This document shows, one piece after another, positions 1 through 64,000 of a stretch of 64,000 nt of DNA. The notes below the pieces were generated by a model that searched no databases, had not been told where the DNA came from, and saw only the letters and a list, made by a program, of their open reading frames with translations. This stretch comes from Terriglobia bacterium (GTDB lineage: Bacteria; Acidobacteriota; Terriglobia; Terriglobales; Acidobacteriaceae): positions 1-64,000 of the forward strand of contig JAJPJE010000085.1 in NCBI GenBank assembly GCA_021324365.1, read 5' to 3'. Positions within the stretch are counted from its first letter, which is position 1; each line of letters begins with the position of its first letter. A program made the translations under genes and the position numbers.

Positions 1-85
1 CTTGGTGCTCGAGCGTTCCAAGTCTACTCAGAGGCTCTGGAGCCGACACGGTTATCCAATCAGGCGGCACCCGGAGTTTTGTCAT

Positions 86-116
86 CCCACATCTGCCAAA
101 AGAGGGCAGATGTGGG
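86..116 (-). terminator. 12-bp perfect hairpin downstream of the alpha-galactosidase
   Basis: Bases 86-97 and 105-116 form a perfect 12-bp stem around a 7-nt loop. It lies 46 nt beyond the stop codon of the minus-strand alpha-galactosidase. No T-run follows it on the minus strand, so it is either a weak terminator or one of the dispersed intergenic hairpins seen throughout this window. Bases 1-85 are open in more than one frame but carry no recognisable gene end. Confidence 0.45.
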
Positions 117-159
117 GCACCAATGAAGCACCAATAAAGCACCAATGCACCAATGAAGC
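117..159. repeat. Four copies of GCACCAAT, 11-bp unit
   Basis: GCACCAAT occurs at 117, 128, 139 and 147, giving units of 11, 11 and 8 bp. The array sits directly against the 3' end of the alpha-galactosidase gene (its stop codon is at 162-164) and is part of its 3' untranslated region. No function is apparent. Slippage in this array could produce length variation between strains. Confidence 0.75.
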
Positions 160-161
160 GA

Positions 162-1349
162 TTACGGTTTGACTGTCACCATTACCACGTCGTGGGATGC
201 TACGGGTGCGGAAAATTCGCCACTGAACTTGCCGAGTTCTTTGTGTTGCCAGAGATCACGCACGGTGGCGGGCAAGTGCGCGGGATATTCCAGTTGAGTC
301 CAATTTACTTTTATGGGCTGTTCACTCGTCCCGCGATTGAAGAGCACGACTGCACGGCTGCCGTCGGCGAGCGGTCGCGCCCAGATTTCCAGATCGCCGT
401 CTTTCCACACACGGCGTCCTTCGCGACCGAGCGGGTCCTGATCGATAGCAATCACTTCCTTATTGGTAAGAATCTCTTTGATCTCCGGGGTCATGCTGCG
501 CAAATCATTTCCTGCAATCAGCGGGGCCGCCAGAATCGCCCACAGGCTGAAGTGTGAACGGTATTCAGTGTTAGTCATGCCGCCGTTGCCGACTTCGAGC
601 ATGTCCGGATCGTTCCAGTGTCCTGGTCCGGCAAAGCTTTCCAGGCCAACTTGCTTATCGAGATTTACCAACATGCCGCTGCTGTATTTCTCCGTGCCGT
701 CCCACTTGTCCATGATGTCGCCAGTGGTGCGCCACAGATTGCCTCCAACTTGTGCGCCCCATAGCCATGGCTTCGCGGTGCCCCACTCACAGATGCTGAG
801 AACGATGGGACGGCCGGAGGCATTCAAAGCCTCGCGGATCGTTTTGTACGAAGCTTCCGCGTTTTGCGTGCCGGTACTACACCAGTCGTACTTGAGGTAG
901 TCGACACCCCAGGATGCGTACATCAGCGCATCCTGGAATTCATGGCCGCGGCCGCCGGGCCGTCCGGCACAGGTCTTGGTACCCGCATCGGAATAGACGC
1001 CGAACTTCAGCCCCTTAGCGTGCACGTAGTCGGCAAGCGCCTTCATACCTGAAGGGAAGCGCTGTGGGTCGGGCACGATGTTCCCGTTCTTATCGCGTGA
1101 AACCTGCCAGCAGTCGTCGATATTTACGTATTGATAGCCGGCATCTTTCATTCCGGAGGCGACCATGGCGTCGGCCATCTCGTGGATCATTTGTTCATTT
1201 ACGTTGCAGCCAAATTTGTTCCAGCTGTTCCAGCCCATGGGCGGAGTGGGCGCAAGGCCTTTGTCGATGGCGGGAGTGTCTTGAGCGAACACCGGCGCGC
1301 CAATAAGAAATGCCATCAAGAATGCAGCCAGAAAAGAGAATTGTTTCAT
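162..1349 (-). CDS. Secreted alpha-galactosidase, glycoside hydrolase family 27
   Basis: The 395-residue protein starts with a Sec signal peptide (residues 1-22, ending in VFAQ). The family GH27 fold follows: TPPMGWNSWN at 35-44, the NIDDCW strand at 76-81, the nucleophile motif YLKYDWC with Asp155, and the acid/base segment WRTTGD with Asp211. GH27 enzymes hydrolyse terminal alpha-1,6-linked galactose from oligosaccharides and galactomannans with retention of configuration; this one should act in the periplasm or outside the cell. Length and motifs are complete. It stands alone, transcribed away from the cell-division cluster. A LacI-type operator 37 bp upstream suggests sugar-responsive control. 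Exact substrate cannot be read from sequence; alpha-N-acetylgalactosaminidase activity is a less likely alternative within the family. Confidence 0.93.
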   Translation of the reverse strand: MKQFSFLAAFLMAFLIGAPVFAQDTPAIDKGLAPTPPMGWNSWNKFGCNVNEQMIHEMADAMVASGMKDAGYQYVNIDDCWQVSRDKNGNIVPDPQRFPSGMKALADYVHAKGLKFGVYSDAGTKTCAGRPGGRGHEFQDALMYASWGVDYLKYDWCSTGTQNAEASYKTIREALNASGRPIVLSICEWGTAKPWLWGAQVGGNLWRTTGDIMDKWDGTEKYSSGMLVNLDKQVGLESFAGPGHWNDPDMLEVGNGGMTNTEYRSHFSLWAILAAPLIAGNDLRSMTPEIKEILTNKEVIAIDQDPLGREGRRVWKDGDLEIWARPLADGSRAVVLFNRGTSEQPIKVNWTQLEYPAHLPATVRDLWQHKELGKFSGEFSAPVASHDVVMVTVKP

Positions 1350-1385
1350 CGAGCAGTAGCCCTCTTCATAAAAGTGACAGATGAA

Positions 1386-1399
1386 AGTAATCGTTTTCA
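1386..1399 (-). promoter_or_regulatory. LacI/GalR-family (cre-like) operator
   Basis: Read on the minus strand, the 14-mer TGAAAACGATTACT matches the LacI-family/cre consensus TGWAANCGNTNWCA at 13 of 14 positions. It is centred about 43 bp upstream of the alpha-galactosidase start, a normal place for repression. The match is visible. Recognition by a LacI-type regulator is inference, and no such regulator is in this window. Confidence 0.5.
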
Positions 1400-1832
1400 G
1401 AGCGGGATTGCAATCGCGGAAAGAAGCCCTTCATGATCTCACCGCTCTGCACCACGAGAGCGAAGGGAGCTTTGGAAAACCCATGCCGTCCATACTCACG
1501 ACTCGGTTTGTGGAATCCTGCCTTTCCTGGCACTTCGTTGCTGCCATGCCCTCTCTTGCTGCTGCCGGGTTTTGTTCAAAAAGAGCTCAATCGCAGGTCC
1601 ACCGCAGTAGAGGGCGGCTGACCGAAATGACCATGGGCTTGTAACTTGAGTAGGCGCCACGTTGGCATTTACGCTGCCGAGAAATCCAAAAGCGGAATGA
1701 AATCAGCAACTCAGGGCGAAGCGAATCTGCCGAGTAAACCCTAGCTATTGTGGTGCTCTGGTTCTTCGAGCCCAACCTTTCGTGCATGCTCACAACTGGC
1801 CTTTGGTCACACCACGACTTTCAAAAAAGTTA
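1400..1832. other. 433-bp spacer between alpha-galactosidase and the dcw promoter
   Basis: No convincing gene is visible on either strand. The short open frames here lack ribosome binding sites and recognisable motifs. The left part is upstream sequence of the alpha-galactosidase and the right part precedes the mraZ promoter. Confidence 0.5.
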
Positions 1833-1860
1833 TTGACAGTACAACGTTTAGGCGTAGGAT
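1833..1860 (+). promoter_or_regulatory. Promoter of the dcw cluster
   Basis: A consensus -35 element TTGACA (1833-1838) is followed after 16 bp by TAGGAT (1855-1860). Transcription would begin near 1867, leaving a leader of about 175 nt before mraZ. The MraZ operator overlaps the start region, as is usual for this gene. Confidence 0.7.
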
Positions 1861-1884
1861 GTGGTCAAAAGTGGTAGAAAGTGG
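1861..1884 (+). promoter_or_regulatory. MraZ operator: three GTGG boxes at 10-bp spacing
   Basis: GTGG occurs at 1861, 1871 and 1881, exactly one helical turn apart, with AAA before the second and third boxes. Known MraZ operators are three or four direct repeats at 10-bp spacing (TGGGN boxes in Escherichia coli, AAAGTG-type boxes in Mollicutes) bound by the MraZ ring. The position immediately after the -10 element fits autorepression of the dcw cluster. Confidence 0.75.
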
Positions 1885-2014
1885 AGTAGTCAGTACAAGT
1901 GGTGGGCGGCGGAACGACAGTTAAGGGCAAAGGTGGAATGAGCAGAAAAACACCCGAAAAAAGCCCCGAAGAAATGAGTTCCACGCTGTTTTTCCTCACT
2001 TTCACCTCTTTATT

Positions 2015-2030
2015 GGCGGCAATAGCCGCC
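2015..2030 (+). promoter_or_regulatory. GC hairpin just upstream of the mraZ start codon
   Basis: GGCGGC (2015-2020) pairs with GCCGCC (2025-2030) around an AATA loop, ending 10 nt before the mraZ ATG. It occupies the place of a Shine-Dalgarno sequence, and none is visible. It may limit mraZ translation. Confidence 0.4.
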
Positions 2031-2040
2031 CGACAAGCAA

Positions 2041-2478
2041 ATGTTTCGTGGCAACAATCCAACCCGCGTCGACGAAAAGGGCCGCTTAAAGGTCCCAGCG
2101 GACTTCAAGCGGGTAATCGACGAAAAGTACGGCCAGAAATTCTACATCACGTCGATGGATGGCAAGGTTGCCCAGGTATATCCCTTCGAGGAATGGGAGC
2201 AGATCGAAGCCAAACTGGCGGCGCTCTCGAATTTCAATCCTTCGAAGAAGCGGTTTCTGACCGTGACCAACTATTACGGTCAGGTGGTGGAGATGGACGC
2301 ACAGGGTCGCCTGCTGATCCCCCAGTTGCTGCGCGAGTCGGCACAACTGAAGGGTGATGTTGCGGTGATGGGTTACCTGAACCACCTCGAAGTGCGCGGT
2401 CTGGATGCGGTGAAGGCGGAAGTGGAGCAGGGCTTCACGGCAGACGACGAGAAGGCGCTGAACGATTTGGGAATTTAG
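2041..2478 (+). CDS. mraZ: Transcriptional regulator MraZ
   Basis: This 145-residue protein has the two tandem AbrB-like SpoVT folds of MraZ, each carrying the conserved DxxGR signature: VDEKGRLKVP near the N-terminus and MDAQGRLLIP near residue 83. MraZ forms a ring that binds direct repeats upstream of its own gene and represses the division and cell-wall cluster. Such repeats are present at 1861-1884. Its stop codon shares one base with the start of rsmH, so the two are translationally coupled. The start ATG follows a small hairpin and has no clear ribosome binding site, which may be part of its control. Confidence 0.95.
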   Translation: MFRGNNPTRVDEKGRLKVPADFKRVIDEKYGQKFYITSMDGKVAQVYPFEEWEQIEAKLAALSNFNPSKKRFLTVTNYYGQVVEMDAQGRLLIPQLLRESAQLKGDVAVMGYLNHLEVRGLDAVKAEVEQGFTADDEKALNDLGI

Positions 2479-3521
2479 TGGACCACCCCAGCAAGCCAAA
2501 CGCGGGCTTGCCGGGGACCCCGGAAGAAGGTTTCAAGATAAATGCCCCGAGGGGCGATGTGACGGGAAAGAAGTTCAGTCACATACCGGTTCTTTTAAAA
2601 GAGACGATCGATTTCTTAGCCGTCCGGCGTGGTGGAACGTATGTAGACGCCACGTTGGGACTGGGTGGTCACAGCTACGAAATTGCCCGGCGAATCGGCC
2701 GAGAGGGAATGCTGATCGGATTCGACAAGGATCCGGCGGCACTTGAGCTGGCGCGTAAGCGACTGAGCGAGCCTCCAGCGGAACTCGCGGGCGACTGGCC
2801 GGCGATCCGATACGAGCAGGGTTCTTTCGCTCAGGTCGGTGAGAAGTTGGAGGCCAGCTCGGTAGATGGGCTGATGGCTGACCTGGGAGTGAGCTCGCTG
2901 CAACTAGAAGATGCGAGCCGCGGATTCAGTTTTCAGGCGGAAGGGCCCCTGGACATGCGGATGGATCCGCGTGCGGGGATGACCGCCGAACAAGTGGTAA
3001 ACCGGATCGACGAGCGAACGCTGGCCGATCTGATTTACGAATTCGGTGAGGAAAGGAGGTCGCGGAGAATCGCCAGAGCCATTGTTCGGGCGCGGCCGGT
3101 TCGTTCCACCAAGCAATTGGTAGACGTGATATCGGCCGCGGCCCCGACAATGAATCGCTCCACCACCGGCAAAAGCGGACGGCGTTGGGCGCCCCAAAAA
3201 TCTCAAAAGGGGCGAACCGGCGAGATTCATCCGGCGACGCGAACTTTCCAGGCAATCCGAATCTTCGTAAACCGCGAACTTGACGACCTGAAGGCGCTGC
3301 TAGAAAGCGCGCCGCGGGTGCTGAAGCCGGGCGGAAGAGTGGCGATCATCAGCTTTCATTCGCTGGAAGACCGCATCGTGAAAGACGCGTTGCGCGACGG
3401 AGCGAAGGAGGGGATCTACGAGATTCTGACCAAAAAGCCGGTGATAGCGACCGAAGAAGAAATAGATCGTAATCCGAGGTCGCGAAGCGCGAAGCTTCGG
3501 GCCGCAAGGAAGCGCGAGTAG
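2478..3521 (+). CDS. rsmH: 16S rRNA (cytosine-1402-N4) methyltransferase RsmH
   Basis: RsmH (MraW) methylates N4 of C1402 in the 16S rRNA decoding centre using S-adenosylmethionine. The family opening HIPVLLKE, the SAM-binding stretch VDATLGLGGHS, the GFSF block and the late IISFHSLEDRIVK motif are all visible. The long frame begins with a GTG overlapping the mraZ stop and gives about 33 extra N-terminal residues. An in-frame GTG at 2559, preceded by GAGGGG at good spacing, would give a normal N-terminus and is an equally plausible start. Compared with the family there is also a basic insertion of about 20 residues before IHPATRTFQA (around residues 226-246). Confidence 0.93.
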   Translation: MDHPSKPNAGLPGTPEEGFKINAPRGDVTGKKFSHIPVLLKETIDFLAVRRGGTYVDATLGLGGHSYEIARRIGREGMLIGFDKDPAALELARKRLSEPPAELAGDWPAIRYEQGSFAQVGEKLEASSVDGLMADLGVSSLQLEDASRGFSFQAEGPLDMRMDPRAGMTAEQVVNRIDERTLADLIYEFGEERRSRRIARAIVRARPVRSTKQLVDVISAAAPTMNRSTTGKSGRRWAPQKSQKGRTGEIHPATRTFQAIRIFVNRELDDLKALLESAPRVLKPGGRVAIISFHSLEDRIVKDALRDGAKEGIYEILTKKPVIATEEEIDRNPRSRSAKLRAARKRE

Positions 3522-3529
3522 CGCGCCTA

Positions 3530-3567
3530 GGGTCCTTCGGCTCGGGCTGCGCCCTCGCTCAGGATGA
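3530..3567. repeat. Dispersed intergenic repeat (CTCGCTCAGGATGACA type)
   Basis: GGTCCTTCGGCTCGGG...CTCGCTCAGGATGACA follows rsmH at once. A degenerate relative with the same ending lies at about 6805-6928 after ftsI. These read as copies of one short non-coding repeat family inserted at gene ends. Confidence 0.5.
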
Positions 3568-3694
3568 CAGCGCTGATGAAAACTTTGTTGGAAATGTGAA
3601 TAAGCGCCGATAAAGAAAAATTCTGGTAGTCCGCCCGGATTCGGGTGGGATCAAAACAAGATTCCGGACCGTGGTAGGTCACGGAGGTGACGAG

Positions 3695-3868
3695 ATGTTT
3701 AAGGGAACGACAATCGAAGAACTCATGAATATGGTGGCGCGAGTGGAGGTTCACACACAAGCTTCCACCGAACAACGCACAGTGCCGCGGCGCGAGCCTG
3801 CGCATCAGATGCCCGTCCTCATGTTTGATATAGCAAAGAAGAGCCAGGGATTCGTTGGAGTTGCATAA
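3695..3868 (+). CDS. Small unknown protein between rsmH and ftsL
   Basis: A 57-residue reading frame begins with ATG at 3695, preceded by a strong GGAGGTGA ribosome binding site at ideal spacing. It ends with TAA directly abutting the ATG of ftsL, so the two must be co-translated. The product (start MFKGTTIEEL, end SQGFVGVA) has no signal peptide, membrane segment or known motif; it is an acidic/amphipathic N-terminal half followed by a Thr/Arg/Pro stretch. I do not recognise it. Its place within the dcw cluster and its excellent initiation signals argue that it is a real gene, possibly linked to division. An alternative in-frame GTG at 3671 lacks a ribosome binding site. Confidence 0.65.
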   Translation: MFKGTTIEELMNMVARVEVHTQASTEQRTVPRREPAHQMPVLMFDIAKKSQGFVGVA

Positions 3869-4330
3869 ATGGCCGCAGCGGCAACAGCACGCGTCACACA
3901 GCAGATGTATACATCCCGTCGTTGCTGGATGGGAACGCCGGAAGTGTTTTTCGCGAAGCACATCGATAATTCACGGCTGGTGAAAGTGGACGATCCGAAC
4001 CGCAAGCACGAGATGCGCATGTTTACTGTTGCATTGTGCATGCTGTTCCTGATGGTAATGACCTATGCGTGGCAGCACTTCAGCGCCATCGAGTATGGAT
4101 ATCGCATTGAAGCTCTGAATGTGAAGCGCAACGTACTGACCGAATCCAATCGCCAGCTTCGCCTGGATCTGGCGCAATTGAAAGATCCGGAAAGAATCGA
4201 TCAGCGGGCGAAGGATATGGGGCTGCAGCTCCCGGATGCGAGCCAGGTACAGCACCTGGACGTCAGCCCGGCTGATCTTGGTGGTCCGGTAATGGCAAGC
4301 GCCGTCGTACACGTAGTCTCGATGCCGTAA
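3869..4330 (+). CDS. ftsL: Cell division protein FtsL (divergent)
   Basis: The 153-residue protein has a cytoplasmic N-terminal part of about 50 residues, one membrane segment (about 51-68, MFTVALCMLFLMVMTYAW), and a periplasmic alpha-helical stretch rich in leucine and charged residues that would form a coiled coil (about 75-115). This is the bitopic topology of FtsL, which joins FtsB and FtsQ to activate FtsW/FtsI in septal peptidoglycan synthesis. Sequence alone is weakly conserved in this family; the call rests on topology and on its position between rsmH and ftsI. The cytoplasmic tail is longer than in Escherichia coli. Confidence 0.8.
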   Translation: MAAAATARVTQQMYTSRRCWMGTPEVFFAKHIDNSRLVKVDDPNRKHEMRMFTVALCMLFLMVMTYAWQHFSAIEYGYRIEALNVKRNVLTESNRQLRLDLAQLKDPERIDQRAKDMGLQLPDASQVQHLDVSPADLGGPVMASAVVHVVSMP

Positions 4331-4394
4331 GTTTGCTGCAAAAGTTCTGGGTCCGCTGGTTAACCGACCAGGAATCCCCCCGGCCAGAAGAAAG

Positions 4395-4416
4395 ATGGCG
4401 GCCTACGGGCCGCCAT
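4395..4416 (+). terminator. 9-bp hairpin with TACG tetraloop between ftsL and ftsI
   Basis: ATGGCGGCC (4395-4403) pairs with GGCCGCCAT (4408-4416) around the loop TACG, a UNCG-type tetraloop closed by C-G, which is unusually stable in RNA. No T-run follows, so it may act as an RNA processing or pausing element rather than a terminator inside the cluster. Confidence 0.4.
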
Positions 4417-4482
4417 AAGTTTCTGGGTAGCAGAAAGACAAGATTGAGTTCGCAGTTCGTATTGGGATTTCCTCGGGAGTGC

Positions 4483-4573
4483 TTCGCAAGTCTGGGCTAA
4501 AGCCCAAACTTGGTCCCGTCGGAATGACAGAAACGAGCTGCTTTTCGGCGCAGCTAAAGCTGCGCCCCTTCAA
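4483..4573. repeat. Two dispersed hairpin repeats
   Basis: TGGGCT-AA-AGCCCA (4493-4506) and GGCGCAGCT-AA-AGCTGCGCC (4547-4566) are two near-perfect palindromes separated by GGAATGACAG. The pattern 'palindrome with AAA centre, then CCTT' recurs at 27613-27634 (CGTGGCTGAAACCACG). They appear to be mobile intergenic repeats rather than part of a gene. Confidence 0.5.
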
Positions 4574-4627
4574 AACAAAATGCGTCAGTGTATTTCTTAG
4601 CTTCCGATTCACTACAAGGCGAAGAAG

Positions 4628-6793
4628 GTGGCGTCTAACTCATCCTCTGGCAACGCAACCAAGCGCCTCTACATTCTTGGCGCAATTCTTTGCTTTTGGG
4701 TCACCATCGTAGGTCTGCGGCTGGTTCAGTTGCAGATTTTTCAATACGGACAATTCGAACGCCGTGCGATGAAGCAACAACAGCGCACGACTGAGATCTC
4801 GCCGAGCCGAGGTGTCATTTACGACCGCAATGGTCACGAATTGGCGATGTCCATCATGGGCAACTCGGTATTTTCGGTTCCGTCGGAAGTTCCGGACCGG
4901 AGTACGACGGCGTCGTTGATCGCACGCATACTGAAGGCCGATCCAAGGGAAATTGAAAAGACATTCGATTGTCCACGGAACGTGTGTCCGGTAGTCCGGA
5001 AGATCGATCCGGGACTAGGGTCGCGAATCGCTGCGTTAAACCTGCGGGGGATTTACGTTCAGCCCGAACCGAAGCGCTACTACCCGAAAGGAGAACTTGC
5101 TTCTCACCTGCTGGGCTATGTGGGAATGGAAGACGAGGGCCTCGCGGGGTTGGAGTACGCATACGATTCGAAGCTGAAAGGCAAGAAGGGCACCATCGTT
5201 ATTTCGATGGATGCGCGGAAACGCCGATTCGATAGTGCGGAGAAAGATCCAGTACCCGGCGAAAACCTGGTGCTGACGATTGATGAGAAGATCCAGTACA
5301 TCGCCGAGCGAGAGCTCGAGCAAGCGATGCAGGACACGCACGCCGAAGCAGGCACAGTCGTCGTGCAGAATCCTCATACTGGCGAAATTCTTGCACTGGC
5401 GAACCGCCCGACTTTCAATCCAAATGTTTCGCGTAAGATCACGCCGGCAGAGCTGAAAAACCACGCTGTCAGCGATGTGTTCGAACCCGGTTCGGTGTTC
5501 AAGATTGTGACCTACTCGGCTGCACTCGAGGAAGGTCTGGAGACACCCGATTCACCTATCGACTGCCAGGGCGGGCTGATCGTGGTCAACGGCCTGCGCA
5601 TTCACGACCTGCACAAGATGGGGACTGTCCCGGTCTCCGAAGCTCTTGCGAAATCGAGTGATGTGGCTGCGGTGAAAGTGGGGTTGAAGCTGGGCGATGA
5701 CCGTTTCTATCGATACATTCGGTCATACGGTTTCGGATCGCAGACCGGCATCGAGCTGCCCGGCGAGACGCGTGGGTTGGCAAAGCCGGTGAGCAAGTGG
5801 TCGAAGGTATCCATTGACGCGATGTCCATAGGGCAGGAAATCGGCGTGACGCCGCTTCAGTTGGTTTCGATGGTTTCGACGATCGCGAACGATGGCATTT
5901 ACCTGCCGCCACGGATTATTGCGGGGGCAACGAAGCCCACTGCCGGTCCACAGACGATTGCGTTTCATCCGGCCAGCGGCCACCGAGTGGTGTCCACCAT
6001 GACTGCCGCCGAGATGAAAAAGATGATGGAAGGCGTAGTACTGTTTGGCACCGCGAAGCGCGCAATTCTCGACGGCTACAGTTCGGCAGGAAAAACGGGC
6101 ACAGCACAGAAGGTGGATCCGGCAACGCATCGCTACTCGCAGACGAAGTACGTTGCTTCGTTCGTGGGTTTCGCTCCGGTGAACAATCCGGCGGTGACGA
6201 TCCTCGTTTCTCTCGATTCGCCGTTTGGACTCCATCAGGGTGGACAGGTTTCAGCGCCGGTGTTCCGGCGCGTGGCGCAGCAGGTGCTCGCTTATCTGCG
6301 CATTCCACACGACGTGGAAATGCGGGATCCGAAGCGGTTGCTGCTGCAAGCGAAGGCGAAGGACGAGGACCTTAACGATAACTCTCCGGATCACGTGGGC
6401 GCACCCCTCGATTTCGATGAAGATGCCAAAGCGGATGCGGCTGCTTCTCAGGTTGCGAAGGCGGAGCCGACGGGTGCGACTGTTTTGAAGCCTGCAAGTC
6501 AGACGATAGTGAACACGCGGCCCGATTTGAACACGTTGGCCAGTGCGTCGCCGCCAGCCCCGAGCGCGCCGACTGGAGCGTTGCCGCCAAATGGCACGGT
6601 CGTGCTCGACGTAAGCGACGGAGCCGTTGTGCCGTCGTTTCTTGGGAAGTCAATGCGCTCGGTGATTGAAACAGCACAGACCGAAGGGATCGAGGTAGAT
6701 GCCTTTGGCAGCGGCTTGGCGCGTGAGCAGTCTCCTCCGCCGGGAGCCCGAATGCCAGCGGGGAGACGGGTAGCAGTGCGGTTCGGAAGGTGA
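4628..6793 (+). CDS. ftsI: Septal peptidoglycan transpeptidase FtsI (class B PBP) with C-terminal PASTA domain
   Basis: FtsI cross-links septal peptidoglycan in complex with FtsW. The 721-residue protein has an N-terminal membrane anchor (about 13-32), the class B dimerisation/pedestal region with RGVIYDRNG at 61-69, and the transpeptidase domain with nucleophile Ser289 in SVFK, the second motif at 343-345 and KTG at 489-491. The second motif reads Ser-Ser-Asp rather than the usual SxN. A Pro/Ala-rich linker (about 590-655) leads to a PASTA-like domain (about 666-720), an arrangement seen in Spo-VD-like and many non-proteobacterial PBPs. The start is a GTG preceded by GAAGAAGG. It lies in the dcw order after ftsL. 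Confidence 0.95.
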   Translation: MASNSSSGNATKRLYILGAILCFWVTIVGLRLVQLQIFQYGQFERRAMKQQQRTTEISPSRGVIYDRNGHELAMSIMGNSVFSVPSEVPDRSTTASLIARILKADPREIEKTFDCPRNVCPVVRKIDPGLGSRIAALNLRGIYVQPEPKRYYPKGELASHLLGYVGMEDEGLAGLEYAYDSKLKGKKGTIVISMDARKRRFDSAEKDPVPGENLVLTIDEKIQYIAERELEQAMQDTHAEAGTVVVQNPHTGEILALANRPTFNPNVSRKITPAELKNHAVSDVFEPGSVFKIVTYSAALEEGLETPDSPIDCQGGLIVVNGLRIHDLHKMGTVPVSEALAKSSDVAAVKVGLKLGDDRFYRYIRSYGFGSQTGIELPGETRGLAKPVSKWSKVSIDAMSIGQEIGVTPLQLVSMVSTIANDGIYLPPRIIAGATKPTAGPQTIAFHPASGHRVVSTMTAAEMKKMMEGVVLFGTAKRAILDGYSSAGKTGTAQKVDPATHRYSQTKYVASFVGFAPVNNPAVTILVSLDSPFGLHQGGQVSAPVFRRVAQQVLAYLRIPHDVEMRDPKRLLLQAKAKDEDLNDNSPDHVGAPLDFDEDAKADAAASQVAKAEPTGATVLKPASQTIVNTRPDLNTLASASPPAPSAPTGALPPNGTVVLDVSDGAVVPSFLGKSMRSVIETAQTEGIEVDAFGSGLAREQSPPPGARMPAGRRVAVRFGR

Positions 6794-6804
6794 GCGATTC
6801 GTCG

Positions 6805-6930
6805 TGCGCCTGTTCTGCGCCCTCGCTTCGACTAAGCTTCGCGTCGGGATTTCGGCAGCGGGCTCATACGCCCGCTAAACTCCTCAACTTCGCTCGCAAT
6901 ACTGCTGCTCGCTCAAGGATGACCGGGGGC
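6805..6930. repeat. Dispersed repeat-rich spacer after ftsI
   Basis: The spacer contains CTGCGCCCTCGCTTCGAC, GGCAGCGGGCTCATACGCCCGCTAAACTCC-like sequence, and CTCGCTCAAGGATGACC, related to the repeat after rsmH at 3530. It contains the small palindrome AGCGGGC/GCCCGCT. No gene is seen. Confidence 0.45.
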
Positions 6931-7011
6931 ACGTTGCGCTCGGAGTGCACAGGCCGGCCCTCGAGTTCGTTTGAGACGAGCAACATAAGCGCTCATCTAT
7001 AATCGGCTCGA

Positions 7012-8508
7012 ATGAAGTTCCTCGACCTACTGGATGGTGCGGAGGTCCTCTCCGAGACCGGCGATCCCGACATTAAAGGGCTCGAATACGACTCGCGGCG
7101 GGTACAGCCGGGCTTTGCCTTCGTGGCAATGAAGGGTGAGTCGACGGATGGGAATCGGTACATCGATGCGGCCATCGGCAAGGGCGCCGTTGCCGTTGTA
7201 ACCGATTCGGCAGGTGAGAGGCCGCGCCCCAAGGCAGCCTGGGCTCAGGTCGCGCATGGCCGTCGAGCGCTCGCTCGGCTTAGCGCAAATTTCTACGGCC
7301 GTCCGGCTGAGAAACTTGCCAATTCCGGTGTCACTGGGACAAATGGCAAGACCACCACAACGTTTCTGCTCGAAGCCATCCTGCAGGCGGCGGGACGCAA
7401 AGTCGCACTTATCGGAACGATCGAGTATCACGTGGCCGGAGAAGTGATTCCGGCGCCGCATACCACCCCAGAGCCGCTTGATTTGAACCGACTGTTTTCC
7501 GAAGCACTGCAAGCGGGCGCGACCGAGTCGGTGATGGAAGATTCGTCACACGCGCTGGTGCAACAGCGTGTGTACGGGATTCCGTACGATGTTGCAATCT
7601 TCACAAATCTGACCCGCGACCATCTCGATTACCACGGAACTTTCGACGAGTACTTCGCCGCAAAGCGCATGTTGTTCGAGGGCGTGGGTACCGATCCGCC
7701 CCGTGCGGCGATCCTGAATGTTGATGACGAATATGGGCGTGAACTCGTCAACTTCTGCAGGAAGCGCTCGCAGGTCATGACCTATGGTTTCGCGCAAGGC
7801 GATTTCCACGCCGAGAATGCCGAGATAGGCCCCAGTGGTACTCGCTTCGATATGGTTACGCTCGAACGTAAGGTTCCATTGTGGTCACCGCTGATCGGCA
7901 AGGTGAATGTGTATAACATTATTGCGGCGTCGGCAGCGGCGTATGCACGGGGCGTAAGTTTCGATGACGTCGCTCGCGGGGTCGAAGCTCTGCAGCGTGT
8001 TCCGGGACGTTTCGAGCGCGTCGACGCGGGCCAGCCCTTCACGGTAGTGGTCGATTACGCGCACACCGATGATGCGCTGAAGAACCTTACGGCGGTAGCA
8101 AGAGAGTTTGTGAAGCGCGGCGGTTCAGCGGGTAAAGTGATCACGGTCTTTGGCTGCGGCGGCGATCGCGATAAGACCAAGCGGCCATTGATGGGAGAGG
8201 CTGCAGGGCGCGGTAGCGATTTCGTGGTGCTGACGTCGGACAATCCGCGAAGTGAAGATCCAATGGCGATCATTGCTGATGCGAAACCTGGTATCGAGAG
8301 AACTGGTACGCAGTTCGTGGTGGAACCGGACCGGCGTCAAGCTATCGATCTGGCGCTGCATAGGGCTGGTCCGGGAGATATTGTGCTGATTGTGGGCAAG
8401 GGCCACGAGAAGACGCAGACGACCCGCGAAGGCGTGTTTCCGTTCGATGACGTAGAGGTTGCAAAGGCGCTGTTGGAAAAGCAGTCAGCAGGAAGCAATC
8501 AGCAGTAA
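7012..8508 (+). CDS. murE: UDP-N-acetylmuramoyl-tripeptide synthetase MurE (meso-diaminopimelate type)
   Basis: MurE adds the third residue to the peptidoglycan stem peptide at the expense of ATP, in the cytoplasm. The P-loop GVTGTNGKTTTT is at 106-117, the central-domain HTTPEPLDL and SSHAL motifs follow, and the substrate-selecting motif DNPRSEDP is at 410-417. DNPR identifies meso-diaminopimelate-adding enzymes, so the wall is of the Gram-negative A1gamma type. One residue in the usually hydrophobic VMEVSSHAL block is Asp (VMEDSSHAL). The last residues, KQSAGSNQQ, are encoded by a CAGCAG/CAATCAG-type intergenic repeat, so the C-terminus appears to have been extended by repeat sequence. Confidence 0.96.
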   Translation: MKFLDLLDGAEVLSETGDPDIKGLEYDSRRVQPGFAFVAMKGESTDGNRYIDAAIGKGAVAVVTDSAGERPRPKAAWAQVAHGRRALARLSANFYGRPAEKLANSGVTGTNGKTTTTFLLEAILQAAGRKVALIGTIEYHVAGEVIPAPHTTPEPLDLNRLFSEALQAGATESVMEDSSHALVQQRVYGIPYDVAIFTNLTRDHLDYHGTFDEYFAAKRMLFEGVGTDPPRAAILNVDDEYGRELVNFCRKRSQVMTYGFAQGDFHAENAEIGPSGTRFDMVTLERKVPLWSPLIGKVNVYNIIAASAAAYARGVSFDDVARGVEALQRVPGRFERVDAGQPFTVVVDYAHTDDALKNLTAVAREFVKRGGSAGKVITVFGCGGDRDKTKRPLMGEAAGRGSDFVVLTSDNPRSEDPMAIIADAKPGIERTGTQFVVEPDRRQAIDLALHRAGPGDIVLIVGKGHEKTQTTREGVFPFDDVEVAKALLEKQSAGSNQQ

Positions 8509-8546
8509 GCGAAGCAGCTCGTGGGGCGCGAGACGGGCCCGCAACA

Positions 8547-8570
8547 GCCGGCGAGGACGCCGGCACTACA
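8547..8570 (+). repeat. GCCGGCG hairpin repeat 14 nt before murF
   Basis: GCCGGCG (8547-8553) and CGCCGGC (8558-8564) form a perfect 7-bp stem with loop AGGA, followed by ACTACAAAG. A sister copy lies at 15139-15155 before murC. In both cases exactly 14 nt separate the stem from the start codon, and no ribosome binding site better than an A-rich run is present. Confidence 0.7.
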
Positions 8571-8578
8571 AAGAAAGA

Positions 8579-10000
8579 ATGAAACTCACACTTGCACGCA
8601 TTGCCGAACTGATGACTGCCTCGGGCGAATTTGACCGCAACCGGGTGGCCGAGGGCTACTCGATTGACTCGCGCAGCATCGGCAAAGGCGAGCTGTTCTT
8701 CGCCATCAAGGGCGAGCGGTTTGACGGTCATGATTTCGTGGAAGCAGCGCTTCATCAGGGAGCAGTCGCTGCCGTAGTAAGCAAGGAGATGCTGCCACGC
8801 TACGCAGTCAAGATGCAGCTGCTGGCGGTGGATGATCCACTGAAAGCTCTTCAGACGCTGGCGGCGGGCGTGCGTCGCATGTGGGGCAAGACCCTGGTTG
8901 GTGTCACAGGGTCGGCGGGCAAAACGACGACAAAGGAAGCGATTGCGCACGTTGTCTCGACCGGATATCGCGTGCTGAAGTCTCAGGGCAATCTCAACAA
9001 TCACTATGGCCTGCCGCTACAACTGCTGAAGCTCGAGAACGAACACGAAATCGCGGTCATTGAGATGGGTATGTCGCACGCGGGCGAGATCAGGGCGCTC
9101 GCCAAAATTGCTAAACCGGACGTAGGGGTTGTAACGCTGGTGGCACCGGTTCACCTGGAATACTTCGATTCGATCGCCGGGATCGCGCGCGCTAAGTTTG
9201 AGCTGATCGAATCACTTCCGCCTAAGGGCGTGGCTGTCCTGAATGCCGACGACGAATACGTTTCGCAATTTGGCCGGGGCTTCAACGGGAAGGTAATCAC
9301 CTTCGGTGTTCGGAACGTTGCAGATGTCCGTGCGGAAAATATCGAAGATCGCGGGGCACTTGGCACCGAGTTCGATGTGGTGGTAGATGGGCAGCGGGAG
9401 CATGCGACGTTGCCGCTGATCGGACAACACAACATCTATAACGCTCTGGCGGGAGTAGCCGTGGCATTGGACGGAGGGATTCCTCTACCGGCAGCGGTCG
9501 GATCGCTGCGTTCGTTGAAGGCGAGCGATAAACGCGGAGAAGTGATCGAGATCGCAGGCGCCACCGTTATCAATGACTGTTACAACTCGAATCCGAAGGC
9601 TCTAGCGTCGATGGTCGACGTGCTTGCGGCGCTTCCCGCCAAGCGGCACATCGTGGTCGCTGGAGAGATGCTGGAGCTCGGTCCCGCAGGTGAGCAGCTT
9701 CATGTGGAATCCGGCTGCCACATGGTCCAGCGCAAGATTGATTTCGTCGTCGGCGTGCGTGGTGTGGCGAAGAAGATCGTTGAGACGGCTTCCACGGCAG
9801 GAGTTCCGGCAGTGTTTTTCGATACGCCCGGCGAGGCCGGACAGTGGCTGGCGAGCGAGGCGCGTGCGGGGGATGCGGTCCTGCTGAAAGCGTCACGTGG
9901 AGTGCGCCTGGAGCGCGCGCTCGAGGTGTGGAAAGAGCAGTTGCAGACACAAAAAACATTAAGCGCCGCCGAAGCGCCGATCAAAGAAGATAATCTTTGA
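8579..10000 (+). CDS. murF: UDP-N-acetylmuramoyl-tripeptide--D-alanyl-D-alanine ligase MurF
   Basis: MurF adds the D-Ala-D-Ala dipeptide and completes the cytoplasmic UDP-MurNAc-pentapeptide. From the ATG at 8579 (MKLTLARIAEL) the protein has 473 residues, the usual family length. The P-loop region GVTGSAGKTTTKE, the substrate block SQGNLNNHYGLPLQLL, the GMSHAGEI motif and the DCYNSNPKAL motif are all present. The reading frame is open further upstream, but that stretch is the hairpin repeat and codes for nothing conserved, so the ATG is preferred. It sits between murE and mraY in the conserved order. Confidence 0.95.
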   Translation: MKLTLARIAELMTASGEFDRNRVAEGYSIDSRSIGKGELFFAIKGERFDGHDFVEAALHQGAVAAVVSKEMLPRYAVKMQLLAVDDPLKALQTLAAGVRRMWGKTLVGVTGSAGKTTTKEAIAHVVSTGYRVLKSQGNLNNHYGLPLQLLKLENEHEIAVIEMGMSHAGEIRALAKIAKPDVGVVTLVAPVHLEYFDSIAGIARAKFELIESLPPKGVAVLNADDEYVSQFGRGFNGKVITFGVRNVADVRAENIEDRGALGTEFDVVVDGQREHATLPLIGQHNIYNALAGVAVALDGGIPLPAAVGSLRSLKASDKRGEVIEIAGATVINDCYNSNPKALASMVDVLAALPAKRHIVVAGEMLELGPAGEQLHVESGCHMVQRKIDFVVGVRGVAKKIVETASTAGVPAVFFDTPGEAGQWLASEARAGDAVLLKASRGVRLERALEVWKEQLQTQKTLSAAEAPIKEDNL

Positions 10001-10091
10001 GGTTCCTGCCTTTTTTCCTCGACTGATTCCGCGTAAAACTGTGGTTTACGTCATTTTTGTGCCGAGGCTGGACTCGGACGGGAGATAGTTC

Positions 10092-11225
10092 TTGCTCTAT
10101 TGGCTGTTATACCAAGTCCTGTACCACTATTTCTCTCCGTTTCGTATTTTTCGGTATCTCACGTTCAGGACTGCGTTTGCCAGCCTCACCGCTATGTTCA
10201 TGGCGATGGTTATCGGCCCGGCTATCATCCGCCAGCTACGCGAGTTTCAGATTGGCCAGTACATCCGCGAGGAAGGTCCAGCAGCCCACCAGAAGAAAGC
10301 AGGCACGCCGACGATGGGCGGCGTGCTCATTACTGTTTCAATCATTATTCCCACATTGCTTTGGGCTGACTTGGCGAACAAATTTATCTGGCTGGTAATC
10401 TTCTCCACCATTTCGTACGCGGCGATCGGGTTTGCGGACGACTACTTGAAGATGGTGCACCGCCGCAACCTTGGCCTGACTGGGAAAACCAAGCTGACGC
10501 TGCAAATTCTGGTCGGCATGATCGTGGCCATCGTCTTGATCTGGCTGCAGACACGGGGGATCTACTCTACCCACCTGATGGTGCCCTTCGATAAGAAGTT
10601 CCGCCCCGACTTGGTAATCACCACCCTGCTGCACTACCACCATTGGTGGCCCTTTGCATTCTTGCCTTTCGTGATTTTTGTAGCGCTGGTGATCGCTTTT
10701 TCGAGCAACGCAGTGAATCTCACGGACGGCCTGGATGGTCTTGCTATCGGTTGCACGGTGGTTGCCGCCGGAGCACTCACCATTCTCACCTATGTCAGCG
10801 GCCACGCGATCTTCGCGGACTACCTGGAATTGCAGAAAATGCCGCAGGTCGCGGAAGTGACAGTCTTCTGCGGGTCGATGGTGGGCGCCTCGATAGGCTT
10901 TCTCTGGTACAACGCCCACCCAGCCGAGGTATTTATGGGCGACGTAGGATCCCTCGCGCTCGGCGGCGCCATCGGGACAATTGCGGTGGTGATCAAGCAG
11001 GAACTGCTGCTGCCGTTCATCGGCGGGGTATTCGTGATCGAGGCGATTTCGGTGATCCTGCAGGTGGGATCGTACAAGCTGCGGAAGAAACGCATCTTCA
11101 AAATGGCGCCGATTCATCATCATTTTGAGCTGATGGGCTGGTCGGAATCGAAGGTGATCGTGAGGTTCTGGATAGCGTCGCTGGTGTTCGCGCTGTTTGC
11201 GCTGACGACGCTCAAGCTCAGGTAA
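10092..11225 (+). CDS. mraY: Phospho-N-acetylmuramoyl-pentapeptide transferase MraY
   Basis: MraY transfers phospho-MurNAc-pentapeptide to undecaprenyl phosphate, making lipid I at the inner membrane face. The 377-residue protein has about ten membrane segments. It carries the motifs GTPTMGG near residue 75, FADDYLK with the aspartate pair near 115, NAVNLTDGLDGLA, MGDVGSLALGG and the PIHHHFE loop. The start is a TTG at 10092 preceded by GGGAGATAG; the resulting N-terminus MLYWLL...SPFRIF aligns well with MLVWLA of Escherichia coli, supporting this choice. Confidence 0.96.
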   Translation: MLYWLLYQVLYHYFSPFRIFRYLTFRTAFASLTAMFMAMVIGPAIIRQLREFQIGQYIREEGPAAHQKKAGTPTMGGVLITVSIIIPTLLWADLANKFIWLVIFSTISYAAIGFADDYLKMVHRRNLGLTGKTKLTLQILVGMIVAIVLIWLQTRGIYSTHLMVPFDKKFRPDLVITTLLHYHHWWPFAFLPFVIFVALVIAFSSNAVNLTDGLDGLAIGCTVVAAGALTILTYVSGHAIFADYLELQKMPQVAEVTVFCGSMVGASIGFLWYNAHPAEVFMGDVGSLALGGAIGTIAVVIKQELLLPFIGGVFVIEAISVILQVGSYKLRKKRIFKMAPIHHHFELMGWSESKVIVRFWIASLVFALFALTTLKLR

Positions 11226-11402
11226 ATGAAATGTTCACGGCGGAGACACTACCAGTTCGATAATCGGGAGATAGTCGGGCAATCGAAGATAAGAACAGAG
11301 TTCTATTTGGGTTTTCAAATTGCCGGATTATCAATTAACGACTACAAATCCTCTCCGTGCCTCGGTATCTCTGTGGTGAAATAGGACTTTGACAGGTTCG
11401 AA

Positions 11403-12779
11403 ATGAGCACTGAAATGCAAGTCGCTGGTAAACGGGTGCTGGTCGTGGGACTGGGGAAGTCGGGCGTGGCTTCGGCTTTGTTTCTGAAGGCGAGGGGCGC
11501 GCGAGTCACTGTGTCGGACGCCAAATCCGAGGAGCAGTTGCGCGGAGAAATTCCGGCACTGCTGGATAAGGGCATTGCGGTTGAAGCTGGGGGACACGGC
11601 GAGAGGACTTTTCGTCAGCAGGATTTCATCGTTCTAAGCCCCGGCGTGCCGGTAGATCAGCCGATGATCGTCCAGGCGAAGCAGCTTGGAATTCCGGTCA
11701 TTGGCGAGGTTGAACTCGCGTCGCGTTTCCTGAAAGGCAACATTGTTGCGATCACGGGTTCGAACGGCAAGACCACCACAACATCACTAGCGGGCGATGT
11801 TATTGCGGCTGGCAGCAAAGCAGCCCTCGTTGGCGGGAACATTGGGACTCCGGCGATTGAACTCGTGCCGAAATCAACTGAAAAGGGTTGGGTGGTGCTC
11901 GAGGTCTCCAGCTTCCAACTGGAGACGATCGAGACGTTCCATCCGAGGATCGCCGCGGTTCTCAATGTTACGCCGGACCACCTCGACCGGCACCATACCT
12001 TCGAAGCCTACTGGTCGGCAAAGAAGAGAGTTTTTGAAAACCAGACAGCCGACGATTTCGCCGCGCTCAACGCTGATGACCCGGAGTGCGTGCGCATGGC
12101 AGTGGACCTTAAGGGGAAGGTGCTCTGGTTCAGCCGAAAAGACGAAGTGAAGACGGGAAGTTTTGTCCGGGCGAATAACATTTACTATCGCGACGGCGGC
12201 AGTGAACGAGAGATCATGCCGGTTGCGGATATGCAGTTGAAGGGCTCCCACAACGTTGAAAACGTCCTTGCCGCGGTTTGCATAGGCATGGCGGCTGGCT
12301 GCACTCCGGAGCAGATTCGTTCGGCGGTGAAGTTGTTCAAAGCGGTTGAGCACCGTCTGGAATACGTGGCGACGATCGGTGGTGTGCAGTACTACAACGA
12401 CTCGAAAGCGACGAACGTGGATGCCACGATCAAGGCGCTCGAATCGTTCCCAGCAAACATTCACATCATACTTGGCGGCAAGGATAAAGGCAGCGACTAC
12501 ACGGTGCTGAAGCCGCTTCTGCGTGAACGAGTAAAACGCGTATACACGATTGGGGCGGCCGCGGAGAAGATCGAGTCGCATATTTCGGGAGCGACTGAGG
12601 TTTTGCGCACCGGAACGCTGGAAAATGCGGTGCGCCGTGCGACCGAGATGGCGAAGCCAGGAGACATCATCTTGTTGGCGCCGGCCTGCGCAAGTTTTGA
12701 TCAGTTCACCGGATACGAGCAGCGTGGAAGAGTTTTCAAGGAACTGGTTGCAGGGTTGCAAGTGCCGGTGAGTAGATAG
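11403..12779 (+). CDS. murD: UDP-N-acetylmuramoylalanine--D-glutamate ligase MurD
   Basis: MurD adds D-glutamate to UDP-MurNAc-L-Ala. The 458-residue protein begins with the Rossmann-like UDP-binding domain (GLGKSGVASALFL, about 16-28), followed by the ATP-binding P-loop ITGSNGKTTTTSL, the TPDHLDRH motif and the C-terminal domain with NDSKATNVDAT and LGGKDKGSDY. All are family hallmarks. A dispersed GTGCCTCGGTATCTCTGTGGTGAA element lies just upstream of the ATG, in the 177-bp gap after mraY, so murD may have its own expression signals. Confidence 0.96.
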   Translation: MSTEMQVAGKRVLVVGLGKSGVASALFLKARGARVTVSDAKSEEQLRGEIPALLDKGIAVEAGGHGERTFRQQDFIVLSPGVPVDQPMIVQAKQLGIPVIGEVELASRFLKGNIVAITGSNGKTTTTSLAGDVIAAGSKAALVGGNIGTPAIELVPKSTEKGWVVLEVSSFQLETIETFHPRIAAVLNVTPDHLDRHHTFEAYWSAKKRVFENQTADDFAALNADDPECVRMAVDLKGKVLWFSRKDEVKTGSFVRANNIYYRDGGSEREIMPVADMQLKGSHNVENVLAAVCIGMAAGCTPEQIRSAVKLFKAVEHRLEYVATIGGVQYYNDSKATNVDATIKALESFPANIHIILGGKDKGSDYTVLKPLLRERVKRVYTIGAAAEKIESHISGATEVLRTGTLENAVRRATEMAKPGDIILLAPACASFDQFTGYEQRGRVFKELVAGLQVPVSR

Positions 12780-12885
12780 CACTCAGTATTCAGCCGTCAG
12801 CATGCAGCACTGGATGCGCGAAGAGCCGAAAGCGAAGAGCTGACAGCCAATATGTTTTTCAGCAGGGCAAATTCCGGAGCACCAC

Positions 12886-13977
12886 TTGGCTAAACGCGTC
12901 AGCGTTGATAAAACTCTTTTTACGGTTACGCTGCTGCTGGTTTTTATCGGCCTGGTGATGGTCTTCAGCGCTTCGGCGGTGATGGCCAAAGATCGTTTCG
13001 GGTCGCCGTACGGATTTCTGATCCGGCAGTTCCTGTGGGCGGTGGCGGGTATCGGCGCGATGTTCGGGTTGATGAACGTCGACTACAAGCGCTACAAGAA
13101 TTCCGGCGTGGTGTTCTCGCTTCTAGGTCTGACGACAATTCTTCTAATTTCGGTCTTCTTTCTCGACCGCTCTCACAATACTCACCGCTGGTTCCGCGCG
13201 GGCCCGTTCTCGTTTCAACCATCGGAGCTGGCAAAGCCCACGCTTATCTTATTTCTGTCCTACTTCCTGGAATCGCGCACCAGACAGATGGAGGACTGGC
13301 GTCACACGCTGCTGCCCGCCATTGCGCCCACACTTTTTCTCTCAGCGCTTATCGCAGCGCAGCCCGATCTGGGCACGGCGATCGCGTGTGCGGCAATTAC
13401 AGCTGCCATCATGTTTGTGGCAGGAACGGAATGGAAATATTACCTGTATGCAGTTGCTCCGCTGCCGATCCTGTTTTACTTCCTGATCTGGCGAGTGCCA
13501 TGGCGTCACCAGCGCATACTGGCATACGCGAATCCGTATTCTGATCCGCTCGGTCGCGGCTTCCACATTATTCAGTCATTAATCGCGGTGAGTACTGGCG
13601 GCTTTTCCGGGCTCGGCCTGATGGAGGGGCATCAGAAACTGTTTTTTCTACCCGAGCCGCACACCGACTTCATCTTCGCCGTGATCGGGGAGGAGTTCGG
13701 ATTAATTGGCACAATCGTGGTGCTGACGCTGTTTGCCATATTTCTCTATCGCGGCGTGCGGGCGGCAGTCCTGACGCGTGATGTCTTCGGCAAGTACCTG
13801 GCTGCCGGCATCGCCTCAATGATCGTGATCCAGGCGCTGTTCAACATAAGCGTAGTGGTTGCGCTACTGCCGACCAAAGGTATTCCGCTGCCCTTTATCT
13901 CTTATGGAGGATCGTCGCTTTTCGTGATGCTGGCGAGCGTAGGAGTTCTGCTGAACATCACCAAGCAGACGGACTAG
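12886..13977 (+). CDS. ftsW: Lipid II polymerase FtsW (SEDS family)
   Basis: FtsW is the SEDS glycosyltransferase that polymerises lipid II at the septum with FtsI. The 363-residue protein has about ten membrane segments. It has the SEDS motifs [11 protein letters not shown] near the N-terminus, QPSELAKPT, the QPDLGTA stretch, GIGEEFG-like IGEEFGLIG and the C-terminal [14 protein letters not shown]. The start is a TTG at 12886 with GGAGC eight bases upstream; the protein is close to family length from here. murG follows after a single base, indicating coupling. Confidence 0.95.
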
Positions 13978-13978
13978 C

Positions 13979-15052
13979 ATGAGGGCCGTACTGGCGGGAG
14001 GTGGAACGGGCGGCCATGTCATCCCAGCGCTGGCGATCGCAAGGGAACTCCAGAATCTTTATCAGGCAGAAGTGCTATTTGTTGGGACTGCGCGGGGTAT
14101 GGAAACCCGACTGGTTCCCGCTGCCGGATACCGGCTCGAACTGATCAAAGTGGGCCAACTGAACCGCGTCAGCCTGGCCACTCGCGTCCGAACTCTGGTG
14201 GATCTTCCCATGTCGGTGGCACATTCGGCGCGACTGCTTGGAAATTTCAACCCAGACGTCGTGATTGGAGTGGGCGGGTATGCCTCCGGACCCGCGATGG
14301 CTGCGGCGTGGCTGAAAGGCATCCCTAGCTTGATTTTCGAACCCAACCTGATTCCGGGTTTTACAAATCGCATGGCAGCGAGGATGGCGTCGGAAGCCGC
14401 GGTTCAGTTCGAGCAGACTGGATCGTATTTTCGGAAGGCGAAGGTCACGGGTGTGCCGGTACGCGAATCATTCTTCCAGATTCCGGCCCGACCTTCGGAG
14501 GCGGTGACCACGCTCCTGGTCTTCGGCGGTAGCCAGGGATCGCGAGCCATTAACCGCGCGGTGTTAAGTGCCTTGCCTCTGCTGAAGGAGCGAATGTCGG
14601 ACTTTCACCTGATCCATCAAACCGGCGAGCGCGAATATAATGACGCTCGCGAGGCGTACGCGAAATCCGGGCTTTCAGCAGAGGTGTTTCCCTTTATCAA
14701 CGATATGGCACAGGCCTTCTGCCGGGCAGATCTGTTGCTCTGCCGATCGGGGGCGAGTACGGTAGCAGAAATCGCTGCGGCGGGAAAAGCTGTGGTATTC
14801 ATTCCGCTGCCGACGGCGGCAGACGATCATCAGCGGAAGAACGCGGAAGCGCTGGTCGAGGCAGGAGCGGGAGTGTTGCTTCCGGAGAAGGAACTGACGC
14901 CGGAGCGGCTGGCGGATACGCTGGTCGGGTTGCTGGCGGATCGGGCGAGACTGGCACGCATGTCGCTAGCAGCGAGAAACCTGGCGCATCCGGATGCGGC
15001 AAAGGAAATTGCTGGAATGGCAGCGAGGCTGGCGGGAGTGGGTAGAGATTGA
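13979..15052 (+). CDS. murG: UDP-N-acetylglucosamine--lipid I transferase MurG
   Basis: MurG adds GlcNAc to lipid I to form lipid II on the cytoplasmic membrane face. The 357-residue GT28 enzyme opens with the glycine-rich [12 protein letters not shown] loop (about 6-17), has [12 protein letters not shown], a second glycine-rich [10 protein letters not shown] loop in the C-terminal domain, and the donor-binding [16 protein letters not shown] with LPTAADDHQ. All residues expected of an active enzyme are present. It starts one base after the ftsW stop. Confidence 0.96.
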
Positions 15053-15138
15053 TGCACGGCCGCCGTGTTCTATTCGCGCCCGTGTGTGGCCTTCGGTTTT
15101 GCTCGCTCATTATGTGAGCGCCAGACGCGCTCACGACA

Positions 15139-15164
15139 GCCGGCCGGAGGCCGGCGCTACAAAA
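15139..15164 (+). repeat. GCCGGCC hairpin repeat 14 nt before murC
   Basis: GCCGGCC (15139-15145) pairs with GGCCGGC (15149-15155), followed by GCTACAAAAA. It is the sister of the element at 8547. It ends 14 nt before the murC ATG, and no Shine-Dalgarno sequence is visible. Confidence 0.7.
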
Positions 15165-15169
15165 ACTCA

Positions 15170-16579
15170 ATGTTTGCCAAGATACAACGCATTCACTTTG
15201 TTGGGATCGGTGGAATCGGGATGAGCGGGATCGCCGAGGTGCTGATTAATCTCGGGTTCAAGGTTTCCGGCTCCGACCTGAAGGCCTCCGCTATCACGCA
15301 CCGCCTCGCCGGTATGGGGGCGATTACTTTTGAAGGTCATCGAGCCGAAAACATCGCCGGCGCCGAGGTCGTCGTCACCAGTTCCGCCATCTCTCGCGAA
15401 AATCCTGAAGTCGCCGAAGCGCATCGCTTGCACATTCCGGTGATCCAGCGGGCCGAAATGCTGGCGGAGCTAATGCGGCTGAAGTACGGCATTGCAGTAG
15501 CCGGCATGCATGGGAAGACGACGACCACGTCAATGGTTGCGGCAGTGCTCGCCGGGGGAAATCTTGATCCGACCATTATTGTTGGTGGACGCGTGGATGC
15601 GATGGGTTCGAACGCCCGACTCGGGAAATCGCATTACCTGGTTGCGGAGGCTGATGAAAGTGACCGTTCGTTCCTGAAGCTCTCGCCCATAATCTCCGTT
15701 GTCACGAATATCGATCGCGAGCACATGGATACGTATCGAGACATGCAGGACGTGGAGGACACGTTTGTCGATTTCATGGATCGAGTTCCGTTTTACGGGA
15801 TGGTGGTCGCCTGCAATGACAACGATGGGTTGCGGACGCTACTTCCGCGAGTGCAGCGGCGAACTGTGACCTACGGGTTACGGGAAGATTCCGATTTCCG
15901 CATCCTCGCTGCCGAGTCCGAGTTGGCGAAAGATGGGCCGGTGCCGTTAAGCCGTTTTCGCGTGCAATACAAAGGCAAGCTGCTGGGCGAGTTTCATCTG
16001 CACGTGCCAGGGGCGCACAACGTGCTGAACGCGACTGCGGCAATCGCTGTTGGCGTTGGACTGGATGTTTCGGTAGAACAGATTCGCGACGCGCTGGTGT
16101 CGTTCCATGGAGTGGATCGGCGCTTCCAGTTGCGGGGCGAGGTGGATGGCATCCGGGTGATCGATGACTACGGCCATCATCCCACCGAAATCAAGGCGAC
16201 ATTAGCCGCCGCGCGGCAGATTACCCAGGGTAAGCTGCACGTGATTTTCCAGCCGCATCGCTACACGCGCACGCAGTTGCTGCTCGACGATTTCGGCCGC
16301 GCCTTCGGTGATGCCGATAGCGTGTTCGTCCTCGACATCTACGCAGCGAGCGAGAAGCCGATCGCAGGAGTAACGGCGGAATCGGTCGCCGCGAAGATCG
16401 CTGCTTCGAGTCAGCCAGCGATGTATGTGAGTTCGTTTTCCGATGCGATCACCGCCGTGACTGCCGCGGCTCATCCGAAAGACATGATCATTACCCTCGG
16501 AGCCGGAAGCGTTTCGCAATTGGGGCCGCAGATAGTAGAGGCGCTGGGGGCGAAAACGGCGGCGGCGCGAGCATGGTGA
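15170..16579 (+). CDS. murC: UDP-N-acetylmuramate--L-alanine ligase MurC
   Basis: MurC starts stem-peptide synthesis by adding L-Ala to UDP-MurNAc. From the ATG at 15170 (MFAKIQRIHFVGIGGIGMSG) the protein has 469 residues, as usual. The UDP-binding GIGGIGMSGIAE, P-loop GMHGKTTTTSM, EADESDRSFL, TNIDREHMD and DDYGHHPTEI motifs are present. The frame is open upstream to 15065, but that stretch is hairpin repeat sequence and is not expected to be coding. In many bacteria murB and ddl follow; here ftsQ follows directly. Confidence 0.95.
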   Translation: MFAKIQRIHFVGIGGIGMSGIAEVLINLGFKVSGSDLKASAITHRLAGMGAITFEGHRAENIAGAEVVVTSSAISRENPEVAEAHRLHIPVIQRAEMLAELMRLKYGIAVAGMHGKTTTTSMVAAVLAGGNLDPTIIVGGRVDAMGSNARLGKSHYLVAEADESDRSFLKLSPIISVVTNIDREHMDTYRDMQDVEDTFVDFMDRVPFYGMVVACNDNDGLRTLLPRVQRRTVTYGLREDSDFRILAAESELAKDGPVPLSRFRVQYKGKLLGEFHLHVPGAHNVLNATAAIAVGVGLDVSVEQIRDALVSFHGVDRRFQLRGEVDGIRVIDDYGHHPTEIKATLAAARQITQGKLHVIFQPHRYTRTQLLLDDFGRAFGDADSVFVLDIYAASEKPIAGVTAESVAAKIAASSQPAMYVSSFSDAITAVTAAAHPKDMIITLGAGSVSQLGPQIVEALGAKTAAARAW

Positions 16580-16585
16580 TTGCGA

Positions 16586-16623
16586 CCCAGGTTAGCGTCC
16601 AATAGAAGGACGCGAACCCTGGG
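16586..16623. repeat. CCCAGGTTAGCGTCC inverted repeat after murC
   Basis: CCCAGGTTAGCGTCC (16586-16600) pairs with GGACGCGAACCCTGGG (16608-16623) with one mismatch and one bulge around a 7-nt loop. A clear relative follows ftsZ at 20455-20496. They are members of one family of dispersed inverted repeats and may act as RNA 3'-end stabilisers or weak terminators. Confidence 0.65.
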
Positions 16624-16766
16624 ACACCGAGCACCAAGCTGCCGCGACTCGAAAAGCTCCGCAGGTACCCAATCAGCTAGCGCAAATCAGAAAATTCTCA
16701 TCATGAAACACGCACGAACACGGTATAGTTTGTGAGCGGGCGTTTCTCAACGACGAATCTGTATTA

Positions 16767-17861
16767 ATGGCGCGGAATAATCCAGTTATCCCCAACGAGG
16801 AAGACCTGCGGGGCGACGAAATTGCCTCTTCTCCTCCGGAGCAATCCGCGCCCGACTCGCGTTTCGCCGATCTCGAACCCGATCAGGAGCAGCCATTTCT
16901 CCGGGCGCAGAAGCGCGTCCCGATTCGCCGTGGCGCGCTGCCAAAGAAGACTGCAGGAAGGATTAAAGTTGCATTCTACGCCGTGGTCGTGGGAGCGCTC
17001 TGCGGCACGATTGGCGGATTTATCTATCACTACGGGGCTGGCTCCTGGCGGTTCCGTCTCGACTCCAGCGACAACATCGAGATCAGCGGTAACCAGAACG
17101 TCACCCATCGCCAGGTGATGGAGGTTATGGGCGCGGATATTGGCCGCAACGTATTCTTCATTCCATTGGAGCAGCGACAGAAACAGCTTGAAGAGATTTC
17201 CTGGGTCGAAACGGCCGCCGTGGCGCGTCTATTGCCCAATCGCATGAAGGTGGAAATTCGCGAGCGTACCCCGGTGGCGTTTGTGCAGTTTGGATCGCGA
17301 ATCTCGCTCATCGACCGCTACGGCGTGATTATGGAAATGCCCAACGGTGCCGGGAAGAAGTATTCCTTTCCCGTACTGCTGAACATGAAGGACGATGAGC
17401 CGCTTTCGACACGTGCTGCACGCATGAAGCTGTATTTGCAGTTGATCAGCGACCTGGATTCGGGGGGCAACCACTACTCGCGCGATCTGAGCGAAGTCGA
17501 TGTAACTGACCCAGACGATGTGAAGGTCACAGTGGCAGATCCCGACGGGGAGGTGCTGGTGCATCTTGGCGGATCGAATTTTGCCGATCGCTTCAAGATT
17601 TTCAAAACGCATTTATCAGAGTGGCGCAGCCAGTTTCAAAAGCTGGATTCAGTCGACCTCCGCTACGACAACCAGGTGATCGTGAATCCCGACTCGCCCG
17701 CCGCAGTTCCGGCTCAGCCTAAGGCGATGCCTGTCTCAGCCACTCCGGTTCCCAAGTGGGCGGCGAAGAAGCCCGCAGCGCAGGTGAAACACAAATGGGT
17801 TCCGAAGCATAAAAAAGCTCCGAAAGTGACACACGTGCAACGCAGCAATAGTAATGAGTAA
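16767..17861 (+). CDS. ftsQ: Cell division protein FtsQ
   Basis: FtsQ is the bitopic scaffold linking FtsL/FtsB to the divisome. The 364-residue protein has a basic cytoplasmic tail, one membrane segment (about 72-92), and a periplasmic POTRA domain that opens with IEISGNQNVTHRQVMEVMG, followed by the FtsQ domain with LPNRMKVEIRERTPVAF. The C-terminus is a lysine- and alanine-rich tail (about 310-364). It overlaps ftsA by 8 bp, so the two are translationally coupled. Confidence 0.92.
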   Translation: MARNNPVIPNEEDLRGDEIASSPPEQSAPDSRFADLEPDQEQPFLRAQKRVPIRRGALPKKTAGRIKVAFYAVVVGALCGTIGGFIYHYGAGSWRFRLDSSDNIEISGNQNVTHRQVMEVMGADIGRNVFFIPLEQRQKQLEEISWVETAAVARLLPNRMKVEIRERTPVAFVQFGSRISLIDRYGVIMEMPNGAGKKYSFPVLLNMKDDEPLSTRAARMKLYLQLISDLDSGGNHYSRDLSEVDVTDPDDVKVTVADPDGEVLVHLGGSNFADRFKIFKTHLSEWRSQFQKLDSVDLRYDNQVIVNPDSPAAVPAQPKAMPVSATPVPKWAAKKPAAQVKHKWVPKHKKAPKVTHVQRSNSNE

Positions 17862-19074
17862 AGTGAATCAGACATTTTTAACGGCCATTGACGTTGGGAG
17901 CGCAAAGACGTGCGCGCTGGTGGCCGAGGTTACCGATGCCGGATTGAAGTACCTGGGTCACGGTATCTGCGAGTCTCGTGGCTCGCGCAAGGGCGTCATC
18001 ATTGACCTGGAGAAGGCCGTTGCCTCGGTGCAGAAGGCCGTGGAACAAGCCGAAGATCTGGCCGGTGCTCCGGTAGAACGCGCGGTCATCGGTATCGCAG
18101 GTGCGCATATCCGCGGACTGAATAGCCAGGGTGGGATTACCTTTGGCGCCCGGGCGCGCGAGATTTCACGCGAAGATATCCGTGCTTCAGTGGACCGGGC
18201 GCGCGCCATGGCTTTGCCACCGGATCGGCAGATTCTCCATTTGCTTCCGCAGGAGTTCATTCTCGACGAACAATCGGGTGTGCAGGATCCGCTTGGCATG
18301 ATGGCGACGAAACTGGAAGCGCGCGTCCACATTGTTACTGCGTCTTCCTCTGCTACTCAGAACGTGGTGACTGCGGTAAATAAAGGCGGAGTGCAAGTGG
18401 ACGACACCATATTTGAAGCGCTTGCCGATGCTGATGCCGTCCTTCGGTCCGATGAGCGCGAGCTGGGCGTGTGTCTTGTCGACATCGGCGCCGGCTCTAC
18501 GGATCTGATCATCATCGAGGAAGGTGCGGTTGTGCATACCGCCTGTATACCGATTGGCGGCGATCACTTCACGAATGATGTGGCGGTGGGGTTGCGCACT
18601 CCCCTGCAGGATGCGGAAAAGATTAAGAAATCGTTTGGTAACGCAATCGTCACACGAATTCCGGAGACGAACGAAATCGAAGTGCCATCGGTTGGCGACC
18701 GGCCATCGCGACTGATGCCGCAACGGCAGCTAGGTGAGATTCTTGAGCCCCGGGCACGCGAACTTTTCGAGATTATGCGTGACCATCTGAGGCAATCGGG
18801 TGTATTTGATTTGTTAAATGCAGGATTTGTGTTGACCGGTGGCGGTGCAAAGCTGAACGGAATGCTGGAAATGGCTGAACAAGTATTACGGAAGCCTATC
18901 CGTTATGGTCTGCCAATGCCGATTTCCAAGATTCCCGCTGCACTGGTCGACGCGGAATACACGACCGTGATTGGCAGTGTGCTGTATGCGTATCGAGCAC
19001 GGCAGTTGCGCCCTATGAATGACAATGGACTTGCTTCACGACTGAAGGCAATCTTCGCGCGCCGTGATGCCTGA
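17854..19074 (+). CDS. ftsA: Cell division protein FtsA
   Basis: FtsA is the actin-like protein that tethers FtsZ to the membrane. The 406-residue protein shows the actin-fold phosphate-1 segment IDVGSAKTCALVAEV (about 12-26), the 1C subdomain region, the phosphate-2 segment VDIGAGSTDLIII and the adenosine-binding LTGGGAKLNGM. The C-terminal end GLASRLKAIFARRDA is an amphipathic basic helix, the usual membrane-targeting sequence. It lies between ftsQ and ftsZ. Confidence 0.96.
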   Translation: MSKVNQTFLTAIDVGSAKTCALVAEVTDAGLKYLGHGICESRGSRKGVIIDLEKAVASVQKAVEQAEDLAGAPVERAVIGIAGAHIRGLNSQGGITFGARAREISREDIRASVDRARAMALPPDRQILHLLPQEFILDEQSGVQDPLGMMATKLEARVHIVTASSSATQNVVTAVNKGGVQVDDTIFEALADADAVLRSDERELGVCLVDIGAGSTDLIIIEEGAVVHTACIPIGGDHFTNDVAVGLRTPLQDAEKIKKSFGNAIVTRIPETNEIEVPSVGDRPSRLMPQRQLGEILEPRARELFEIMRDHLRQSGVFDLLNAGFVLTGGGAKLNGMLEMAEQVLRKPIRYGLPMPISKIPAALVDAEYTTVIGSVLYAYRARQLRPMNDNGLASRLKAIFARRDA

Positions 19075-19179
19075 GGCCGTTGTACTGGGATCGCGAACAG
19101 CGATTCTCTGACAGAGACACCCGACAGGGTAACGATTCATGGCCATGCACGACGCTGAGAATTCAACAAGAAGGCGGAG

Positions 19180-20439
19180 ATGAGTACAGAAAAGGACATT
19201 CGAATTCACTTCAACGAAGAGCCCACGAACAGCGCCAAGATCAAGGTTGTCGGAGTGGGTGGCGGCGGCAGCAATGCCGTAAACCGCATGATCGACGCGA
19301 ACATGGAAGGCGTTGATTTCATTGTCGCGAATACAGACTTGCAGGCGCTGAAGATGTCGCGCGCCCCGGTAAAGTTGCAACTGGGTGTGAAACTCACCAG
19401 CGGCCTGGGTGCGGGTGCAAATCCGGAGGTCGGCCGTAAAGCCGCGCTGGAGGACGCCGATAAGATTATCGAGTCGTTGGAAGGCGCCGATATGGTGTTT
19501 GTTACCACCGGCCTCGGTGGCGGGACCGGGACGGGCGCGGCGCCAATCATTGCCTCACTCGCGAGCGAGATGGGAGCGCTGACAGTAGCAGTGGTGACCA
19601 AGCCCTTCGGATTCGAAGGACGACGTCGCCAGCAGCAAGCCGAGCGCGGCCTTGCCGAACTGATCGAATCGGTGGATACCGTCATCGTGATCCCAAATGA
19701 AAAGCTGTTGGCGGTGGCGCGAGATGCTGGATTCTTTCAATCGTTTCGAGTGGCCGACGACATTCTGCGGCAGGCAGTGCAGGGAATTTCGGACATCATC
19801 ACAATTCCCGGCATCATCAACCGTGACTTTGCCGATGTGAAGGCAATCATGGCGGGGATGGGCTACGCCGTAATGGGTACCGCAACGGCAACCGGAGATG
19901 CGCGCGCGATCGAAGCGGCCCAGCGTGCCATTGCTTCGCCATTGCTTGAAGCCGGAGCGATCGACGGAGCACGCGGCATCCTGATCAACATAACCGGGTC
20001 GAGTTCGCTGAAGTTGGCTGAGGTGAACGAAGCCTCCAGCATCATCCAGAATGCTGCGCACGAAGACGCCAATATCATCTTTGGAGCGGTGCTCGACGAG
20101 AAGATGAAGGACGATGTAAAGATTACTGTCATCGCCACTGGATTCCGAAGCGAGTGGATGCGCAAGCGCGAACCACGAGCAAGTAGCGCAGCCGTCGCAA
20201 TTTCGCAGATCCGGACAAGTGCCTACACGCCGCCTGCGCCTGTGGAAATCTTCGAGCCAGAGCCTGAGCCAGTGTTGGAACCGGTGGTGGTTCCGGAACC
20301 TACGCCGATGGTGCAGGTTGCCGCAGGTCAAATGCGTGAACCTAGAGTCTTGCCGGAGGTTACGCCAGCGGTGAGCACCGGGTTCGGTCAGGACGATCTG
20401 GATATCCCCGCATTCATGCGCAAGCGTGGTGAAGCCTGA
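19180..20439 (+). CDS. ftsZ: Cell division GTPase FtsZ
   Basis: FtsZ is the tubulin homologue that forms the division ring. The 419-residue protein has the [11 protein letters not shown] nucleotide-binding loop (about 27-37), the tubulin signature GGGTGTG (113-119), the T7 synergy loop region [11 protein letters not shown], and a Pro/Glu-rich linker of about 70 residues. It ends with the conserved C-terminal peptide [14 protein letters not shown], which docks FtsA and other membrane anchors. The ATG is preceded by AGGCGGAGATG, a strong ribosome binding site. Confidence 0.97.
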
Positions 20440-20454
20440 ACCAATGGCCTTATC

Positions 20455-20496
20455 TGCCCCAGGTTAACGTCCGAAAGCAGAACGTAACCTGGGGCA
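20455..20496. terminator. Long inverted repeat after ftsZ
   Basis: TGCCCCAGGTTAACGT (20455-20470) pairs with ACGTAACCTGGGGCA (20482-20496), one bulge, 11-nt loop. It lies 16 bp after the ftsZ stop and is related to the repeat at 16586. It has no T-run but is the natural candidate for the 3' boundary of the dcw transcript. Confidence 0.5.
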
Positions 20497-20833
20497 CAAG
20501 CCACGCACTGGTTCTAACTCTAGTTATTAACCGAAGTTATCGAAACGAGTATTCCTTAGAGCTGCGGGTTTCATCTAAGGGAAGGTAAGTTGCTGGTTTC
20601 GGGCGAGCGGTCCGCCGGTTACCGGGCAGGTTACCTGGGAGTAGCACTTATGCCGAAGTGGTTGGTAAGGAAACTCTTATTAGTACTTGGGTTCATTGCA
20701 CCACGGAATGCTTGGTAATTCAGGTGAGTTGATCTAATCTCGTTTAAGGGCGCAGTTCCTCCTTGCACGACCTCCAGTGAATTGCTCGATCTGCAAGGAT
20801 ATTTTGCTTTTGATTTGAAAATTAGGAAATGTG
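20497..20833 (+). ncRNA. Candidate structured 5' leader before the stand-alone transpeptidase
   Basis: No open frame fits this 337-nt stretch. It contains several nested complementary segments: CCTTAGA (20554-20560) with TCTAAGG (20574-20580), then AGGTAA (20583-20588) with TTACCT (20631-20636) enclosing a GC-rich GGTTTCGGGCGAGC...CGCCGGTTACC segment. The direct repeat GGTTACC occurs twice in it. It resembles a regulatory leader in layout, but I could not match it to a known riboswitch class (it lacks the signature sequences of the c-di-AMP, cobalamin or c-di-GMP families). Confidence 0.3.
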
Positions 20834-22054
20834 ATGGGTTCAGGGTCTCGGGTAGCCAATCTTTTCTGGGTTCTTGTCGTGGTCGCCAGCCTTGCTCTCT
20901 CCGTGAGCGCGGCGACGGTTTCCGGCCGCACACATAAAAAGACTACAGCGAAAGTTACTGAGAACGCTCGTACGCAACGGCGGATGCGCAGTTTGCGTCA
21001 TAGCCGAACGGTCGCCGGTTCGCGTGCTTCGCGGGCGCGCTTGCGTCGGGTTCATCACCGGTATTACGAGCGTTTTTATACCAGTTCTTTTGCGGAAAAT
21101 CAGGATGCCCTTGACGCGAAGGGCGGCGAAGATCCGGTTGTTCGCCAAGCCGCGATTGAGGCCCTGGGTGACATGAATGGCACTGTCGTCGCCGTCGACC
21201 CGGATACTGGACGAATCCTGGCAATGGTGAACCAGCCTCTAGCGCTGTCGGAAGGAGCGCAGCCCTGTTCGACCATTAAGCTCTCCGTTGCACTGGCTGC
21301 GTTAAGCGAGGGCATTGTCACCAAGGATACAAAGATCAACGTAGGCGGCTGGCGCCTCAACATGACCGAAGCGCTCGCGCATTCCAACAACGCCTACTTC
21401 GAGGCTTTGGGCCGCAAGCTTGGGTTTGAACGCGTCGCTTATTATTCCCATCAGTTCGGGCTCGGTGAACTCGCCGGATATCACATCGCGGGCGAGCATC
21501 TGGGAACGTATCCAAGTGAAGAAATCGACCAGAAACTTGGCGGTGTAGGCCGCATGTGCTCCTTTGGCGAAGGCGTTTCGATGACGCCGCTGCAACTGGC
21601 TGCGCTGGTGTCAGCAATCGCAAACGGCGGAACGTTGTATTACCTGCAACATCCTACGACGCCGGACGAAGTTGCGAATTTCAAGCCAATGGTGAAGCGG
21701 CATCTTGATATCGGTGGAGTCATTCCACAAATTCTCGATGGTATGGCTGGCGCTGTGCGCTACGGGACAGCGCGGAGCGTACGCTACAACTTCAGCGAGC
21801 AAGAAATCCTCGGGAAAACCGGCACCTGTTCGAAAGATGGAACTCGCTTTGGCTGGTTCGCGTCATTCGCCAATACCGATCGAGGCAAGATCGTTGTCGT
21901 GATGTTCCTACGCGGCGGACGCCCTACATTCGGGCCGAAAGCAGCGGAGTTGACCGGAGTGATGTATAAGGACCTCAACGACCACAATTATTTCGCCGGA
22001 CCAGTCGTTCCTCAGGTCGAGCGCGCAACCCAGACGGTGGGGGTTTCGCAATAA
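20834..22054 (+). CDS. Stand-alone penicillin-binding transpeptidase domain protein
   Basis: The 406-residue protein has one N-terminal membrane segment or signal (about 8-27) and a very basic stretch (about 30-80). It then carries a transpeptidase domain with all three active-site motifs: STIK with nucleophile Ser146, SNN at 184-186 and KTG at 328-330. The class B pedestal domain is absent, so it is shorter than FtsI or PBP2. It should act on peptidoglycan peptides in the periplasm. Being next to ftsZ, a division or regulatory role is possible; a D,D-carboxypeptidase-like or beta-lactam-sensing activity cannot be excluded. ATG at 20834 (GTG at 20831 also possible) follows AGGA. Confidence 0.85.
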   Translation: MGSGSRVANLFWVLVVVASLALSVSAATVSGRTHKKTTAKVTENARTQRRMRSLRHSRTVAGSRASRARLRRVHHRYYERFYTSSFAENQDALDAKGGEDPVVRQAAIEALGDMNGTVVAVDPDTGRILAMVNQPLALSEGAQPCSTIKLSVALAALSEGIVTKDTKINVGGWRLNMTEALAHSNNAYFEALGRKLGFERVAYYSHQFGLGELAGYHIAGEHLGTYPSEEIDQKLGGVGRMCSFGEGVSMTPLQLAALVSAIANGGTLYYLQHPTTPDEVANFKPMVKRHLDIGGVIPQILDGMAGAVRYGTARSVRYNFSEQEILGKTGTCSKDGTRFGWFASFANTDRGKIVVVMFLRGGRPTFGPKAAELTGVMYKDLNDHNYFAGPVVPQVERATQTVGVSQ

Positions 22055-22087
22055 AAAGTGGTCAGTGATTGGCGGCTAGTGGTTAGT

Positions 22088-22111
22088 CGGGGCAGCCGGG
22101 TGGCTGCCCCG
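22088..22111 (+). terminator. Hairpin after the transpeptidase gene
   Basis: CGGGGCAGCC (22088-22097) pairs with GGCTGCCCCG (22102-22111) around GGGT, followed by AAATATTTCTC. It lies 33 bp beyond the stop codon between convergent genes and is a plausible terminator of the plus-strand transcript. Confidence 0.6.
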
Positions 22112-22149
22112 AAATATTTCTCGAGGCCAATCATGCCGCAAGTTGTGTG

Positions 22150-22176
22150 AAAAAGGGCGGACAGGAATGTCCGCCC
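22150..22176 (-). terminator. Rho-independent terminator of the merR gene
   Basis: GGGCGGACA (22155-22163) pairs with TGTCCGCCC (22168-22176). Read on the minus strand the stem is followed directly by TTTTT (22150-22154 complement). It lies 41 bp downstream of the merR stop codon. Confidence 0.75.
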
Positions 22177-22217
22177 CACACAAGACAAGCCGCCGAGTGC
22201 GGCTGCCCATTGGTTTG

Positions 22218-22751
22218 CTATACCTGTGGTGCCTTTCTGCTCCAGTCGCGGATCTTGGTTATCTCCGCAGATGGAATATGCAGGAATTCAAGAAATTCCT
22301 GATGTTCGGTCGGCGCTGACTTTTCGAACTCCGCGTGCCAGCGATGCATGTCGGCTTCGCTGAAGCCAGAGGCCTTCATAATCGACACCCATTTTTCTTT
22401 GGTAACCACGTTCATCCTCCGGAACGATTTTTTGTTCTGCAGCAGTTTGAGAATTGCGCGTTGATGATCTCGAAGCTGGCTGATTTCGGCGTCGAGTTCA
22501 ACGAGCCTCCGTTGCAGGACAGATGAGGCATCACTCTCCGGGCGCGACAAGATAGCGCGGATATCCGCGAGCGCCAGACCTGCATTGCGATAAACGCAGA
22601 TCTGCTGCAAGCGTCGAAGATCCTGCAGGCCGTAGCTGCGATAGTTGCCGCCCGAGCGAACCGGCTTCGCAATAAGGCCGATCGATTCGTAATAGAGCAG
22701 CGTACTGCGACTCAGTCCGCATTGTCGCGCAAGTTGAGTAACGGTCATCAT
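22218..22751 (-). CDS. MerR-family transcriptional regulator
   Basis: The 177-residue protein has the N-terminal winged helix of MerR proteins, VTQLARQCGLSRSTLLYYE followed by IGLI and YRSYGLQDLRRLQQI. A dimerisation coiled coil (about 80-110, LVELDAEISQLRDHQRAIL) comes next. The C-terminal part contains a TipAS-like stretch (SEADMHRWHAEFEKSAP) but no cysteine arrangement for metal binding, so it is probably not a metal sensor. It is transcribed divergently from the SulP transporter and has a MerR-type promoter directly upstream. Start at 22751 or at the second Met, 22748. Confidence 0.9.
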   Translation of the reverse strand: MMTVTQLARQCGLSRSTLLYYESIGLIAKPVRSGGNYRSYGLQDLRRLQQICVYRNAGLALADIRAILSRPESDASSVLQRRLVELDAEISQLRDHQRAILKLLQNKKSFRRMNVVTKEKWVSIMKASGFSEADMHRWHAEFEKSAPTEHQEFLEFLHIPSAEITKIRDWSRKAPQV

Positions 22752-22763
22752 CGGTCAGACCTC

Positions 22764-22794
22764 ATGGTGAACCCTAAAGTTGTAGACAGGTCAA
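22764..22794 (-). promoter_or_regulatory. MerR-type promoter/operator with 19-bp spacer
   Basis: On the minus strand, TTGACC (22794-22789) is followed by a 19-bp spacer and a poor -10, CACCAT. The spacer carries the partial dyad ACC...GGT (plus strand ACCCTAAAGTTGTAGACAGGT, one arm imperfect). TTGACC with an overlong 19-bp spacer and a central dyad is the hallmark of promoters activated by MerR-family proteins. Autoregulation by the adjacent gene is inferred. Confidence 0.45.
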
Positions 22795-22953
22795 TGTAAT
22801 TGTTAATCGGGTGATCTGGTAATCGGGTAATTGAGGTGATCGACTACGCTGAATGCTGGGACTAGAAGCGTTGGATCGGTAACGATTGTTGACAATGAGG
22901 TCAAGAAATCAACGCTGGATATGCACCTTTGCGTGATGTGAGGTGTAAATCGG

Positions 22954-24687
22954 ATGGAACCTGCGCAAGATTTCCTGAGACACTGGAAGTTGACGAAAGA
23001 GAGCGCAGTGGAAAGCTGGTTACCTAAATCCCTACTTTGTCTCAGAGATTACAACCGCAAGAAGTTCCTTTCTGACCTGATCGCCGGCATCACCGTGGGT
23101 CTGGTGGCACTGCCGTTGGCGATGGCATTTGCAATCGCTTCCGGGGTTCCGCCGCAGACCGGCCTGTATTGTGCCGTGGTCGCCGGGTTCCTGATCTCCG
23201 CACTGGGTGGTTCGAAGACACAGATCGGCGGTCCGACCGGAGCATTCGTTGTCATCGTGTCGGGCATCGTCCTGAAGCACGGCATCGAGGGACTGTACAT
23301 CTGCACCCTTCTGGCCGGGATTATGCTGGTCGTCCTGGGCGTGACGGGCTTTGGATCGGCGGTGAAGTTTATTCCGCGCCCGGTCGTTGTTGGGTTCACC
23401 AACGGCATCGCCGTAATTATCGCCAGCACCCAGGTGAAGGACTTTTTCGGACTGCGCGTGGACCATGTTCCGGGGGAGTTCGGCGCGCGAGTGCAAGCTC
23501 TGGCCCGCGGATTCCATACTCTCGATATTCGAACCACGCTGCTTGCGGTTGGAGCTTTACTGGTAATTCTGGTGATGCCGCGCTTACTCCCGAAGATCCC
23601 GGGCACGATTCTGGCATTACTCGCCGGAACTGGCGTGGCAGTTGCGCTGAAGTTGCCGGTGGAAACCATTGGTACGCGTTTTGGCGGAATTCCCAGCGGA
23701 GTGCCGAAGCTCGACATACCTCCGTTTCAGTTTTCCATGGTGCATTCGCTGATCGGGCCTGCGGTTACCGTGGCGATGCTCGGCGCGATCGAGTCATTGA
23801 TGTCAGCGGTTGTTTCGGATCGAATGAGCCATGACAAGCACAACCCGAATGTCGAACTGATCGGGCAGGGCGTTGCTAACATCGTGTCGCCGATGTTCGG
23901 CGGACTTCCCGCAACCGGCGCTATCGCGCGGACCGCCACCAGCATCCGATCCGGAGCCCAGAGTCCAGTCGCCGGAATAATTCACGCAGCTACGCTACTG
24001 GCGATCCTTCTGTTTGCCGCGCCGCTGGCGAAGTTCATTCCTTTATCGGTGCTCGCGGCAATTCTGTTTGTGGTTGCCTACAACATGGGCGAGTGGAAGG
24101 AAATCCCAGACATCCTGAAGCTGACCAAATCAGAAATATCGGTATGGCTTGCCACGTTCCTGCTGACAGTTTTTGCCGATCTCACGGTTGCTGTGGAATT
24201 CGGAATGATCCTCGCTACGCTGCTATACATCCGCAATGTGACCAGTACAACCACAGTATCGGTAGTCACCGAGGACTATATCGAGGATGGACAAGTGCAC
24301 AGCCTTCAAGGCAAACATATCCCAAAGTACTTGCGCATCTTCCGCATCCATGGACCGTTCCTGTTTGGCGCAACGGAGAAGATATCGACTATTTACGAGC
24401 AGATGGAGGAACTGCCGCCGATCGTCATCCTGCGATTGCGGAATATGACTGCGATCGATGCGACTGGTATCCAGGCACTGGAGACACTGGCAGAGGATCT
24501 CGATAAATCGGGGCGCACTCTGATTCTCTGTGGAGCGAGAGAACAGCCGGCAATCATGATGGCAAAAGCCGAATTCGAGCGCCATGTCGGCGCCGAAAAC
24601 ATTTGTCCGCACGTGCAAGCTGCTCTGGACCGTGCACGCGCGATTCGGGCTGACCAGGTACTGGTGCGATCTGTCGGACGGATGTAA
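22954..24687 (+). CDS. SulP-family anion transporter with STAS domain
   Basis: The 577-residue inner-membrane protein has the SulP/SLC26 architecture: about 11-14 membrane segments (about 40-430) with the signature region ALPLAMAFAIASGVPPQTGLYCAVVAGFLI and GGPTGAFVVIV, then a cytoplasmic STAS domain (about 455-560) with IVILRLRNMTAIDATGIQ. SulP proteins carry sulfate, bicarbonate, or dicarboxylates; substrate cannot be decided here. There is no fused carbonic anhydrase domain. Divergent from the merR gene. The start ATG at 22954 has only a weak ribosome binding site. Confidence 0.93.
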   Translation: MEPAQDFLRHWKLTKESAVESWLPKSLLCLRDYNRKKFLSDLIAGITVGLVALPLAMAFAIASGVPPQTGLYCAVVAGFLISALGGSKTQIGGPTGAFVVIVSGIVLKHGIEGLYICTLLAGIMLVVLGVTGFGSAVKFIPRPVVVGFTNGIAVIIASTQVKDFFGLRVDHVPGEFGARVQALARGFHTLDIRTTLLAVGALLVILVMPRLLPKIPGTILALLAGTGVAVALKLPVETIGTRFGGIPSGVPKLDIPPFQFSMVHSLIGPAVTVAMLGAIESLMSAVVSDRMSHDKHNPNVELIGQGVANIVSPMFGGLPATGAIARTATSIRSGAQSPVAGIIHAATLLAILLFAAPLAKFIPLSVLAAILFVVAYNMGEWKEIPDILKLTKSEISVWLATFLLTVFADLTVAVEFGMILATLLYIRNVTSTTTVSVVTEDYIEDGQVHSLQGKHIPKYLRIFRIHGPFLFGATEKISTIYEQMEELPPIVILRLRNMTAIDATGIQALETLAEDLDKSGRTLILCGAREQPAIMMAKAEFERHVGAENICPHVQAALDRARAIRADQVLVRSVGRM

Positions 24688-24794
24688 GCCATATTCGATT
24701 ACAGAAAGTTCATGACGAGCTTCTGCTCGTACTGGTTGAGCACGTCTCGCCAGTGCGGTAGATTCGTAGGGAATGACTTCTGTGGGAGAGTGAT

Positions 24795-25196
24795 GTGTCG
24801 GTTTGGAAAACGATCAGTACGCGTATATTGCCAGTTACGGTTGCGACTGCGGTTCTTGGGGGGACCCTGATAGCGCAGGAGCCGGGGTGGGTAAAACACG
24901 TGCCGGAAGCGGATCGGACCCGCACTAATCCGTTAGTGAACCAGCCCGATGCTGCCGAAGCAGGACAGAAGCTGTACGGAGAAAAGTGTGCTCGCTGCCA
25001 TGGCGCACATGGAGAAGGGAAGGGACACTCCCCTTCCCTGCAGACCAAGAAAGTTCACGATCTGACTGCCGGCGAGCTGGAGTGGGTGATCGATCACGGT
25101 TTCAGCTTCCACCGAATGCCGGCTTTCGATTCGCTCACGCAAGATCAACGCTGGCAGATCGTTTCCTACGTGCAATCGCTTCCTGTGTCGAAGTAG
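24795..25196 (+). CDS. Mono-haem c-type cytochrome
   Basis: The 133-residue protein has an N-terminal signal or anchor (about 8-27) and a single class I cytochrome c domain. The haem attachment site CARCHG is at 65-70 and the likely axial Met108 is in HRMPAF. The start is a GTG at 24795 preceded by GGGAGAG. It is a periplasmic electron carrier; the partner is not visible. It lies 107 bp after the SulP gene, with a small ACGAGC/GCTCGT hairpin in between, so co-transcription is uncertain. Confidence 0.9.
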   Translation: MSVWKTISTRILPVTVATAVLGGTLIAQEPGWVKHVPEADRTRTNPLVNQPDAAEAGQKLYGEKCARCHGAHGEGKGHSPSLQTKKVHDLTAGELEWVIDHGFSFHRMPAFDSLTQDQRWQIVSYVQSLPVSK

Positions 25197-25198
25197 GG

Positions 25199-26152
25199 TT
25201 ACTGCGGCGGCGGGGCCGGTGGCAATTTGATCTGCACAGGCTTGTCGTCCACTACTCGATAATCGCTCGGGATGCTGAACAGCGATGGATCGGGCTCCGA
25301 GTAGTTCACGTTTGTAAGTTGCGTTTTCAACTCTCCCGCCCATGGATCGGTGTGCTTTGTCATCACGGTTGCGTTCAACTCGGGTGAGTACCACGTTTCA
25401 GAAACGATCGAAATTGGCTGATCGTTACCGATAACTCCCGCTTTGATGGTCGTTGTAGTGCGGGTGCCGGTCGCATGAAGGTCGTCGATAGTCTGATCTC
25501 CGAGGTTCTCCGTGCTGGATGTTTCAGCCGAATTGGAGGCGGGCTGTGATGGTGTACCGCTTGTGATGGTCTGGCTGGAAAAATACACTGCATTGCCAGG
25601 CCCGGGGCCGGGGCCGGTACCAACTCCTTCATTTCTCACCATAACTGCTACCTGTCCCGCCTCTTTGCCATTGAGAGGTGGCAGACCTGGAGGCGCGATG
25701 GGCATCTTGTGTGCGATCTTCGCTCTACTGTCGAGCAAGTAGCGGTATCCTGCGACCGGATCGACGATGGTTACGATCTTGGGTAGCTCGCTCTGCGGAA
25801 CCGCTCCTAAGAGATTCATTTGTGCTTCGCGCCGAATGCGGCCCTGACTATCGCGGCAAAGCAGAGAGCTTTCGGCCGTATGGATACGGTTGCCGTCCGC
25901 AAATGTCTGCGTATGATCGCTGGTGATAGTGCCGCAAAACGGGCTGCCCTTCACGGGCTTGGCATCCATTCCGTCTTCGATTCTGATACCGATCCGGCCG
26001 GTTGCGACTTTCGCCTGTAATGCCACAATTGGCGGCCCCGCAAGTGTTGAAACTGACGGATTGGCATCAACCACTGATTGCGCGAATGAGCTGGTGGCAT
26101 AGACGGCCAGAACGAAAATTCCATGCCTCACAACGAAGCGAATACGATCCAT
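25199..26152 (-). CDS. Secreted protein of unknown function, third gene of an ECF sigma operon
   Basis: From the ATG at 26152, preceded by a strong GAGGTGG ribosome binding site, the protein has 317 residues with a Sec signal peptide ending in SSFAQ (about residue 25). No catalytic motif is recognised. The body is beta-rich with a low-complexity Gly-Pro/Ser/Thr segment (GTGPGPGPGN and following) and a Pro-rich C-terminus. The frame is open 158 codons further upstream, but that part is antisense to the anti-sigma gene. It follows the anti-sigma factor after 20 bp, so it is likely co-expressed with the sigma factor and may serve in envelope sensing or as its output. Confidence 0.8.
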   Translation of the reverse strand: MDRIRFVVRHGIFVLAVYATSSFAQSVVDANPSVSTLAGPPIVALQAKVATGRIGIRIEDGMDAKPVKGSPFCGTITSDHTQTFADGNRIHTAESSLLCRDSQGRIRREAQMNLLGAVPQSELPKIVTIVDPVAGYRYLLDSRAKIAHKMPIAPPGLPPLNGKEAGQVAVMVRNEGVGTGPGPGPGNAVYFSSQTITSGTPSQPASNSAETSSTENLGDQTIDDLHATGTRTTTTIKAGVIGNDQPISIVSETWYSPELNATVMTKHTDPWAGELKTQLTNVNYSEPDPSLFSIPSDYRVVDDKPVQIKLPPAPPPQ

Positions 26153-26172
26153 GAGTCCACCTCGATTTCGAA

Positions 26173-26907
26173 TTAATTTACGAAACGAATTGCGCGAGCT
26201 ACACCATCCGCGCCTACTACTACGTCGGCTGAAACTACATTGTTGTTTTGCATCAGTGGGGCTCCCCACCCAGCGAGCGCTGACGCCGGGAGCTTCACCC
26301 GTATGACATCCATGGTTCCGGAGCAGCTGAGCTGATCGCAATACATCAAATTGTGAAAGCCCGAGGCGACACTCGAATCGATGGCGGGCTGTTTCGGCGT
26401 CTTGGCTAGCTTTTGTGGCGCTATATGTGACCCGTGTCGTGCCATTTGTGGCCGATCCTTGGCAGGGTTGTGAGCTGCAGGCTGCGCCTCGGTTTGCGTA
26501 TGCGATAGCGGTTGAGCCGTACGGGTCGCGGCCTGATGCTGCTGCTGCGGAGTGATGATCGCCTTTCGTGTTCCAAAAAGAAGGATGATTCCGCAGAGCA
26601 GAACTGCCGCCGTTGCAGCCCGCCACATGGGAAACGAAAATCTTACGCGAGGGATTGGCAAGGGATTCCGTTCGGGCTCCGACATGCCGCGGTGGTAAAT
26701 ACTCGTGATGCGTGCGTCAACGGACGCCGGAACTGATGGCGCAAACTCGCGGAGATCACGCAAGTCCCGCTGCACGCGCTCTTCTATTGTGAGCCAGTGG
26801 CGGCAGTCGGTGCAGCACTCCACATGGGCTAGGAACTCCGCATCCTGGGAATGCGGACGCTCTTGTTGCCATCGCTCACGTAATTCGTTGCAAGTCATAT
26901 CAGGCAC
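26173..26907 (-). CDS. Anti-sigma factor with zinc-binding HxxxCxxC motif
   Basis: The 244-residue protein has an N-terminal cytoplasmic zinc-binding anti-sigma domain with HVECCTDC (HxxxCxxC). A single membrane segment follows (about 95-111, AATAAVLLCGIILLFG), then a periplasmic Gln/Thr/Ala/Pro-rich linker and a C-terminal domain ending ADGVARAIRFVN. The TonB-C-like ending VVGADGVARAIRFV suggests a small periplasmic fold. It overlaps the upstream sigma gene by 13 bp, which indicates coupled, roughly stoichiometric synthesis of the pair. Confidence 0.9.
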   Translation of the reverse strand: MPDMTCNELRERWQQERPHSQDAEFLAHVECCTDCRHWLTIEERVQRDLRDLREFAPSVPASVDARITSIYHRGMSEPERNPLPIPRVRFSFPMWRAATAAVLLCGIILLFGTRKAIITPQQQHQAATRTAQPLSHTQTEAQPAAHNPAKDRPQMARHGSHIAPQKLAKTPKQPAIDSSVASGFHNLMYCDQLSCSGTMDVIRVKLPASALAGWGAPLMQNNNVVSADVVVGADGVARAIRFVN

Positions 26908-27527
26908 CCCTCGGTACCGGTGTTACGGAAGGCCGGCTGTGATTCGCGAAGCAGCTTCAGTTTTCCCGCGAGAAGTTTGTGCGCCCGATTGAGCCGGGAT
27001 CTGACCGTGCCCACCGCGCATCCGAGCCGGGTCGCAGTATCCGCATACGACATCTCCAGCAGATCACAGAGCACCACTACCTGCCGATAGTGTTCAGGCA
27101 GAGAAGCGACCGCGGAACGCACATGTTCTACCGCCTGGTTCTTGATCAGGTCGGTCGAACACTCCGCCACCGTTCTAACAGGTGGTGCAAGAGAGTCGGC
27201 ATCGTCCGGGAGCGGTTCGTAAGGGCGCTCGCGGCGATCTATCCTTCGCACCAGGTTGCGAGCGATTCCGAAGATGAAGGCTCCCAGATCTCCTTGCCTA
27301 GGATTGAAACGGGCCCGCTTCTGCAGCAAAGTGAGGAACACTTCCTGAGTAACTTCTTCCGCCGAAGATTTCGAGCCGGTCATGTAGTATGCGTAGCGAA
27401 ACACGGGAGTCTTCATCCTGTCATAGAGCACGAGAAACGCGGATTCATCACCAGCAACCGCCAGTTCGAACAACTCGACATCCGGTCTATTGTCGGGAAA
27501 TGGCATCGACGTTGCGGTTGTTGACAA
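26895..27527 (-). CDS. ECF RNA polymerase sigma factor
   Basis: The 210-residue protein has sigma region 2 (about 25-95, with FRYAYYMTGSKSSAEEVTQEVFL and FIFGIARNLVRR) and sigma region 4 (about 135-190, LPEHYRQVVVLCDLLEMSYADTA and the recognition helix VGTVRSRLNRAHKLL). It lacks regions 1 and 3, as ECF factors do. It heads an operon with an anti-sigma factor and a secreted protein. The extracytoplasmic signal is unknown. Confidence 0.93.
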   Translation of the reverse strand: MSTTATSMPFPDNRPDVELFELAVAGDESAFLVLYDRMKTPVFRYAYYMTGSKSSAEEVTQEVFLTLLQKRARFNPRQGDLGAFIFGIARNLVRRIDRRERPYEPLPDDADSLAPPVRTVAECSTDLIKNQAVEHVRSAVASLPEHYRQVVVLCDLLEMSYADTATRLGCAVGTVRSRLNRAHKLLAGKLKLLRESQPAFRNTGTEGCLI

Positions 27528-27734
27528 TCTGGCGCTGTGAGCGTTCTCGAAGGAACCAAGCTCGTGAGTCCAGGCTCCCTCAGGGGGCTAGTCCCCGATT
27601 AAGTTCTGTACGACGTGGCTGAAACCACGCCCTTTCAAAGTTGCATTTCTGAAGCAGCCCCTCGCTGCTGTCATTCAGTATTCGCCCAAAAACGGAAAAG
27701 GTTCCAAAACTTTCGTCCGGGAATTCGTCTTGGT

Positions 27735-29201
27735 ATGGCAAACTCAAAGGATATGAAGATAACGCCTCGTGCTGAAGATTTTTCCGCGTGGTACCAAGAT
27801 GTTGTCTTGCAAGGAGATATGGCTGAGCCCGCCGAAGTCGTAAAGGGCTGCATGGTGATCAAGCCGAACGGCTATGCAGTATGGGAACTCTTACAAGGCG
27901 AACTGGATCGCCGCTTCAAGGCCACCGGACATAAGAACGCCTATTTTCCGCTATTCATCCCCGAGAGCTTTTTGCGACGCGAGGCGGAGCACGTGGAAGG
28001 ATTCTCTCCCGAGCTGGCTGTGGTTACCGTTGCCGGCGGCAAGAAACTGGAGGAGCCATATGTCGTGAGGCCAACCTCTGAAACGATCATTGGACATTTC
28101 TTCTCCCGCTGGATCAAGAGTTACCGCGACCTGCCTCTCCTTCTGAATCAATGGGCGAACGTGGTTCGCTGGGAATTGCGCACGCGCATGTTTTTGCGAA
28201 CAACGGAGTTCTTGTGGCAGGAAGGCCACACCGCACACGCTTCACAGGAAGAAGCGCACGAGGAGGCGGTACGAATTCTGCACCTCTATGCCGATGTTGC
28301 CGAGGATGTCATGGCGATGCCGGTGATACGTGGCGTGAAGTCGAGAGCCGAGAAGTTCGCCGGTGCTGATCGTTCTTTTGCAATCGAAGCGATGATGCAG
28401 AACGGTCTCGCTCTCCAGGCGGGGACAAGTCACGAGCTGGGTCAAAACTTCGGCAAGGCATTCAATGTTCAGTTCCAAAGCAAAGAGGGCAAGCTCGAAT
28501 ACGTATGGCAGACCAGTTGGGGCGTGAGCACTCGCCTGATCGGTGGCCTCATCATGACCCACTCGGACGACAAGGGGCTGGTGCTGCCTCCGAAGCTCGC
28601 GCCAACTAAGGTGGTGATTGTTCCCATCTTCCGCAAGGAAGGCGAGAAGGCAACGGTGTTGGAAGAGGCGAACAAAATTGCTGCGGCACTGAGGGCCGAG
28701 GCTGTATCGGTGGAAGTGGATGCACGCGAGGAGCACAGCCCCGGTGCGAAGTTCTTCTACTGGGAGCAGCTCGGTGTGCCGGTCACAATTGAAATCGGCC
28801 CGCGGGATGTTGCGGCGGGCACCGCGGTCGTTAAACGGCGCGATCTCGGGACGAAGCAGCCTCAAAAGCGTGATGCGCTGGTGCTATGTGTCCGCGACGT
28901 GCTGAACCAGATGCAGTCTGATCTGCTGGAAGCGGGACGGAAACGGATGAAAGAAAATACGGTGGTTGCGAACAGCATTGAGGATGTGGCGCAAGTTCTC
29001 TCCGATGCCACTGCAGAAAAAGGCGGCGGCAAGTTCGTAATGGCGCACATCAAGGATGATCCAGCATGCGATGCTCGGATCAAGGAATTTAAGGCGAGTG
29101 TGCGGTGCATTCCGCTGGTGGATGAATACGATGGCGCGGGCAAATGCATCGTGACCGGAGAAACCGTATCGCACCGCTCGGTGATCGCGAAGGCCTACTG
29201 A
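27735..29201 (+). CDS. proS: Prolyl-tRNA synthetase, archaeal/eukaryotic (ProS type 3) form
   Basis: This class II synthetase attaches proline to tRNA-Pro. From the ATG at 27735 ([16 protein letters not shown]) it has 488 residues, the size of the type 3 enzyme, and it lacks the large editing insertion of the bacterial type 1 enzyme. Visible motifs are [10 protein letters not shown], the motif 2 region [19 protein letters not shown] and [23 protein letters not shown], the THELGQNF stretch and the C-terminal anticodon and zinc-binding-like part with conserved cysteines, ending in a tyrosine as type 3 enzymes do. Some bacteria use this form as the only ProRS. The frame is open 40 codons upstream, but that part overlaps a hairpin repeat. 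Confidence 0.94.
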
Positions 29202-29204
29202 GAC

Positions 29205-29633
29205 TCAGCGAACCTGCGCGACAACGGGTCTGCGAAACGCTACCACCACATGCGGCTGCATCAGGTACCAGATAATGACGCCGCTAATGGCAATCCTCAC
29301 CAGTTTGAAGACGACTCCGAACGGGTGAAGGAACACGAATAGGGAGAGGATGCCGAAAACAAGGCCGATGCCTTGAAAGATGATGGTCACCACGCGTGCC
29401 CATTCCTGCAAAGTCCAGAGGCCCCAGCCCACGACCGCGGCGATCAGGGCAAAGAACAGACAAAATGCCCCGCCAATGACACCGGCAAAGGCCGCAATCG
29501 GTCCGAATTGATTGCCGATGATGCCGGCCAGAAACGTTGATCCCAGCAACAGGGCGAGTCCGGGGATCAGACACAGGGCAGCTCCCGCCCAGGCCAGAAT
29601 AGCCAGGATTACAACACCCGTAGGCTTCTGCAT
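29205..29633 (-). CDS. Small polytopic membrane protein, unknown function
   Basis: The 142-residue protein is almost wholly hydrophobic with four predicted membrane segments (about 6-28, 40-70, 75-105 and 112-128). No motif is recognised. It is convergent with proS (3-bp gap) and has a GAGTG ribosome binding site near the ATG at 29633. A conserved multi-pass protein of the DUF type is likely; no function is proposed. Confidence 0.75.
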   Translation of the reverse strand: MQKPTGVVILAILAWAGAALCLIPGLALLLGSTFLAGIIGNQFGPIAAFAGVIGGAFCLFFALIAAVVGWGLWTLQEWARVVTIIFQGIGLVFGILSLFVFLHPFGVVFKLVRIAISGVIIWYLMQPHVVVAFRRPVVAQVR

Positions 29634-29741
29634 AAGACACTCCTATCTGTCTGGATAGCCGAAGGTTTATCGCAAAAGCTGCGCGACCGCAATATGCAAT
29701 TCGTTGCCGTGGCCGAAGTGGGAACTCGCGCAGCCACACCG

Positions 29742-29747
29742 TATAAT
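29742..29747 (+). promoter_or_regulatory. -10 element of the trp/aromatic operon
   Basis: A perfect TATAAT at 29742-29747 lies 16 bp before the trpC ATG at 29764. The -35 region (around TGGGAA, 29719-29724) is poor. With this promoter the trpC leader is only about 10 nt, which leaves no room for a trp attenuator or an upstream trpC start. Confidence 0.6.
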
Positions 29748-29763
29748 CAAAGCTCGTCCTGAT

Positions 29764-30579
29764 ATGCCAGCGACTCTTGACCAGATCGTTGCCGCGACCC
29801 GGCGCGTAGTGGCTTCCGCCAAGGCCAGCGCCGACTTTGCGCAACTCGAGCGCTATGCGCGCGAGCATAGGCCGCGCAGGTTCGCAAGAGCCGTGCGCGA
29901 AACGGCGAACCGTGAAGGGCTTGCAGTGATCGCAGAGTTGAAAAAGGCATCTCCATCGCGCGGAGTGATTCGGGCGAGTTTTCATCCGCAGGCATTGGCC
30001 ACGGAACTGGAGCAGAACGGCGCCACGGCACTTTCGGTGCTGACCAACGAAGAATTCTTTCAGGGATCGCTGGATTATCTGCGCGAGGCCTCTGCGGCGG
30101 TTCACATTCCATGCCTGCGCAAGGATTTCATCGTTGACGAATTCCAAGTGTTGGAAGCGCGGGCGAACTGTGCCGATGCGATCCTGCTGATCGTGGCAGC
30201 TCTGACCGATCCCGAGTTGCGCCAGTTGCATGCCAAGGCGCGATCCTACGATCTCGATGTGCTCTGCGAAGTCCACGAGGAACTCGAACTGAAGCGGGCC
30301 ATTGACTGCGGCTTTGAAGCGATTGGCGTCAACAATCGCAATCTGCGGACTTTTGAAGTTGATTTGACTACGTCGCTGGAATTGATTTCGAAGTTTCCGC
30401 CGGATGTGACACGAGTGGCGGAAAGCGGCATTCACACCGGCATGGACTTGCACGTTCTTCGTGAGGCTGGGTATCACGCCTTCCTGATCGGCGAATCTTT
30501 GATGAAGAACGATCATCCGGGCCAAGAACTCGGGCGGCAGCTTGCCGAACTCCGGCGGGCTTCAGTGGGGCACGCATGA
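29764..30579 (+). CDS. trpC: Indole-3-glycerol-phosphate synthase
   Basis: TrpC closes the indole ring of tryptophan. From the ATG at 29764 (MPATLDQIVAATRR) the TIM-barrel enzyme has 271 residues. Family motifs include VIAELKKASPSRGVIR with the catalytic Lys, LSVLTNEEFFQGS, CLRKDFIVDEFQV, GVNNRNLRTFEVD and VAESGIHTG. The open frame extends 20 codons upstream, but a TATAAT box there argues for the ATG. Its last codons overlap trpF in an ATGA junction. Confidence 0.95.
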   Translation: MPATLDQIVAATRRVVASAKASADFAQLERYAREHRPRRFARAVRETANREGLAVIAELKKASPSRGVIRASFHPQALATELEQNGATALSVLTNEEFFQGSLDYLREASAAVHIPCLRKDFIVDEFQVLEARANCADAILLIVAALTDPELRQLHAKARSYDLDVLCEVHEELELKRAIDCGFEAIGVNNRNLRTFEVDLTTSLELISKFPPDVTRVAESGIHTGMDLHVLREAGYHAFLIGESLMKNDHPGQELGRQLAELRRASVGHA

Positions 30580-31256
30580 CCTGGGTCAAGATCTGCGGCA
30601 CTACTACACTGGAAGACGCGCAGCTTGCGGTGGAAGCTGGCGCCAACGCAATCGGCTTTGTTTTTGCGGCAAGCCCGAGGCGAGTGAGCCCGGAGCAAGT
30701 GCGCACGATCGTAAAGGAACTTCCAGAGTCCGTGGAGAAGATCGGAATATTCGTGAACGAGACCGCCGAGCACATTCGGACAATCATAAAAGCGACTGGA
30801 CTGACCGGAGTGCAACTGCACGGGCATGAGTCGGAGCACCTGCAAGCCGAGGTGAACGCCATGCAGACGGTCTGGGGGCGGAAGCCGAAGCTGTACCGGG
30901 CGCTGCATCTGCCGGAGAGTTTTGCAGGAGAAATGAATGTTGGATTCAGCTGGCCCGAGGGTGACGCGCGGCCTGACGCGCTTCTGCTCGACACGGTAAG
31001 CGCCGGAGTGCGCGGTGGAACCGGCAAGAAATTCGATTGGCAAGCTGCCGTGCCGCTCGTGGAAGCGGTGCAGACGCAGATTCCCGTGATCATTGCGGGT
31101 GGTTTGAATCCCGAGAACGTTGGCGGGGCAATCCGCCTGTTTCAGCCATTTGGAGTTGACGTGGTTTCCGGAATCGAGGCGAGTCCCGGCAAAAAAGATC
31201 CAGAAAAGCTTCGTGAGTTCGCACGCGCCGTGAAACGCGCGACGGTGATGGTGTAA
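30576..31256 (+). CDS. trpF: Phosphoribosylanthranilate isomerase
   Basis: TrpF carries out the Amadori rearrangement before TrpC. The 226-residue barrel opens with [13 protein letters not shown], where Cys is the catalytic base, and has [25 protein letters not shown], the LLDTVSAG aspartate and the phosphate-binding [14 protein letters not shown] with [16 protein letters not shown]. The ATGA overlap with trpC indicates coupled translation. Confidence 0.95.
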
Positions 31257-31258
31257 GT

Positions 31259-32470
31259 ATGCCCATTTTGCAAAGAAGAGCACCTGGAGCTGTGGCAACC
31301 GGACGCTTTGGTCCATATGGAGGACGCTACGTCCCTGAGACCTTGATGGCGGTTCTACAGGAGCTCGAAGACGCGTACAACAAGGCCAAGGCAGAACCAG
31401 AATTTCAGAGCGAACTCGATGATCTGCTCAAGAATTTTGCCGGGCGGCCCACGCCGTTATTCTTCGCGAAGCGATTGACGGAACACCTGGGCGGCGCACG
31501 GATTTACCTGAAGCGCGAAGACCTGCTGCACACCGGCGCGCACAAGATCAACAACTGCCTGGGTCAGGCCTTGCTGACGCGGCGCATGGATAAGAAGCGG
31601 GTGATCGCCGAAACCGGTGCGGGTCAACACGGCGTCGCGACAGCGGCAGCGTGCGCCCTGTTCGGATTTGAATGCGTCGTCTACATGGGCGTGGAGGACA
31701 TGCACCGTCAGGAACCTAACGTGTTCCGGATGCGCCTGCTCGGCGCAGAGGTGCGCGGCGTGGACGCCGGCCAGCGCACGCTGAAGGACGCCATTAACGA
31801 AGCGATGCGCGACTGGGTCACCAACGTGCGGACGACTCATTACCTGCTAGGAAGCGTGCTCGGTCCGCATCCGTATCCGACGATGGTACGCGACTTCCAT
31901 CGAGTGATCAGCCGCGAAGCACGCGAGCAGATTATGAAAGCTGAAGGCCGCCCTCCCGATGCGGTGATCGCCTGTGTCGGAGGCGGGTCGAATGCCATCG
32001 GCGCTTTCTACGAATTTATCCAGGATAAGAAAACTTCGTTGATAGGCGTGGAAGCCGGCGGTCGCGGCGATAAATTGGGAGAGCACGCGGCGCGTTTTCG
32101 TGGCGGATCGCCCGGAGTGCTGCAGGGAACGTTTTCGTACGTGCTGCAGGACGAGGCCGGACAAATAGCAAACACGCATTCGGTTTCCGCGGGACTTGAC
32201 TATCCGGGCGTCGGGCCCGAACACGGGTGGCTGAAGGATAACGGCCGCGCGATCTACACATCCGCGACTGACGATGAGGCATTGGCAGCCTGCCAGCTAT
32301 TATCGCGACTTGAGGGAATAATTCCCGCGCTGGAGTCCTCGCATGCGGTAGCAGAATGCATCAAGCGCGCGCCCAGGATGCAGGCGTCCGAAGTCGTTAT
32401 TGTCAATATCTCCGGGCGAGGCGATAAAGACATAGGCATTCTGCGAGAAAATCTGAAAATCGACGGCTGA
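31259..32470 (+). CDS. trpB: Tryptophan synthase beta chain
   Basis: TrpB condenses indole with serine using pyridoxal phosphate. The 403-residue protein has [14 protein letters not shown] near the N-terminus, the PLP lysine in [13 protein letters not shown], the GAGQHGVA loop, and the phosphate cup [10 protein letters not shown]. The C-terminal SGRGDKDI motif is complete. It is of the TrpB1 type that pairs with TrpA. It starts two bases after the trpF stop. Confidence 0.97.
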
Positions 32471-32485
32471 ACTCACGGACCTACT

Positions 32486-33274
32486 GTGCCCATCAATTTT
32501 CAACATAAACCAGGCCTCGTTGCTTACATCACCTGCGGTGATCCGGACCTGGATACGTCTCGCGAAGTCGCATTAGCTGCCATTCGCGCCGGGGCCGATG
32601 TGCTCGAACTCGGAGTACCTTTCAGCGATCCGGTTGCGGACGGTCCAGTAATCCAGGCCGCCAGTGACCGGGCGGTCAGGAACGGCGTAAGGTTGGGCGA
32701 TGTGCTCCACCTGGCGGCCGACATTCGTAGGGAAGCTCCGCAAGCGGGCATGATCGCGTTTTCATATTTCAATCCGATTCTTCGGTATGGACTCGACCGA
32801 TTCTGTGACGACAGTGCGCGTGCCGGGCTGGACGGCGCACTTGTAACCGATCTTCCGGTGGAAGAAGCAGATGATTATGTCGAGCACATGCGCAGCCGCA
32901 GACTCGCTACTGTATTCCTGGCAACGCCGACGAGTACAGATGAGCGGCTCAAGTCAGTTTGCGACGTTTGCACCGGTTTTGTTTATGCTGTTTCAAGAAC
33001 CGGAGTCACCGGGGTTCGTCAGCAGCTGGCAGCGGACGCGAGTGCCCTCGTCGATCGGTTGCGTCAATTTACGAAATTGCCGATCGCGGTCGGATTTGGA
33101 GTTTCCAATCCACAACAGTTTGGGGAGGTTGGCGGCTTTGCTGATGCTGCGGTTGTGGGTACAGCGATCGTGCAGTTAATCCAGAAATCCGGTCGCGGCA
33201 AGAGCGCCGCAGAAGCGGTGGCTGAGTTCATTGGCGGATTACGAGCAGGTGCGTCCGCTGCGGTGAAAGCGTAG
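32486..33274 (+). CDS. trpA: Tryptophan synthase alpha chain
   Basis: TrpA cleaves indole-3-glycerol phosphate to indole, which is channelled to TrpB. The 262-residue barrel starts with GTG at 32486 (MPINFQHKPGLVAYITCGDPD) and has the catalytic Glu and Asp in ELGVPFSDPVADGPVIQ and GALVTDLPVEE. Loop YAVSRTGVTG and phosphate-binding VGFGVSNPQQ and VGTAIVQ follow. The family's usual short N-terminal helix before this point is reduced. It is 15 bp after trpB. Confidence 0.95.
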   Translation: MPINFQHKPGLVAYITCGDPDLDTSREVALAAIRAGADVLELGVPFSDPVADGPVIQAASDRAVRNGVRLGDVLHLAADIRREAPQAGMIAFSYFNPILRYGLDRFCDDSARAGLDGALVTDLPVEEADDYVEHMRSRRLATVFLATPTSTDERLKSVCDVCTGFVYAVSRTGVTGVRQQLAADASALVDRLRQFTKLPIAVGFGVSNPQQFGEVGGFADAAVVGTAIVQLIQKSGRGKSAAEAVAEFIGGLRAGASAAVKA

Positions 33275-33301
33275 TCGAGCATAGGAAGCAGAGCTGAAGC
33301 G

Positions 33302-33628
33302 ATGGACATCAGCGACTGGCGTAAGAAAATCGATGAGCTCGACTGCAGGCTGGTTGAACTGCTCAACCAGCGCGCGCATGCTGCGCAGGAGATAGGGCGC
33401 TTGAAAAAGGAGTTGGGCGCTCCGATTTACGAACCGAAACGCGAGCAGGAGATTTTCGAAAACGTTAGCCGCCTGAGCCGTGGACCGCTAAAGGGCCGCC
33501 AGCTCGTGCAAATTTACGAACGCCTCATCGACGTGATGCGCAACCTGCAAAAGGAAGAGATGGGCGTCCCGGAGCAAAAGGCAGGCGATGACGGCGAGAC
33601 AGAGTTCGATCAGGAAGTGAATGACTAG
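33302..33628 (+). CDS. aroQ: Chorismate mutase, AroQ type
   Basis: This 108-residue all-helical protein converts chorismate to prephenate, the first step to Phe and Tyr. It shows the AroQ pattern: WRKKIDELDCRLVELLNQRAHAAQEIGRLK, with the conserved Arg/Lys and IDELD helix, then YEPKREQEIFENV and a third helix ending near YERLIDVMRNLQ. The acidic tail is unstructured. It sits between trpA and the DAHP synthase in a contiguous aromatic block. Confidence 0.92.
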   Translation: MDISDWRKKIDELDCRLVELLNQRAHAAQEIGRLKKELGAPIYEPKREQEIFENVSRLSRGPLKGRQLVQIYERLIDVMRNLQKEEMGVPEQKAGDDGETEFDQEVND

Positions 33629-33694
33629 CTTAGTGGTTTTGGCAATTTGCTAAGACACCCTCTGGTGCGGACAAGTAGCAACTGACAACTGCTC

Positions 33695-34702
33695 ATGATT
33701 ATTGCAATGCAAACCAATGCGTCGGAGAAGCAGATCCAAGCCGTGATCGATCATTTAGTCGCGCTTGGCTTCGACGTGCTTCGCAATACCGGTGCATCGC
33801 AGACAATTCTGGGGGCCGTGGGGACTCGGGTCGACTTCGATCTACGGGAACTGGAATTGCTTGACGGGGTTCGCCAGGTGCATCGGGTCAGTTCGCCGTA
33901 CAAATTGGCGGAGAGGAGTTTTCGTCCCGAAGGCACAGTTGTTGATCTTTCGACCAGGGTTCAGATCGGCGGTAAGGAAGTCGTTGTGATGGCGGGGCCA
34001 GGCTCGGTGGAATCTCGCGAGCAAATCTTCAAGGCGGCGGAGATTGTCTCCAGAGCAGGTGCGAAGGTGCTGCGGGGCTGCGTTTTTAAAGCGCGATCTT
34101 CCACCCAGGCGTTTCACGGCATGGGCGAAGATGGCCTGAAGCTGCTGCGGGAAGCCGCCGACAAATTTGGCCTGCTGGTGATCAGCGAAGTGACGGAGAG
34201 CTCGCAGATGGAAGCGATGATGCCTTTTGTCGACATCCTGCAGGTGGGCGCACGCAACATGCAGAACTTTCACCTGTTGCGAGAGCTCGGGAGGGTGCGC
34301 AAGCCGGTGTTGCTGAAGCGCGGCGTCGCGGCCACTATCGACGAACTGCTACTTTCAGCGGAGTACATCCTGTCGGGCGGCAATTCCCATGTGATTTTAT
34401 GTGAGCGGGGCATTCGCACGTTCGACAGTCACACGATGGATATCGGGGCGATTCCCAATGCGAAGCGGCTATCGCATTTACCGATCGCGGCTGATCCGTC
34501 GCATGGCGCAGGCAGGCGCGATCGGGCACCCGCTATGACGCGTGCCGCCGTGGCCGCTGGCGCCGACGCGTTGCTGATCGAAGTGCACCCTGATCCGGAG
34601 AAAGCGCTTTCCGACGGCGCGCAATCACTGTTTCCAGAACAGTTCGAACAGGTGATGAGTGAGTGTCGTGTGATTGCGTCGGCAATCGGACGCACGATCT
34701 AG
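33695..34702 (+). CDS. aroF: 3-deoxy-7-phosphoheptulonate (DAHP) synthase, type I-beta with ACT-like N-terminal domain
   Basis: This enzyme commits phosphoenolpyruvate and erythrose-4-phosphate to the shikimate pathway. The 335-residue protein has an N-terminal ferredoxin-like domain (about 1-75) of the kind that gives Phe/Tyr feedback control in Thermotoga. The barrel follows with VVMAGPGSVESREQI, LRGCVFKARSSTQAFHG, VGARNMQNFHLLRELG, KPVLLKRG and PIAADPSHGAGRR. All metal-binding residues appear present. It lies 66 bp after the chorismate mutase. Confidence 0.95.
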   Translation: MIIAMQTNASEKQIQAVIDHLVALGFDVLRNTGASQTILGAVGTRVDFDLRELELLDGVRQVHRVSSPYKLAERSFRPEGTVVDLSTRVQIGGKEVVVMAGPGSVESREQIFKAAEIVSRAGAKVLRGCVFKARSSTQAFHGMGEDGLKLLREAADKFGLLVISEVTESSQMEAMMPFVDILQVGARNMQNFHLLRELGRVRKPVLLKRGVAATIDELLLSAEYILSGGNSHVILCERGIRTFDSHTMDIGAIPNAKRLSHLPIAADPSHGAGRRDRAPAMTRAAVAAGADALLIEVHPDPEKALSDGAQSLFPEQFEQVMSECRVIASAIGRTI

Positions 34703-34720
34703 GTACTGAAAACGCCTTCT

Positions 34721-35566
34721 ATGAAGCAGATCACCATCATTGGAACCGGCCTGATTGGCGGCTCACTGGGCTTGGCTCTGACGCAGCACGCACCCGACGT
34801 GCATATTGTGGGTTGCGATCGCGAGTCCGTTCTGCAGCAGGCGCGCATGATGGGCGCCATCGATGAAGGCTGCACCAGTCCGGAACAGGCGGTGCGACAA
34901 AGTGATCTGATCATCCTGGCGACTCCAGTCGGGAGCATCATTGACCTGATCGAACGCATTGGCCCACTCGCTCCTCCCCGTTCGCTGATTACGGATGTTG
35001 GCTCGACGAAGTCTGAAATTATGACTCGCGCGAAGGATGTTTTCGGCGCTGATGTCTGCACGCGATTTCTCCCCGGCCATCCCATGGCCGGGAAAGAAAC
35101 CGGCGGAATCGAATGTGCCGATGGCACACTTTTTGAGGGCGCAGTATGGCTCATCACGCCTTATTCCGATCAGGATCTCAATAACGGCGCCATTGGCAAT
35201 TACCTGCAACTCATAAAGAAAATCGGTGGGCGAGTGCTGCCGATCGATCCTGCGCAGCACGATCGAATCTGCGGATGGGTGAGTCATCTGCCGCAGATGC
35301 TTTCGACCGCGCTGGCTTCAACCCTGGTGGAGGAACTCGCCAACGATTCCGATGCCAACGCGATTGGCGGGCGGGCGTTGCGCGAGATGACACGAATCGC
35401 TCAGAGCCCGTACTCAATGTGGCGGGATGTCGCACTGACGAATACAAAAAATATCCAGGATGCGTTGCTGCGCGTGGAGCAAAAGCTCGCGCACATCCGT
35501 GAGAATCTGCGGACCCGGGAACTGGAAGAAGAGTTTGAGCGTGCGAATCAGTTTCGGAAGAGCTGA
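34721..35566 (+). CDS. tyrA: Prephenate dehydrogenase
   Basis: TyrA oxidises prephenate (or arogenate) to the tyrosine precursor with NAD(P). The 281-residue protein opens with the Rossmann loop IIGTGLIGGSLGLAL (about 5-19), has DVGSTKSEIM, PGHPMAGKETGGIECA with the catalytic His, and SHLPQMLSTALA. It ends the aromatic block 18 bp after the DAHP synthase. Prephenate versus arogenate use cannot be told with confidence. Confidence 0.93.
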   Translation: MKQITIIGTGLIGGSLGLALTQHAPDVHIVGCDRESVLQQARMMGAIDEGCTSPEQAVRQSDLIILATPVGSIIDLIERIGPLAPPRSLITDVGSTKSEIMTRAKDVFGADVCTRFLPGHPMAGKETGGIECADGTLFEGAVWLITPYSDQDLNNGAIGNYLQLIKKIGGRVLPIDPAQHDRICGWVSHLPQMLSTALASTLVEELANDSDANAIGGRALREMTRIAQSPYSMWRDVALTNTKNIQDALLRVEQKLAHIRENLRTRELEEEFERANQFRKS

Positions 35567-35622
35567 AATTTTTCAATCGCTGACAGTCTACTGCGCCCAC
35601 CTCTTCGATTTGCGACCACTTG

Positions 35623-36555
35623 TTACGATACTTGCTCTAACCGTATCAGCCCTACTCCACCCTCGACGTTGATGTGCAAAGTCACTGGTGATTTTCCGAA
35701 CTGCGTGTTCACGTACTCATCGCCTTCTTTGGTGAGTCCGAACGCCTGTACGGAGCCTAGGCCGCCCTTTGCGCGGACTTCCACTCCGACGTTCGCCGGC
35801 AAGCGGACGGTCGCATTTCCGGCGCCTCCGTGGATATTGGCTTCCAAGTCCTGCTTCCAGGTTCCTCCGCTGAAGTCGGCGATCAGCAGGCCGGCACCCA
35901 TATTCACGTCGAGACGAGTAAGGTCAAGTCCACCGAGTTTCAAGTCGTTTCGTCCGGCACCCATGTTCACCCGCATCTCCATTGGGACGTCGTGTGCGAA
36001 ATGGAGATCCCAGGTATTGCGCGTGGGGCCGATCTGAATGTGGGGCTGGTGCTCTTGTTGGGAAACGCGAAGTTCGCCGTCAGTTCCGGTTACGTTGTAG
36101 GTTATATCGGGCCGCGGCATGGGTGACTGGTAGTTGAAGTCCGCTTCGAGAAGCTTACTGCCATTACTGTCGAGCTGCAGGTTTCCGGCAGGCATGTCTA
36201 AGCTCACGTGGACCAATTTGGCTCCCTGTAAATCGACGGTCTGTGCCCATTGATGCTGCTGCCTGCGATTGTGTCCAATTCCGCCGATGCTCAGGCCGCC
36301 GAAGAAGATCAGCAGCAGGATGATGAAGGCGATTTCTCCACCGGTAAACCAGCGGCCGCCCGCAGCCTCTGGGTTCTTGCGGTAGCGCTGGTAGTCCCAC
36401 AACTTGTCAATTCCGATAAAGATAAGCAGGAGGGGCCAATAGCGCGCGACGATGCCCCAGGGATCGAAACTGGGATGCATGTTGCTGTAAAGGAACAAGC
36501 CGCCAATCACAATCAGAATCAGTGCACCGACAATAGAGTTACGACGATATGGCAT
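35623..36555 (-). CDS. LiaF/DUF5668-type membrane protein with toast-rack C-terminal domain
   Basis: From the ATG at 36555 (MPYRRNSIVGALILIVIGG), preceded by GAGGGAG at good spacing, the protein has 310 residues. It has two or three membrane segments (about 6-24, 38-56, 76-95) in the LiaI/LiaF arrangement, then a periplasmic or surface beta-helix-like domain (about 115-310) typical of LiaF/PspC 'toast-rack' proteins. This part has repeating VNMGAG and HGGAGN units. Homologues act in cell-envelope stress sensing. It is convergent with tyrA. Confidence 0.82.
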   Translation of the reverse strand: MPYRRNSIVGALILIVIGGLFLYSNMHPSFDPWGIVARYWPLLLIFIGIDKLWDYQRYRKNPEAAGGRWFTGGEIAFIILLLIFFGGLSIGGIGHNRRQQHQWAQTVDLQGAKLVHVSLDMPAGNLQLDSNGSKLLEADFNYQSPMPRPDITYNVTGTDGELRVSQQEHQPHIQIGPTRNTWDLHFAHDVPMEMRVNMGAGRNDLKLGGLDLTRLDVNMGAGLLIADFSGGTWKQDLEANIHGGAGNATVRLPANVGVEVRAKGGLGSVQAFGLTKEGDEYVNTQFGKSPVTLHINVEGGVGLIRLEQVS

Positions 36556-36825
36556 AAGCTCCCTCATGCTTGAGTGCAGACCTGTACCCCTGTATCCCAC
36601 AGACGAGCTACTGCTTGAAGCAACATACGCGAGCAGAACTGCTTCAGTTCCCTTAAAACGCCAGGAGCAATCGAAAAGCAAGAAAATTAAAGTTTGCCAT
36701 TCCGGGAATTAGTGCCATCTATTCACGCATCCTGCAGTTTCCGGGAGTATCGTGGAAGTTTACAGTCCCGGCTACGATCCGATTCGACTAACGCTTTACT
36801 CACCGCTCGAGCACCAGGAGGAGTC

Positions 36826-39228
36826 ATGGCGACCCTAACCATGAATCAGGCAGTCCAAAGCACTGTCAGCGGCAGTCCGCTTTCGCCGGAAGAGTTGCGC
36901 AAGATCAACGCCTACTGGCGCGCCGCCAATTATCTTTCCGTCGGGCAGATTTACCTGCTCGACAATCCATTACTTCGCGAGCCGCTGAAACTTGAGCACA
37001 TCAAGCCACGCCTGCTCGGACACTGGGGAACCACGCCCGGGCTGAACTTCATCTATGTCCACTTCAATCGGTTGATCAAGCGCGACGACCTGAATGTCAT
37101 CTACATCATTGGCCCGGGTCATGGCGGCCCTGGCATTGTAGCGAATACGTATCTGGAAGGCACTTATAGCGAAATCTACCCTAACATCTCGCAGAGCGTG
37201 GAAGGCATGCAGAGGCTGTTCAAGCAGTTCTCGTTTCCGGGCGGAATTCCCAGCCACGTTGCCCCGGAAACGCCTGGCTCCATTCATGAAGGAGGAGAGC
37301 TTGGTTACTCGATCGCGCATGCGTACGGTGCTGCTTTCGACAATCCGGATCTGCTGGTGTGCTGCATCGTTGGAGACGGAGAAGCCGAAACGGGTCCACT
37401 GGCGACCAGTTGGCATGCCAATAAGTTCCTGAATCCGGTTCGCGATGGCGCGGTTCTGCCAATCCTGCACCTGAATGGGTACAAGATTGCGAATCCCACC
37501 GTGATGGGGCGCATGAGCGACGAAGAACTCAAGCAGCTTTTTACCGGCTACGGATACCGACCGTACTTCCTCGAAGGGCACGAGCCGGACGAGATGCATC
37601 AGCTAATGGCGGCGACGCTCGATAGGATGGTCGATGAGATCCACGACATCCAGAGCCGCTATCGCCGGGGAGAAGCAAGCGGCGTGCCGGTATGGCCGAT
37701 GCTGGTGCTACGAACGCCGAAGGGTTGGACCGGACCCAAAATGGTGGACGGCAAACCGGTTGAGGGCACGTGGCGCGCGCACCAGGTGCCGTTGTCGGAA
37801 CTCGCCGCGCGGCCCGATCATTTGCGTCAACTCGAGGAGTGGATGAAGAGTTATCGTCCCGAAGAGCTGTTTAGCGAAGATGGGAAGCTGATTCCGGAAC
37901 TCGCCGAGCTTGCGCCAAAAGGAAACAGGCGCATGGGAGCGAATCCGCATGCCAATGGCGGACTGCTGCTCAAGGATCTCGCTATGCCCGACTTCCGCGA
38001 CTATCGCCTTGCCGTGTCGAAGCCGGGAACAGAGTTTGCCGAAGCCACACGCGTGCTCGGATATTTCCTTCGCGATGTGATGAAGTTCAACGAGAAGAGC
38101 AAGAACTTCCGCGTCTTTGGACCGGACGAAACGGCTTCCAACCGATTGGAAGCGATCTACGAGGTTTCGGACAAGGAATGGATGGAACCTCTGCTTCCGG
38201 TTGACGAGCATCTCTCCCCCAACGGGCGGGTTGTCGAGATGCTCAGCGAGCACATGTGCCAAGGCTGGCTGGAAGGCTATCTTCTGACGGGGCGCCACGG
38301 ATTTTTCTCGTGCTACGAGGCATTTATCCACATCGTGGATTCCATGTTCAATCAGCATGCGAAGTGGCTGAAGGTAACCCACGACATTCCCTGGCGTCGG
38401 CCGATTGCATCGTTGAACTATTTGCTTACGTCGCACGTCTGGCGCCAAGACCACAATGGCTTCACGCACCAGGATCCCGGGTTCATCGATCACGTGGTGA
38501 ACAAGAAAGCCGACGTCGTCCGAGTGTATCTGCCCCCAGATGCGAACTGCCTGTTATCAGTAGCAGATCACTGCCTGCGAAGCCGTCACTATGTCAATGT
38601 TATCGTGGCTGGCAAACAACCTGCGTTGCAGTGGTTGGACATGGATTCGGCCATTAAGCATTGCACGACCGGCATCGGTATATGGGACTGGGCCAGCAAC
38701 GACGATGGCCAGGAGCCGGACGTCGTTATGGCATGTGCTGGCGATATTCCGACGCTGGAGACGCTCGCGGCGGTAGATCTGCTGCGGCAACACTTCCCGG
38801 ACCTGCGCATTCGCGTCGTGAACATCGTAGATCTGATGACCATTCAGCCTGCCAGCGAGCATCCGCACGGACTGTCCGATCGCGATTTCGATTCGCTCTT
38901 CACCACGGATAAGCCGGTGATCTTCGCTTATCACGGTTATCCATGGCTGATACACCGCCTCACCTATCGCCGGACGAATCACGACAATATTCATGTCCGC
39001 GGCTACAAAGAGGAAGGCACGACCACCACGCCTTTCGACATGACAGTGCTGAACGATTTGGACCGCCTGCACCTTGCGGGAGACGTAGTCGACCGTGTGC
39101 CGAAGTTGCAGAAGATCGGGGCGCATTTCAAACAGCACCTGCGGAATAAACTGGTTGAGCACAAAAACTATATCGTGAAGCACGGTGACGATATGCCGGA
39201 AATCAAGAACTGGAAGTGGCCATATTGA
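36826..39228 (+). CDS. xfp: Phosphoketolase
   Basis: Phosphoketolase splits xylulose-5-phosphate and/or fructose-6-phosphate with phosphate to acetyl phosphate, using thiamine diphosphate. From the ATG at 36826, directly after AGGAGGAG, the protein has 800 residues, the family length. N-terminal signature [15 protein letters not shown], the GPGHGGP motif, the ThDP/Mg site [15 protein letters not shown], and the C-terminal domain with [19 protein letters not shown] and HQDPGFIDH are visible. With acetate kinase following after 54 bp it forms a phosphoketolase-acetate route yielding ATP. Confidence 0.96.
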
Positions 39229-39282
39229 AGTTGTCGGTTGCCGCTTGTCGGTACGCCAAGGAGACACAACTCACGAAGACCA

Positions 39283-40488
39283 ATGAAGATCCTCGTACTG
39301 AACTCAGGGTCGAGCAGCCAGAAAAGCAATCTGTACGAAATCGGTGAGGCACTGCCCGCAGAAGTGCCCGAGCCGCTGTGGGCCGCCAACATCGAATGGG
39401 ACGGCGACTCCGCGGAAGTGAAAGTCGTGAAGCGCGGCGGCAACGTCGTGCGTGCGCGGGCTCGGATCGCGTCGCGTAAGGCCGCCATCGAGTATCTTCT
39501 CAGCACGCTATGGTCGGGCAAATCGCGGCTCGTGGACAAGCCGACCTCCATCGAGGTTGTGGGCCATCGTATCGTGCACGGAGGACCGCACTACAAGCAT
39601 CCAGTACGCGTCAATGGCGACGTGAAGCAGGCGATCGCAGGCGTATCCGCTTTCGCACCGTTGCACAATCGCGCCGAACTCGAAGGTATGGAGATCGTCG
39701 AGCGGGTACTAGGGCCGGTTCCGCAGATTGCCGTCTTCGATACTGGATTTCACAGCCAAATGCCGGCGTACGCGAGGATTTACCCGGGACCTTACGAGTG
39801 GTTTGAGCAGGGAATTCAGCGCTACGGCTTTCACGGCATCAATCACGAATATGTCGCCGGAAGAGCCGCGCAGATGTTGGGCAAACCCCTCGAATCCGTA
39901 AAGCTGGTGAGCTGCCACCTCGGCAACGGCTGTTCGCTCGCAGCGATTCGCGATGGCCACAGCATCGATACAACCATGGGCTTCACGCCGCTCGAAGGAC
40001 TGATGATGGGCACGCGTTCGGGCTCCATCGATCCGGGAGTGCTTACCTACCTGATGCGATCGAACCAGGTTACCGGTGAGCAGTTGGATGACATCCTGAA
40101 CAAGCACTCAGGACTGCGCGGCATTTCGGGCGTGTCGTCGGACATGCGTGAAATTGAGGCTGAAGTCGAGCGCGGCAACGAACTAGCGCAGCTGGCCTTC
40201 GAGATGTTTATCCATCGGCTGCGGGCTGGAATTGGGTCGATGGCTGCGGTGCTCGGCGGTGTCGACGCCATCATCTTTACAGGCGGGATTGGCGAATATT
40301 CGGCGGCGGTGCGCGAACACACCTGCAAGAACCTGGAATTCCTCGGCGTGCAGCTAGACGGAAGCAAGAATGCTCATCCGAAGCTTGATACCGATCTCAG
40401 CACCTCGAATGCGAAAGTGCGCGTGCTGGCGATCACAGCAGAGGAAGACTGGGCGATCGCGAGAGAGTGCTGGAAAATCCTCTCATAG
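39283..40488 (+). CDS. ackA: Acetate kinase
   Basis: AckA converts acetyl phosphate and ADP to acetate and ATP. From the ATG at 39283 (MKILVLNSGSSSQK) the protein has 401 residues and shows the acetate/butyrate kinase motifs NSGSSSQK, GHRIVHGG, FDTGFHSQMP, YGFHGINH, HLGNGCS and FTGGIGEYS. The first two are the family signatures. The N-terminal sensor region is slightly shorter than in Escherichia coli. No phosphotransacetylase is nearby, which fits supply of acetyl phosphate by the upstream phosphoketolase. Confidence 0.96.
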   Translation: MKILVLNSGSSSQKSNLYEIGEALPAEVPEPLWAANIEWDGDSAEVKVVKRGGNVVRARARIASRKAAIEYLLSTLWSGKSRLVDKPTSIEVVGHRIVHGGPHYKHPVRVNGDVKQAIAGVSAFAPLHNRAELEGMEIVERVLGPVPQIAVFDTGFHSQMPAYARIYPGPYEWFEQGIQRYGFHGINHEYVAGRAAQMLGKPLESVKLVSCHLGNGCSLAAIRDGHSIDTTMGFTPLEGLMMGTRSGSIDPGVLTYLMRSNQVTGEQLDDILNKHSGLRGISGVSSDMREIEAEVERGNELAQLAFEMFIHRLRAGIGSMAAVLGGVDAIIFTGGIGEYSAAVREHTCKNLEFLGVQLDGSKNAHPKLDTDLSTSNAKVRVLAITAEEDWAIARECWKILS

Positions 40489-40620
40489 AGCCATTGAGTC
40501 ATTAGTGATTTGGGAATTGCGTAATTGGTAATTGCTGTATTTGCTCACGGTTCCGAAATTGCGAAATCACAATCACTCAATGGCCCGATGGCTCAATGCC
40601 TCAATGAGTCAATGGTTTTA
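40489..40620. repeat. CATTGAGT-type imperfect inverted repeat, left of the CoA-transferase operon
   Basis: Degenerate octamers of the form CATTGAGT/CACTCAAT fill this stretch: GAGCCATTGAGTCATTAGTGATTTGG on the left, and its approximate complement AATCACTCAATGGCC...CAATGAGTCAATGG on the right. It can fold into a long imperfect hairpin. The last codons and the stop of the CoA-transferase beta subunit lie inside it. The same family recurs at 42364-42510, on the other side of the operon. Confidence 0.65.
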
Positions 40621-41290
40621 GCTGCGGGCTGACGATCAGCTTCGGTTCGGTGACCCGCTGCAAATCGTTGACAGTGAGTCCTGCCGCGATCTCTTCCAGA
40701 ACTAATCCCTCAGCCGTGACGCGAATGTAAGCCATCTCGGTCACGATGGTATCGATTACACGCACGCCGGTAAGCGGCAGGGTGCACTTCTTCAGGATCT
40801 TCGGCTGTCCATCGCGCGTTGTGTGCTCCATGGCGACGATCAGGCGCTTGGCCCCTGCGACCAGGTCCATCGCCCCGCCCATGCCTTTCACCATTTTGCC
40901 GGGGATCATCCAATTGGCGATGCTGCCCTCTTCGTCTACTTCCATCGCACCGAGCACGCTGAGATCGACGTGGCCGCCGCGAATCATCGCGAATGATTCG
41001 GCGCTGGAGAAAAACGCTGTCCCGGGGATCTCGGTGACCGTTTCTTTGCCCGCATTAATGAGATCCGGGTCTTCTTTGCCCTCGATCGGGTATGGGCCCA
41101 CGCCGAGCATACCGTTCTCACTTTGCAGAATGACTTCGACGCCCTTCGGCACGAAGTTGGCGACCAGTGTGGGCAGTCCGATGCCAAGGTTGACATAGAA
41201 GCCGTCGCGCAATTCCAGGGCGATGCGGCGCGCGATGTGCTCGCGCTTCTCCATGTCGAGTTGCTTGCCGACTTTTGAGGGGCTGCTCAT
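40601..41290 (-). CDS. scoB: 3-oxoacid CoA-transferase subunit B
   Basis: The 229-residue protein is the beta subunit of a class I CoA-transferase that moves CoA between succinyl-CoA and 3-oxo acids. The catalytic glutamate lies in [12 protein letters not shown], with [13 protein letters not shown] before and [44 protein letters not shown] after it, both typical. The last residues KPLTH and the stop codon are provided by the flanking CATTGAGT repeat. It is the third gene of a minus-strand operon with the alpha subunit and an unknown gene. Confidence 0.93.
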
Positions 41291-41355
41291 TCGATGCAGT
41301 GGTCAGTGGCCAGTAGTCAGTTCCAGATTGCCTGTTATTAGGTTGGCCTATTACC

Positions 41356-41640
41356 CTACTCCCAGGAGGCTTCGGCTCGCCGGAACTGAGTTAAGCTGCG
41401 CTCTAAATCATCATAGGAAGTCATTGCATTGCTTTGCGACTCATTGCGATATTTGTAGGCGGTCGAAAGCAACTCTCCCCAGTGATCCTCGATCGCGCCA
41501 ATCGCATGATCGTATGCCGGAGCGATCACCGCGAGTTCCGCCGCGAGATCGCCCAGCGTGAGATTGCCTTCCTCGTACATCCTGATGTACTTCAACACGC
41601 TGGTGCGCACCTCTTCGATGGTGCTATCGGGAGCCGGCAT
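41356..41640 (-). CDS. Small unknown protein between CoA-transferase subunits
   Basis: This 94-residue, mostly helical, acidic protein (start [18 protein letters not shown]) has no signal peptide, membrane segment or motif I recognise. Its ATG overlaps the stop of the alpha-subunit gene (TGATG), so it is translated from the same message. scoB follows after 65 bp containing CAGTGGTCAGTGG repeat sequence. Placement suggests a helper or modulator of the CoA-transferase, but this is inference from position only. Confidence 0.7.
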   Translation of the reverse strand: MPAPDSTIEEVRTSVLKYIRMYEEGNLTLGDLAAELAVIAPAYDHAIGAIEDHWGELLSTAYKYRNESQSNAMTSYDDLERSLTQFRRAEASWE

Positions 41641-42338
41641 CAGGCGGTGGCCTTTCGGACCGTGCGGCGCTCGATGCGCTTCTCGCAGGGCAGTTCAACA
41701 ATCCGATGGACGTAGATGCTGGGCGTATGAATTTCGTCCGGCTGCAGGTCGCCAACTTCTACCAGGTGCTCCACTTCGGCAATCGTAACCTTCGCCGCTG
41801 TAGCCATCATCGGATTGAAGTTGCGCGCTGTCTTGCGATACACAAGATTGCCCCAGCGATCACCCTTCCAAGCTTTCACCAGAGCGAAGTCAGCCGTGAG
41901 CGCGCGCTCCATTACGTAGGGCTTGCCATTGAATTCGCGGGTCTCTTTTCCTTCGGCGACGACGGTTCCAAATCCGGTACGCGTGTAGAACGCGGGAATT
42001 CCGGCTCCTCCCGCGCGAATGCGCTCTGCAAGCGTGCCTTGCGGATTCAGTTCCAGATCCAGTTCTCCCGAGAGCACCAGTTGCTCGAACAGCCGGTTTT
42101 CTCCGACGTAGCTGCCGATATGCTTGCGAATCTGCCGGCTGGCGAGCAGCAATCCAAGGCCGAAGTCGTCCACGCCAGCGTTGTTGCTGATCGTGAGCAG
42201 ATTGCGCACGCCTTTGCGATGCAGAGCGTTAATCAGGTTCTCGGGAATGCCGCACAGGCCGAAGCCGCCGACCATGATGGTCGCACCATCAGGAATATCG
42301 CGGATGGCCTCGTCTGCGCTGCCGAAAACTTTGTTCAA
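41640..42338 (-). CDS. scoA: 3-oxoacid CoA-transferase subunit A
   Basis: The 232-residue alpha subunit carries the class I CoA-transferase signatures [20 protein letters not shown] near the N-terminus, [17 protein letters not shown], and [25 protein letters not shown]. It pairs with scoB, which supplies the catalytic glutamate. It is the first gene of the operon. Substrates (acetoacetate, 3-oxoadipate or similar) cannot be told apart from sequence inspection. Confidence 0.94.
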
Positions 42339-42363
42339 CGACCCACCTCAGAACGGCAAATTC

Positions 42364-42510
42364 TACTACATTGAGTCATTGAGTGATTGAGCCATTGAGT
42401 CATTTTCGATTTGGTAATTGGGTAAGTTGGTAAACTCGGAATTCAGAGTTTCCAGCTCGTCGATTACCAAATCACCAAATTACTCAACTACCAAATGACT
42501 CAATGGTTCA
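42364..42510. repeat. CATTGAGT-type imperfect inverted repeat, right of the CoA-transferase operon
   Basis: The left arm GAGCCATTGAGTCATTTTCG...GGTAATTGGGTAAGTTGGTAAA and the right arm GATTACCAAATCACCAAATTACTCAACTACCAAATGACTCAATGG are imperfect complements and can form a long stem. Octamer composition is the same as at 40489-40620. The element overlaps the promoter region of scoA. Confidence 0.65.
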
Positions 42511-42564
42511 ACTGTTGGGAACTTCGGGCGCGGTTTGTGCGTACTCTGAAACAGGGGCCGTTCT

Positions 42565-42765
42565 ATGCTCACATTCATTCTGTGGTGCATTCTGTTTGTC
42601 CTCTGTTGGCCGGTCGCACTCATTGCGCTGATTCTGTATCCATTCGTGTGGCTGCTTCTGCTGCCATTCCGGGTCATCGGCATCGCGGTGGACGGAGTGC
42701 TGCATCTGCTCTGGGGCATTCTCACCTTACCCGCACGCCTCCTGCGTTTTCCCGGACGCGTTTAG
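42565..42765 (+). CDS. Small two-pass membrane protein, unknown
   Basis: The 66-residue protein (MLTFILWCILFVLCWPVALI start) is almost entirely hydrophobic with two membrane segments and a basic C-terminus (PARLLRFPGRV). The ribosome binding site is modest (AGGGGC). No motif is recognised. Small hydrophobic proteins of this type are common in Acidobacteriota genomes; the role is unknown. Confidence 0.55.
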   Translation: MLTFILWCILFVLCWPVALIALILYPFVWLLLLPFRVIGIAVDGVLHLLWGILTLPARLLRFPGRV

Positions 42766-42824
42766 CGTACATCTACAACGTCCCGAGCGCGTCGCCCATC
42801 CCACATTGAAGGAGATGGCCGCCA

Positions 42825-43238
42825 ATGAAACGAATAGCAACGCTGCTCGCAATACCTGTGCTGCTGCTTGGAATGGCATGGGCACGCGACATTCAACTCA
42901 CGCCCGGCACTGTCGATCCGGGCGCTCAGGGCAAAGTCAACATCAATACGCAAAAGGACGAGACACAGCAGGTAAAGCTCGACATCCAACACCTGGCGAT
43001 GGCCTCCGCGCTGACGCCGCCCAAGATGGGTTATGTGGTCTGGATTCAGCCCACCGACGCGCCGGAACATCCGGCGGAAAATCACGGGGTGCTGAATATC
43101 GGCAATAAAATGCAGGGGAGTTTTCAGACGACTACCGCTTATCCCCGCTACAACGTCTTTGTGACGGCCGAGGATAACCTGCATGCCACCCAACCCTCTG
43201 GGCCGGAAGTATTTCGCGCCAGTGTGACGCCGCAGTAA
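42825..43238 (+). CDS. Small secreted protein, unknown
   Basis: The 137-residue protein starts at an ATG preceded by GAAGGAGATG, a strong ribosome binding site, and has a Sec signal peptide (about 1-20, ending in AWARD). The mature part is beta-rich (KVNINTQKDETQQVKLDIQHL, PPKMGYVVWIQPTD) and resembles an immunoglobulin-like anti-sigma/K-domain fold in layout; I cannot assign it. It is followed by a strong hairpin at 43263-43294. Confidence 0.8.
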   Translation: MKRIATLLAIPVLLLGMAWARDIQLTPGTVDPGAQGKVNINTQKDETQQVKLDIQHLAMASALTPPKMGYVVWIQPTDAPEHPAENHGVLNIGNKMQGSFQTTTAYPRYNVFVTAEDNLHATQPSGPEVFRASVTPQ

Positions 43239-43262
43239 CAATTAGATTCTGCCGAAAATGCA

Positions 43263-43294
43263 ACGGCCCACGATTGTGACCAATCGTGGGCCGT
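43263..43294. terminator. Perfect 13-bp hairpin between convergent units
   Basis: ACGGCCCACGATT (43263-43275) pairs perfectly with AATCGTGGGCCGT (43282-43294) around a 6-nt loop. It lies 24 bp after the stop of the 137-residue secreted protein. It also sits at the end of the minus-strand small-RNA candidate, so it may serve both strands. Neither side has a long T-run. Confidence 0.6.
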
Positions 43295-43543
43295 CCGGTA
43301 GCCTGTTTAAATTGGCCTGAGGCGGGTCACCCCAACTTTGACCCCCCGCCAAGTACTTCCGATTCCAGCAGCACCGCCATTCGAATGCCGCCTGACACTG
43401 TGACCACCTGACGTTCAGGAGGCCGTCACACCGGAAGCCAGGAGAGGATTAGAGCGAAACGCCCTAGACCTCAAGCACCTCACTGTGGCTATTACTATGA
43501 CTGTCTGAATTTGTCGACACTGGACCACCTCCTTTCTCAGTGT
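43295..43543 (-). ncRNA. Candidate peptide-encoding structured small RNA
   Basis: On the minus strand a promoter-like pair (43550-43578) is followed by a 16-nt element complementary to the 16S rRNA tail and an 18-codon frame. About 170 nt with strong inverted repeats then follow. One has an outer stem TGTGAC/GTCACA enclosing CCTGA/TCAGG (plus coordinates about 43399-43430), and one has GGCGGG/CCCGCC (43321-43350). The unit ends at the hairpin 43263-43294. None of the annotated genes explains it. I suspect one of the acidobacterial structured RNA classes but cannot name it. Confidence 0.35.
43464..43520 (-). CDS. 18-residue Ser/Asn/His-rich peptide with extended Shine-Dalgarno
   Basis: A GTG at 43520 opens an 18-codon frame, MSTNSDSHSNSHSEVLEV, ending with TAG at 43464-43466. 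Seven bases before it ends AGGAGG, part of AGAAAGGAGGTGGTCC (43537-43522). This can pair over all 16 positions (15 Watson-Crick, one G-U) with the bacterial 16S 3' end GGAUCACCUCCUUUCU. The peptide is hydrophilic in its first 13 residues and ends in a short hydrophobic/acidic tail. Function unknown; a leader peptide, signalling peptide or ribosome decoy are possible. Confidence 0.35.
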   Translation of the reverse strand: MSTNSDSHSNSHSEVLEV

Positions 43544-43549
43544 AGGCCC

Positions 43550-43578
43550 AGATTAATACAGCTTCGGACAGTCGTCAA
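43550..43578 (-). promoter_or_regulatory. Promoter-like pair for the minus-strand small RNA
   Basis: On the minus strand TTGACG (43578-43573) is followed after 17 bp by TAATCT (43555-43550). An alternative TATTAA lies three bases nearer. Transcription would start near 43543, only about 6 nt before the extended Shine-Dalgarno element. Confidence 0.4.
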
Positions 43579-43605
43579 AATCAGCTCTGGATACCGTGTT
43601 TATGT

Positions 43606-43629
43606 GCCGCGGACATTCCTGTCCGCGGC
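43606..43629. terminator. 10-bp hairpin downstream of the FG-GAP protein gene
   Basis: GCCGCGGACA (43606-43615) pairs with TGTCCGCGGC (43620-43629) around TTCC. On the plus strand it is followed by CTTTCTT. It lies 9 bp beyond the stop of the minus-strand FG-GAP gene. It resembles the GCGGACA...TGTCCGC hairpin at 22155, so it is also a member of a dispersed family. Confidence 0.5.
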
Positions 43630-43637
43630 CTTTCTTG

Positions 43638-45803
43638 CTATTGCACCGTAAAACTTACCGGAGTCGATTTGAGGTAATGCGAACTCGAATCCACTTCCAC
43701 CAGAGTTGCCGTGTGTCCACCTGATCCAAGTGGAACATTGGCGCTCATGGTCGAGCCCGGATAGTTCCCGATCTTATTGCCATCGACCCAAAGTTCCAGA
43801 TGGTTCACCGAACCGCTGGCAGCTGTCCCGGCGCCTGTGAACTGAACCGGAGAGCTGACCGTGCTTCCCGCGGCGGGGCTACACAGAGTTGCTCCGGGTG
43901 AGGACGGGGCCGAGCAGGTTCCTCCTCCACCGCCGCCGCTGCCCACCGTAAACGTGTCAGGACTGGACTTGAGGTAGTGACCTGTGGAATCCACTTCCAC
44001 CAGAGTCGCGGTATGCGATCCGTTCGCAAGTGCCACACTGGCGCTCATCGTGTTGCCGGGATAATTTCCGACCTTGCTGCCGTCAATCCACAACTCAAGA
44101 TGATTGACACTGCCGCTGGCCCCGGTTCCGGCGCCTGTGAACTGAACCGGAGAGGTAACCGTGCTACCGGGGGACGGAGTGCATAGAACTGCGCCAGCTG
44201 AAGATGGCGCATTGCAGCTACCGCCGCCTCCGCCACCCGTTGAACCTACGCTGAAGCTAACCGGGGTGGATTTGATGTAGTTCGACTTGGAGTCAACTTC
44301 AACCAGTGTTGCGGTATGCGATCCGTTCGGCAACGTCACGCTAGTCGACATTGTGTTTCCGGGATAGTTGCCGATCTTCTGTCCGTCGATCCACAGTTCC
44401 AGGTGATTCACACTGCCGCTGGCGCCAGTTCCCGCGCCCGTGAATTGAACTGGCGAAGGATAGGTTTTGCCCCCTTGAGGTGTGCAAAGCACGGCTCCAG
44501 CCGATGCAGGCGCTTTGCAGGACGAACCTCCTGACGATTGATCATTGAGATAAATCACCAGCCGTCGTGAACCATCTGAGGCAGTTTCGATGATGGCTAT
44601 GTCTGGACTGCCGTTCTTGTCGAAGTCCGCGGCGACGACGTCGGTCACCTGGTCCGTGACCGTCCAGCGTTGCGATTCCTGGTAAGTTCCGTTTGGCTGT
44701 CCATAAAAGATTCCGACGTAATTGATTCCGGTCTGGCTGCTGCTATTGACGGGAACCTCGGCGAAACCAGCTACTGAATCGGCAAGCCCATCGTTGTTGA
44801 AGTCAGCACCCGAGGCCGAGTAGATGTAACCGCCGTAGCCGGCATAAGCATTTTCATCGAAGGTTTGGACGTATTTCATCGCGCCACCGCCTTGGTTTAG
44901 CAGCACTGCAGAATGGCCGTTGAACGAACCGTGCGGTCCCCACTGATAGTCAACCATGGCGACGTCCATTTTGCCGTCGTGGTTCGCGTCGACGAGTCGC
45001 GGGTAGTTGTAGTCGTACCCTAGTTGACCCTGAGTAATCTCTGTCAACGCATAGCGCCCTGTGCCGTCACCTTTGGCGAACCAGAGCGTGCCGGCGGTGG
45101 TAGGAAAATACGCATTGCAGTCAGCGGTGACTACGAGGTCGAGAATGCCATCTCCGGAGAAATCGGTTCCCACCGTGTCGCTGACATTGCACTGATTCGG
45201 TCCGAGGCCATATCCCTGGTAAAGAGTTCCATCGAGATCGAGGTTATTTTGAACGACAGGTGTGCCAAAGTTTCCCGTACCATCACCGGGATAGGTGCTG
45301 ATGGAATTATTGAAGGGTGCTGAGCTGTTTGTGTAGCCGGTAACGGCGAGATCGGCTTTGCCGTCCTTGTTGGTATCACCGATTGCAATACCAGTGCACA
45401 CACCATCGAAGACCGTGGTCCAGCCTTGATGGAAGTTGCCGGTCCCGTCGTTTTCAAAAACGGCAATGGAAGACTGGTTCTGATTGGCAGGGTTGGACAC
45501 GCAAAACGCGATATCCGGCTTCCCGTCCGCGTTCACATCGCCAACTGCTGCGGCACGTACGCCGACGACGCTAAGAATCTGCGGCGACTCAAAATCACCC
45601 TGGCCGTTGTTCAACATTACGGCGTTTGTGGCACCAAAGAAGAGGAGGTCAGGTGCCCCGTCACCGTTAAAGTCGGCGGCGATCATGGTGGATCCTGGCG
45701 CTGGATAAGACTGTGAATGAAATCCGGTTTGGGCGTTGGCGGCGAGAGCAGCTGAAAGCAGCAGCACGAAGAAAAAGCTCGGGAAGCGCAATTCACACCT
45801 CAC
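43638..45803 (-). CDS. Secreted FG-GAP/VCBS repeat protein with three tandem Ig-like C-terminal repeats
   Basis: The 721-residue protein has a Sec signal peptide (about 1-24). A beta-propeller part (about 25-420) carries seven calcium-binding DxNxDGxxD-type motifs such as DFNGDGAPD, DVNADGKPD, DANHDGKMD and DFDKNGSPD. Three tandem repeats of about 100 residues follow (429-529, 530-629, 630-721). Each repeat is built on CxAPxSAGAxLCTP, SPVQFTGAGT and NHLELWIDG, with Gly-rich linkers between them. The repeats are nearly identical, so they arose by recent duplication. It is probably a surface or extracellular adhesion or carbohydrate-binding protein. No enzyme motif is seen. Confidence 0.9.
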   Translation of the reverse strand: MRCELRFPSFFFVLLLSAALAANAQTGFHSQSYPAPGSTMIAADFNGDGAPDLLFFGATNAVMLNNGQGDFESPQILSVVGVRAAAVGDVNADGKPDIAFCVSNPANQNQSSIAVFENDGTGNFHQGWTTVFDGVCTGIAIGDTNKDGKADLAVTGYTNSSAPFNNSISTYPGDGTGNFGTPVVQNNLDLDGTLYQGYGLGPNQCNVSDTVGTDFSGDGILDLVVTADCNAYFPTTAGTLWFAKGDGTGRYALTEITQGQLGYDYNYPRLVDANHDGKMDVAMVDYQWGPHGSFNGHSAVLLNQGGGAMKYVQTFDENAYAGYGGYIYSASGADFNNDGLADSVAGFAEVPVNSSSQTGINYVGIFYGQPNGTYQESQRWTVTDQVTDVVAADFDKNGSPDIAIIETASDGSRRLVIYLNDQSSGGSSCKAPASAGAVLCTPQGGKTYPSPVQFTGAGTGASGSVNHLELWIDGQKIGNYPGNTMSTSVTLPNGSHTATLVEVDSKSNYIKSTPVSFSVGSTGGGGGGSCNAPSSAGAVLCTPSPGSTVTSPVQFTGAGTGASGSVNHLELWIDGSKVGNYPGNTMSASVALANGSHTATLVEVDSTGHYLKSSPDTFTVGSGGGGGGTCSAPSSPGATLCSPAAGSTVSSPVQFTGAGTAASGSVNHLELWVDGNKIGNYPGSTMSANVPLGSGGHTATLVEVDSSSHYLKSTPVSFTVQ
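43641..44519 (-). repeat. Three about 300-bp tandem coding repeats
   Basis: The three C-terminal Ig-like domains are encoded by units at 44519-44217, 44216-43917 and 43916-43641. Stretches such as the GGCGCCTGTGAACTGAACCGG core (plus strand) are the same in at least two units. The high identity makes the array prone to unequal recombination. Confidence 0.85.
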
Positions 45804-45955
45804 TCAAGCTCGGGAGAGCTTTGTTGCCCTTGTGAGTTGATTATCTGGTAAACAGGTTGCCCCAGAGTAGGAATCAGGAATAATGAATTCATCGAGATTT
45901 CATGCGTGACGGGTGCATCTTCCGGAAATGTTTCGCAAGTAGGACAATTTAGTTG

Positions 45956-46363
45956 ATGACGAGATTCTCAAGGCTCATTCTCCTGTTAATTCTCACTGGG
46001 TTCAGCTTCTCAGGTGCTGTTTACGCCGAAAGCAACGAGGTGCCGGTGATCGATGCCGGCTTAGGCCCCTGTACGGCGGACGTTCAGGTAATGGATTCGG
46101 GGCATCATCCGATTTACAAGGCGGACGTCAGTACAACCATCCGTTACGGGTTCGCGGGGGTGAAGAGGCTTGACCTGGATGTTGGCACAAACGTAGAGGG
46201 GAAAGCGCGCTTCATTGGGATACCCGAAAAGACTCGAGACATGCTGCAGTTCACTGCCAATTTTCAAGGCAGGCAGAATACGGTAATAATGAGCCCGGAA
46301 GAAAATTGCCATCAATCCCTAAGCATCTTCCTCCCAGATAGACCGGTTACGGAGCAGAAATGA
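45956..46363 (+). CDS. Small secreted protein, unknown
   Basis: The 135-residue protein (ATG at 45956; TTG at 45953 is also possible) has a Sec signal peptide (about 1-24, ending in AVYAE). The mature part is beta-rich, with two cysteines (ACTA-like GPCTADVQVMD and EENCHQ) that could form a disulfide. The layout resembles a carboxypeptidase-regulatory-like (prealbumin) domain: ADVQVMDSGHHPIYKADVSTTIRYG. Not otherwise recognised. Confidence 0.75.
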   Translation: MTRFSRLILLLILTGFSFSGAVYAESNEVPVIDAGLGPCTADVQVMDSGHHPIYKADVSTTIRYGFAGVKRLDLDVGTNVEGKARFIGIPEKTRDMLQFTANFQGRQNTVIMSPEENCHQSLSIFLPDRPVTEQK

Positions 46364-46434
46364 TTTGCTCCCGTCGGTTACGGTTTGCATCTAAGAGGAA
46401 AGTTGGTCACGAGCAGTACGGGTGCAAGGTAAGG

Positions 46435-46440
46435 TATAAT
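46435..46440 (+). promoter_or_regulatory. -10 element before the long leader
   Basis: A perfect TATAAT at 46435-46440 precedes a 320-nt stretch without genes. No good -35 is seen at 16-18 bp. Transcription would begin near 46447. Confidence 0.5.
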
Positions 46441-46446
46441 GGATTG

Positions 46447-46767
46447 TGGGGCTGTTGCAGTCCGTATCTCCCGGGCGACTGACCTGCCGAAAAGCCTGAG
46501 GATTATTGGAAAGTTTTCACCTTGCGCTTCCACAAGGCTGACGGGTAACATCGCTGATGTCTTCCGTTACGTAACTCCCGTGCTGGCGATCTACGCGCGA
46601 ACATCCAGGCGCTAGGCGGTCGAGAACAGAACATCAGAAGAGAGCGGAATTCCAGAACGTAAACAAGTTTACGCTGCAACCACAGCGCCTGGTATGCGTT
46701 CGCTGGAAACAGGACCACAAAACGAGGATTTCACCGCGACAGCGGTTACTACACAAACGAGAACAAC
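46447..46767 (+). ncRNA. Candidate structured leader or small RNA before the RG-rich receiver gene
   Basis: This 321-nt stretch has no convincing frame but several hairpins: CCTTG/CAAGG (46523-46540 region), AGCCT/AGGCT enclosing it, and a nested set in which GGGTAAC pairs with GTTACGTAACTCCC around ACATC-GCT-GATGT (about 46543-46580). With a TATAAT box in front, it is either an unusually long 5' untranslated region or a separate small RNA. Not assignable to a known family by eye. Confidence 0.35.
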
Positions 46768-47433
46768 ATGAATATTGGACCGAACAATCCCTCCGGTTCA
46801 TCGGGAGGGAAAGGGAGGCGGCGTCGTGGACGCAGAGGTGCGTCCGGCAGACCAGGACATTCCGGGCCCGGTCATCACAACAGCCGCAATCAGCAGAATC
46901 AAATCTTTACCCGGCCGATGGATCACAATTACCGAAACGGCGCCTCGCAGGATTTCTCCGGCGGCCGATCTCGAGGACGCGGACCGGCGGTAGCAACCCC
47001 CTACGTACACGCGGAAATCGAACCGGTTATCCACAAAGATGAGAATGCCGCGCCGCGGATATTCGCTTTTGTCGATGATCTATTCTTCCTTGCAAAGATT
47101 CAGGAAGTCGCGCGCAAGCTTAACGTCAAGGTTGAGTTCGTGAAGACCGATAAGGACATCCTGGATCGCGTGCGCAACAACGGGGATGAGAAGCCGTCGT
47201 TGATCATCATTGATCTGAACAACCTTAATGCGAAACCGCTGACGATTATCCCGAAGCTCAAGAAAGAACTGAAAAAGGGAACCGCGATTATCGGCTTTGT
47301 TTCGCATGTGCAGGGCGAGCTGAAGTTAAAGGCGCAGGAAGCAGGATGCGATATGGTACTTCCGCGGTCGGCATTCTCGCAGAATCTGCCTTCACTGCTG
47401 CGTCGTCACGGCACTGCTGCGGAAGCAGAATAG
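46768..47433 (+). CDS. RG-rich disordered N-terminus fused to a receiver-like domain
   Basis: The 221-residue protein has two parts. Residues 1-75 are rich in Gly, Arg, Asn and Ser (KGRRRRGRRGASGRPG, GGRSRGRGP), like RNA-binding RGG tails. Residues about 95-215 have the alternating beta/alpha pattern of a CheY-type receiver: IFAFVDDLFFLAK with an acidic pair (103-104), LIIIDLNN with Asp149 at the phosphoacceptor place, GFVSH with Ser179, and Arg200 where the conserved Lys is expected. Loss of that Lys suggests a pseudo-receiver. No output domain follows. It may bind RNA or ribosomes through the basic tail; this is inference. Confidence 0.75.
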   Translation: MNIGPNNPSGSSGGKGRRRRGRRGASGRPGHSGPGHHNSRNQQNQIFTRPMDHNYRNGASQDFSGGRSRGRGPAVATPYVHAEIEPVIHKDENAAPRIFAFVDDLFFLAKIQEVARKLNVKVEFVKTDKDILDRVRNNGDEKPSLIIIDLNNLNAKPLTIIPKLKKELKKGTAIIGFVSHVQGELKLKAQEAGCDMVLPRSAFSQNLPSLLRRHGTAAEAE

Positions 47434-47504
47434 TCGACTGACGTGGACGCCTCGTCCTCGCAACTGGCGCGGCGCAGGGATGATCTCGCTCTCGCCCGAT
47501 TAGA

Positions 47505-48764
47505 CTATGCCTTATGCACGTGGATCACTTCAGATCCCGCCAGCAGAAATGCGCCTACGCCGTAAACATAAGAAGAAGTCGCTTTGAAGTGCGCCGGTCT
47601 TGCCCCAACCTGCTGAATGCATCCGAGGCGGCCATCCTCATAGACGTGTTGAAGGAGGCCTTTCCACGCGCGTAGGATGACGGGCTCATACGCGGGTCGA
47701 TCGAGCAGGCCCTGATTCAGCCCCCAGGCTAATGCGTAAACAAAAAATGAGGACCCGGAGACCTCGGGCAGCGAATACGAAGCTGCATCGAGAAGTCCGG
47801 AGCGCCAGAGTCCGTCTGCGCACTGCAAGTTGCGAATTGCCTCTGCCATTTGCTCGAACTGTTCGACATATCGCGCGCGATCGGGATAGTTTCGAGGCAT
47901 CGCCGTCAGTACGCGCGCCAAACCTGCCATCACCCAGCCGTTCCCGCGTGACCAGAACACCTTCTTGCCATTTTTCTCGCGCAGCGGGATGAAGGTCGCG
48001 TCCCGATAGAAGAGATGTTCTTCGGCGTCGTACAGCTTGGCGGAAGTGCGCCACCATTCCCGATTCATGAACTCGAGGTACTTGCGCTCGCCCGTTGCAC
48101 GAGCTAGTCCCGCCCATACCGGAGGCGCCATGAACAGAGCATCGCACCACCACCATGGCAACTTGTCATTGGGCGCAACCGGCAGTGCGAGGATAGTGTC
48201 AAACTCTGCCCGCAGTGGCGCAATCATTTTCGCAGCGTGATAATGCGAATAAAGCTCCAGGTACGTCTGACCAATGCATTGATCATCGGCGTGCTCGAGC
48301 CGCGGTCCCAGCTTCCAGTCGAAACGGTTACCCATGGTAAGCATAGCGTCACGATATCTGGGTTGGCCGGTGGCTTCCGAAGCCGCCATGAAGCCGGTGT
48401 AGAGGGCCGCGAATGTCCAGTCCTGATTGAAATATCGTTGCGAGCGGGCAAGTTCCCAGCCAGCAACTTTTTTTATCGCTTTTTTGACGGCTGAGGCTTT
48501 CAGTTCCGGCGAGAGCCTTGCAAGAGGAAGCGTTTGCTCTGGCGCGTCACCCTCATGCTGAGCCTCACCGCGCGCCATATCGGCGAGTTCCTTCGAGGTA
48601 AAAATATCCTGCCCAAGACTCGGTACAGTTTGGGACACCGCAAGCGCTGCAATCCCCGATAAAAATGTTCGTCGTGAAAAGACCCGTAGCGGCATGCCGA
48701 ACGGAGTGTAAATCAGATATCGTAGCTGCCGGTACTGACTTGTATTTCGCTTTGACCGGAACAT
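47505..48764 (-). CDS. Tat-exported glycoside hydrolase family 105 (unsaturated glycuronyl hydrolase type)
   Basis: The protein carries a twin-arginine signal (SRRTFLSGIAALAVSQ) followed by an alpha/alpha six-barrel domain of the GH88/GH105 kind, with NQDWTFAALYTGFMAA, EHADDQCIGQTYLELY, WWWCDALFMAPPVWA, FWSRGNGWVMAGLARVL and SSFFVYALAWGLNQG. These enzymes remove unsaturated glucuronyl or galacturonyl residues left by polysaccharide lyases, for example from rhamnogalacturonan. A start at 48764 (419 residues) has GGAGG upstream; the shorter start at 48695 (396 residues) puts the RR motif nearer the N-terminus but lacks a ribosome binding site. Confidence 0.88.
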   Translation of the reverse strand: MFRSKRNTSQYRQLRYLIYTPFGMPLRVFSRRTFLSGIAALAVSQTVPSLGQDIFTSKELADMARGEAQHEGDAPEQTLPLARLSPELKASAVKKAIKKVAGWELARSQRYFNQDWTFAALYTGFMAASEATGQPRYRDAMLTMGNRFDWKLGPRLEHADDQCIGQTYLELYSHYHAAKMIAPLRAEFDTILALPVAPNDKLPWWWCDALFMAPPVWAGLARATGERKYLEFMNREWWRTSAKLYDAEEHLFYRDATFIPLREKNGKKVFWSRGNGWVMAGLARVLTAMPRNYPDRARYVEQFEQMAEAIRNLQCADGLWRSGLLDAASYSLPEVSGSSFFVYALAWGLNQGLLDRPAYEPVILRAWKGLLQHVYEDGRLGCIQQVGARPAHFKATSSYVYGVGAFLLAGSEVIHVHKA

Positions 48765-48968
48765 CGCCCACCGACCTCCGGAAAAGTCATTGCGTTGCGT
48801 GGAAGTGACGGCAACTTTACTTTGCCCTGACAACTCTTCCTTTGGCGCCCGATAACTTCCTACTAGCTGCACTTCAGCAGCTACTGTCGCAGCCCAGTTT
48901 GCGGAGGCCCGTCAGTGAAAATGCACCACGTCCTACGCAACAGAGTTGCCTAAAGGAGATGTACGCGT

Positions 48969-50096
48969 ATGAAGTCCCTCCCGTTTTTCGATCGAATCTG
49001 TGCGCTTGCGCTGGCAGTTGTTGCACTTTCTTCATTTGCGCGGGCCGGATCGCTCACCGCCAATCTAAATACGACGACGAAGATTGCATCTACCATTCCA
49101 GCCAATGGGGATGTGAATCCGTATGGAGTTGCGGTAGTGCCACGTTCTACCGGGGCACTGGTGCGTGGTCATGTCCTTGTCAGCAATTTCAACAACACAT
49201 CGAATCTGCAGGGGACTGGAACCACCATCGTCGATGTCGCACCGAACGGGACGGTCAACGTGTTTGCTCAAATTACAGCAGCGGGATTGCCTGGAGCTTG
49301 CCCTGGGGGTGTCGGCCTCACGACAGCACTGGTAGTTCTTCGCAGCGGTTGGGTTATTGTGGGAAGCTTGCCGACTACAGACGGCACATCGGCCACCGCA
49401 CAGGCCGGCTGTCTCCTGGTGCTGAACAAGTGGGGCAAAGTGGTAGAGACCTTCTCCGGTTGGCGGGATGGGGCGCAGATCAATGGGCCATGGGACATGA
49501 CTGCAATAGATTTCGGAGATTTCGCAGAACTGTTTGTGACGAATGTGCTCAATGGAACAGTGGCTGCAAACGGAAGCGTAGTCAACCGGGGCAGCGTCGT
49601 CAGAATTGTTCTTTCTGCGCCTGATGGAGACAGAGATGACCGTGCTTCGGTGCCACGCGAATTGCTGCGTACTGTCGTCGGCTGGGGTTTTGGAGAGAAA
49701 TCTGATCCGGCGGCGCTGGTGATCGGCCCAACGGGTGTCGGGCTTTCGGCGAACGGTACCTTATACGTGGCCGATACGGTCGCGAATCGAATTGCTGCCA
49801 TTCCTGACGCGGTCTTCCGCTTCAATAGCGACGGCACTGGTAAAACGGTTACGACAAAAGGCTCTTTAAATGGACCGCTCGGCCTTGCCATTGCGCCCGA
49901 CGGCAATATCCTGACTGTGAATGCAGGAGACGGCAATCTGGTGGAAACGACACCGGGAGGGAAGCAGGTCGTAACGAAGCCAGTCGACACTAGCGGACAA
50001 GGAGCCGGCACTTTGTTCGGGCTGACGATTGCACCGGGTGGCAGAGGAGTCTACTTCGTAGACGACGGTGACAATACTCTGGACCTTCTTCACTGA
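48969..50096 (+). CDS. Secreted beta-propeller (NHL/SMP-30-like) protein
   Basis: The 375-residue protein starts after AAAGGAGATG, has a Sec signal peptide (about 1-26), and consists of repeating propeller blades with motifs such as NPYGVAVVP, LVSNFNN, TLYVADTVANRI, GLAIAPDGNILTVNAGDGNLVETTPGG and GLTIAPGGRGVYFVDDGDN. NHL-type propellers bind ligands or proteins. No catalytic residues can be assigned. A rho-independent terminator follows directly. Confidence 0.85.
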   Translation: MKSLPFFDRICALALAVVALSSFARAGSLTANLNTTTKIASTIPANGDVNPYGVAVVPRSTGALVRGHVLVSNFNNTSNLQGTGTTIVDVAPNGTVNVFAQITAAGLPGACPGGVGLTTALVVLRSGWVIVGSLPTTDGTSATAQAGCLLVLNKWGKVVETFSGWRDGAQINGPWDMTAIDFGDFAELFVTNVLNGTVAANGSVVNRGSVVRIVLSAPDGDRDDRASVPRELLRTVVGWGFGEKSDPAALVIGPTGVGLSANGTLYVADTVANRIAAIPDAVFRFNSDGTGKTVTTKGSLNGPLGLAIAPDGNILTVNAGDGNLVETTPGGKQVVTKPVDTSGQGAGTLFGLTIAPGGRGVYFVDDGDNTLDLLH

Positions 50097-50118
50097 TGTT
50101 TAAACAGGCCGGAGGTGG

Positions 50119-50152
50119 AAAAGCCCAGCGAGGAGGCTGGGCTTTTCTTTTT
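50119..50152 (+). terminator. Rho-independent terminator
   Basis: AAAAGCCCAG (50119-50128) pairs with CTGGGCTTTT (50137-50146), followed by CTTTTT. It lies 22 bp after the stop of the propeller protein. Confidence 0.92.
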
Positions 50153-50199
50153 GCATTTTGACCTTCGACAGAAACCGCGTGCTGACTTCAGTCAGAGCG

Positions 50200-50227
50200 T
50201 AATGTCTCCCGGATGTCAGCAGGATGT
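50200..50227 (+). promoter_or_regulatory. Three 11-bp-phased direct repeats (OmpR/PhoB-type operator)
   Basis: TAATGT at 50200, GGATGT at 50211 and GGATGT at 50222 are spaced by exactly 11 bp, the period of tandem sites bound by OmpR/PhoB-family regulators. They lie 101 bp before the porin gene that heads the operon encoding such a regulator, so autoregulation is a reasonable inference. Confidence 0.55.
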
Positions 50228-50253
50228 AAAAGTGTTACCTCAGGAACAACTCC

Positions 50254-50266
50254 CTGTCCCGGACAG
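50254..50266. promoter_or_regulatory. Small palindrome CTGTCC-C-GGACAG
   Basis: A perfect 6-bp inverted repeat around one base lies between the phased repeats and the porin start. It could be a second regulator site or a leader hairpin. Confidence 0.35.
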
Positions 50267-50327
50267 TGTATTTTGAGTTTTTGACGGCAAGCTTGGTTAC
50301 TATGTCACCCCAGGCGGAGGTGAAGGT

Positions 50328-51851
50328 ATGCGTCGGGGTCTGAAGAGAACCTTGAGGTTGCTCCTGCTGGCGAATTTGCTTTCCGTTGCTTCTGTCGGAC
50401 AAGACATGGCCAAGCCGGACATGAACTCGGAGATTTTGCAGCAGCTTCGTCAACTCAGCGTTTCACTGGAAAAGACGCAGGCGCAGCTAGCTGAATCGCA
50501 GCAGGAAATTCGACAATTACGCGCCAAGATCGATGCCATGGAGGCGCTTCAGCAAGGTATCCCAGGAGCTACTGGGAGAAACGAAGCTTCCGCGACCGGT
50601 GTGCTGCCACAGGCCGCAGTGCCGGCTACCAATATTTCGCAAGACGACTGGGAAGTCATGAATGCCAGAGTCAACGAACTTCATCAGACAAAAGTCGAAA
50701 GCGCGTCGAAGTTCCGGGTGAAACTCTCCGGACTGCTGCTGATGAATGCATTCACGGCAAGCGGCCGCACCGATCAGGTCGATCTCCCTCAAATCGCTAC
50801 TGCGGCAGGCGACGGGGTGCCGGATGGATATCCTGGCGCATCGTTCCGGCAGTCCATCATCGGGCTAACGGGATACGGTCCCGACCTGCTTGGGGCGCAC
50901 ACATCCGGCGACATCCAAATGGACTTCTTCGGCGGGCTTTCAAATACCTACTACGGGATGACCGGGGGGATTGCACGGTTGCGGACTGGGCAGATACGGC
51001 TCGACTGGCAAAACACCTCAGTATCGGCCGGTTTACAGACGCCGGTATTTTCGCCGCTTTCGCCGACCTCTTATCTGACCGTCGCGGAGCCTGCGCTTTC
51101 CGCGGCTGGAAATATGTGGACCTGGACACCGCAGATCCGTGCCGAACATCGTTTCGATTTAGATCCTGTTCAGCTCAAAGTTGAAGCAGGTGTTATGGAT
51201 CCTATCAGCGTAGGAGCGGTAACGAGCACCTATCAAAGGTTACCAACACCCGGCGAGAGTTCGAGGCAGCCAGCCTACGAAATTCGCATGTCCGGTGGCA
51301 ACAAGAGTGAAGACCGGCCTTTCGTAATTGGCGTAGGCGGATTCTATAGTCCACAAGAATTCCGTTACGGATACCGAGTGCATAGCTGGGCTTCCACTCT
51401 CGACTGGAGAGTGGGGCTGCTGAAGAATATTCAGCTCTCAGGAGAGTTCTTCACTGGGAAGGGAATGGAAGGGTTTGGCGGAGTCTCCCTCGGTGCGGTG
51501 CAGCCAACCAGCTATTACAATTACACCTACACCGTTTTGCCGCAATTGGACGAACTGACCGGGATTGGCGGGTGGGGACAAGTCAAGTACGCGGTAAATT
51601 CGCGAAGCGAGTTTAATTTCGCCGGCGGATACGGCGGTCTGAACAGCGGGGGACTGCGCAATCTCGCACTAACAGGAGCGGATTACGCGAGTATACCAGC
51701 GCGGAATCAGGCATTTTTCGCAAATTACATTCTGCGCCCTCGGTCCGACCTGCTGCTTTCGGTGGAATACCGGCACCTGCGGACCTTCGGCGTGAACAAC
51801 GGGCCAGACACGGCGGATATTGTTGGATTGGCTGCTGGATTTCAGTTCTGA
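50328..51851 (+). CDS. Outer-membrane porin-like protein with coiled-coil N-terminus
   Basis: The 507-residue protein has a signal peptide (about 1-24) and an alpha-helical coiled-coil segment (about 33-72, ILQQLRQLSVSLEKTQAQLAESQQEIRQLRAKI). A long beta-barrel domain with alternating aromatic/hydrophobic strands ends in a terminal phenylalanine (GLAAGFQF), the outer-membrane assembly signal. GGAGGTGAAGGT precedes the ATG. The layout is that of a DcaP/OprP-like porin with a trimerising helix. It heads an operon with a cupredoxin and a two-component pair. Confidence 0.85.
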   Translation: MRRGLKRTLRLLLLANLLSVASVGQDMAKPDMNSEILQQLRQLSVSLEKTQAQLAESQQEIRQLRAKIDAMEALQQGIPGATGRNEASATGVLPQAAVPATNISQDDWEVMNARVNELHQTKVESASKFRVKLSGLLLMNAFTASGRTDQVDLPQIATAAGDGVPDGYPGASFRQSIIGLTGYGPDLLGAHTSGDIQMDFFGGLSNTYYGMTGGIARLRTGQIRLDWQNTSVSAGLQTPVFSPLSPTSYLTVAEPALSAAGNMWTWTPQIRAEHRFDLDPVQLKVEAGVMDPISVGAVTSTYQRLPTPGESSRQPAYEIRMSGGNKSEDRPFVIGVGGFYSPQEFRYGYRVHSWASTLDWRVGLLKNIQLSGEFFTGKGMEGFGGVSLGAVQPTSYYNYTYTVLPQLDELTGIGGWGQVKYAVNSRSEFNFAGGYGGLNSGGLRNLALTGADYASIPARNQAFFANYILRPRSDLLLSVEYRHLRTFGVNNGPDTADIVGLAAGFQF

Positions 51852-52588
51852 TGAATAAGCATCGGCACACTTCGCGGTTCGCTTTTCTCGTGGCTGGGTG
51901 GATATTCCTGTCGGCTTGTTTTTGCGTAGCTCAGGACTTGGGTGCAGTGACCGCCGAGATCAATGTTGTCCGGAGCGAGCAAAAGCAAGGAAAGGCATTG
52001 CCAGATAATTCTGAAGTGGTCGTATGGCTTTCTCCGCTCGATAGTTCAGTTGCTCAAAGTCGCACAAAGCCCAGCCGGCATTACCAAATGCTGCAGCGGA
52101 ATAAACACTTTAAGCCGGCGTTGCTGGTAATACCTGTGGGAACAGTTGTCGAGTTTCCAAACAAAGATCCCTGGTTTCATAATGTTTTCTCCCTCTACCA
52201 GGGCAAGAAGTTCGATCTTGGACTGTACCAGGCGGGAAGCACGCACTCGGTGCACTTCGACAGACTTGGGGCGTCCTACATCTTTTGCAACATCCACCCG
52301 CAGATGAGTGCCGTCGTTCTAGCAATCGACTCAGAGTACTACGCGATCTCTGATCCATCTGGAAAGGTAACACTCGAGGACATTCCTCCGGGACAATATC
52401 ACCTTCGCGTCTGGTACCAGGGCGCCTCGCAGAAGGCGCTGGATGCATTGCAGCGGGACATCACAGTTACTTCCGGCAGAAGAGATTTGGGCGTGTTGAA
52501 AGTGACAGCCAATCCTGCCGCCCAGGTGGCGCATAAGAACAAGTATGGACAGGATTACGATCCGGATGGCGCAACGCCTTCGTACTGA
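51851..52588 (+). CDS. Cupredoxin-domain protein (type I copper)
   Basis: The 245-residue protein has a signal peptide (about 1-28) and a plastocyanin/azurin-like domain (about 60-160). The likely copper ligands are His110 in PWFHNVF, then Cys146, His149 and Met152 in FCNIHPQM, all in the correct order. A C-terminal beta domain (about 165-220, carboxypeptidase-regulatory-like, SGKVTLEDIPPGQYHLRVWYQG) follows. It is a periplasmic electron carrier or copper-binding protein. Its ATG overlaps the porin stop by one base (TGATG), so the two are co-translated. Confidence 0.9.
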   Translation: MNKHRHTSRFAFLVAGWIFLSACFCVAQDLGAVTAEINVVRSEQKQGKALPDNSEVVVWLSPLDSSVAQSRTKPSRHYQMLQRNKHFKPALLVIPVGTVVEFPNKDPWFHNVFSLYQGKKFDLGLYQAGSTHSVHFDRLGASYIFCNIHPQMSAVVLAIDSEYYAISDPSGKVTLEDIPPGQYHLRVWYQGASQKALDALQRDITVTSGRRDLGVLKVTANPAAQVAHKNKYGQDYDPDGATPSY

Positions 52589-52689
52589 ATGTCTGGGAAA
52601 TGTCACCGAGCGGTTAAAAGATTCCTCGCAGTTCCTGAGGTTGGAAAATTTTGGTATACACAGGCCAGAGGGATGTTCGGTTGCAACAA

Positions 52690-53427
52690 ATGGATACGGT
52701 ATTAATCGTCGAAGACAGCGCCGCCATGCAGAAAGCCTTGCAACGGTTGTTTGAGGCAGATTCGCTTGCGGTGCAGTTGGCGTCAGATGGCCCTGCCGGC
52801 TTGGAGTCGTTCCGCAAACAGACGCCGACAGCTGTAGTGCTGGATCTGAAATTGCCGGGACTATCCGGTAAAGAACTTTGCCGCGAGTTCAAGGCGCTTG
52901 CGCCTACCGTGCCAATTGTTGTCTTGAGCGCTAACAGCGAAATCGAAGATAAGGTTCTACTGTTGGAACTGGGTGCAGACGACTACGTAACAAAGCCGTT
53001 CAGCCCGAAAGAATTGCTGGCGCGAGTGCGGCGGACCATGCGCCGGGGAGTAGTCGCAGCGGTGGCGGCCGTCGAAACTGGACGTAACGGAAAAGGGCAT
53101 GAGACTTTGTCGTTTGGGGATGTTCAAGTGGACTTCACGAGCATGGAAGCTACTCGCCACGGCGAACAAATCCAGATGACAGCGCAGGAGTTCAAAGTTC
53201 TGAAGTTCCTGTCTCGGTTTCCCGGGCACGTAATCTCACGAGACGACCTGTTGAATGAAGTGTGGGGTTATCACAACTATCCCTCCACTCGTACTGTTGA
53301 TAATCACATTCTCCGGTTACGGCAGAAACTCGAGCCTGACCCAGGCAGTCCACGATATTTTTTAACGGTGCACGGTGCCGGCTACAAGTTTGTTCCTGAC
53401 GGAGCCACGCCGCGACCCAGCGCATAG
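52690..53427 (+). CDS. OmpR/PhoB-family response regulator
   Basis: From the ATG at 52690 (MDTVLIVEDSAAM) the 245-residue protein has a receiver domain with the phosphoacceptor Asp52 in VLDLKLPG, a Ser/Thr switch in VLSANS and Lys in VTKPFSPKE. A winged-helix DNA-binding domain (about 145-240) follows, with LTAQEF-like MTAQEFKVLKFL and TRTVDNHILRLRQKLE. A TTG at 52681 is an alternative start closer to an AGAGGGA ribosome binding site. It lies 101 bp after the cupredoxin gene and 17 bp before its kinase. Confidence 0.93.
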   Translation: MDTVLIVEDSAAMQKALQRLFEADSLAVQLASDGPAGLESFRKQTPTAVVLDLKLPGLSGKELCREFKALAPTVPIVVLSANSEIEDKVLLLELGADDYVTKPFSPKELLARVRRTMRRGVVAAVAAVETGRNGKGHETLSFGDVQVDFTSMEATRHGEQIQMTAQEFKVLKFLSRFPGHVISRDDLLNEVWGYHNYPSTRTVDNHILRLRQKLEPDPGSPRYFLTVHGAGYKFVPDGATPRPSA

Positions 53428-53444
53428 TTGCGCCCGGCGGCTTG

Positions 53445-55205
53445 ATGATACGGCTTCGTCTGCGAACACAACTGTTAGGAGCCACGCTCCTGGTTACCTC
53501 GGTTCTGATCGGAGCAATCCTGCTAATCCTGCGGTATACGGTTCGCTCCGAGATCAGCCAGCAACTCACGGAAGGAATCAGCGCTTCGGTTCGTGCCTTC
53601 GAAGCCACGCAGAAGCAGCGCGATCTGCAACTCTCGCGCAACACGGCAATGCTGGCCGAATTGCCGACTCTGAAGGCACTCATGACAACGGAGCATGCGC
53701 TGACCATCCAGGATGGTTCCACATCGTTTTGGAAACTGGCGGGAAGCGATCTGTTTGCGCTCGCTGGATCCGATTCGCACATCAAGGCGGTTCATCTTAC
53801 AAAAGGTGCATGGACAATCGCAGATGTAGAACGGCACTTCCAGGCATCTCTCAGCCATGGAGATGAACTGAGCTGGTGGTACGACGATGGCCACCTCTAC
53901 CGGGTGTGTTTGCGCCCTATCGTTGCCGGCCAGGGAGATCAGGAACTCGGCATGCTTGCATTGGGATATGAAGTCAGTAACGCGGTAGCCGCCGAGATCG
54001 GCAATCTATCCCGAAGCGAGATAGCGCTCGCAACCGGAGGCACCGTGATTGCCAGTACACTCCCTGATCAGCAAGAGCGCGCCTTCAAAAGCCAGCTTCG
54101 ACGTGATCCGAATGGTGACGCAGGGGCCAGTTGGAAGCTGCCGCTAGACTCAGGGGTTTACCAGGTCGCTTCCGTTCCCTTAGAAGCTAATCTCCCGCTG
54201 CCCGTTCGCTGTTACGTGCTAATGCCCTTGCGGGCAAGCGAGGCATTTCTTCAGCACCTCAATCGCATTCTGCTGGCTCTGGGACTGGGAGCAGTGCTGC
54301 TGAGCGGATTGATGCTGCTATACATTTCGCAAAATGTTACTCGTCCCCTCGAGAATCTCGTGAAAGCAGTGCGTGCCTTAGCCGGTGGTGATTATGCGTA
54401 CTCAGTGTCATCGAAAGGCTCATTGGAAGTGGACCAACTCAGTGAAGCGTTCGCGATAATGCGCCAGCAGTTGCTGCAGTCGCAGCAACACCGCATCCAG
54501 GCTGAGCGAATGGCGGCGTTAAGCCGCACTGCGAGTTCTATTTCACATGACCTGCGCCACTACCTGGCCGCGCTACTGGCGAATGCGGAATTTCTGTATG
54601 AGGCAGAATCATTACATCTGGATAAGGAGGATGTGTACCGCGAAATCAAAATCGCTTCCGATCAGATGACTGAACTGATTGATTCCTTCCGTGAACTTGC
54701 GAATGATAGGGCTGCAATCATGCCAGTCCCGGCAAATCTGGAAGAGACGATCAGGCGGGCGATCGAGGCGGTGAAATCGCGCCATCCATTTCGCGACCGC
54801 ACCATTCAGATTGTCGCTCACGGAGCCATGAGCGGTGAATTCGACGCGCGCAAACTGGAACGCGTCTTCTTCAACCTGGTGCTGAACGCGTGTGAAGCGA
54901 CAACAACTTTTGGGAAGGTAGCGGTAGAGATTGGCTCCGATGAGAAGCAATTCCAAGTACGGGTTTCTGACAATGGCCCGGGCATCCCAGTTGCCATCCG
55001 AGAGACGCTTTTCGAGCCGTTTGTAAGTGCGGAGAAGGCGAACGGTACAGGACTGGGACTCGCGATCGTCAGCAAGATCATCCACGATCACGATGGCGAA
55101 GTAAGGGTCGAAAAGACATCAGATTCCGGCACCGTGATCCTGATCACACTGCCCAGGGTACGTCCGAGAAGTTCGGTGGAAGGTGTTGCGCCTGCGCTGG
55201 CGTGA
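53445..55205 (+). CDS. Membrane sensor histidine kinase
   Basis: The 586-residue protein has two membrane segments (about 11-31 and 273-296) flanking a periplasmic sensor domain of about 240 residues. A HAMP linker (about 297-350) follows, then an H-box with His368 in SISHDLRHYLAALL and an HATPase domain with NLVLNACEA, DNGPGIP and GTGLGLAIV. It should phosphorylate the adjacent regulator. The periplasmic domain is of the double-CACHE-like size, so a small-molecule ligand is plausible. ATG at 53445 follows GGCGG; an in-frame TTG precedes it. Confidence 0.93.
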   Translation: MIRLRLRTQLLGATLLVTSVLIGAILLILRYTVRSEISQQLTEGISASVRAFEATQKQRDLQLSRNTAMLAELPTLKALMTTEHALTIQDGSTSFWKLAGSDLFALAGSDSHIKAVHLTKGAWTIADVERHFQASLSHGDELSWWYDDGHLYRVCLRPIVAGQGDQELGMLALGYEVSNAVAAEIGNLSRSEIALATGGTVIASTLPDQQERAFKSQLRRDPNGDAGASWKLPLDSGVYQVASVPLEANLPLPVRCYVLMPLRASEAFLQHLNRILLALGLGAVLLSGLMLLYISQNVTRPLENLVKAVRALAGGDYAYSVSSKGSLEVDQLSEAFAIMRQQLLQSQQHRIQAERMAALSRTASSISHDLRHYLAALLANAEFLYEAESLHLDKEDVYREIKIASDQMTELIDSFRELANDRAAIMPVPANLEETIRRAIEAVKSRHPFRDRTIQIVAHGAMSGEFDARKLERVFFNLVLNACEATTTFGKVAVEIGSDEKQFQVRVSDNGPGIPVAIRETLFEPFVSAEKANGTGLGLAIVSKIIHDHDGEVRVEKTSDSGTVILITLPRVRPRSSVEGVAPALA

Positions 55206-55412
55206 TCGCGTGAAATCCCGGGGACTTGCGATCCGGCGCAAAGGACGAGTGACCGTTTCGTTGAATCCCCGGTTCTCCCGCTTTGTCAGGCATCTTCTCA
55301 CTAAGAAAATCGGGGGTTGTCACGACGGTGTAATGTTTTCGGTCAGCAGCCGCGGGCCCGTGCCTAATCTAGTAGGTGTTGTTGCGTAGCCAACATGTTT
55401 TATTTCTTGCGG

Positions 55413-56162
55413 TCAGCTCTTTGCAGCTGTTTTCAACAGTTCAGTGAGCGCTTTAGCCTGCGCAGGGCCAGCATCGGTGATCACGATGTAGCGAAGCCCA
55501 TTGGATGCCCAACTTTTCGTCGTGAAAGAAGCTTCTTCTGTTCCGACTGCCCCCACTGCTGAAATTGAAGGCGTGTTGCGCAGCACAAATACGGAGAGGT
55601 AGTGATTCCGGTATTTGAAGACCAAGAGTGCGGCAGGCTCGTGTTGCAGATAAACGACGCGCCCGCCAACCAGACTAAACTCTGATCCGTTGAGATCCGG
55701 CAGATTGAAGGTGAATGGAATCTTACCTTGGAACCAGGGTTTCACTGTATGACGGTCGGTCGAGACGACATCGACCGGTGAAGAGGCAGCAAGATTGGAC
55801 ACGTGAATGTCCGCAATTTCGGCCAGCAAACGCTGCCGCTCTAATCGTTGCTTCATCATGATTGCGGAAACGGCAAACACGGTCAGCATGGCTGCAACGA
55901 CGATCAGAGCAGGAATCCAATTGCGTCTTGTTGCAACTTTTTTGCCGGAGATCTGACTCTGTATTCGATCGCGAAATTCAGTGGAAGGCGCAAAACGGTG
56001 TCCGGCGATCTGCACAGCCTGCTTTACCTTGAAGCGGTCAAGAGCTTCGAGTGAGCAGCGTGGACATGTTTTGACATGCTCATCAAACGCCGTCTGCTCT
56101 TTGGCGGCAAGTTCCGCGTCCACATATTGATCAATCTTCTCCATCCACGTTTCGCACACCAT
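55413..56162 (-). CDS. Anti-sigma factor with HxxxCxxC zinc-binding domain
   Basis: The 249-residue protein has an N-terminal anti-sigma domain (HVKTCPRC, about 29-36), one membrane segment (about 83-102), and a periplasmic C-terminal domain of about 140 residues. It resembles the RskA/RseA layout and sits 2 bp after the sigma gene, an arrangement typical of a regulatory pair. Confidence 0.9.
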   Translation of the reverse strand: MVCETWMEKIDQYVDAELAAKEQTAFDEHVKTCPRCSLEALDRFKVKQAVQIAGHRFAPSTEFRDRIQSQISGKKVATRRNWIPALIVVAAMLTVFAVSAIMMKQRLERQRLLAEIADIHVSNLAASSPVDVVSTDRHTVKPWFQGKIPFTFNLPDLNGSEFSLVGGRVVYLQHEPAALLVFKYRNHYLSVFVLRNTPSISAVGAVGTEEASFTTKSWASNGLRYIVITDAGPAQAKALTELLKTAAKS

Positions 56163-56164
56163 GT

Positions 56165-56713
56165 TTACCGTCCTGTCACTCGTGTTCTGCTCTCGCCTGC
56201 TAAGTACTGCCGTGCCGATTGCCGCGCACGCGATAGCCGAGACATTACCGTCCCGACCGGAATTCCCAGTGTATCGGCAGCTTCGCGATACGAGAGCTCC
56301 TCGACGTCACAGAGGAGCAGGACCTCCCTAAGCGGAACCGACAATTGCTCGATAGCGCGCTGCAACTCCGCAATATCGATCTGACTCAACAGAACCGATT
56401 CGGGCGTATCTCGAATAATCACTGCATTATCGAGTTCCTGTTCTTCGATGGATACCAATGCGGCGGCCTTCAATCCAGTTCGGGACGTATAGAACGTATT
56501 GCGAAGAATTCGGAAGATCCACGCGCGGAAGTTTGTCCCGAGCTGGAATGACGAGAAGCCTTTTAAGGCCTTGGCGCAAGTCTCCTGGACGAGGTCCTCC
56601 GCCTCCGTGCGGTCCTGGGTTAGCCAGTGCGCAAAGTTAAAGAGGGAATCGAAGAGCGGCATCAGCAACCCTTCGAAAATCTCGGAGTTATGTTGGGCTC
56701 TCACGAGTGCCAA
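56165..56713 (-). CDS. ECF RNA polymerase sigma factor
   Basis: The 182-residue protein contains sigma region 2 (about 15-80, LFNFAHWLTQDRTEAEDLVQETCAKAL, NFRAWIFRILRNTF) and region 4 (about 120-175, LREVLLLCDVEELSYREAADTLGIPVGTVMSRLSRARQSAR). The start is a TTG at 56713; the GTG at 56704 is also possible and neither has a good ribosome binding site. It is paired with the downstream anti-sigma factor. Confidence 0.92.
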   Translation of the reverse strand: MALVRAQHNSEIFEGLLMPLFDSLFNFAHWLTQDRTEAEDLVQETCAKALKGFSSFQLGTNFRAWIFRILRNTFYTSRTGLKAAALVSIEEQELDNAVIIRDTPESVLLSQIDIAELQRAIEQLSVPLREVLLLCDVEELSYREAADTLGIPVGTVMSRLSRARQSARQYLAGESRTRVTGR

Positions 56714-56773
56714 CTAGAATAACTCGGAGACCGCTGGTTTATTCCCTCGCTCCCGATAACTTAGTAAGAGACC

Positions 56774-58216
56774 TCAAAAGTGCACGACTTCTGTTTGTCC
56801 AATAGGATTCTGGATCGTGGTCTTCGATGCTTCGGTCAATTGTCCGGTCGTAGCATCTCGATCATAGGCTGTGATGACAGAGGTGGTCGCGCCGCTCTCG
56901 ACATTGATGAGGTAAAGAAAGTTTCCATCGACCGTAAGCCACGTTGCCATTTGTTCATTAGGCAGCGTGAGGTCCTGGACCTGGGCGAGCGCACCCGTCG
57001 AAGCGTCGAACGAGAATACTTGCAACTCCTCCGCTTGCGGCTGCTCCTGCTGATTGCTTAGAACGTATAGGAACTTGCCACTTGAGTCGAAGGAAATGAA
57101 CGCCAGCTCTTGCGTTCCAGTTGAAAAGGGGGAGCCAGGGACGTCCTTCAGGCTGCCATCGCTCTGGATTGCATAAACACCGAGTTCATTGTTGGTTTGA
57201 CCGGTGCTTACAACAACATACTTTCCTGACGGATCGATTTTGAGATCGCCTGGAAGTCCTGCCGCGGGCAGCGTGAGTACCGAGCGATTATCGGTAACTG
57301 ATCCGTCGGCACCCACATTCAGCAAGTGAATTTCAGGCTCCTGGAATCCAACTTTTGGGTTGCCATTCTGGATGGCTGCATAAGCGTAAGGCCCATTCGG
57401 CATGAAGTCGAAGGCCCATACCGAATCGGTCGAAGGGGCGGTTTCTTTGATCACGGATGGCGTACCATTACCGTTTAGAGCATAGGAGATGATTGTGAAT
57501 TGAAACACGGCATACATCACCTTGCCCGATGGATTCACCAGCAGCCGCCGCATTTCCGAATCGCCACTTAATTTCGTGCCCGCATCGGCGGTCCCGACTT
57601 GTATTAATGATCCAGAGGTTGGGTCAGCTTTGTACTGAATCAGTTGTGTCGGGACTGCAATGCCTGGCTGATTCGCCATGTACACATATCCATTCGTCGC
57701 GGCCAACGCCGACATCGCGCCTGTGCCTTTCTGGAGAAACGGTGAGCCGGGTACCGATGACAGTGTGCCCGTCGAATCCTGCGAGTATCCGACGATACCG
57801 CCGCCGTTTGAGTAGACGGCCGAATACACGTAGGTAGTGCCTGTCGAGCCGCTGGAAGTGCCGCCGCCACCGGAGCCACTACCTCCTCCACTGCCAGACC
57901 CGCCGCCACTCATACCACCAGAGCCGCTACCGCCTGTGCCACCGCCAGTGCCTCCGGAGCCACCAGAACTGGTCCCGCTTGTACCTCCGGATGTTGTCCC
58001 ACTCGTGCCACCCGAGGTCGTGCCGCTGGTGCCCCCGGAAGTAGATCCGCCAGGGCCCCCGGAGGCCGTGCCCCCAGATCCATTGCCGCCGGAATTGCTG
58101 GTCCCTGCAGAATTACTTGAAGAAGAGGTCGTTCCTCCGCAACCCGCGAGAGCGATCAGAAGCAGAGCGGAAAAGAGAAGAGACACGATACTTAGCGGCT
58201 TTGCTGCGGATTCCAT
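56774..58216 (-). CDS. Lipoprotein with Gly/Ser/Thr low-complexity linker and 6-phosphogluconolactonase-like propeller
   Basis: The 480-residue protein begins with a lipoprotein signal (lipobox LAGC, Cys26). Residues about 27-125 are almost only Gly, Ser and Thr, built from repeats like TSGGTSGT. The rest is a seven-bladed propeller of the lactonase/YVTN type with repeated segments such as PSGKVMYAVFQ, PNGPYAYAAIQN, PSGKYVVVSTGQ and SSGKFLYVLSNQ. The linker would hold the propeller away from the membrane. A lactonase activity is not proven; such propellers in Acidobacteriota are often of unknown function. Confidence 0.87.
   Translation of the reverse strand: MESAAKPLSIVSLLFSALLLIALAGCGGTTSSSSNSAGTSNSGGNGSGGTASGGPGGSTSGGTSGTTSGGTSGTTSGGTSGTSSGGSGGTGGGTGGSGSGGMSGGGSGSGGGSGSGGGGTSSGSTGTTYVYSAVYSNGGGIVGYSQDSTGTLSSVPGSPFLQKGTGAMSALAATNGYVYMANQPGIAVPTQLIQYKADPTSGSLIQVGTADAGTKLSGDSEMRRLLVNPSGKVMYAVFQFTIISYALNGNGTPSVIKETAPSTDSVWAFDFMPNGPYAYAAIQNGNPKVGFQEPEIHLLNVGADGSVTDNRSVLTLPAAGLPGDLKIDPSGKYVVVSTGQTNNELGVYAIQSDGSLKDVPGSPFSTGTQELAFISFDSSGKFLYVLSNQQEQPQAEELQVFSFDASTGALAQVQDLTLPNEQMATWLTVDGNFLYLINVESGATTSVITAYDRDATTGQLTEASKTTIQNPIGQTEVVHF
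57843..58130. repeat. Gly/Ser/Thr-coding low-complexity tract
   Basis: A GC-rich tract of GGT/GGC/TCC-type codons codes for the linker of the propeller lipoprotein, including several perfect or near-perfect repeats of the ACCAGCGGCACG type (plus strand CGTGCCGCTGGT-like). Slippage is likely. The complementary strand is open in one frame, but only as a shadow with proline-rich sequence. Confidence 0.7.
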
Positions 58217-58481
58217 GTTTCACCTGACTGAACTGAAACCTTGGATGGAGAACCAGCAGTTTTGTTTGCTCATCTAAGGTGACAAGGTCCAGCGGTGACG
58301 CTAGTTGCTGAGGCGGGGTCAAGGAATTGGAGCGAAGGAAGTCAGACGAATGGACGTCCGGAGTGGCTGGATTCGGAGGCTGGAAAAGACAGAGTATCCG
58401 CGAGCAAACAGGCTCACTTGCATTTTCCTGAACAGATCAGAAACAATACAGCCGCATCGGAACAGCGTGTAAAGCAATGCT

Positions 58482-60314
58482 GTGAGCAACGAAGTCTCAG
58501 GTTCTGACTTGTCCTTTTCTCGACGCAGATTTCTTCAATCCCTCAGCCGGACCGCAATCGTTCTATCCTTCGATAGCGTCCTTTCCGGTGCCGGGTTTTC
58601 GCGAAGGTTATTCGCGCAAACGGCGGAAAAATCTCAACCTGAGAGAGAAGATCTTGGTGTGCAGTTCATCGATGTCGCAAGAGAATCCGGGCTGAACGCG
58701 AAAACCATTTTCGGCGGCGAGCACAAGAACAAATACCTGCTGGAAACGACCGGGTGTGGTATCGCCTTTTATGATTACGACAATGACGGGTGGCTCGACA
58801 TTTTCGTTGTCAATGGCACGCGGCTCGAAGGTTTTCCCAAAGGGCAGGAGCCGATCTGCCATTTATACAAGAACAACCGCGATGGCACCTTCACTGACGT
58901 TACCTTAAAAGCAGGCGTGGGGAGAAGCGGTTGGGGACAGGGCTGCTGCATTGGCGATTACGATAACGACGGCTGGGACGATCTGTTCGTTACGTACTAT
59001 GGTCAGAATATTTTGTGGCACAACAATGGCGATGGCACATTTACCGACGCCACGATAAAAGCGGGTCTAATGCAGGATCGCCTTCGCTGGAATTCCGGGT
59101 GTGCATTTGTCGATTACGACCGCGATGGACGCCTGGATTTATTTGTCGCGAACTACATTGATCTTGATCTGAAGACAGCGCCCGTGCCGGAATCCGGTCC
59201 CTGTCTTTACAAAGCGGTGATGGTGGCTTGCGGACCTCCAGGGCTCCCGGGCAGCAAAAACATTCTCTACCACAACAACGGAAATGGAACGTTCACCGAC
59301 GTCTCCGGGGCGGCAGGGATTACGAAGACGGACGGCACATATGGACTGGGCGTCCTCACAGCGGATTTCGACAACGATGGCTGGACAGATATCTACGTGG
59401 CCGACGATTCCATGCCGAGCATCCTCTATCACAACCGCAAGAACGGCACCTTCGTTGATATTTCCGTCGACGCGGGTTGCGCGCTTTCAGCAGATGGAAA
59501 GCCGCAGGCCGGTATGGGCGTTTCTGCCGCCGATTACGATGGCGACGGCAACATCGATATTCTGAAGACGAATTTCGCGGGCGACACTCCGTCACTCTAT
59601 CGGAATCTCGGCAACAATACGTTCGAAGATGCAACATTCGAAGCGGGACTTGGCGCCAACACCCGTTTTCTAGGATGGGGCGCTGGTTTCATTGACTTTG
59701 ATAACGACTCGTGGCCCGACATTTTACTTTGCAATGGACATGTCTACCCGGAAGTGGAGAAACTCGAGACCGAAGCGGGCTACGCGCAGCGCAAGGTCCT
59801 CTACAAGAATCTGCGCAATGGCCACTTCGAAGATGTGTCGATGTTAGGCGGCCCTGGGATTACGGATACAGCGCCTGATCGCGGTGCTGCCTTCGGAGAC
59901 TTCGATAATGACGGCGACATTGACGTAGTAGCTAATTGCACGAACGCGATCCCCCAATTACTGCGTTGCGACTCGCGCACCGGGAATAACTGGATCAAGG
60001 TGAAGTGTGTTGGGACCAAGTCGAATCGCAGCGCGATAGGAACGAGGCTGCGCTGTTTGATCAAAGGACCGGATGGTAAGTCTCACCAACAGATCGACGA
60101 AGTCCGCAGTGGTGGAAGTTATTATTCACAAAACGATCTCCGTGTTCACTTCGGGCTGGGTAAAAGCGACAAAGTTGATCTGCTGGAGGTTCGCTGGCCG
60201 ACCGGCGTGACGGAGAGCTTCAAGGATCTGCCGGTGAATAAGCTGTTCAGGATCGAGGAGGGTAAGGGTACCGTCACTGCGACGGAACTGCAACCGGCGA
60301 AGCGGAAAGGCTAG
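58482..60314 (+). CDS. Tat-exported CRTAC1-like protein (FG-GAP repeats, ASPIC/UnbV C-terminus)
   Basis: The 610-residue protein starts with a GTG and carries a twin-arginine signal (FSRRRFLQSLSRTA, about 12-25). FG-GAP/VCBS blades with the calcium motifs DYDNDGWLD, DYDNDGWDD, DYDRDGRLD, DFDNDGWTD and DYDGDGNID run from about 90 to 480. The ASPIC/UnbV domain (about 500-580) has NNWIKVKCVGTKSNRSAIGTRLRC and EVRSGGSYYSQNDLRVHFGLG. Members of this group are extracellular calcium-binding beta-propeller proteins of mostly unknown role. Its last 41 bp overlap the 3' end of the next, convergent gene. Confidence 0.92.
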   Translation: MSNEVSGSDLSFSRRRFLQSLSRTAIVLSFDSVLSGAGFSRRLFAQTAEKSQPEREDLGVQFIDVARESGLNAKTIFGGEHKNKYLLETTGCGIAFYDYDNDGWLDIFVVNGTRLEGFPKGQEPICHLYKNNRDGTFTDVTLKAGVGRSGWGQGCCIGDYDNDGWDDLFVTYYGQNILWHNNGDGTFTDATIKAGLMQDRLRWNSGCAFVDYDRDGRLDLFVANYIDLDLKTAPVPESGPCLYKAVMVACGPPGLPGSKNILYHNNGNGTFTDVSGAAGITKTDGTYGLGVLTADFDNDGWTDIYVADDSMPSILYHNRKNGTFVDISVDAGCALSADGKPQAGMGVSAADYDGDGNIDILKTNFAGDTPSLYRNLGNNTFEDATFEAGLGANTRFLGWGAGFIDFDNDSWPDILLCNGHVYPEVEKLETEAGYAQRKVLYKNLRNGHFEDVSMLGGPGITDTAPDRGAAFGDFDNDGDIDVVANCTNAIPQLLRCDSRTGNNWIKVKCVGTKSNRSAIGTRLRCLIKGPDGKSHQQIDEVRSGGSYYSQNDLRVHFGLGKSDKVDLLEVRWPTGVTESFKDLPVNKLFRIEEGKGTVTATELQPAKRKG

Positions 60315-62085
60315 CGGCAGTCAGTTTTGGAACTGCTATTCCAGCCCCTTCCTGCACGGTGTTGATCGCGTCAACCTTCACAGATTTGAACTGTTCGACC
60401 AGTCCGCTCGGCCAGCGTATCTCTACGGCATCGACCTTGTCCACAGTCCCCAATCCAAAGTGCACACGAAGGTCGCTGCTGGAGTTGTAGCTCGATCCAC
60501 TGCGTACTTCATCGACCAACACGCGTTTTCCGATGGTGAGCTCGATTCGTGCGCCGATGCCATCGCGATTCGACTTTGTACCTATGGTCCTGAATGCGAT
60601 CCAGTGATTTGAGTTTCTTTGTTGATTGACAAAGAGGCTGACAGGGCTGTTCATATTGGTAATCACTGCCGACTGGCGTCCGTCGTTCCAAAGGTCGGCG
60701 ATTGCCAAGCCCCGTGAAGATGCTTTTGACGTGAGGGCTGGTCCGGCAGCATTGGAAACATCCATGAAGGTGCTATTTCCCAGGTTGTGATAAAGAATGG
60801 CGGGTTCTTCGAACTCGGCTCCGAGATGATTCGCGTCGACCTCGGGATAAACATGGCCATTCACCAGCAGCAGATCTGGCCAGCCATCGTTGTCGAAGTC
60901 GAAGAACATGGTTCCCCATCCAAGATACTGCGTGTGCAGGCCGAGACCCGCCGCGAAAGTTGCATCAGAAAACGTGCCATCACCGCTGTTGTGGTACAAG
61001 GTGGAGGTGTCGTCGGAAAAATTAGTCTTGAAAATGTCGAGGCGACCATCGCCATCATAGTCTGCGATCGTTGAACCCATGCCAGCCTGTTCGCGTCCAT
61101 CTTCGTTGAAGGCCGCGCCGGCAACCACCCCGACATCCGTAAACGTTCCGTCGTGATTGTTACGATACAGAATGCTCGGCGTGCTGTCACAGGCGACGTA
61201 AATATCTGGCCAGCCGTCATTGTTGTAGTCGACGGGCGAGACGCTCAGGCAATAATGGCCCTGCGTCTTCTCGATACCAGCCTTCGCCGACACATCTTCG
61301 AACTTGCCGTTGCCCAGATTGCGATAAAGGATATTGCGCGAAGGCTTCAACCCGCGCGGCCCGCACATGACGGGGACGCCTTTCCAGATGCAAGAAGTCC
61401 CTTGTCCCGGCTGCGGAGCGGTGGCCAGATCGAAATCAACATAGTCGGCGATCATCAGATCGAGTTTGCCATCGCGATCGTAGTCGACGAACGCGCACCC
61501 GCTGCCCCAATCTTTGCCGTTGCCCGCCACTCCCGCCGACTCTGCCACTTCCTTGAACGTGCCGTTGTGCTCGTTGTGGTATAGCCGATTCTTGCCGTAG
61601 TAGGTGACGTAGAGATCGTCCCAGCCGTCGTTGTCGTAGTCGCCGACACAGGCGCCCTGCCCCCAACCGGTCGCGGCAACGCCAGCTTTCGCGGTTACAT
61701 CGGTGAAAGTGCCGTCATGGTTGTTGTGGTAGAGATGGCTCGTGGGTGCCTGTCCCTTTGGGAAGCCGTCCAGCGTAGTGCCATTCACAATGAAGATGTC
61801 AGGCCAGCCGTCGTTGTCGTAGTCGAGAATCGCGACACCGGTTCCGGTGGTTTCAATGATGTATTTCTTCGTCGTCTTGCCGCCATAGGTGATCGTCAGA
61901 TCGAGTCCCGCTTTTTTGGCGATGTCGACAAAGTCGGCAACCGGCGCAGGTTTGGAAGGCGCGGTTTGCGATAGGCATTCAGTTAACCCTACTAATAAGA
62001 GCGCGAAGATTGCGATTGGAAAGCGGACGGTCAGGTTCGAGCAGACCCGAGGAATAGAGTGGAACCCGACAGCGAGACAAGGCAT
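60274..62085 (-). CDS. Secreted CRTAC1-like protein, paralogue of its convergent neighbour
   Basis: From the ATG at 62085 the protein has 603 residues with a Sec-type signal (about 20-43). The same FG-GAP order follows as in the neighbouring gene, including LDYDNDGWPD, GDYDNDGWDD, DYDRDGKLD and DYDGDGRLD. Shared landmarks are GFPKGQ, GWGQG and the CGPRGLKPSRNILY block. The ASPIC/UnbV end has NHWIAFRTIGTKSNRDGIGARIEL and EVRSGSSYNSSSDLRVHFGLG. The frame is open 67 codons further upstream but that overlaps the preceding GH130 gene, so this start is preferred. Same operon as GH130 (68-bp gap). Confidence 0.9.
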   Translation of the reverse strand: MPCLAVGFHSIPRVCSNLTVRFPIAIFALLLVGLTECLSQTAPSKPAPVADFVDIAKKAGLDLTITYGGKTTKKYIIETTGTGVAILDYDNDGWPDIFIVNGTTLDGFPKGQAPTSHLYHNNHDGTFTDVTAKAGVAATGWGQGACVGDYDNDGWDDLYVTYYGKNRLYHNEHNGTFKEVAESAGVAGNGKDWGSGCAFVDYDRDGKLDLMIADYVDFDLATAPQPGQGTSCIWKGVPVMCGPRGLKPSRNILYRNLGNGKFEDVSAKAGIEKTQGHYCLSVSPVDYNNDGWPDIYVACDSTPSILYRNNHDGTFTDVGVVAGAAFNEDGREQAGMGSTIADYDGDGRLDIFKTNFSDDTSTLYHNSGDGTFSDATFAAGLGLHTQYLGWGTMFFDFDNDGWPDLLLVNGHVYPEVDANHLGAEFEEPAILYHNLGNSTFMDVSNAAGPALTSKASSRGLAIADLWNDGRQSAVITNMNSPVSLFVNQQRNSNHWIAFRTIGTKSNRDGIGARIELTIGKRVLVDEVRSGSSYNSSSDLRVHFGLGTVDKVDAVEIRWPSGLVEQFKSVKVDAINTVQEGAGIAVPKLTAASLSASPVAVPSQ

Positions 62086-62153
62086 CTTCACGCGAGAAGT
62101 CTGCCGACAAGTATTGCTTTCGAAAGAAAAATCGTCAAGGCTAGCGGCGCAGT

Positions 62154-63128
62154 TCAGGGGATTACCGACGCCTCGGCCACTCCTACGTACTTGTCCGCGC
62201 CTCCGTAATAGAACAGGTATTTCGAGCCGTTCCGTACCATGCCTTCTACAAACACTACATTCGGCACCTGGCCAACTTTTTCCCACTGCAACTCGGGCGA
62301 AAAGATGGGTTCATCGGTTCGCGACAGAAGCTTACGCGGATCGTTCGGATCAAAAACGGCTACTCCAGTGCGGTAGACGAGATGATCGTCCGCTCCGTTG
62401 TAGATGAGTACGATGCCTTCAGGCGTGACAATTGGCGCGGGACCCGGTTCCACTACACGCGAATCGAATTTGCCGAGACGATGCGGAAGCACCGGCTGTT
62501 TCAGCGCTTCGGTCCAGTGCACGAGATCGGTGGAATATGAAAGACCCATCTGGTCCGTTTTGTCCGTTCCCGTGCCGAGCCAATACATCCAGTATTTTCC
62601 TGCGACCTTCTTCGGCACGATTGCGCCCGACTTCGTCCAGCCGACATTCCAATTGCCTTTGTACGCCGGCAGGATCACGCCTTTGCGGTCCCAGTGAATC
62701 AGGTCTTTCGAGACAGCCAGGCAAAGCTGCGCGTCCTTCTTGTTGTAACCCGTGTAGGTGAGATAGTACGTGTCGCCGAACCGCGCCAGTCGCGGGTCCT
62801 CCACGCCACCATCTTTTTCGTACACAGTTTCTGGCGCGAAGACCGGATCTGGCCTGCGGGTGAAGTGAACGCCATCGGTGCTTTCCGCATAGCCGAGACG
62901 TGAAGTTCCAGCTTTGTCCTGCGCACGATAGAGCATCACGATTGTTCCATTGCGTATCACGACGGCCGGATTGAACGTTCCGGCAGACTCCCATCCATCT
63001 CCGTGAGGAGAGATAATGGGCTCCTGCGACAGGCGATGCCATGCGCCGAATGTCCAGATCGAAAGCGCAGCTGCGAAGGAGATAATGCTGCAAATCAGCG
63101 GACTCGATTTGAATAGCAGATTCTTCAC
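62154..63128 (-). CDS. Glycoside hydrolase family 130 (beta-mannoside phosphorylase/hydrolase)
   Basis: The 324-residue protein has an N-terminal membrane anchor or signal (about 12-30) and a five-bladed propeller with the family 130 pattern: FNPAVVIRNGTIVMLYRAQD, GVEDPRLARFGDTYYLTYTGY, SGAIVPKKVAGKYWMYWLG, VEPGPAPIVTPEGIVLIYNGAD and YYGGADKYVGVA. Members cleave or phosphorolyse beta-1,2/1,4-mannosides; the exported form suggests a hydrolase. It precedes the CRTAC1-like gene on the same strand. Confidence 0.9.
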   Translation of the reverse strand: MKNLLFKSSPLICSIISFAAALSIWTFGAWHRLSQEPIISPHGDGWESAGTFNPAVVIRNGTIVMLYRAQDKAGTSRLGYAESTDGVHFTRRPDPVFAPETVYEKDGGVEDPRLARFGDTYYLTYTGYNKKDAQLCLAVSKDLIHWDRKGVILPAYKGNWNVGWTKSGAIVPKKVAGKYWMYWLGTGTDKTDQMGLSYSTDLVHWTEALKQPVLPHRLGKFDSRVVEPGPAPIVTPEGIVLIYNGADDHLVYRTGVAVFDPNDPRKLLSRTDEPIFSPELQWEKVGQVPNVVFVEGMVRNGSKYLFYYGGADKYVGVAEASVIP

Positions 63129-63228
63129 CGTGGTCCTGTGATTCGAAAGGATACTTCAAATCCGTGGTACCACCATTGCCCAGAATTCGATTGTGCAGGA
63201 TTTTCTACAGAGGCTGATTTCTGTCTAC

Positions 63229-63256
63229 TATGTCATCAATGGGATCAAATGACATA
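63229..63256. promoter_or_regulatory. TATGTCAT/ATGACATA inverted repeat
   Basis: A perfect 8-bp inverted repeat, TATGTCAT (63229-63236) and ATGACATA (63249-63256), separated by 12 bp, lies about 75 bp before the TPR gene and between divergent genes. It looks like a dimeric-regulator site. Confidence 0.45.
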
Positions 63257-63331
63257 TGCCCGTGAGCATCGATAAGATCTTCGAGCGGAAAGATACGGTG
63301 TAACCTTCCTTCCAGCACAGGTGGGCCTGGT

Positions 63332-64000
63332 ATGCGTTTTATTTACCTAATTTCGCTGCTCCTGATATTACCTTTCGTTTTCGCACAATCCAATCAAACG
63401 CAATCATCCACTGACCTGCAAGCTCCTGTCGATCATCCCAGCATCGCGCATGCTACTCAACTGTTCAATGAAGGGAAGTATGGGGATGCAATTCCGGAGC
63501 TACAGGCGCTCGAGCGGGCACCCGATCACAAGGGAGTGGCGAATCTGCTGGGAACTTCCTATTACAAGGTCGGCGATTACCGTAACGCCGCGACTCAGTT
63601 GAAGCAGGCGCTTACAGAGGACGCGGGTGACAAGGAAGCGACCCAGTTGCTGGGTCTGACTTACTACTTTCTTGGCCGCCCCGCCGACGCGATTCCGTTG
63701 CTTTCGAAGGTGCAGTCGTGGTACCCGCGCGCAAACGTCGATGCGTCATATGTTCTGGGAATCTCGTACATCCGCGTGAAGGACTATGATTCGGCGCGTA
63801 AGGCATTTGCGACGATGTATGGAGTGCCGCCGGATTCGGCTGCCAGTCACCTTTTTGTCAGCCAGATGCTGCTGCGGCAGGGGTTCGATCCGATTGCAGA
63901 AGAAGAGGCAAAGAAGGCGCTAGCCATCGATCCGAAGTTACCCATGGCGCATTTTCTCCTGGGCGAGTTGTATATCTTCAAATCGCGTATTCCCGAGGCT
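63332..64000 (+). CDS. TPR-repeat protein, cut by the window end
   Basis: The frame opens with ATG at 63332 and runs without a stop to the last base, giving 223 codons of an incomplete gene. The N-terminus (MRFIYLISLLLILPFVFAQS) is a Sec signal peptide. Tetratricopeptide repeats follow, with units such as ATQLFNEGKYGDAIPEL, GTSYYKVGDYRNAATQLKQAL, GLTYYFLGRPADAIPLL, GISYIRVKDYDSARKAF and a final FLLGELYIFKSRIPEA. It is a periplasmic or extracellular protein-interaction scaffold. The C-terminal function is outside the window. Confidence 0.85.
   Translation, partial: MRFIYLISLLLILPFVFAQSNQTQSSTDLQAPVDHPSIAHATQLFNEGKYGDAIPELQALERAPDHKGVANLLGTSYYKVGDYRNAATQLKQALTEDAGDKEATQLLGLTYYFLGRPADAIPLLSKVQSWYPRANVDASYVLGISYIRVKDYDSARKAFATMYGVPPDSAASHLFVSQMLLRQGFDPIAEEEAKKALAIDPKLPMAHFLLGELYIFKSRIPEA

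Follow-up and report, generated by a model that had tools for sequence, protein, structure and literature searches.

Stand-alone receivers without a folded output domain are represented by CheY, Spo0F, DivK and MrrA, and receiver folds with altered key residues by FrzS, BldM and other atypical receivers (PMC12632262). In AmiR-type ANTAR proteins a pseudo-receiver is joined to an RNA-binding domain (PMC7496416), while in Bacteroides Rho a single lineage has extended a conserved domain by a disordered polar low-complexity region (PMC10284900). How bacterial pseudo-receivers work has been called a mystery (PMC12632262). A test case for this question is provided by a 221-residue protein encoded in the 64,000-nucleotide stretch of DNA analysed here (the window), in which a basic tail precedes a divergent stand-alone receiver.

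Among known kinds, the protein comes closest to the atypical single-domain receivers, to which it adds a tail peculiar to its lineage. With CheY, Spo0F, DivK and MrrA it shares the phospho-acceptor aspartate (Asp149) and the acidic pair as well as the absence of a folded output domain, but it differs from them in the conserved Lys and the T+1, K-3 and D+8 positions and in its long, basic, disordered and motif-bearing tail. Contrary to the set of FrzS and BldM, it retains the phospho-acceptor Asp together with the acidic pair and possesses no other folded domain. The combination of a receiver-like domain with a putative RNA-binding part is reminiscent of AmiR (PMC7496416), yet the three-helix ANTAR domain is missing, the basic part precedes the receiver and lacks a fold of its own by prediction, and no known RNA element was found nearby; neither the protein nor its relatives match the C-terminal ANTAR domain PF03861. 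Unlike the region in Bacteroides Rho, the tail is fused to a receiver domain and contains one strict short motif. The preliminary description of the locus regarded the fusion as non-standard. A basic tail and a divergent receiver are indeed joined throughout the family, and a few queries of the open-access literature returned no description of this tailed-receiver architecture; the idea of a pseudo-receiver with an RNA-binding part is, however, not new, since AmiR-type proteins have it (PMC7496416).

The open reading frame at 46768–47433 on the forward strand, running from ATG to TAG with the coordinates first proposed for it, is a genuine gene. Its frame is kept by orthologues from other genera, and dN lies far below dS in comparisons of the domain with the window gene (for example 0.14 versus 3.2) and, with weaker contrast, below dS in the tail (0.57 versus 1.1), these ratios being rough because saturation left two dS values uncomputable. 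Orthologues are present in 144 of 150 sampled Acidobacteriaceae genomes (about 96%) and in 59 of 62 genera; a second match occurs in just three genomes of this draw, so that the gene is almost always single copy. In the set comprising the own genome and its relatives it was detected in 55 of 61 genomes. Searches of the protein against PHROGs and NCBIfam gave chance-level matches only, and a few open-access literature queries on Acidobacteria receivers, with RGG or stand-alone, and on CheY K109R yielded nothing relevant or usable, respectively. A mobile or viral origin was considered and rejected: plasmids contain no relatives at 1e-5 (a search started from a short relative gives nothing beyond weak matches to response regulators), and none were found in viral contigs. 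Only Acidobacteriota are among the matches listed in a pattern-based scan of genome contigs. The near-universal retention of a single-copy gene for which no Pfam, NCBIfam or literature description was found suggests that it likely does something basic for the Acidobacteriaceae, an abundant soil family.

Residues 94–219 (47047–47424, forward strand) have a receiver (CheY-like) fold in the AlphaFold model, which was built from 56 aligned sequences. The pLDDT of this segment is mostly above 90, and strands and helices alternate in (beta-alpha)5 order. Comparison of the model with solved structures by Foldseek and VIA-align retrieves KdpE, PmrA, Spo0F and other receivers with Z of about 15 and rmsd of 2.4–2.9 over about 120 residues (KdpE: Z 15.3, rmsd 2.6 over 120 residues). 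The Pfam match to PF00072 is weak (E 0.0013) and with 19.3 bits falls below the gathering cut-off of 30.2, a sequence threshold at the level of the family and no test of the fold; 40 of 56 relatives match the same family at E 0.1 or better. When solved structures are searched by sequence, designed TIM barrels score best and receivers come next; the fold comparison shows the receiver. The polypeptide ends a few residues after receiver helix 5, and no folded output domain is present in its 221 residues. The receiver fold and the missing output domain anticipated in the preliminary description are thus both borne out by the model, and the protein is assigned to the receiver superfamily by its predicted fold.

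The active-site region is a mixture of retained and altered positions, counted here over 85 homologues. Asp104 of the acidic pair Asp103–Asp104 (47074–47079) is invariant (85/85), and the position of Asp103 is acidic in 70 of 85. Asp149 at the phospho-acceptor position (47212–47214), whose retention had been noticed from the start, is likewise invariant. At the Thr position Ser179 is found in 81 of 85 sequences, followed at T+1 by His180, also in 81 (47302–47307). The position of the conserved Lys is held by Arg200 (47365–47367) in 79 homologues and by Lys in six (L110, L111, L112, L113, L092 and L093); four of these six have tails and belong to a single genus (g32), so either of the two basic residues can stand at this position. 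Val occupies K-3, an aromatic switch residue elsewhere, in 84 of 85 homologues (Val197 in the window protein), and Pro replaces Gly at D+8 in 83 (Pro157). The conserved residues are located mainly in or beside the loops following strands 1, 3, 4 and 5, and those facing the pocket are among the best conserved across the phylum.

Of the five key receiver residues (DD, D, T/S, K), D103, D104, D149 and S179 are therefore kept and the Lys is exchanged for R200. Replacement of this Lys by Arg is common among the pseudo-receivers and atypical receivers covered by a 2025 review (PMC12632262), according to which T+1 is normally Ala or Gly and bulk at this position may hinder phosphorylation. Judged by the rules given there, the changes at Lys, T+1, K-3 and D+8 point away from normal phospho-switching, whereas the complete acidic pocket and the six Lys-bearing members leave room for phosphorylation. 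The domain is a divergent stand-alone receiver in which phosphorylation is probably impaired. Arg200 had been correctly identified as the replacement of the essential Lys, but taken alone it is thin evidence, His180, Val197 and Pro157 being equally telling. The label pseudo-receiver derived from it is plausible in view of the altered residues, even though the Lys-to-Arg exchange is accompanied by full retention of Asp149, the acidic pair and Ser179 and six of 85 homologues have Lys.

The same residues bear on two alternative functions of the domain. If it were a phosphorylatable single-domain response regulator, Asp149 would take the phosphate, assisted by the retained acidic pair, Arg or Lys200 would sense it and the tail would merely localise the protein. 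The invariance of Asp104 and Asp149, the mostly acidic position 103, Ser in 81 and Lys in six homologues fit such a regulator, but His at T+1, Val at K-3 and Pro at D+8 do not, nor does the sub-threshold PF00072 score, and no conserved kinase gene occurs among the recurring neighbours in 86 neighbourhoods; we regard it as unlikely. Slightly less likely is a ligand site: a small molecule, for instance a nucleotide or second messenger, would be bound by Asp104, Asp149, Ser179, His180, Gln182 and Arg200, and the output would come from the tail. Phylum-wide conservation of the pocket-side residues would agree with this, and a precedent exists in the ShkA pseudo-receiver, which binds c-di-GMP (PMC7010744), but no known ligand-binding motif was found in the protein. 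We tentatively prefer a receiver domain whose main role would be to bind proteins, classical phospho-switching playing little or no part.

The tail comprises residues 1–90 (46768–47037, forward strand), is rich in Gly, Arg, Pro, Asn and Ser and carries a net charge of +11. Residues 1–70 are predicted to be disordered by AlphaFold, with mean pLDDT values of 46–51 per block, and residues 71–90 are intermediate. The first 75 residues, which contain 13 Arg and 16 Gly, had been likened to an RNA-binding RGG tail. What holds of this comparison is the disorder and the basic, Arg- and Gly-rich composition; the motif claim is rejected. The window protein contains no RGG, and its four RG and five GR are near the expectation from composition (shuffle p 0.17 and 0.05). 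In the 51 family tails permutation gives 130 RG observed versus 151 expected and 31 RGG versus 28, and both are almost absent from the tails of some members, so the clustered repeats in excess of composition that characterise an RGG/RG box are not seen. In contrast, RR is found 259 times versus 96 expected, and runs of four basic residues 154 times versus 3.3. Since Arg runs are far above chance and RG and RGG are not, the segment is better described as an Arg-cluster tail. In the window protein such a cluster is formed by RRRRGRR (residues 17–23, 46816–46836, forward strand), and basic runs are conserved in the family.

All 51 family tails are positively charged (+9 to +22), rich in Gly, Arg, Pro, Gln, Asn and Ser, and about 80 to 265 residues long, with short tails of 80–90 residues in the clade of the window protein. 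The seemingly shorter tail of L059 (55 residues) is an automatic start-codon error, as an MNAGP start exists upstream. No second copy of the tail was found in the own genome. For basic tails of low complexity, DNA, polyphosphate or membranes are targets as well.

Within the tail lies a short linear motif that had escaped mention in the earlier sequence-only reading, IFTRPMDHNYR (residues 46–56, 46903–46935, forward strand). Its core PMDHxYR is present in 50 of 51 tails, the one deviating tail (L074) having PMDHNYN instead, and is thus sharply conserved amid otherwise fast-changing disordered sequence. A degenerate DNA pattern for PMDHxYR matches 19 of 37 genomes, once in each and always at the tailed-receiver gene; the sister family f2, represented by 14 genomes, gives no match. 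Within the own family four genomes are not matched, namely three in which the gene was not found (G001, G012 and G018) and one with PMDHNYN (G013). Where disordered sequence changes fast, a sharply conserved motif usually serves to bind another protein, which suggests that PMDHxYR is a protein-binding site and that the tail binds protein as well.

The stand-alone receiver-fold domain is older than the tail and distributed across the phylum, and the tail is carried in the Acidobacteriaceae. Elsewhere in Acidobacteriota the domain mostly occurs by itself, without a tail and with a length of about 120–140 residues, which identifies the tail as an add-on; in a draw across the phylum 117 of 396 genomes contain the domain at E 0.001, the weakest matches being perhaps ordinary receivers. 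Homologues lacking the tail, which the preliminary description had held to speak against its reading, were found outside the Acidobacteriaceae and not inside, and the domain tree restricts the motif-bearing tail to this family. The sole exception inside the family's part of the tree is L095 (genome G422, ORF 7689–8444), a duplicate that has diverged strongly: a long N-terminal region is still there, but PMDHxYR and several core residues are missing (SRVQ, SRPAFSRNL). The tail of L083, from another family of the same class, is short and basic, MHKKPNRQHRRHRGRRPSN...GIYRNPMGQPRH, and looks like an earlier stage of the family tail; in that case the tail would have been lost in the sister family f2 or gained separately, an order of events that is only suggested because the tree is based on 136 columns and many of its forks are open. 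The drift from phospho-switching and the acquisition of a tail with a docking motif can be compared in stages across the phylum. In two relatives from f2, L081 and L082, the tail-less gene is located directly upstream of a gene that, judged by its start, we take to be mnmE (tRNA modification GTPase); the site lies about 360–1760 bases past the match start, the gap between the two genes is 14 bases in L082, and this arrangement is not general.

Most improbable among the alternatives is a tail that, instead of binding RNA, would bind DNA or polyphosphate or bring about condensates, making the protein a nucleoid-associated or condensate factor: tails of up to 265 residues rich in Gln, Asn, Gly and Arg and their resemblance to the phase-separating disordered region of Bacteroides Rho (PMC13269538, PMC10284900) are in line with this, but neither the strict motif nor tails as short as the 80–90 residues of the window's clade would be needed for condensation alone.

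The preferred reading, to which we assign somewhat less than an even chance, is that of a core single-copy adaptor of the Acidobacteriaceae, whose receiver would bind one partner, whose Arg clusters would bind a polyanion and whose PMDHxYR motif would bind a second partner. The clusters may hold the protein on RNA or ribosomes in the first place and on the nucleoid in the second, the motif would recruit one specific partner, and the two partners would be brought together at the polyanion. Computation shows the fold, the conservation, the disorder, the charge and the motif, while we infer all binding steps. The adaptor model is supported by a receiver fold with altered Lys, T+1, K-3 and D+8 positions, by a tail that is always positively charged, has low pLDDT and contains basic runs far in excess of expectation (154 versus 3.3), by a motif that is present in 50 of 51 tails and has no match away from this gene in the 37 genomes searched, and by the combination of a core gene (144/150) with a tail and motif confined to one part of the tree. 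It is weakened by the lack of an RNA-binding domain, of an operon partner and of a conserved neighbour pointing to RNA, by the complete acidic pocket and the six Lys members, and by the other targets that basic tails bind. A more far-reaching version, in which a receiver freed from the classical phosphorelay has become an RNA- or ribosome-tethered adaptor through the gain of the basic disordered tail and its new docking motif, and serves as an Acidobacteriaceae-specific hub of post-transcriptional or condensate control, appears doubtful.

The surroundings of the gene were evaluated as a clue to function and rejected as such. In the window the gene stands alone, with a small ORF without Pfam match upstream and a glycoside hydrolase family 88 gene on the opposite strand downstream. 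Throughout 86 neighbourhoods only convergent genes recur in the family, namely one that we assign to the HIT family by reading its sequence (21 loci) and another one (22 loci), and none names a partner; no recurring co-directional gene, operon partner or RNA-pointing neighbour was detected. Neither known RNA families near the gene nor a sigma-70 consensus promoter were found, the latter result being uninformative. Further away in the window, 43638–45803 on the reverse strand encodes a secreted-looking protein of 721 residues that contains FG-GAP repeats and, in its C-terminal part, three Ig-like repeats (Big_7) that closely resemble one another. On the forward strand, 50328–51851 encodes 507 residues without Pfam match, by reading a probable outer-membrane protein, and overlaps by one base with 51851–52588, whose product matches fn3_3 and, below the cut-off, CarboxypepD_reg.

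Follow-up and report, generated by a model that had tools for sequence, protein, structure and literature searches.

What controls an operon in which genes for a porin and a cupredoxin are followed by genes for an OmpR/PhoB-type regulator and a histidine kinase? The four genes stand in this order in the window, by which we mean the whole stretch of 64,000 nucleotides that was analysed. A sequence-only reading had picked out three short repeats at their head, written as TAATGT-N5-GGATGT-N5-GGATGT, and had proposed that they were phased at 11 bp and lay 101 bp ahead of the operon. The 28 bases concerned are TAATGT CTCCC GGATGT CAGCA GGATGT and have an exact 11-bp period, and 101 bp is the distance from the last base of the array to the porin start codon (50328). 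The array sits past a terminator-like hairpin in the 231 bp that separate the porin gene from an NHL-repeat gene (Table 1), and the pattern ATGTN5GGATGTN5GGATGT has a single match in the whole genome of 4,444,665 bases, the backwards control pattern having none. Judged by sequence and gene context, the phased units are very probably a tandem operator for the operon's own OmpR/PhoB-type regulator. The operon's sensor-regulator pair most likely acts at these repeats, because related soil bacteria keep both the spacing and the core at the head of the operon.

Table 1. Genes and predicted sites of the operon in the window (feature, position, strand, basis or remark).
Intrinsic-terminator-like hairpin	50117..50148	+	divides the operon from the NHL-repeat gene upstream
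Predicted operator, three units, 11-bp period	array 50200..50227; TGTCTC 50203, TGTCAG 50214, TGTAAA 50225	+	sequence, matrix, Infernal, orthologues
Candidate -10, TATTTT	50269..50274	+	44 bp past the last TGT; weak
Outer-membrane porin	50328..51851	+	predicted model: N-terminal coiled coil, 16-strand barrel; nearest solved fold DcaP
Exported cupredoxin	51851..52588	+	invariant His/Cys/His/Met copper-ligand set
Second predicted operator, TGTC units 11 bp apart	52590..52606 (units 52590, 52601)	+	cupredoxin-regulator gap, window rank 2
OmpR/PhoB-type response regulator, predicted binder	52690..53427 (ATG at 52690)	+	Response_reg, Trans_reg_C
Sensor histidine kinase	53442..55205	+	HAMP, HisKA, HATPase

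Searches of Pfam and NCBIfam and a sequence search of the PDB gave no match for the window porin. Its predicted model (mean pLDDT 73.6, from 39 sequences) has its best fold match in DcaP, PDB 6eus (E 1.2e-15, TMt 0.75). The N-terminal coiled coil and the barrel are features that the model shares with DcaP-type porins, while the window protein stands apart from them in its 16% identity and in having no Pfam porin family. Membership of the DcaP sequence family was considered and dropped, as the likeness is in fold only. The second gene product is a type-1 copper cupredoxin by its fold and its ligands; the predicted model (mean pLDDT 81.8) matches cupredoxins, and His110, Cys146, His149 and Met152 are invariant across 30 sequences. 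The third gene had been read as an OmpR/PhoB-family regulator, and both domains expected of such a protein were found in its product. Residues 198–214, which we take to be the recognition helix, are nearly fixed across 54 sequences (the mean frequency of the commonest residue is 0.94), and this fits a conserved DNA motif. The regulator was rejected as a PhoB itself, since it scores 184.7 bits where the cut-off of the PhoB model is 296.2 and another regulator is found near pstB.

Porin homologues are present in 64 of 150 related genomes, and 56 of the places that carry them were fetched as large stretches to form the first set of loci. The porin and cupredoxin genes adjoin the regulator and kinase genes in most of the 56, usually in the order regulator-kinase-porin-cupredoxin, with some divergent arrangements; L032 and L033 match the window in their order. 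Among 80 named loci, 48 have the order regulator-kinase-porin-cupredoxin, eight have the window's order and five are divergent; the other 19 are partial or have no regulator/kinase pair in the stretch. The records of the named loci are nearly all from Acidobacteriota, Terriglobia or members thereof. Two of them, L164 and L165, hold a near-identical locus, one under a title of Verrucomicrobia and one under a title of Acidobacteria, and an error in one of the titles or bins is probable.

The sequence-only reading had proposed a scan upstream of orthologous porin genes for the same phased repeats, and this was run on the seven closest named operons, which have 44–49% porin identity and are all in the window's order. 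Phased TGTM units lie upstream of the porin gene in all seven. There are two units in L162, three each in L164, L165 and L166, and four each, some of them degenerate, in L163, L167 and L168. The seven represent about four to five independent cases, since L164 is close to L165, L163 is like L168, and L168 is apparently the G136 (L033) contig. Where the window has TGTC-N7-TGTCAGCAGGATGTAAAAGT, L164, L165 and L166 have TGTC-N7-TGTCACCAGCATGTAAAAGT. The phased-repeat reading was therefore upheld by the 11-bp units of the orthologues, whereas the exact GGATGT/ATGT consensus did not survive the comparison, the conserved unit being TTGT(A/C)A(A). Because the shared ATGT is partly local and it is TGT(C/A)A that forms the conserved core, the window's units are better written in the form given in Table 1.

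The scan also brought out other sites in these loci. In L164 to L167, another place in the locus outscores the porin-upstream array. Further phased TGTM arrays, with scores of 14 to 19, lie near the adjoining upstream gene, about 550 bp ahead of the porin match in L164–L166 and about 1 kb ahead of it in L163, L167 and L168; this adjoining gene may be part of the regulon as well. No counterpart of the window's site at 52590 was seen ahead of the regulator gene in any of the seven operons; L032 has a weak one with a score of 6.0.

The window contains an inverted repeat, TGCTGAC...GTCAGCA, which spans 50180–50221 and overlaps the first two units. Its 17-nt arms (50180–50196 with 50205–50221) are 76% complementary and perfectly so for 7 bp at the ends, as might be expected if the operator were this inverted repeat, bound by a symmetric repressor. 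That reading is very improbable, given that the inverted repeat was not seen by eye upstream of the seven closest orthologues, where the direct 11-bp units are present.

The tandem operator reading gains further from the DNA ahead of the regulator gene in relatives. Motif discovery was carried out on the 300 bases upstream of this gene in the 42 of 56 loci with a regulator match of at least 200 bits. Enumeration of 4-mer dyads placed TTGT-11-TTGT at the top, in 19 of the 42 upstream regions, against a maximum of 5 over 10 shuffles. TGT[AC]A pairs are spaced by 11 bp in 27 loci and by 22 bp in five, every other spacing occurring at most once. A replication set of 51 regulator-upstream regions, obtained from the 67 of 80 named loci with DNA outside the first set, gave the same picture: the 11-bp TGT[AC]A pair occurs in 33 regions and the 22-bp pair in nine, with at most two elsewhere. 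The consensus is TTGT(A/C)AAAnATTGTCAA, and 11 bp further upstream lies a third, weaker unit.

When the loci were scored in a leave-one-out fashion, an upstream score of at least 12 bits was reached by 32 of the 42 loci with the regulator and by none of the 13 loci without it (L055 could not be scored). Eight of the 42 regulator-bearing loci have no upstream site of at least 10 bits. In 33 of the 56 loci, the best match anywhere in the locus falls ahead of the regulator gene or the porin gene. Together with the units upstream of all seven porin genes, this co-occurrence supports the earlier suggestion of a concrete predicted operator.

It also bears on the idea that the array is bound by some other OmpR/PhoB-family regulator, for example the phosphate regulator PhoB with its similar TGTCA core. 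The genome has eleven full-length matches to OmpR-type regulators, counting that of the operon, and the most conserved motif of the E. coli PHO box is CTGTCAT (PMC4415409). We consider such binding very unlikely, because in the leave-one-out counts the motif goes together with the regulator of the operon itself. Moreover, the likely PhoB (best match, C80) is encoded no more than 7 kb from the sole pstB above the cut-off, and the 18-kb stretch there has no site that scores above 8.1.

In order to score the window independently, a matrix of 33 nt was built from the sites of 27 relatives, with the 15 of 42 loci that have no strict pair and the window itself excluded. On this held-out matrix, position 50201 scores 15.35 and ranks first among 127,936 positions, 7.6 bits ahead of the next. 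Second is 52588, between the cupredoxin and regulator genes, which scores 7.76, followed by a position at 6.90. Among 20,000 shuffles of the gap upstream of the porin gene, 12 reached 15.35, as did 5 of 7,676,160 positions in block-shuffled windows; the score of 7.76 was reached by 216 of 20,000 shuffles of the cupredoxin-regulator gap. Reduced to its two-unit part, the matrix puts the porin-upstream site second in the window. Infernal, run on the window with its filters off, placed 50202–50230 first (6.3 bits, E 0.95 per 64 kb) and 52589–52605 third. The array might owe its appearance to chance, as a set of three like tetramers within 231 bp that was selected after 64 kb had been read. The pattern was indeed chosen by a reader, and the Infernal E value is modest, but the rank and lead on the held-out matrix, the shuffles of the gap and the orthologous arrays at the same place leave chance a very slim prospect.

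A search of the whole genome with the same Infernal model listed just two places, C56:94358 and C72:28653 (E about 0.05), the window site not being among them. The matrix gives these two places 17.9 and 26.7, respectively, both above the window site, so that either a wider regulon or chance has to be allowed for. The first (C56:94358–94382; L099 1499–1531) shares the window's contig and lies upstream of an ORF on the opposite strand. The second (C72:28653–28679; L100 1499–1531), on the minus strand, is about 90 bp upstream of a same-strand ORF and is a possible further target. Both places were inspected, and neither is linked here to this two-component system.

A possible role for the array in transcription can be outlined from its position. 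In relatives, a TAAGCT box stands 43–45 bp after a TGTMA unit in 12 of 42 loci; the window promoter is without this box and has TATTTT at the same distance. A sigma-70 promoter scan of 50000–50500 returned none at threshold. The promoter may lie at about this distance from the array, and the phosphorylated regulator, encoded two genes downstream, would bind the three units as a head-to-tail dimer or trimer, with one subunit per 11-bp turn. Once bound, it would set the transcription of the porin-cupredoxin-regulator-kinase operon, probably through activation, with autoregulation. Through the weaker array at 52590, the regulator and kinase genes would receive an input of their own.

In relatives, the operator motif also pointed to a candidate family of small RNAs. 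In L036, L045, L060 and others, reversed phased units are found just after the cupredoxin gene, followed by a -10-like box, and a candidate small RNA lies 60–200 bp past that gene. The arrangement TGACA-N20-TAnnnT occurs after the cupredoxin gene in 15 of 55 loci of the first set, while 17 other spacings occur at most twice each. It is clade-limited, being found in two of 62 among the further named loci. Behind it, in 12 aligned loci, is an element of 60–70 nt with two hairpins. In this alignment, 7 of 12 pairs have changed on both sides, in 13 cells, and none of 500 shuffles reached as high; with 21 sequences fitted to the model, 14 cells have changed on both sides. Folding of single sequences, for the eight of 12 that were folded, gave z values of -0.4 to -2.2, which are not significant alone, so the case for a small RNA rests on the compensatory changes.

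A model of the element only was searched against 398 family genomes and gave 21 matches at E 1.3e-6 or better, all of them beside a cupredoxin gene. Nine of the 21 are outside the set from which the model was built, and all nine carry TGACA-N20-TAnnnT. Weaker matches (E >1e-5) in other genomes were taken as chance; in each of the nine that were inspected, there is no cupredoxin gene in the stretch. The element is not simply a leader, since the next long ORF is on the opposite strand in several loci. An Rfam search of the element from ten loci gave no match. In L045, Rfam group II intron domains (8189–8475) lie directly behind the element, at the contig end. A model search of the window's own genome found no such element at this sensitivity, and there is no model match after the window's kinase gene. 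Few of the further named loci carry the element (two of 62). A phased pair at 55318–55333 was considered as a small RNA site and dropped, as no fitting -10 or hairpin could be seen by eye.

To our minds, the chances are evenly balanced that a single class of 11-bp phased operator is used by this two-component system in two orientations in part of the Acidobacteriota. In the forward orientation it would precede the -10 of the system's own porin-cupredoxin operon by about 44 bp; reversed, its last TGACA would lie exactly 20 bp before the -10 of a structured small RNA closely downstream of the cupredoxin gene. The species of the window would have kept the operator and not the RNA.

The titles and abstract openings in the literature covered, in which subscription journals are sparsely represented, contained no description of the operator motif or of the small RNA family. 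The motif is conserved and is a candidate binding site for a two-component system from a soil phylum that is large and little studied, and it is tied to a defined operon with a porin and a copper protein, which makes the signal and the regulon directly testable.

Regulators of the OmpR/PhoB family bind direct repeats as tandem dimers, and PhoP of M. tuberculosis binds direct repeats of 7 bp that must be separated by exactly 4 bp, with tighter binding to triple and quadruple motifs (PMC4832192). With its head-to-tail period of about 11 bp, its conservation among orthologues and a regulator that combines a receiver with a winged-helix Trans_reg_C domain, the array would, by its predicted features, class as a tandem operator. 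It shares with the M. tuberculosis PhoP and PHO-box operators head-to-tail units of 6–7 bp that are 11 bp apart from start to start, a number of two to four units, and placement beside the regulator gene. It differs from them in its consensus across relatives, TTGT(A/C)AAA-N4-TTGTCAA, in not being tied to phosphate genes and in having a porin-cupredoxin operon as its predicted target.

The EnvZ/OmpR system of E. coli is linked to porin genes, and OmpR controls the small RNAs MicF and OmrA/OmrB. Common to that system and to the one described here is an OmpR-type two-component system with a porin and, in some relatives, a neighbouring candidate small RNA. Here, in contrast, the genes form one operon with a cupredoxin, and the candidate small RNA is outside the Rfam families at the ten loci searched. 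If the two-orientation scheme is true, the relatives would possess an undescribed RNA family and a circuit of porin, copper protein and small RNA that is like OmpR with MicF and OmrA in its logic.
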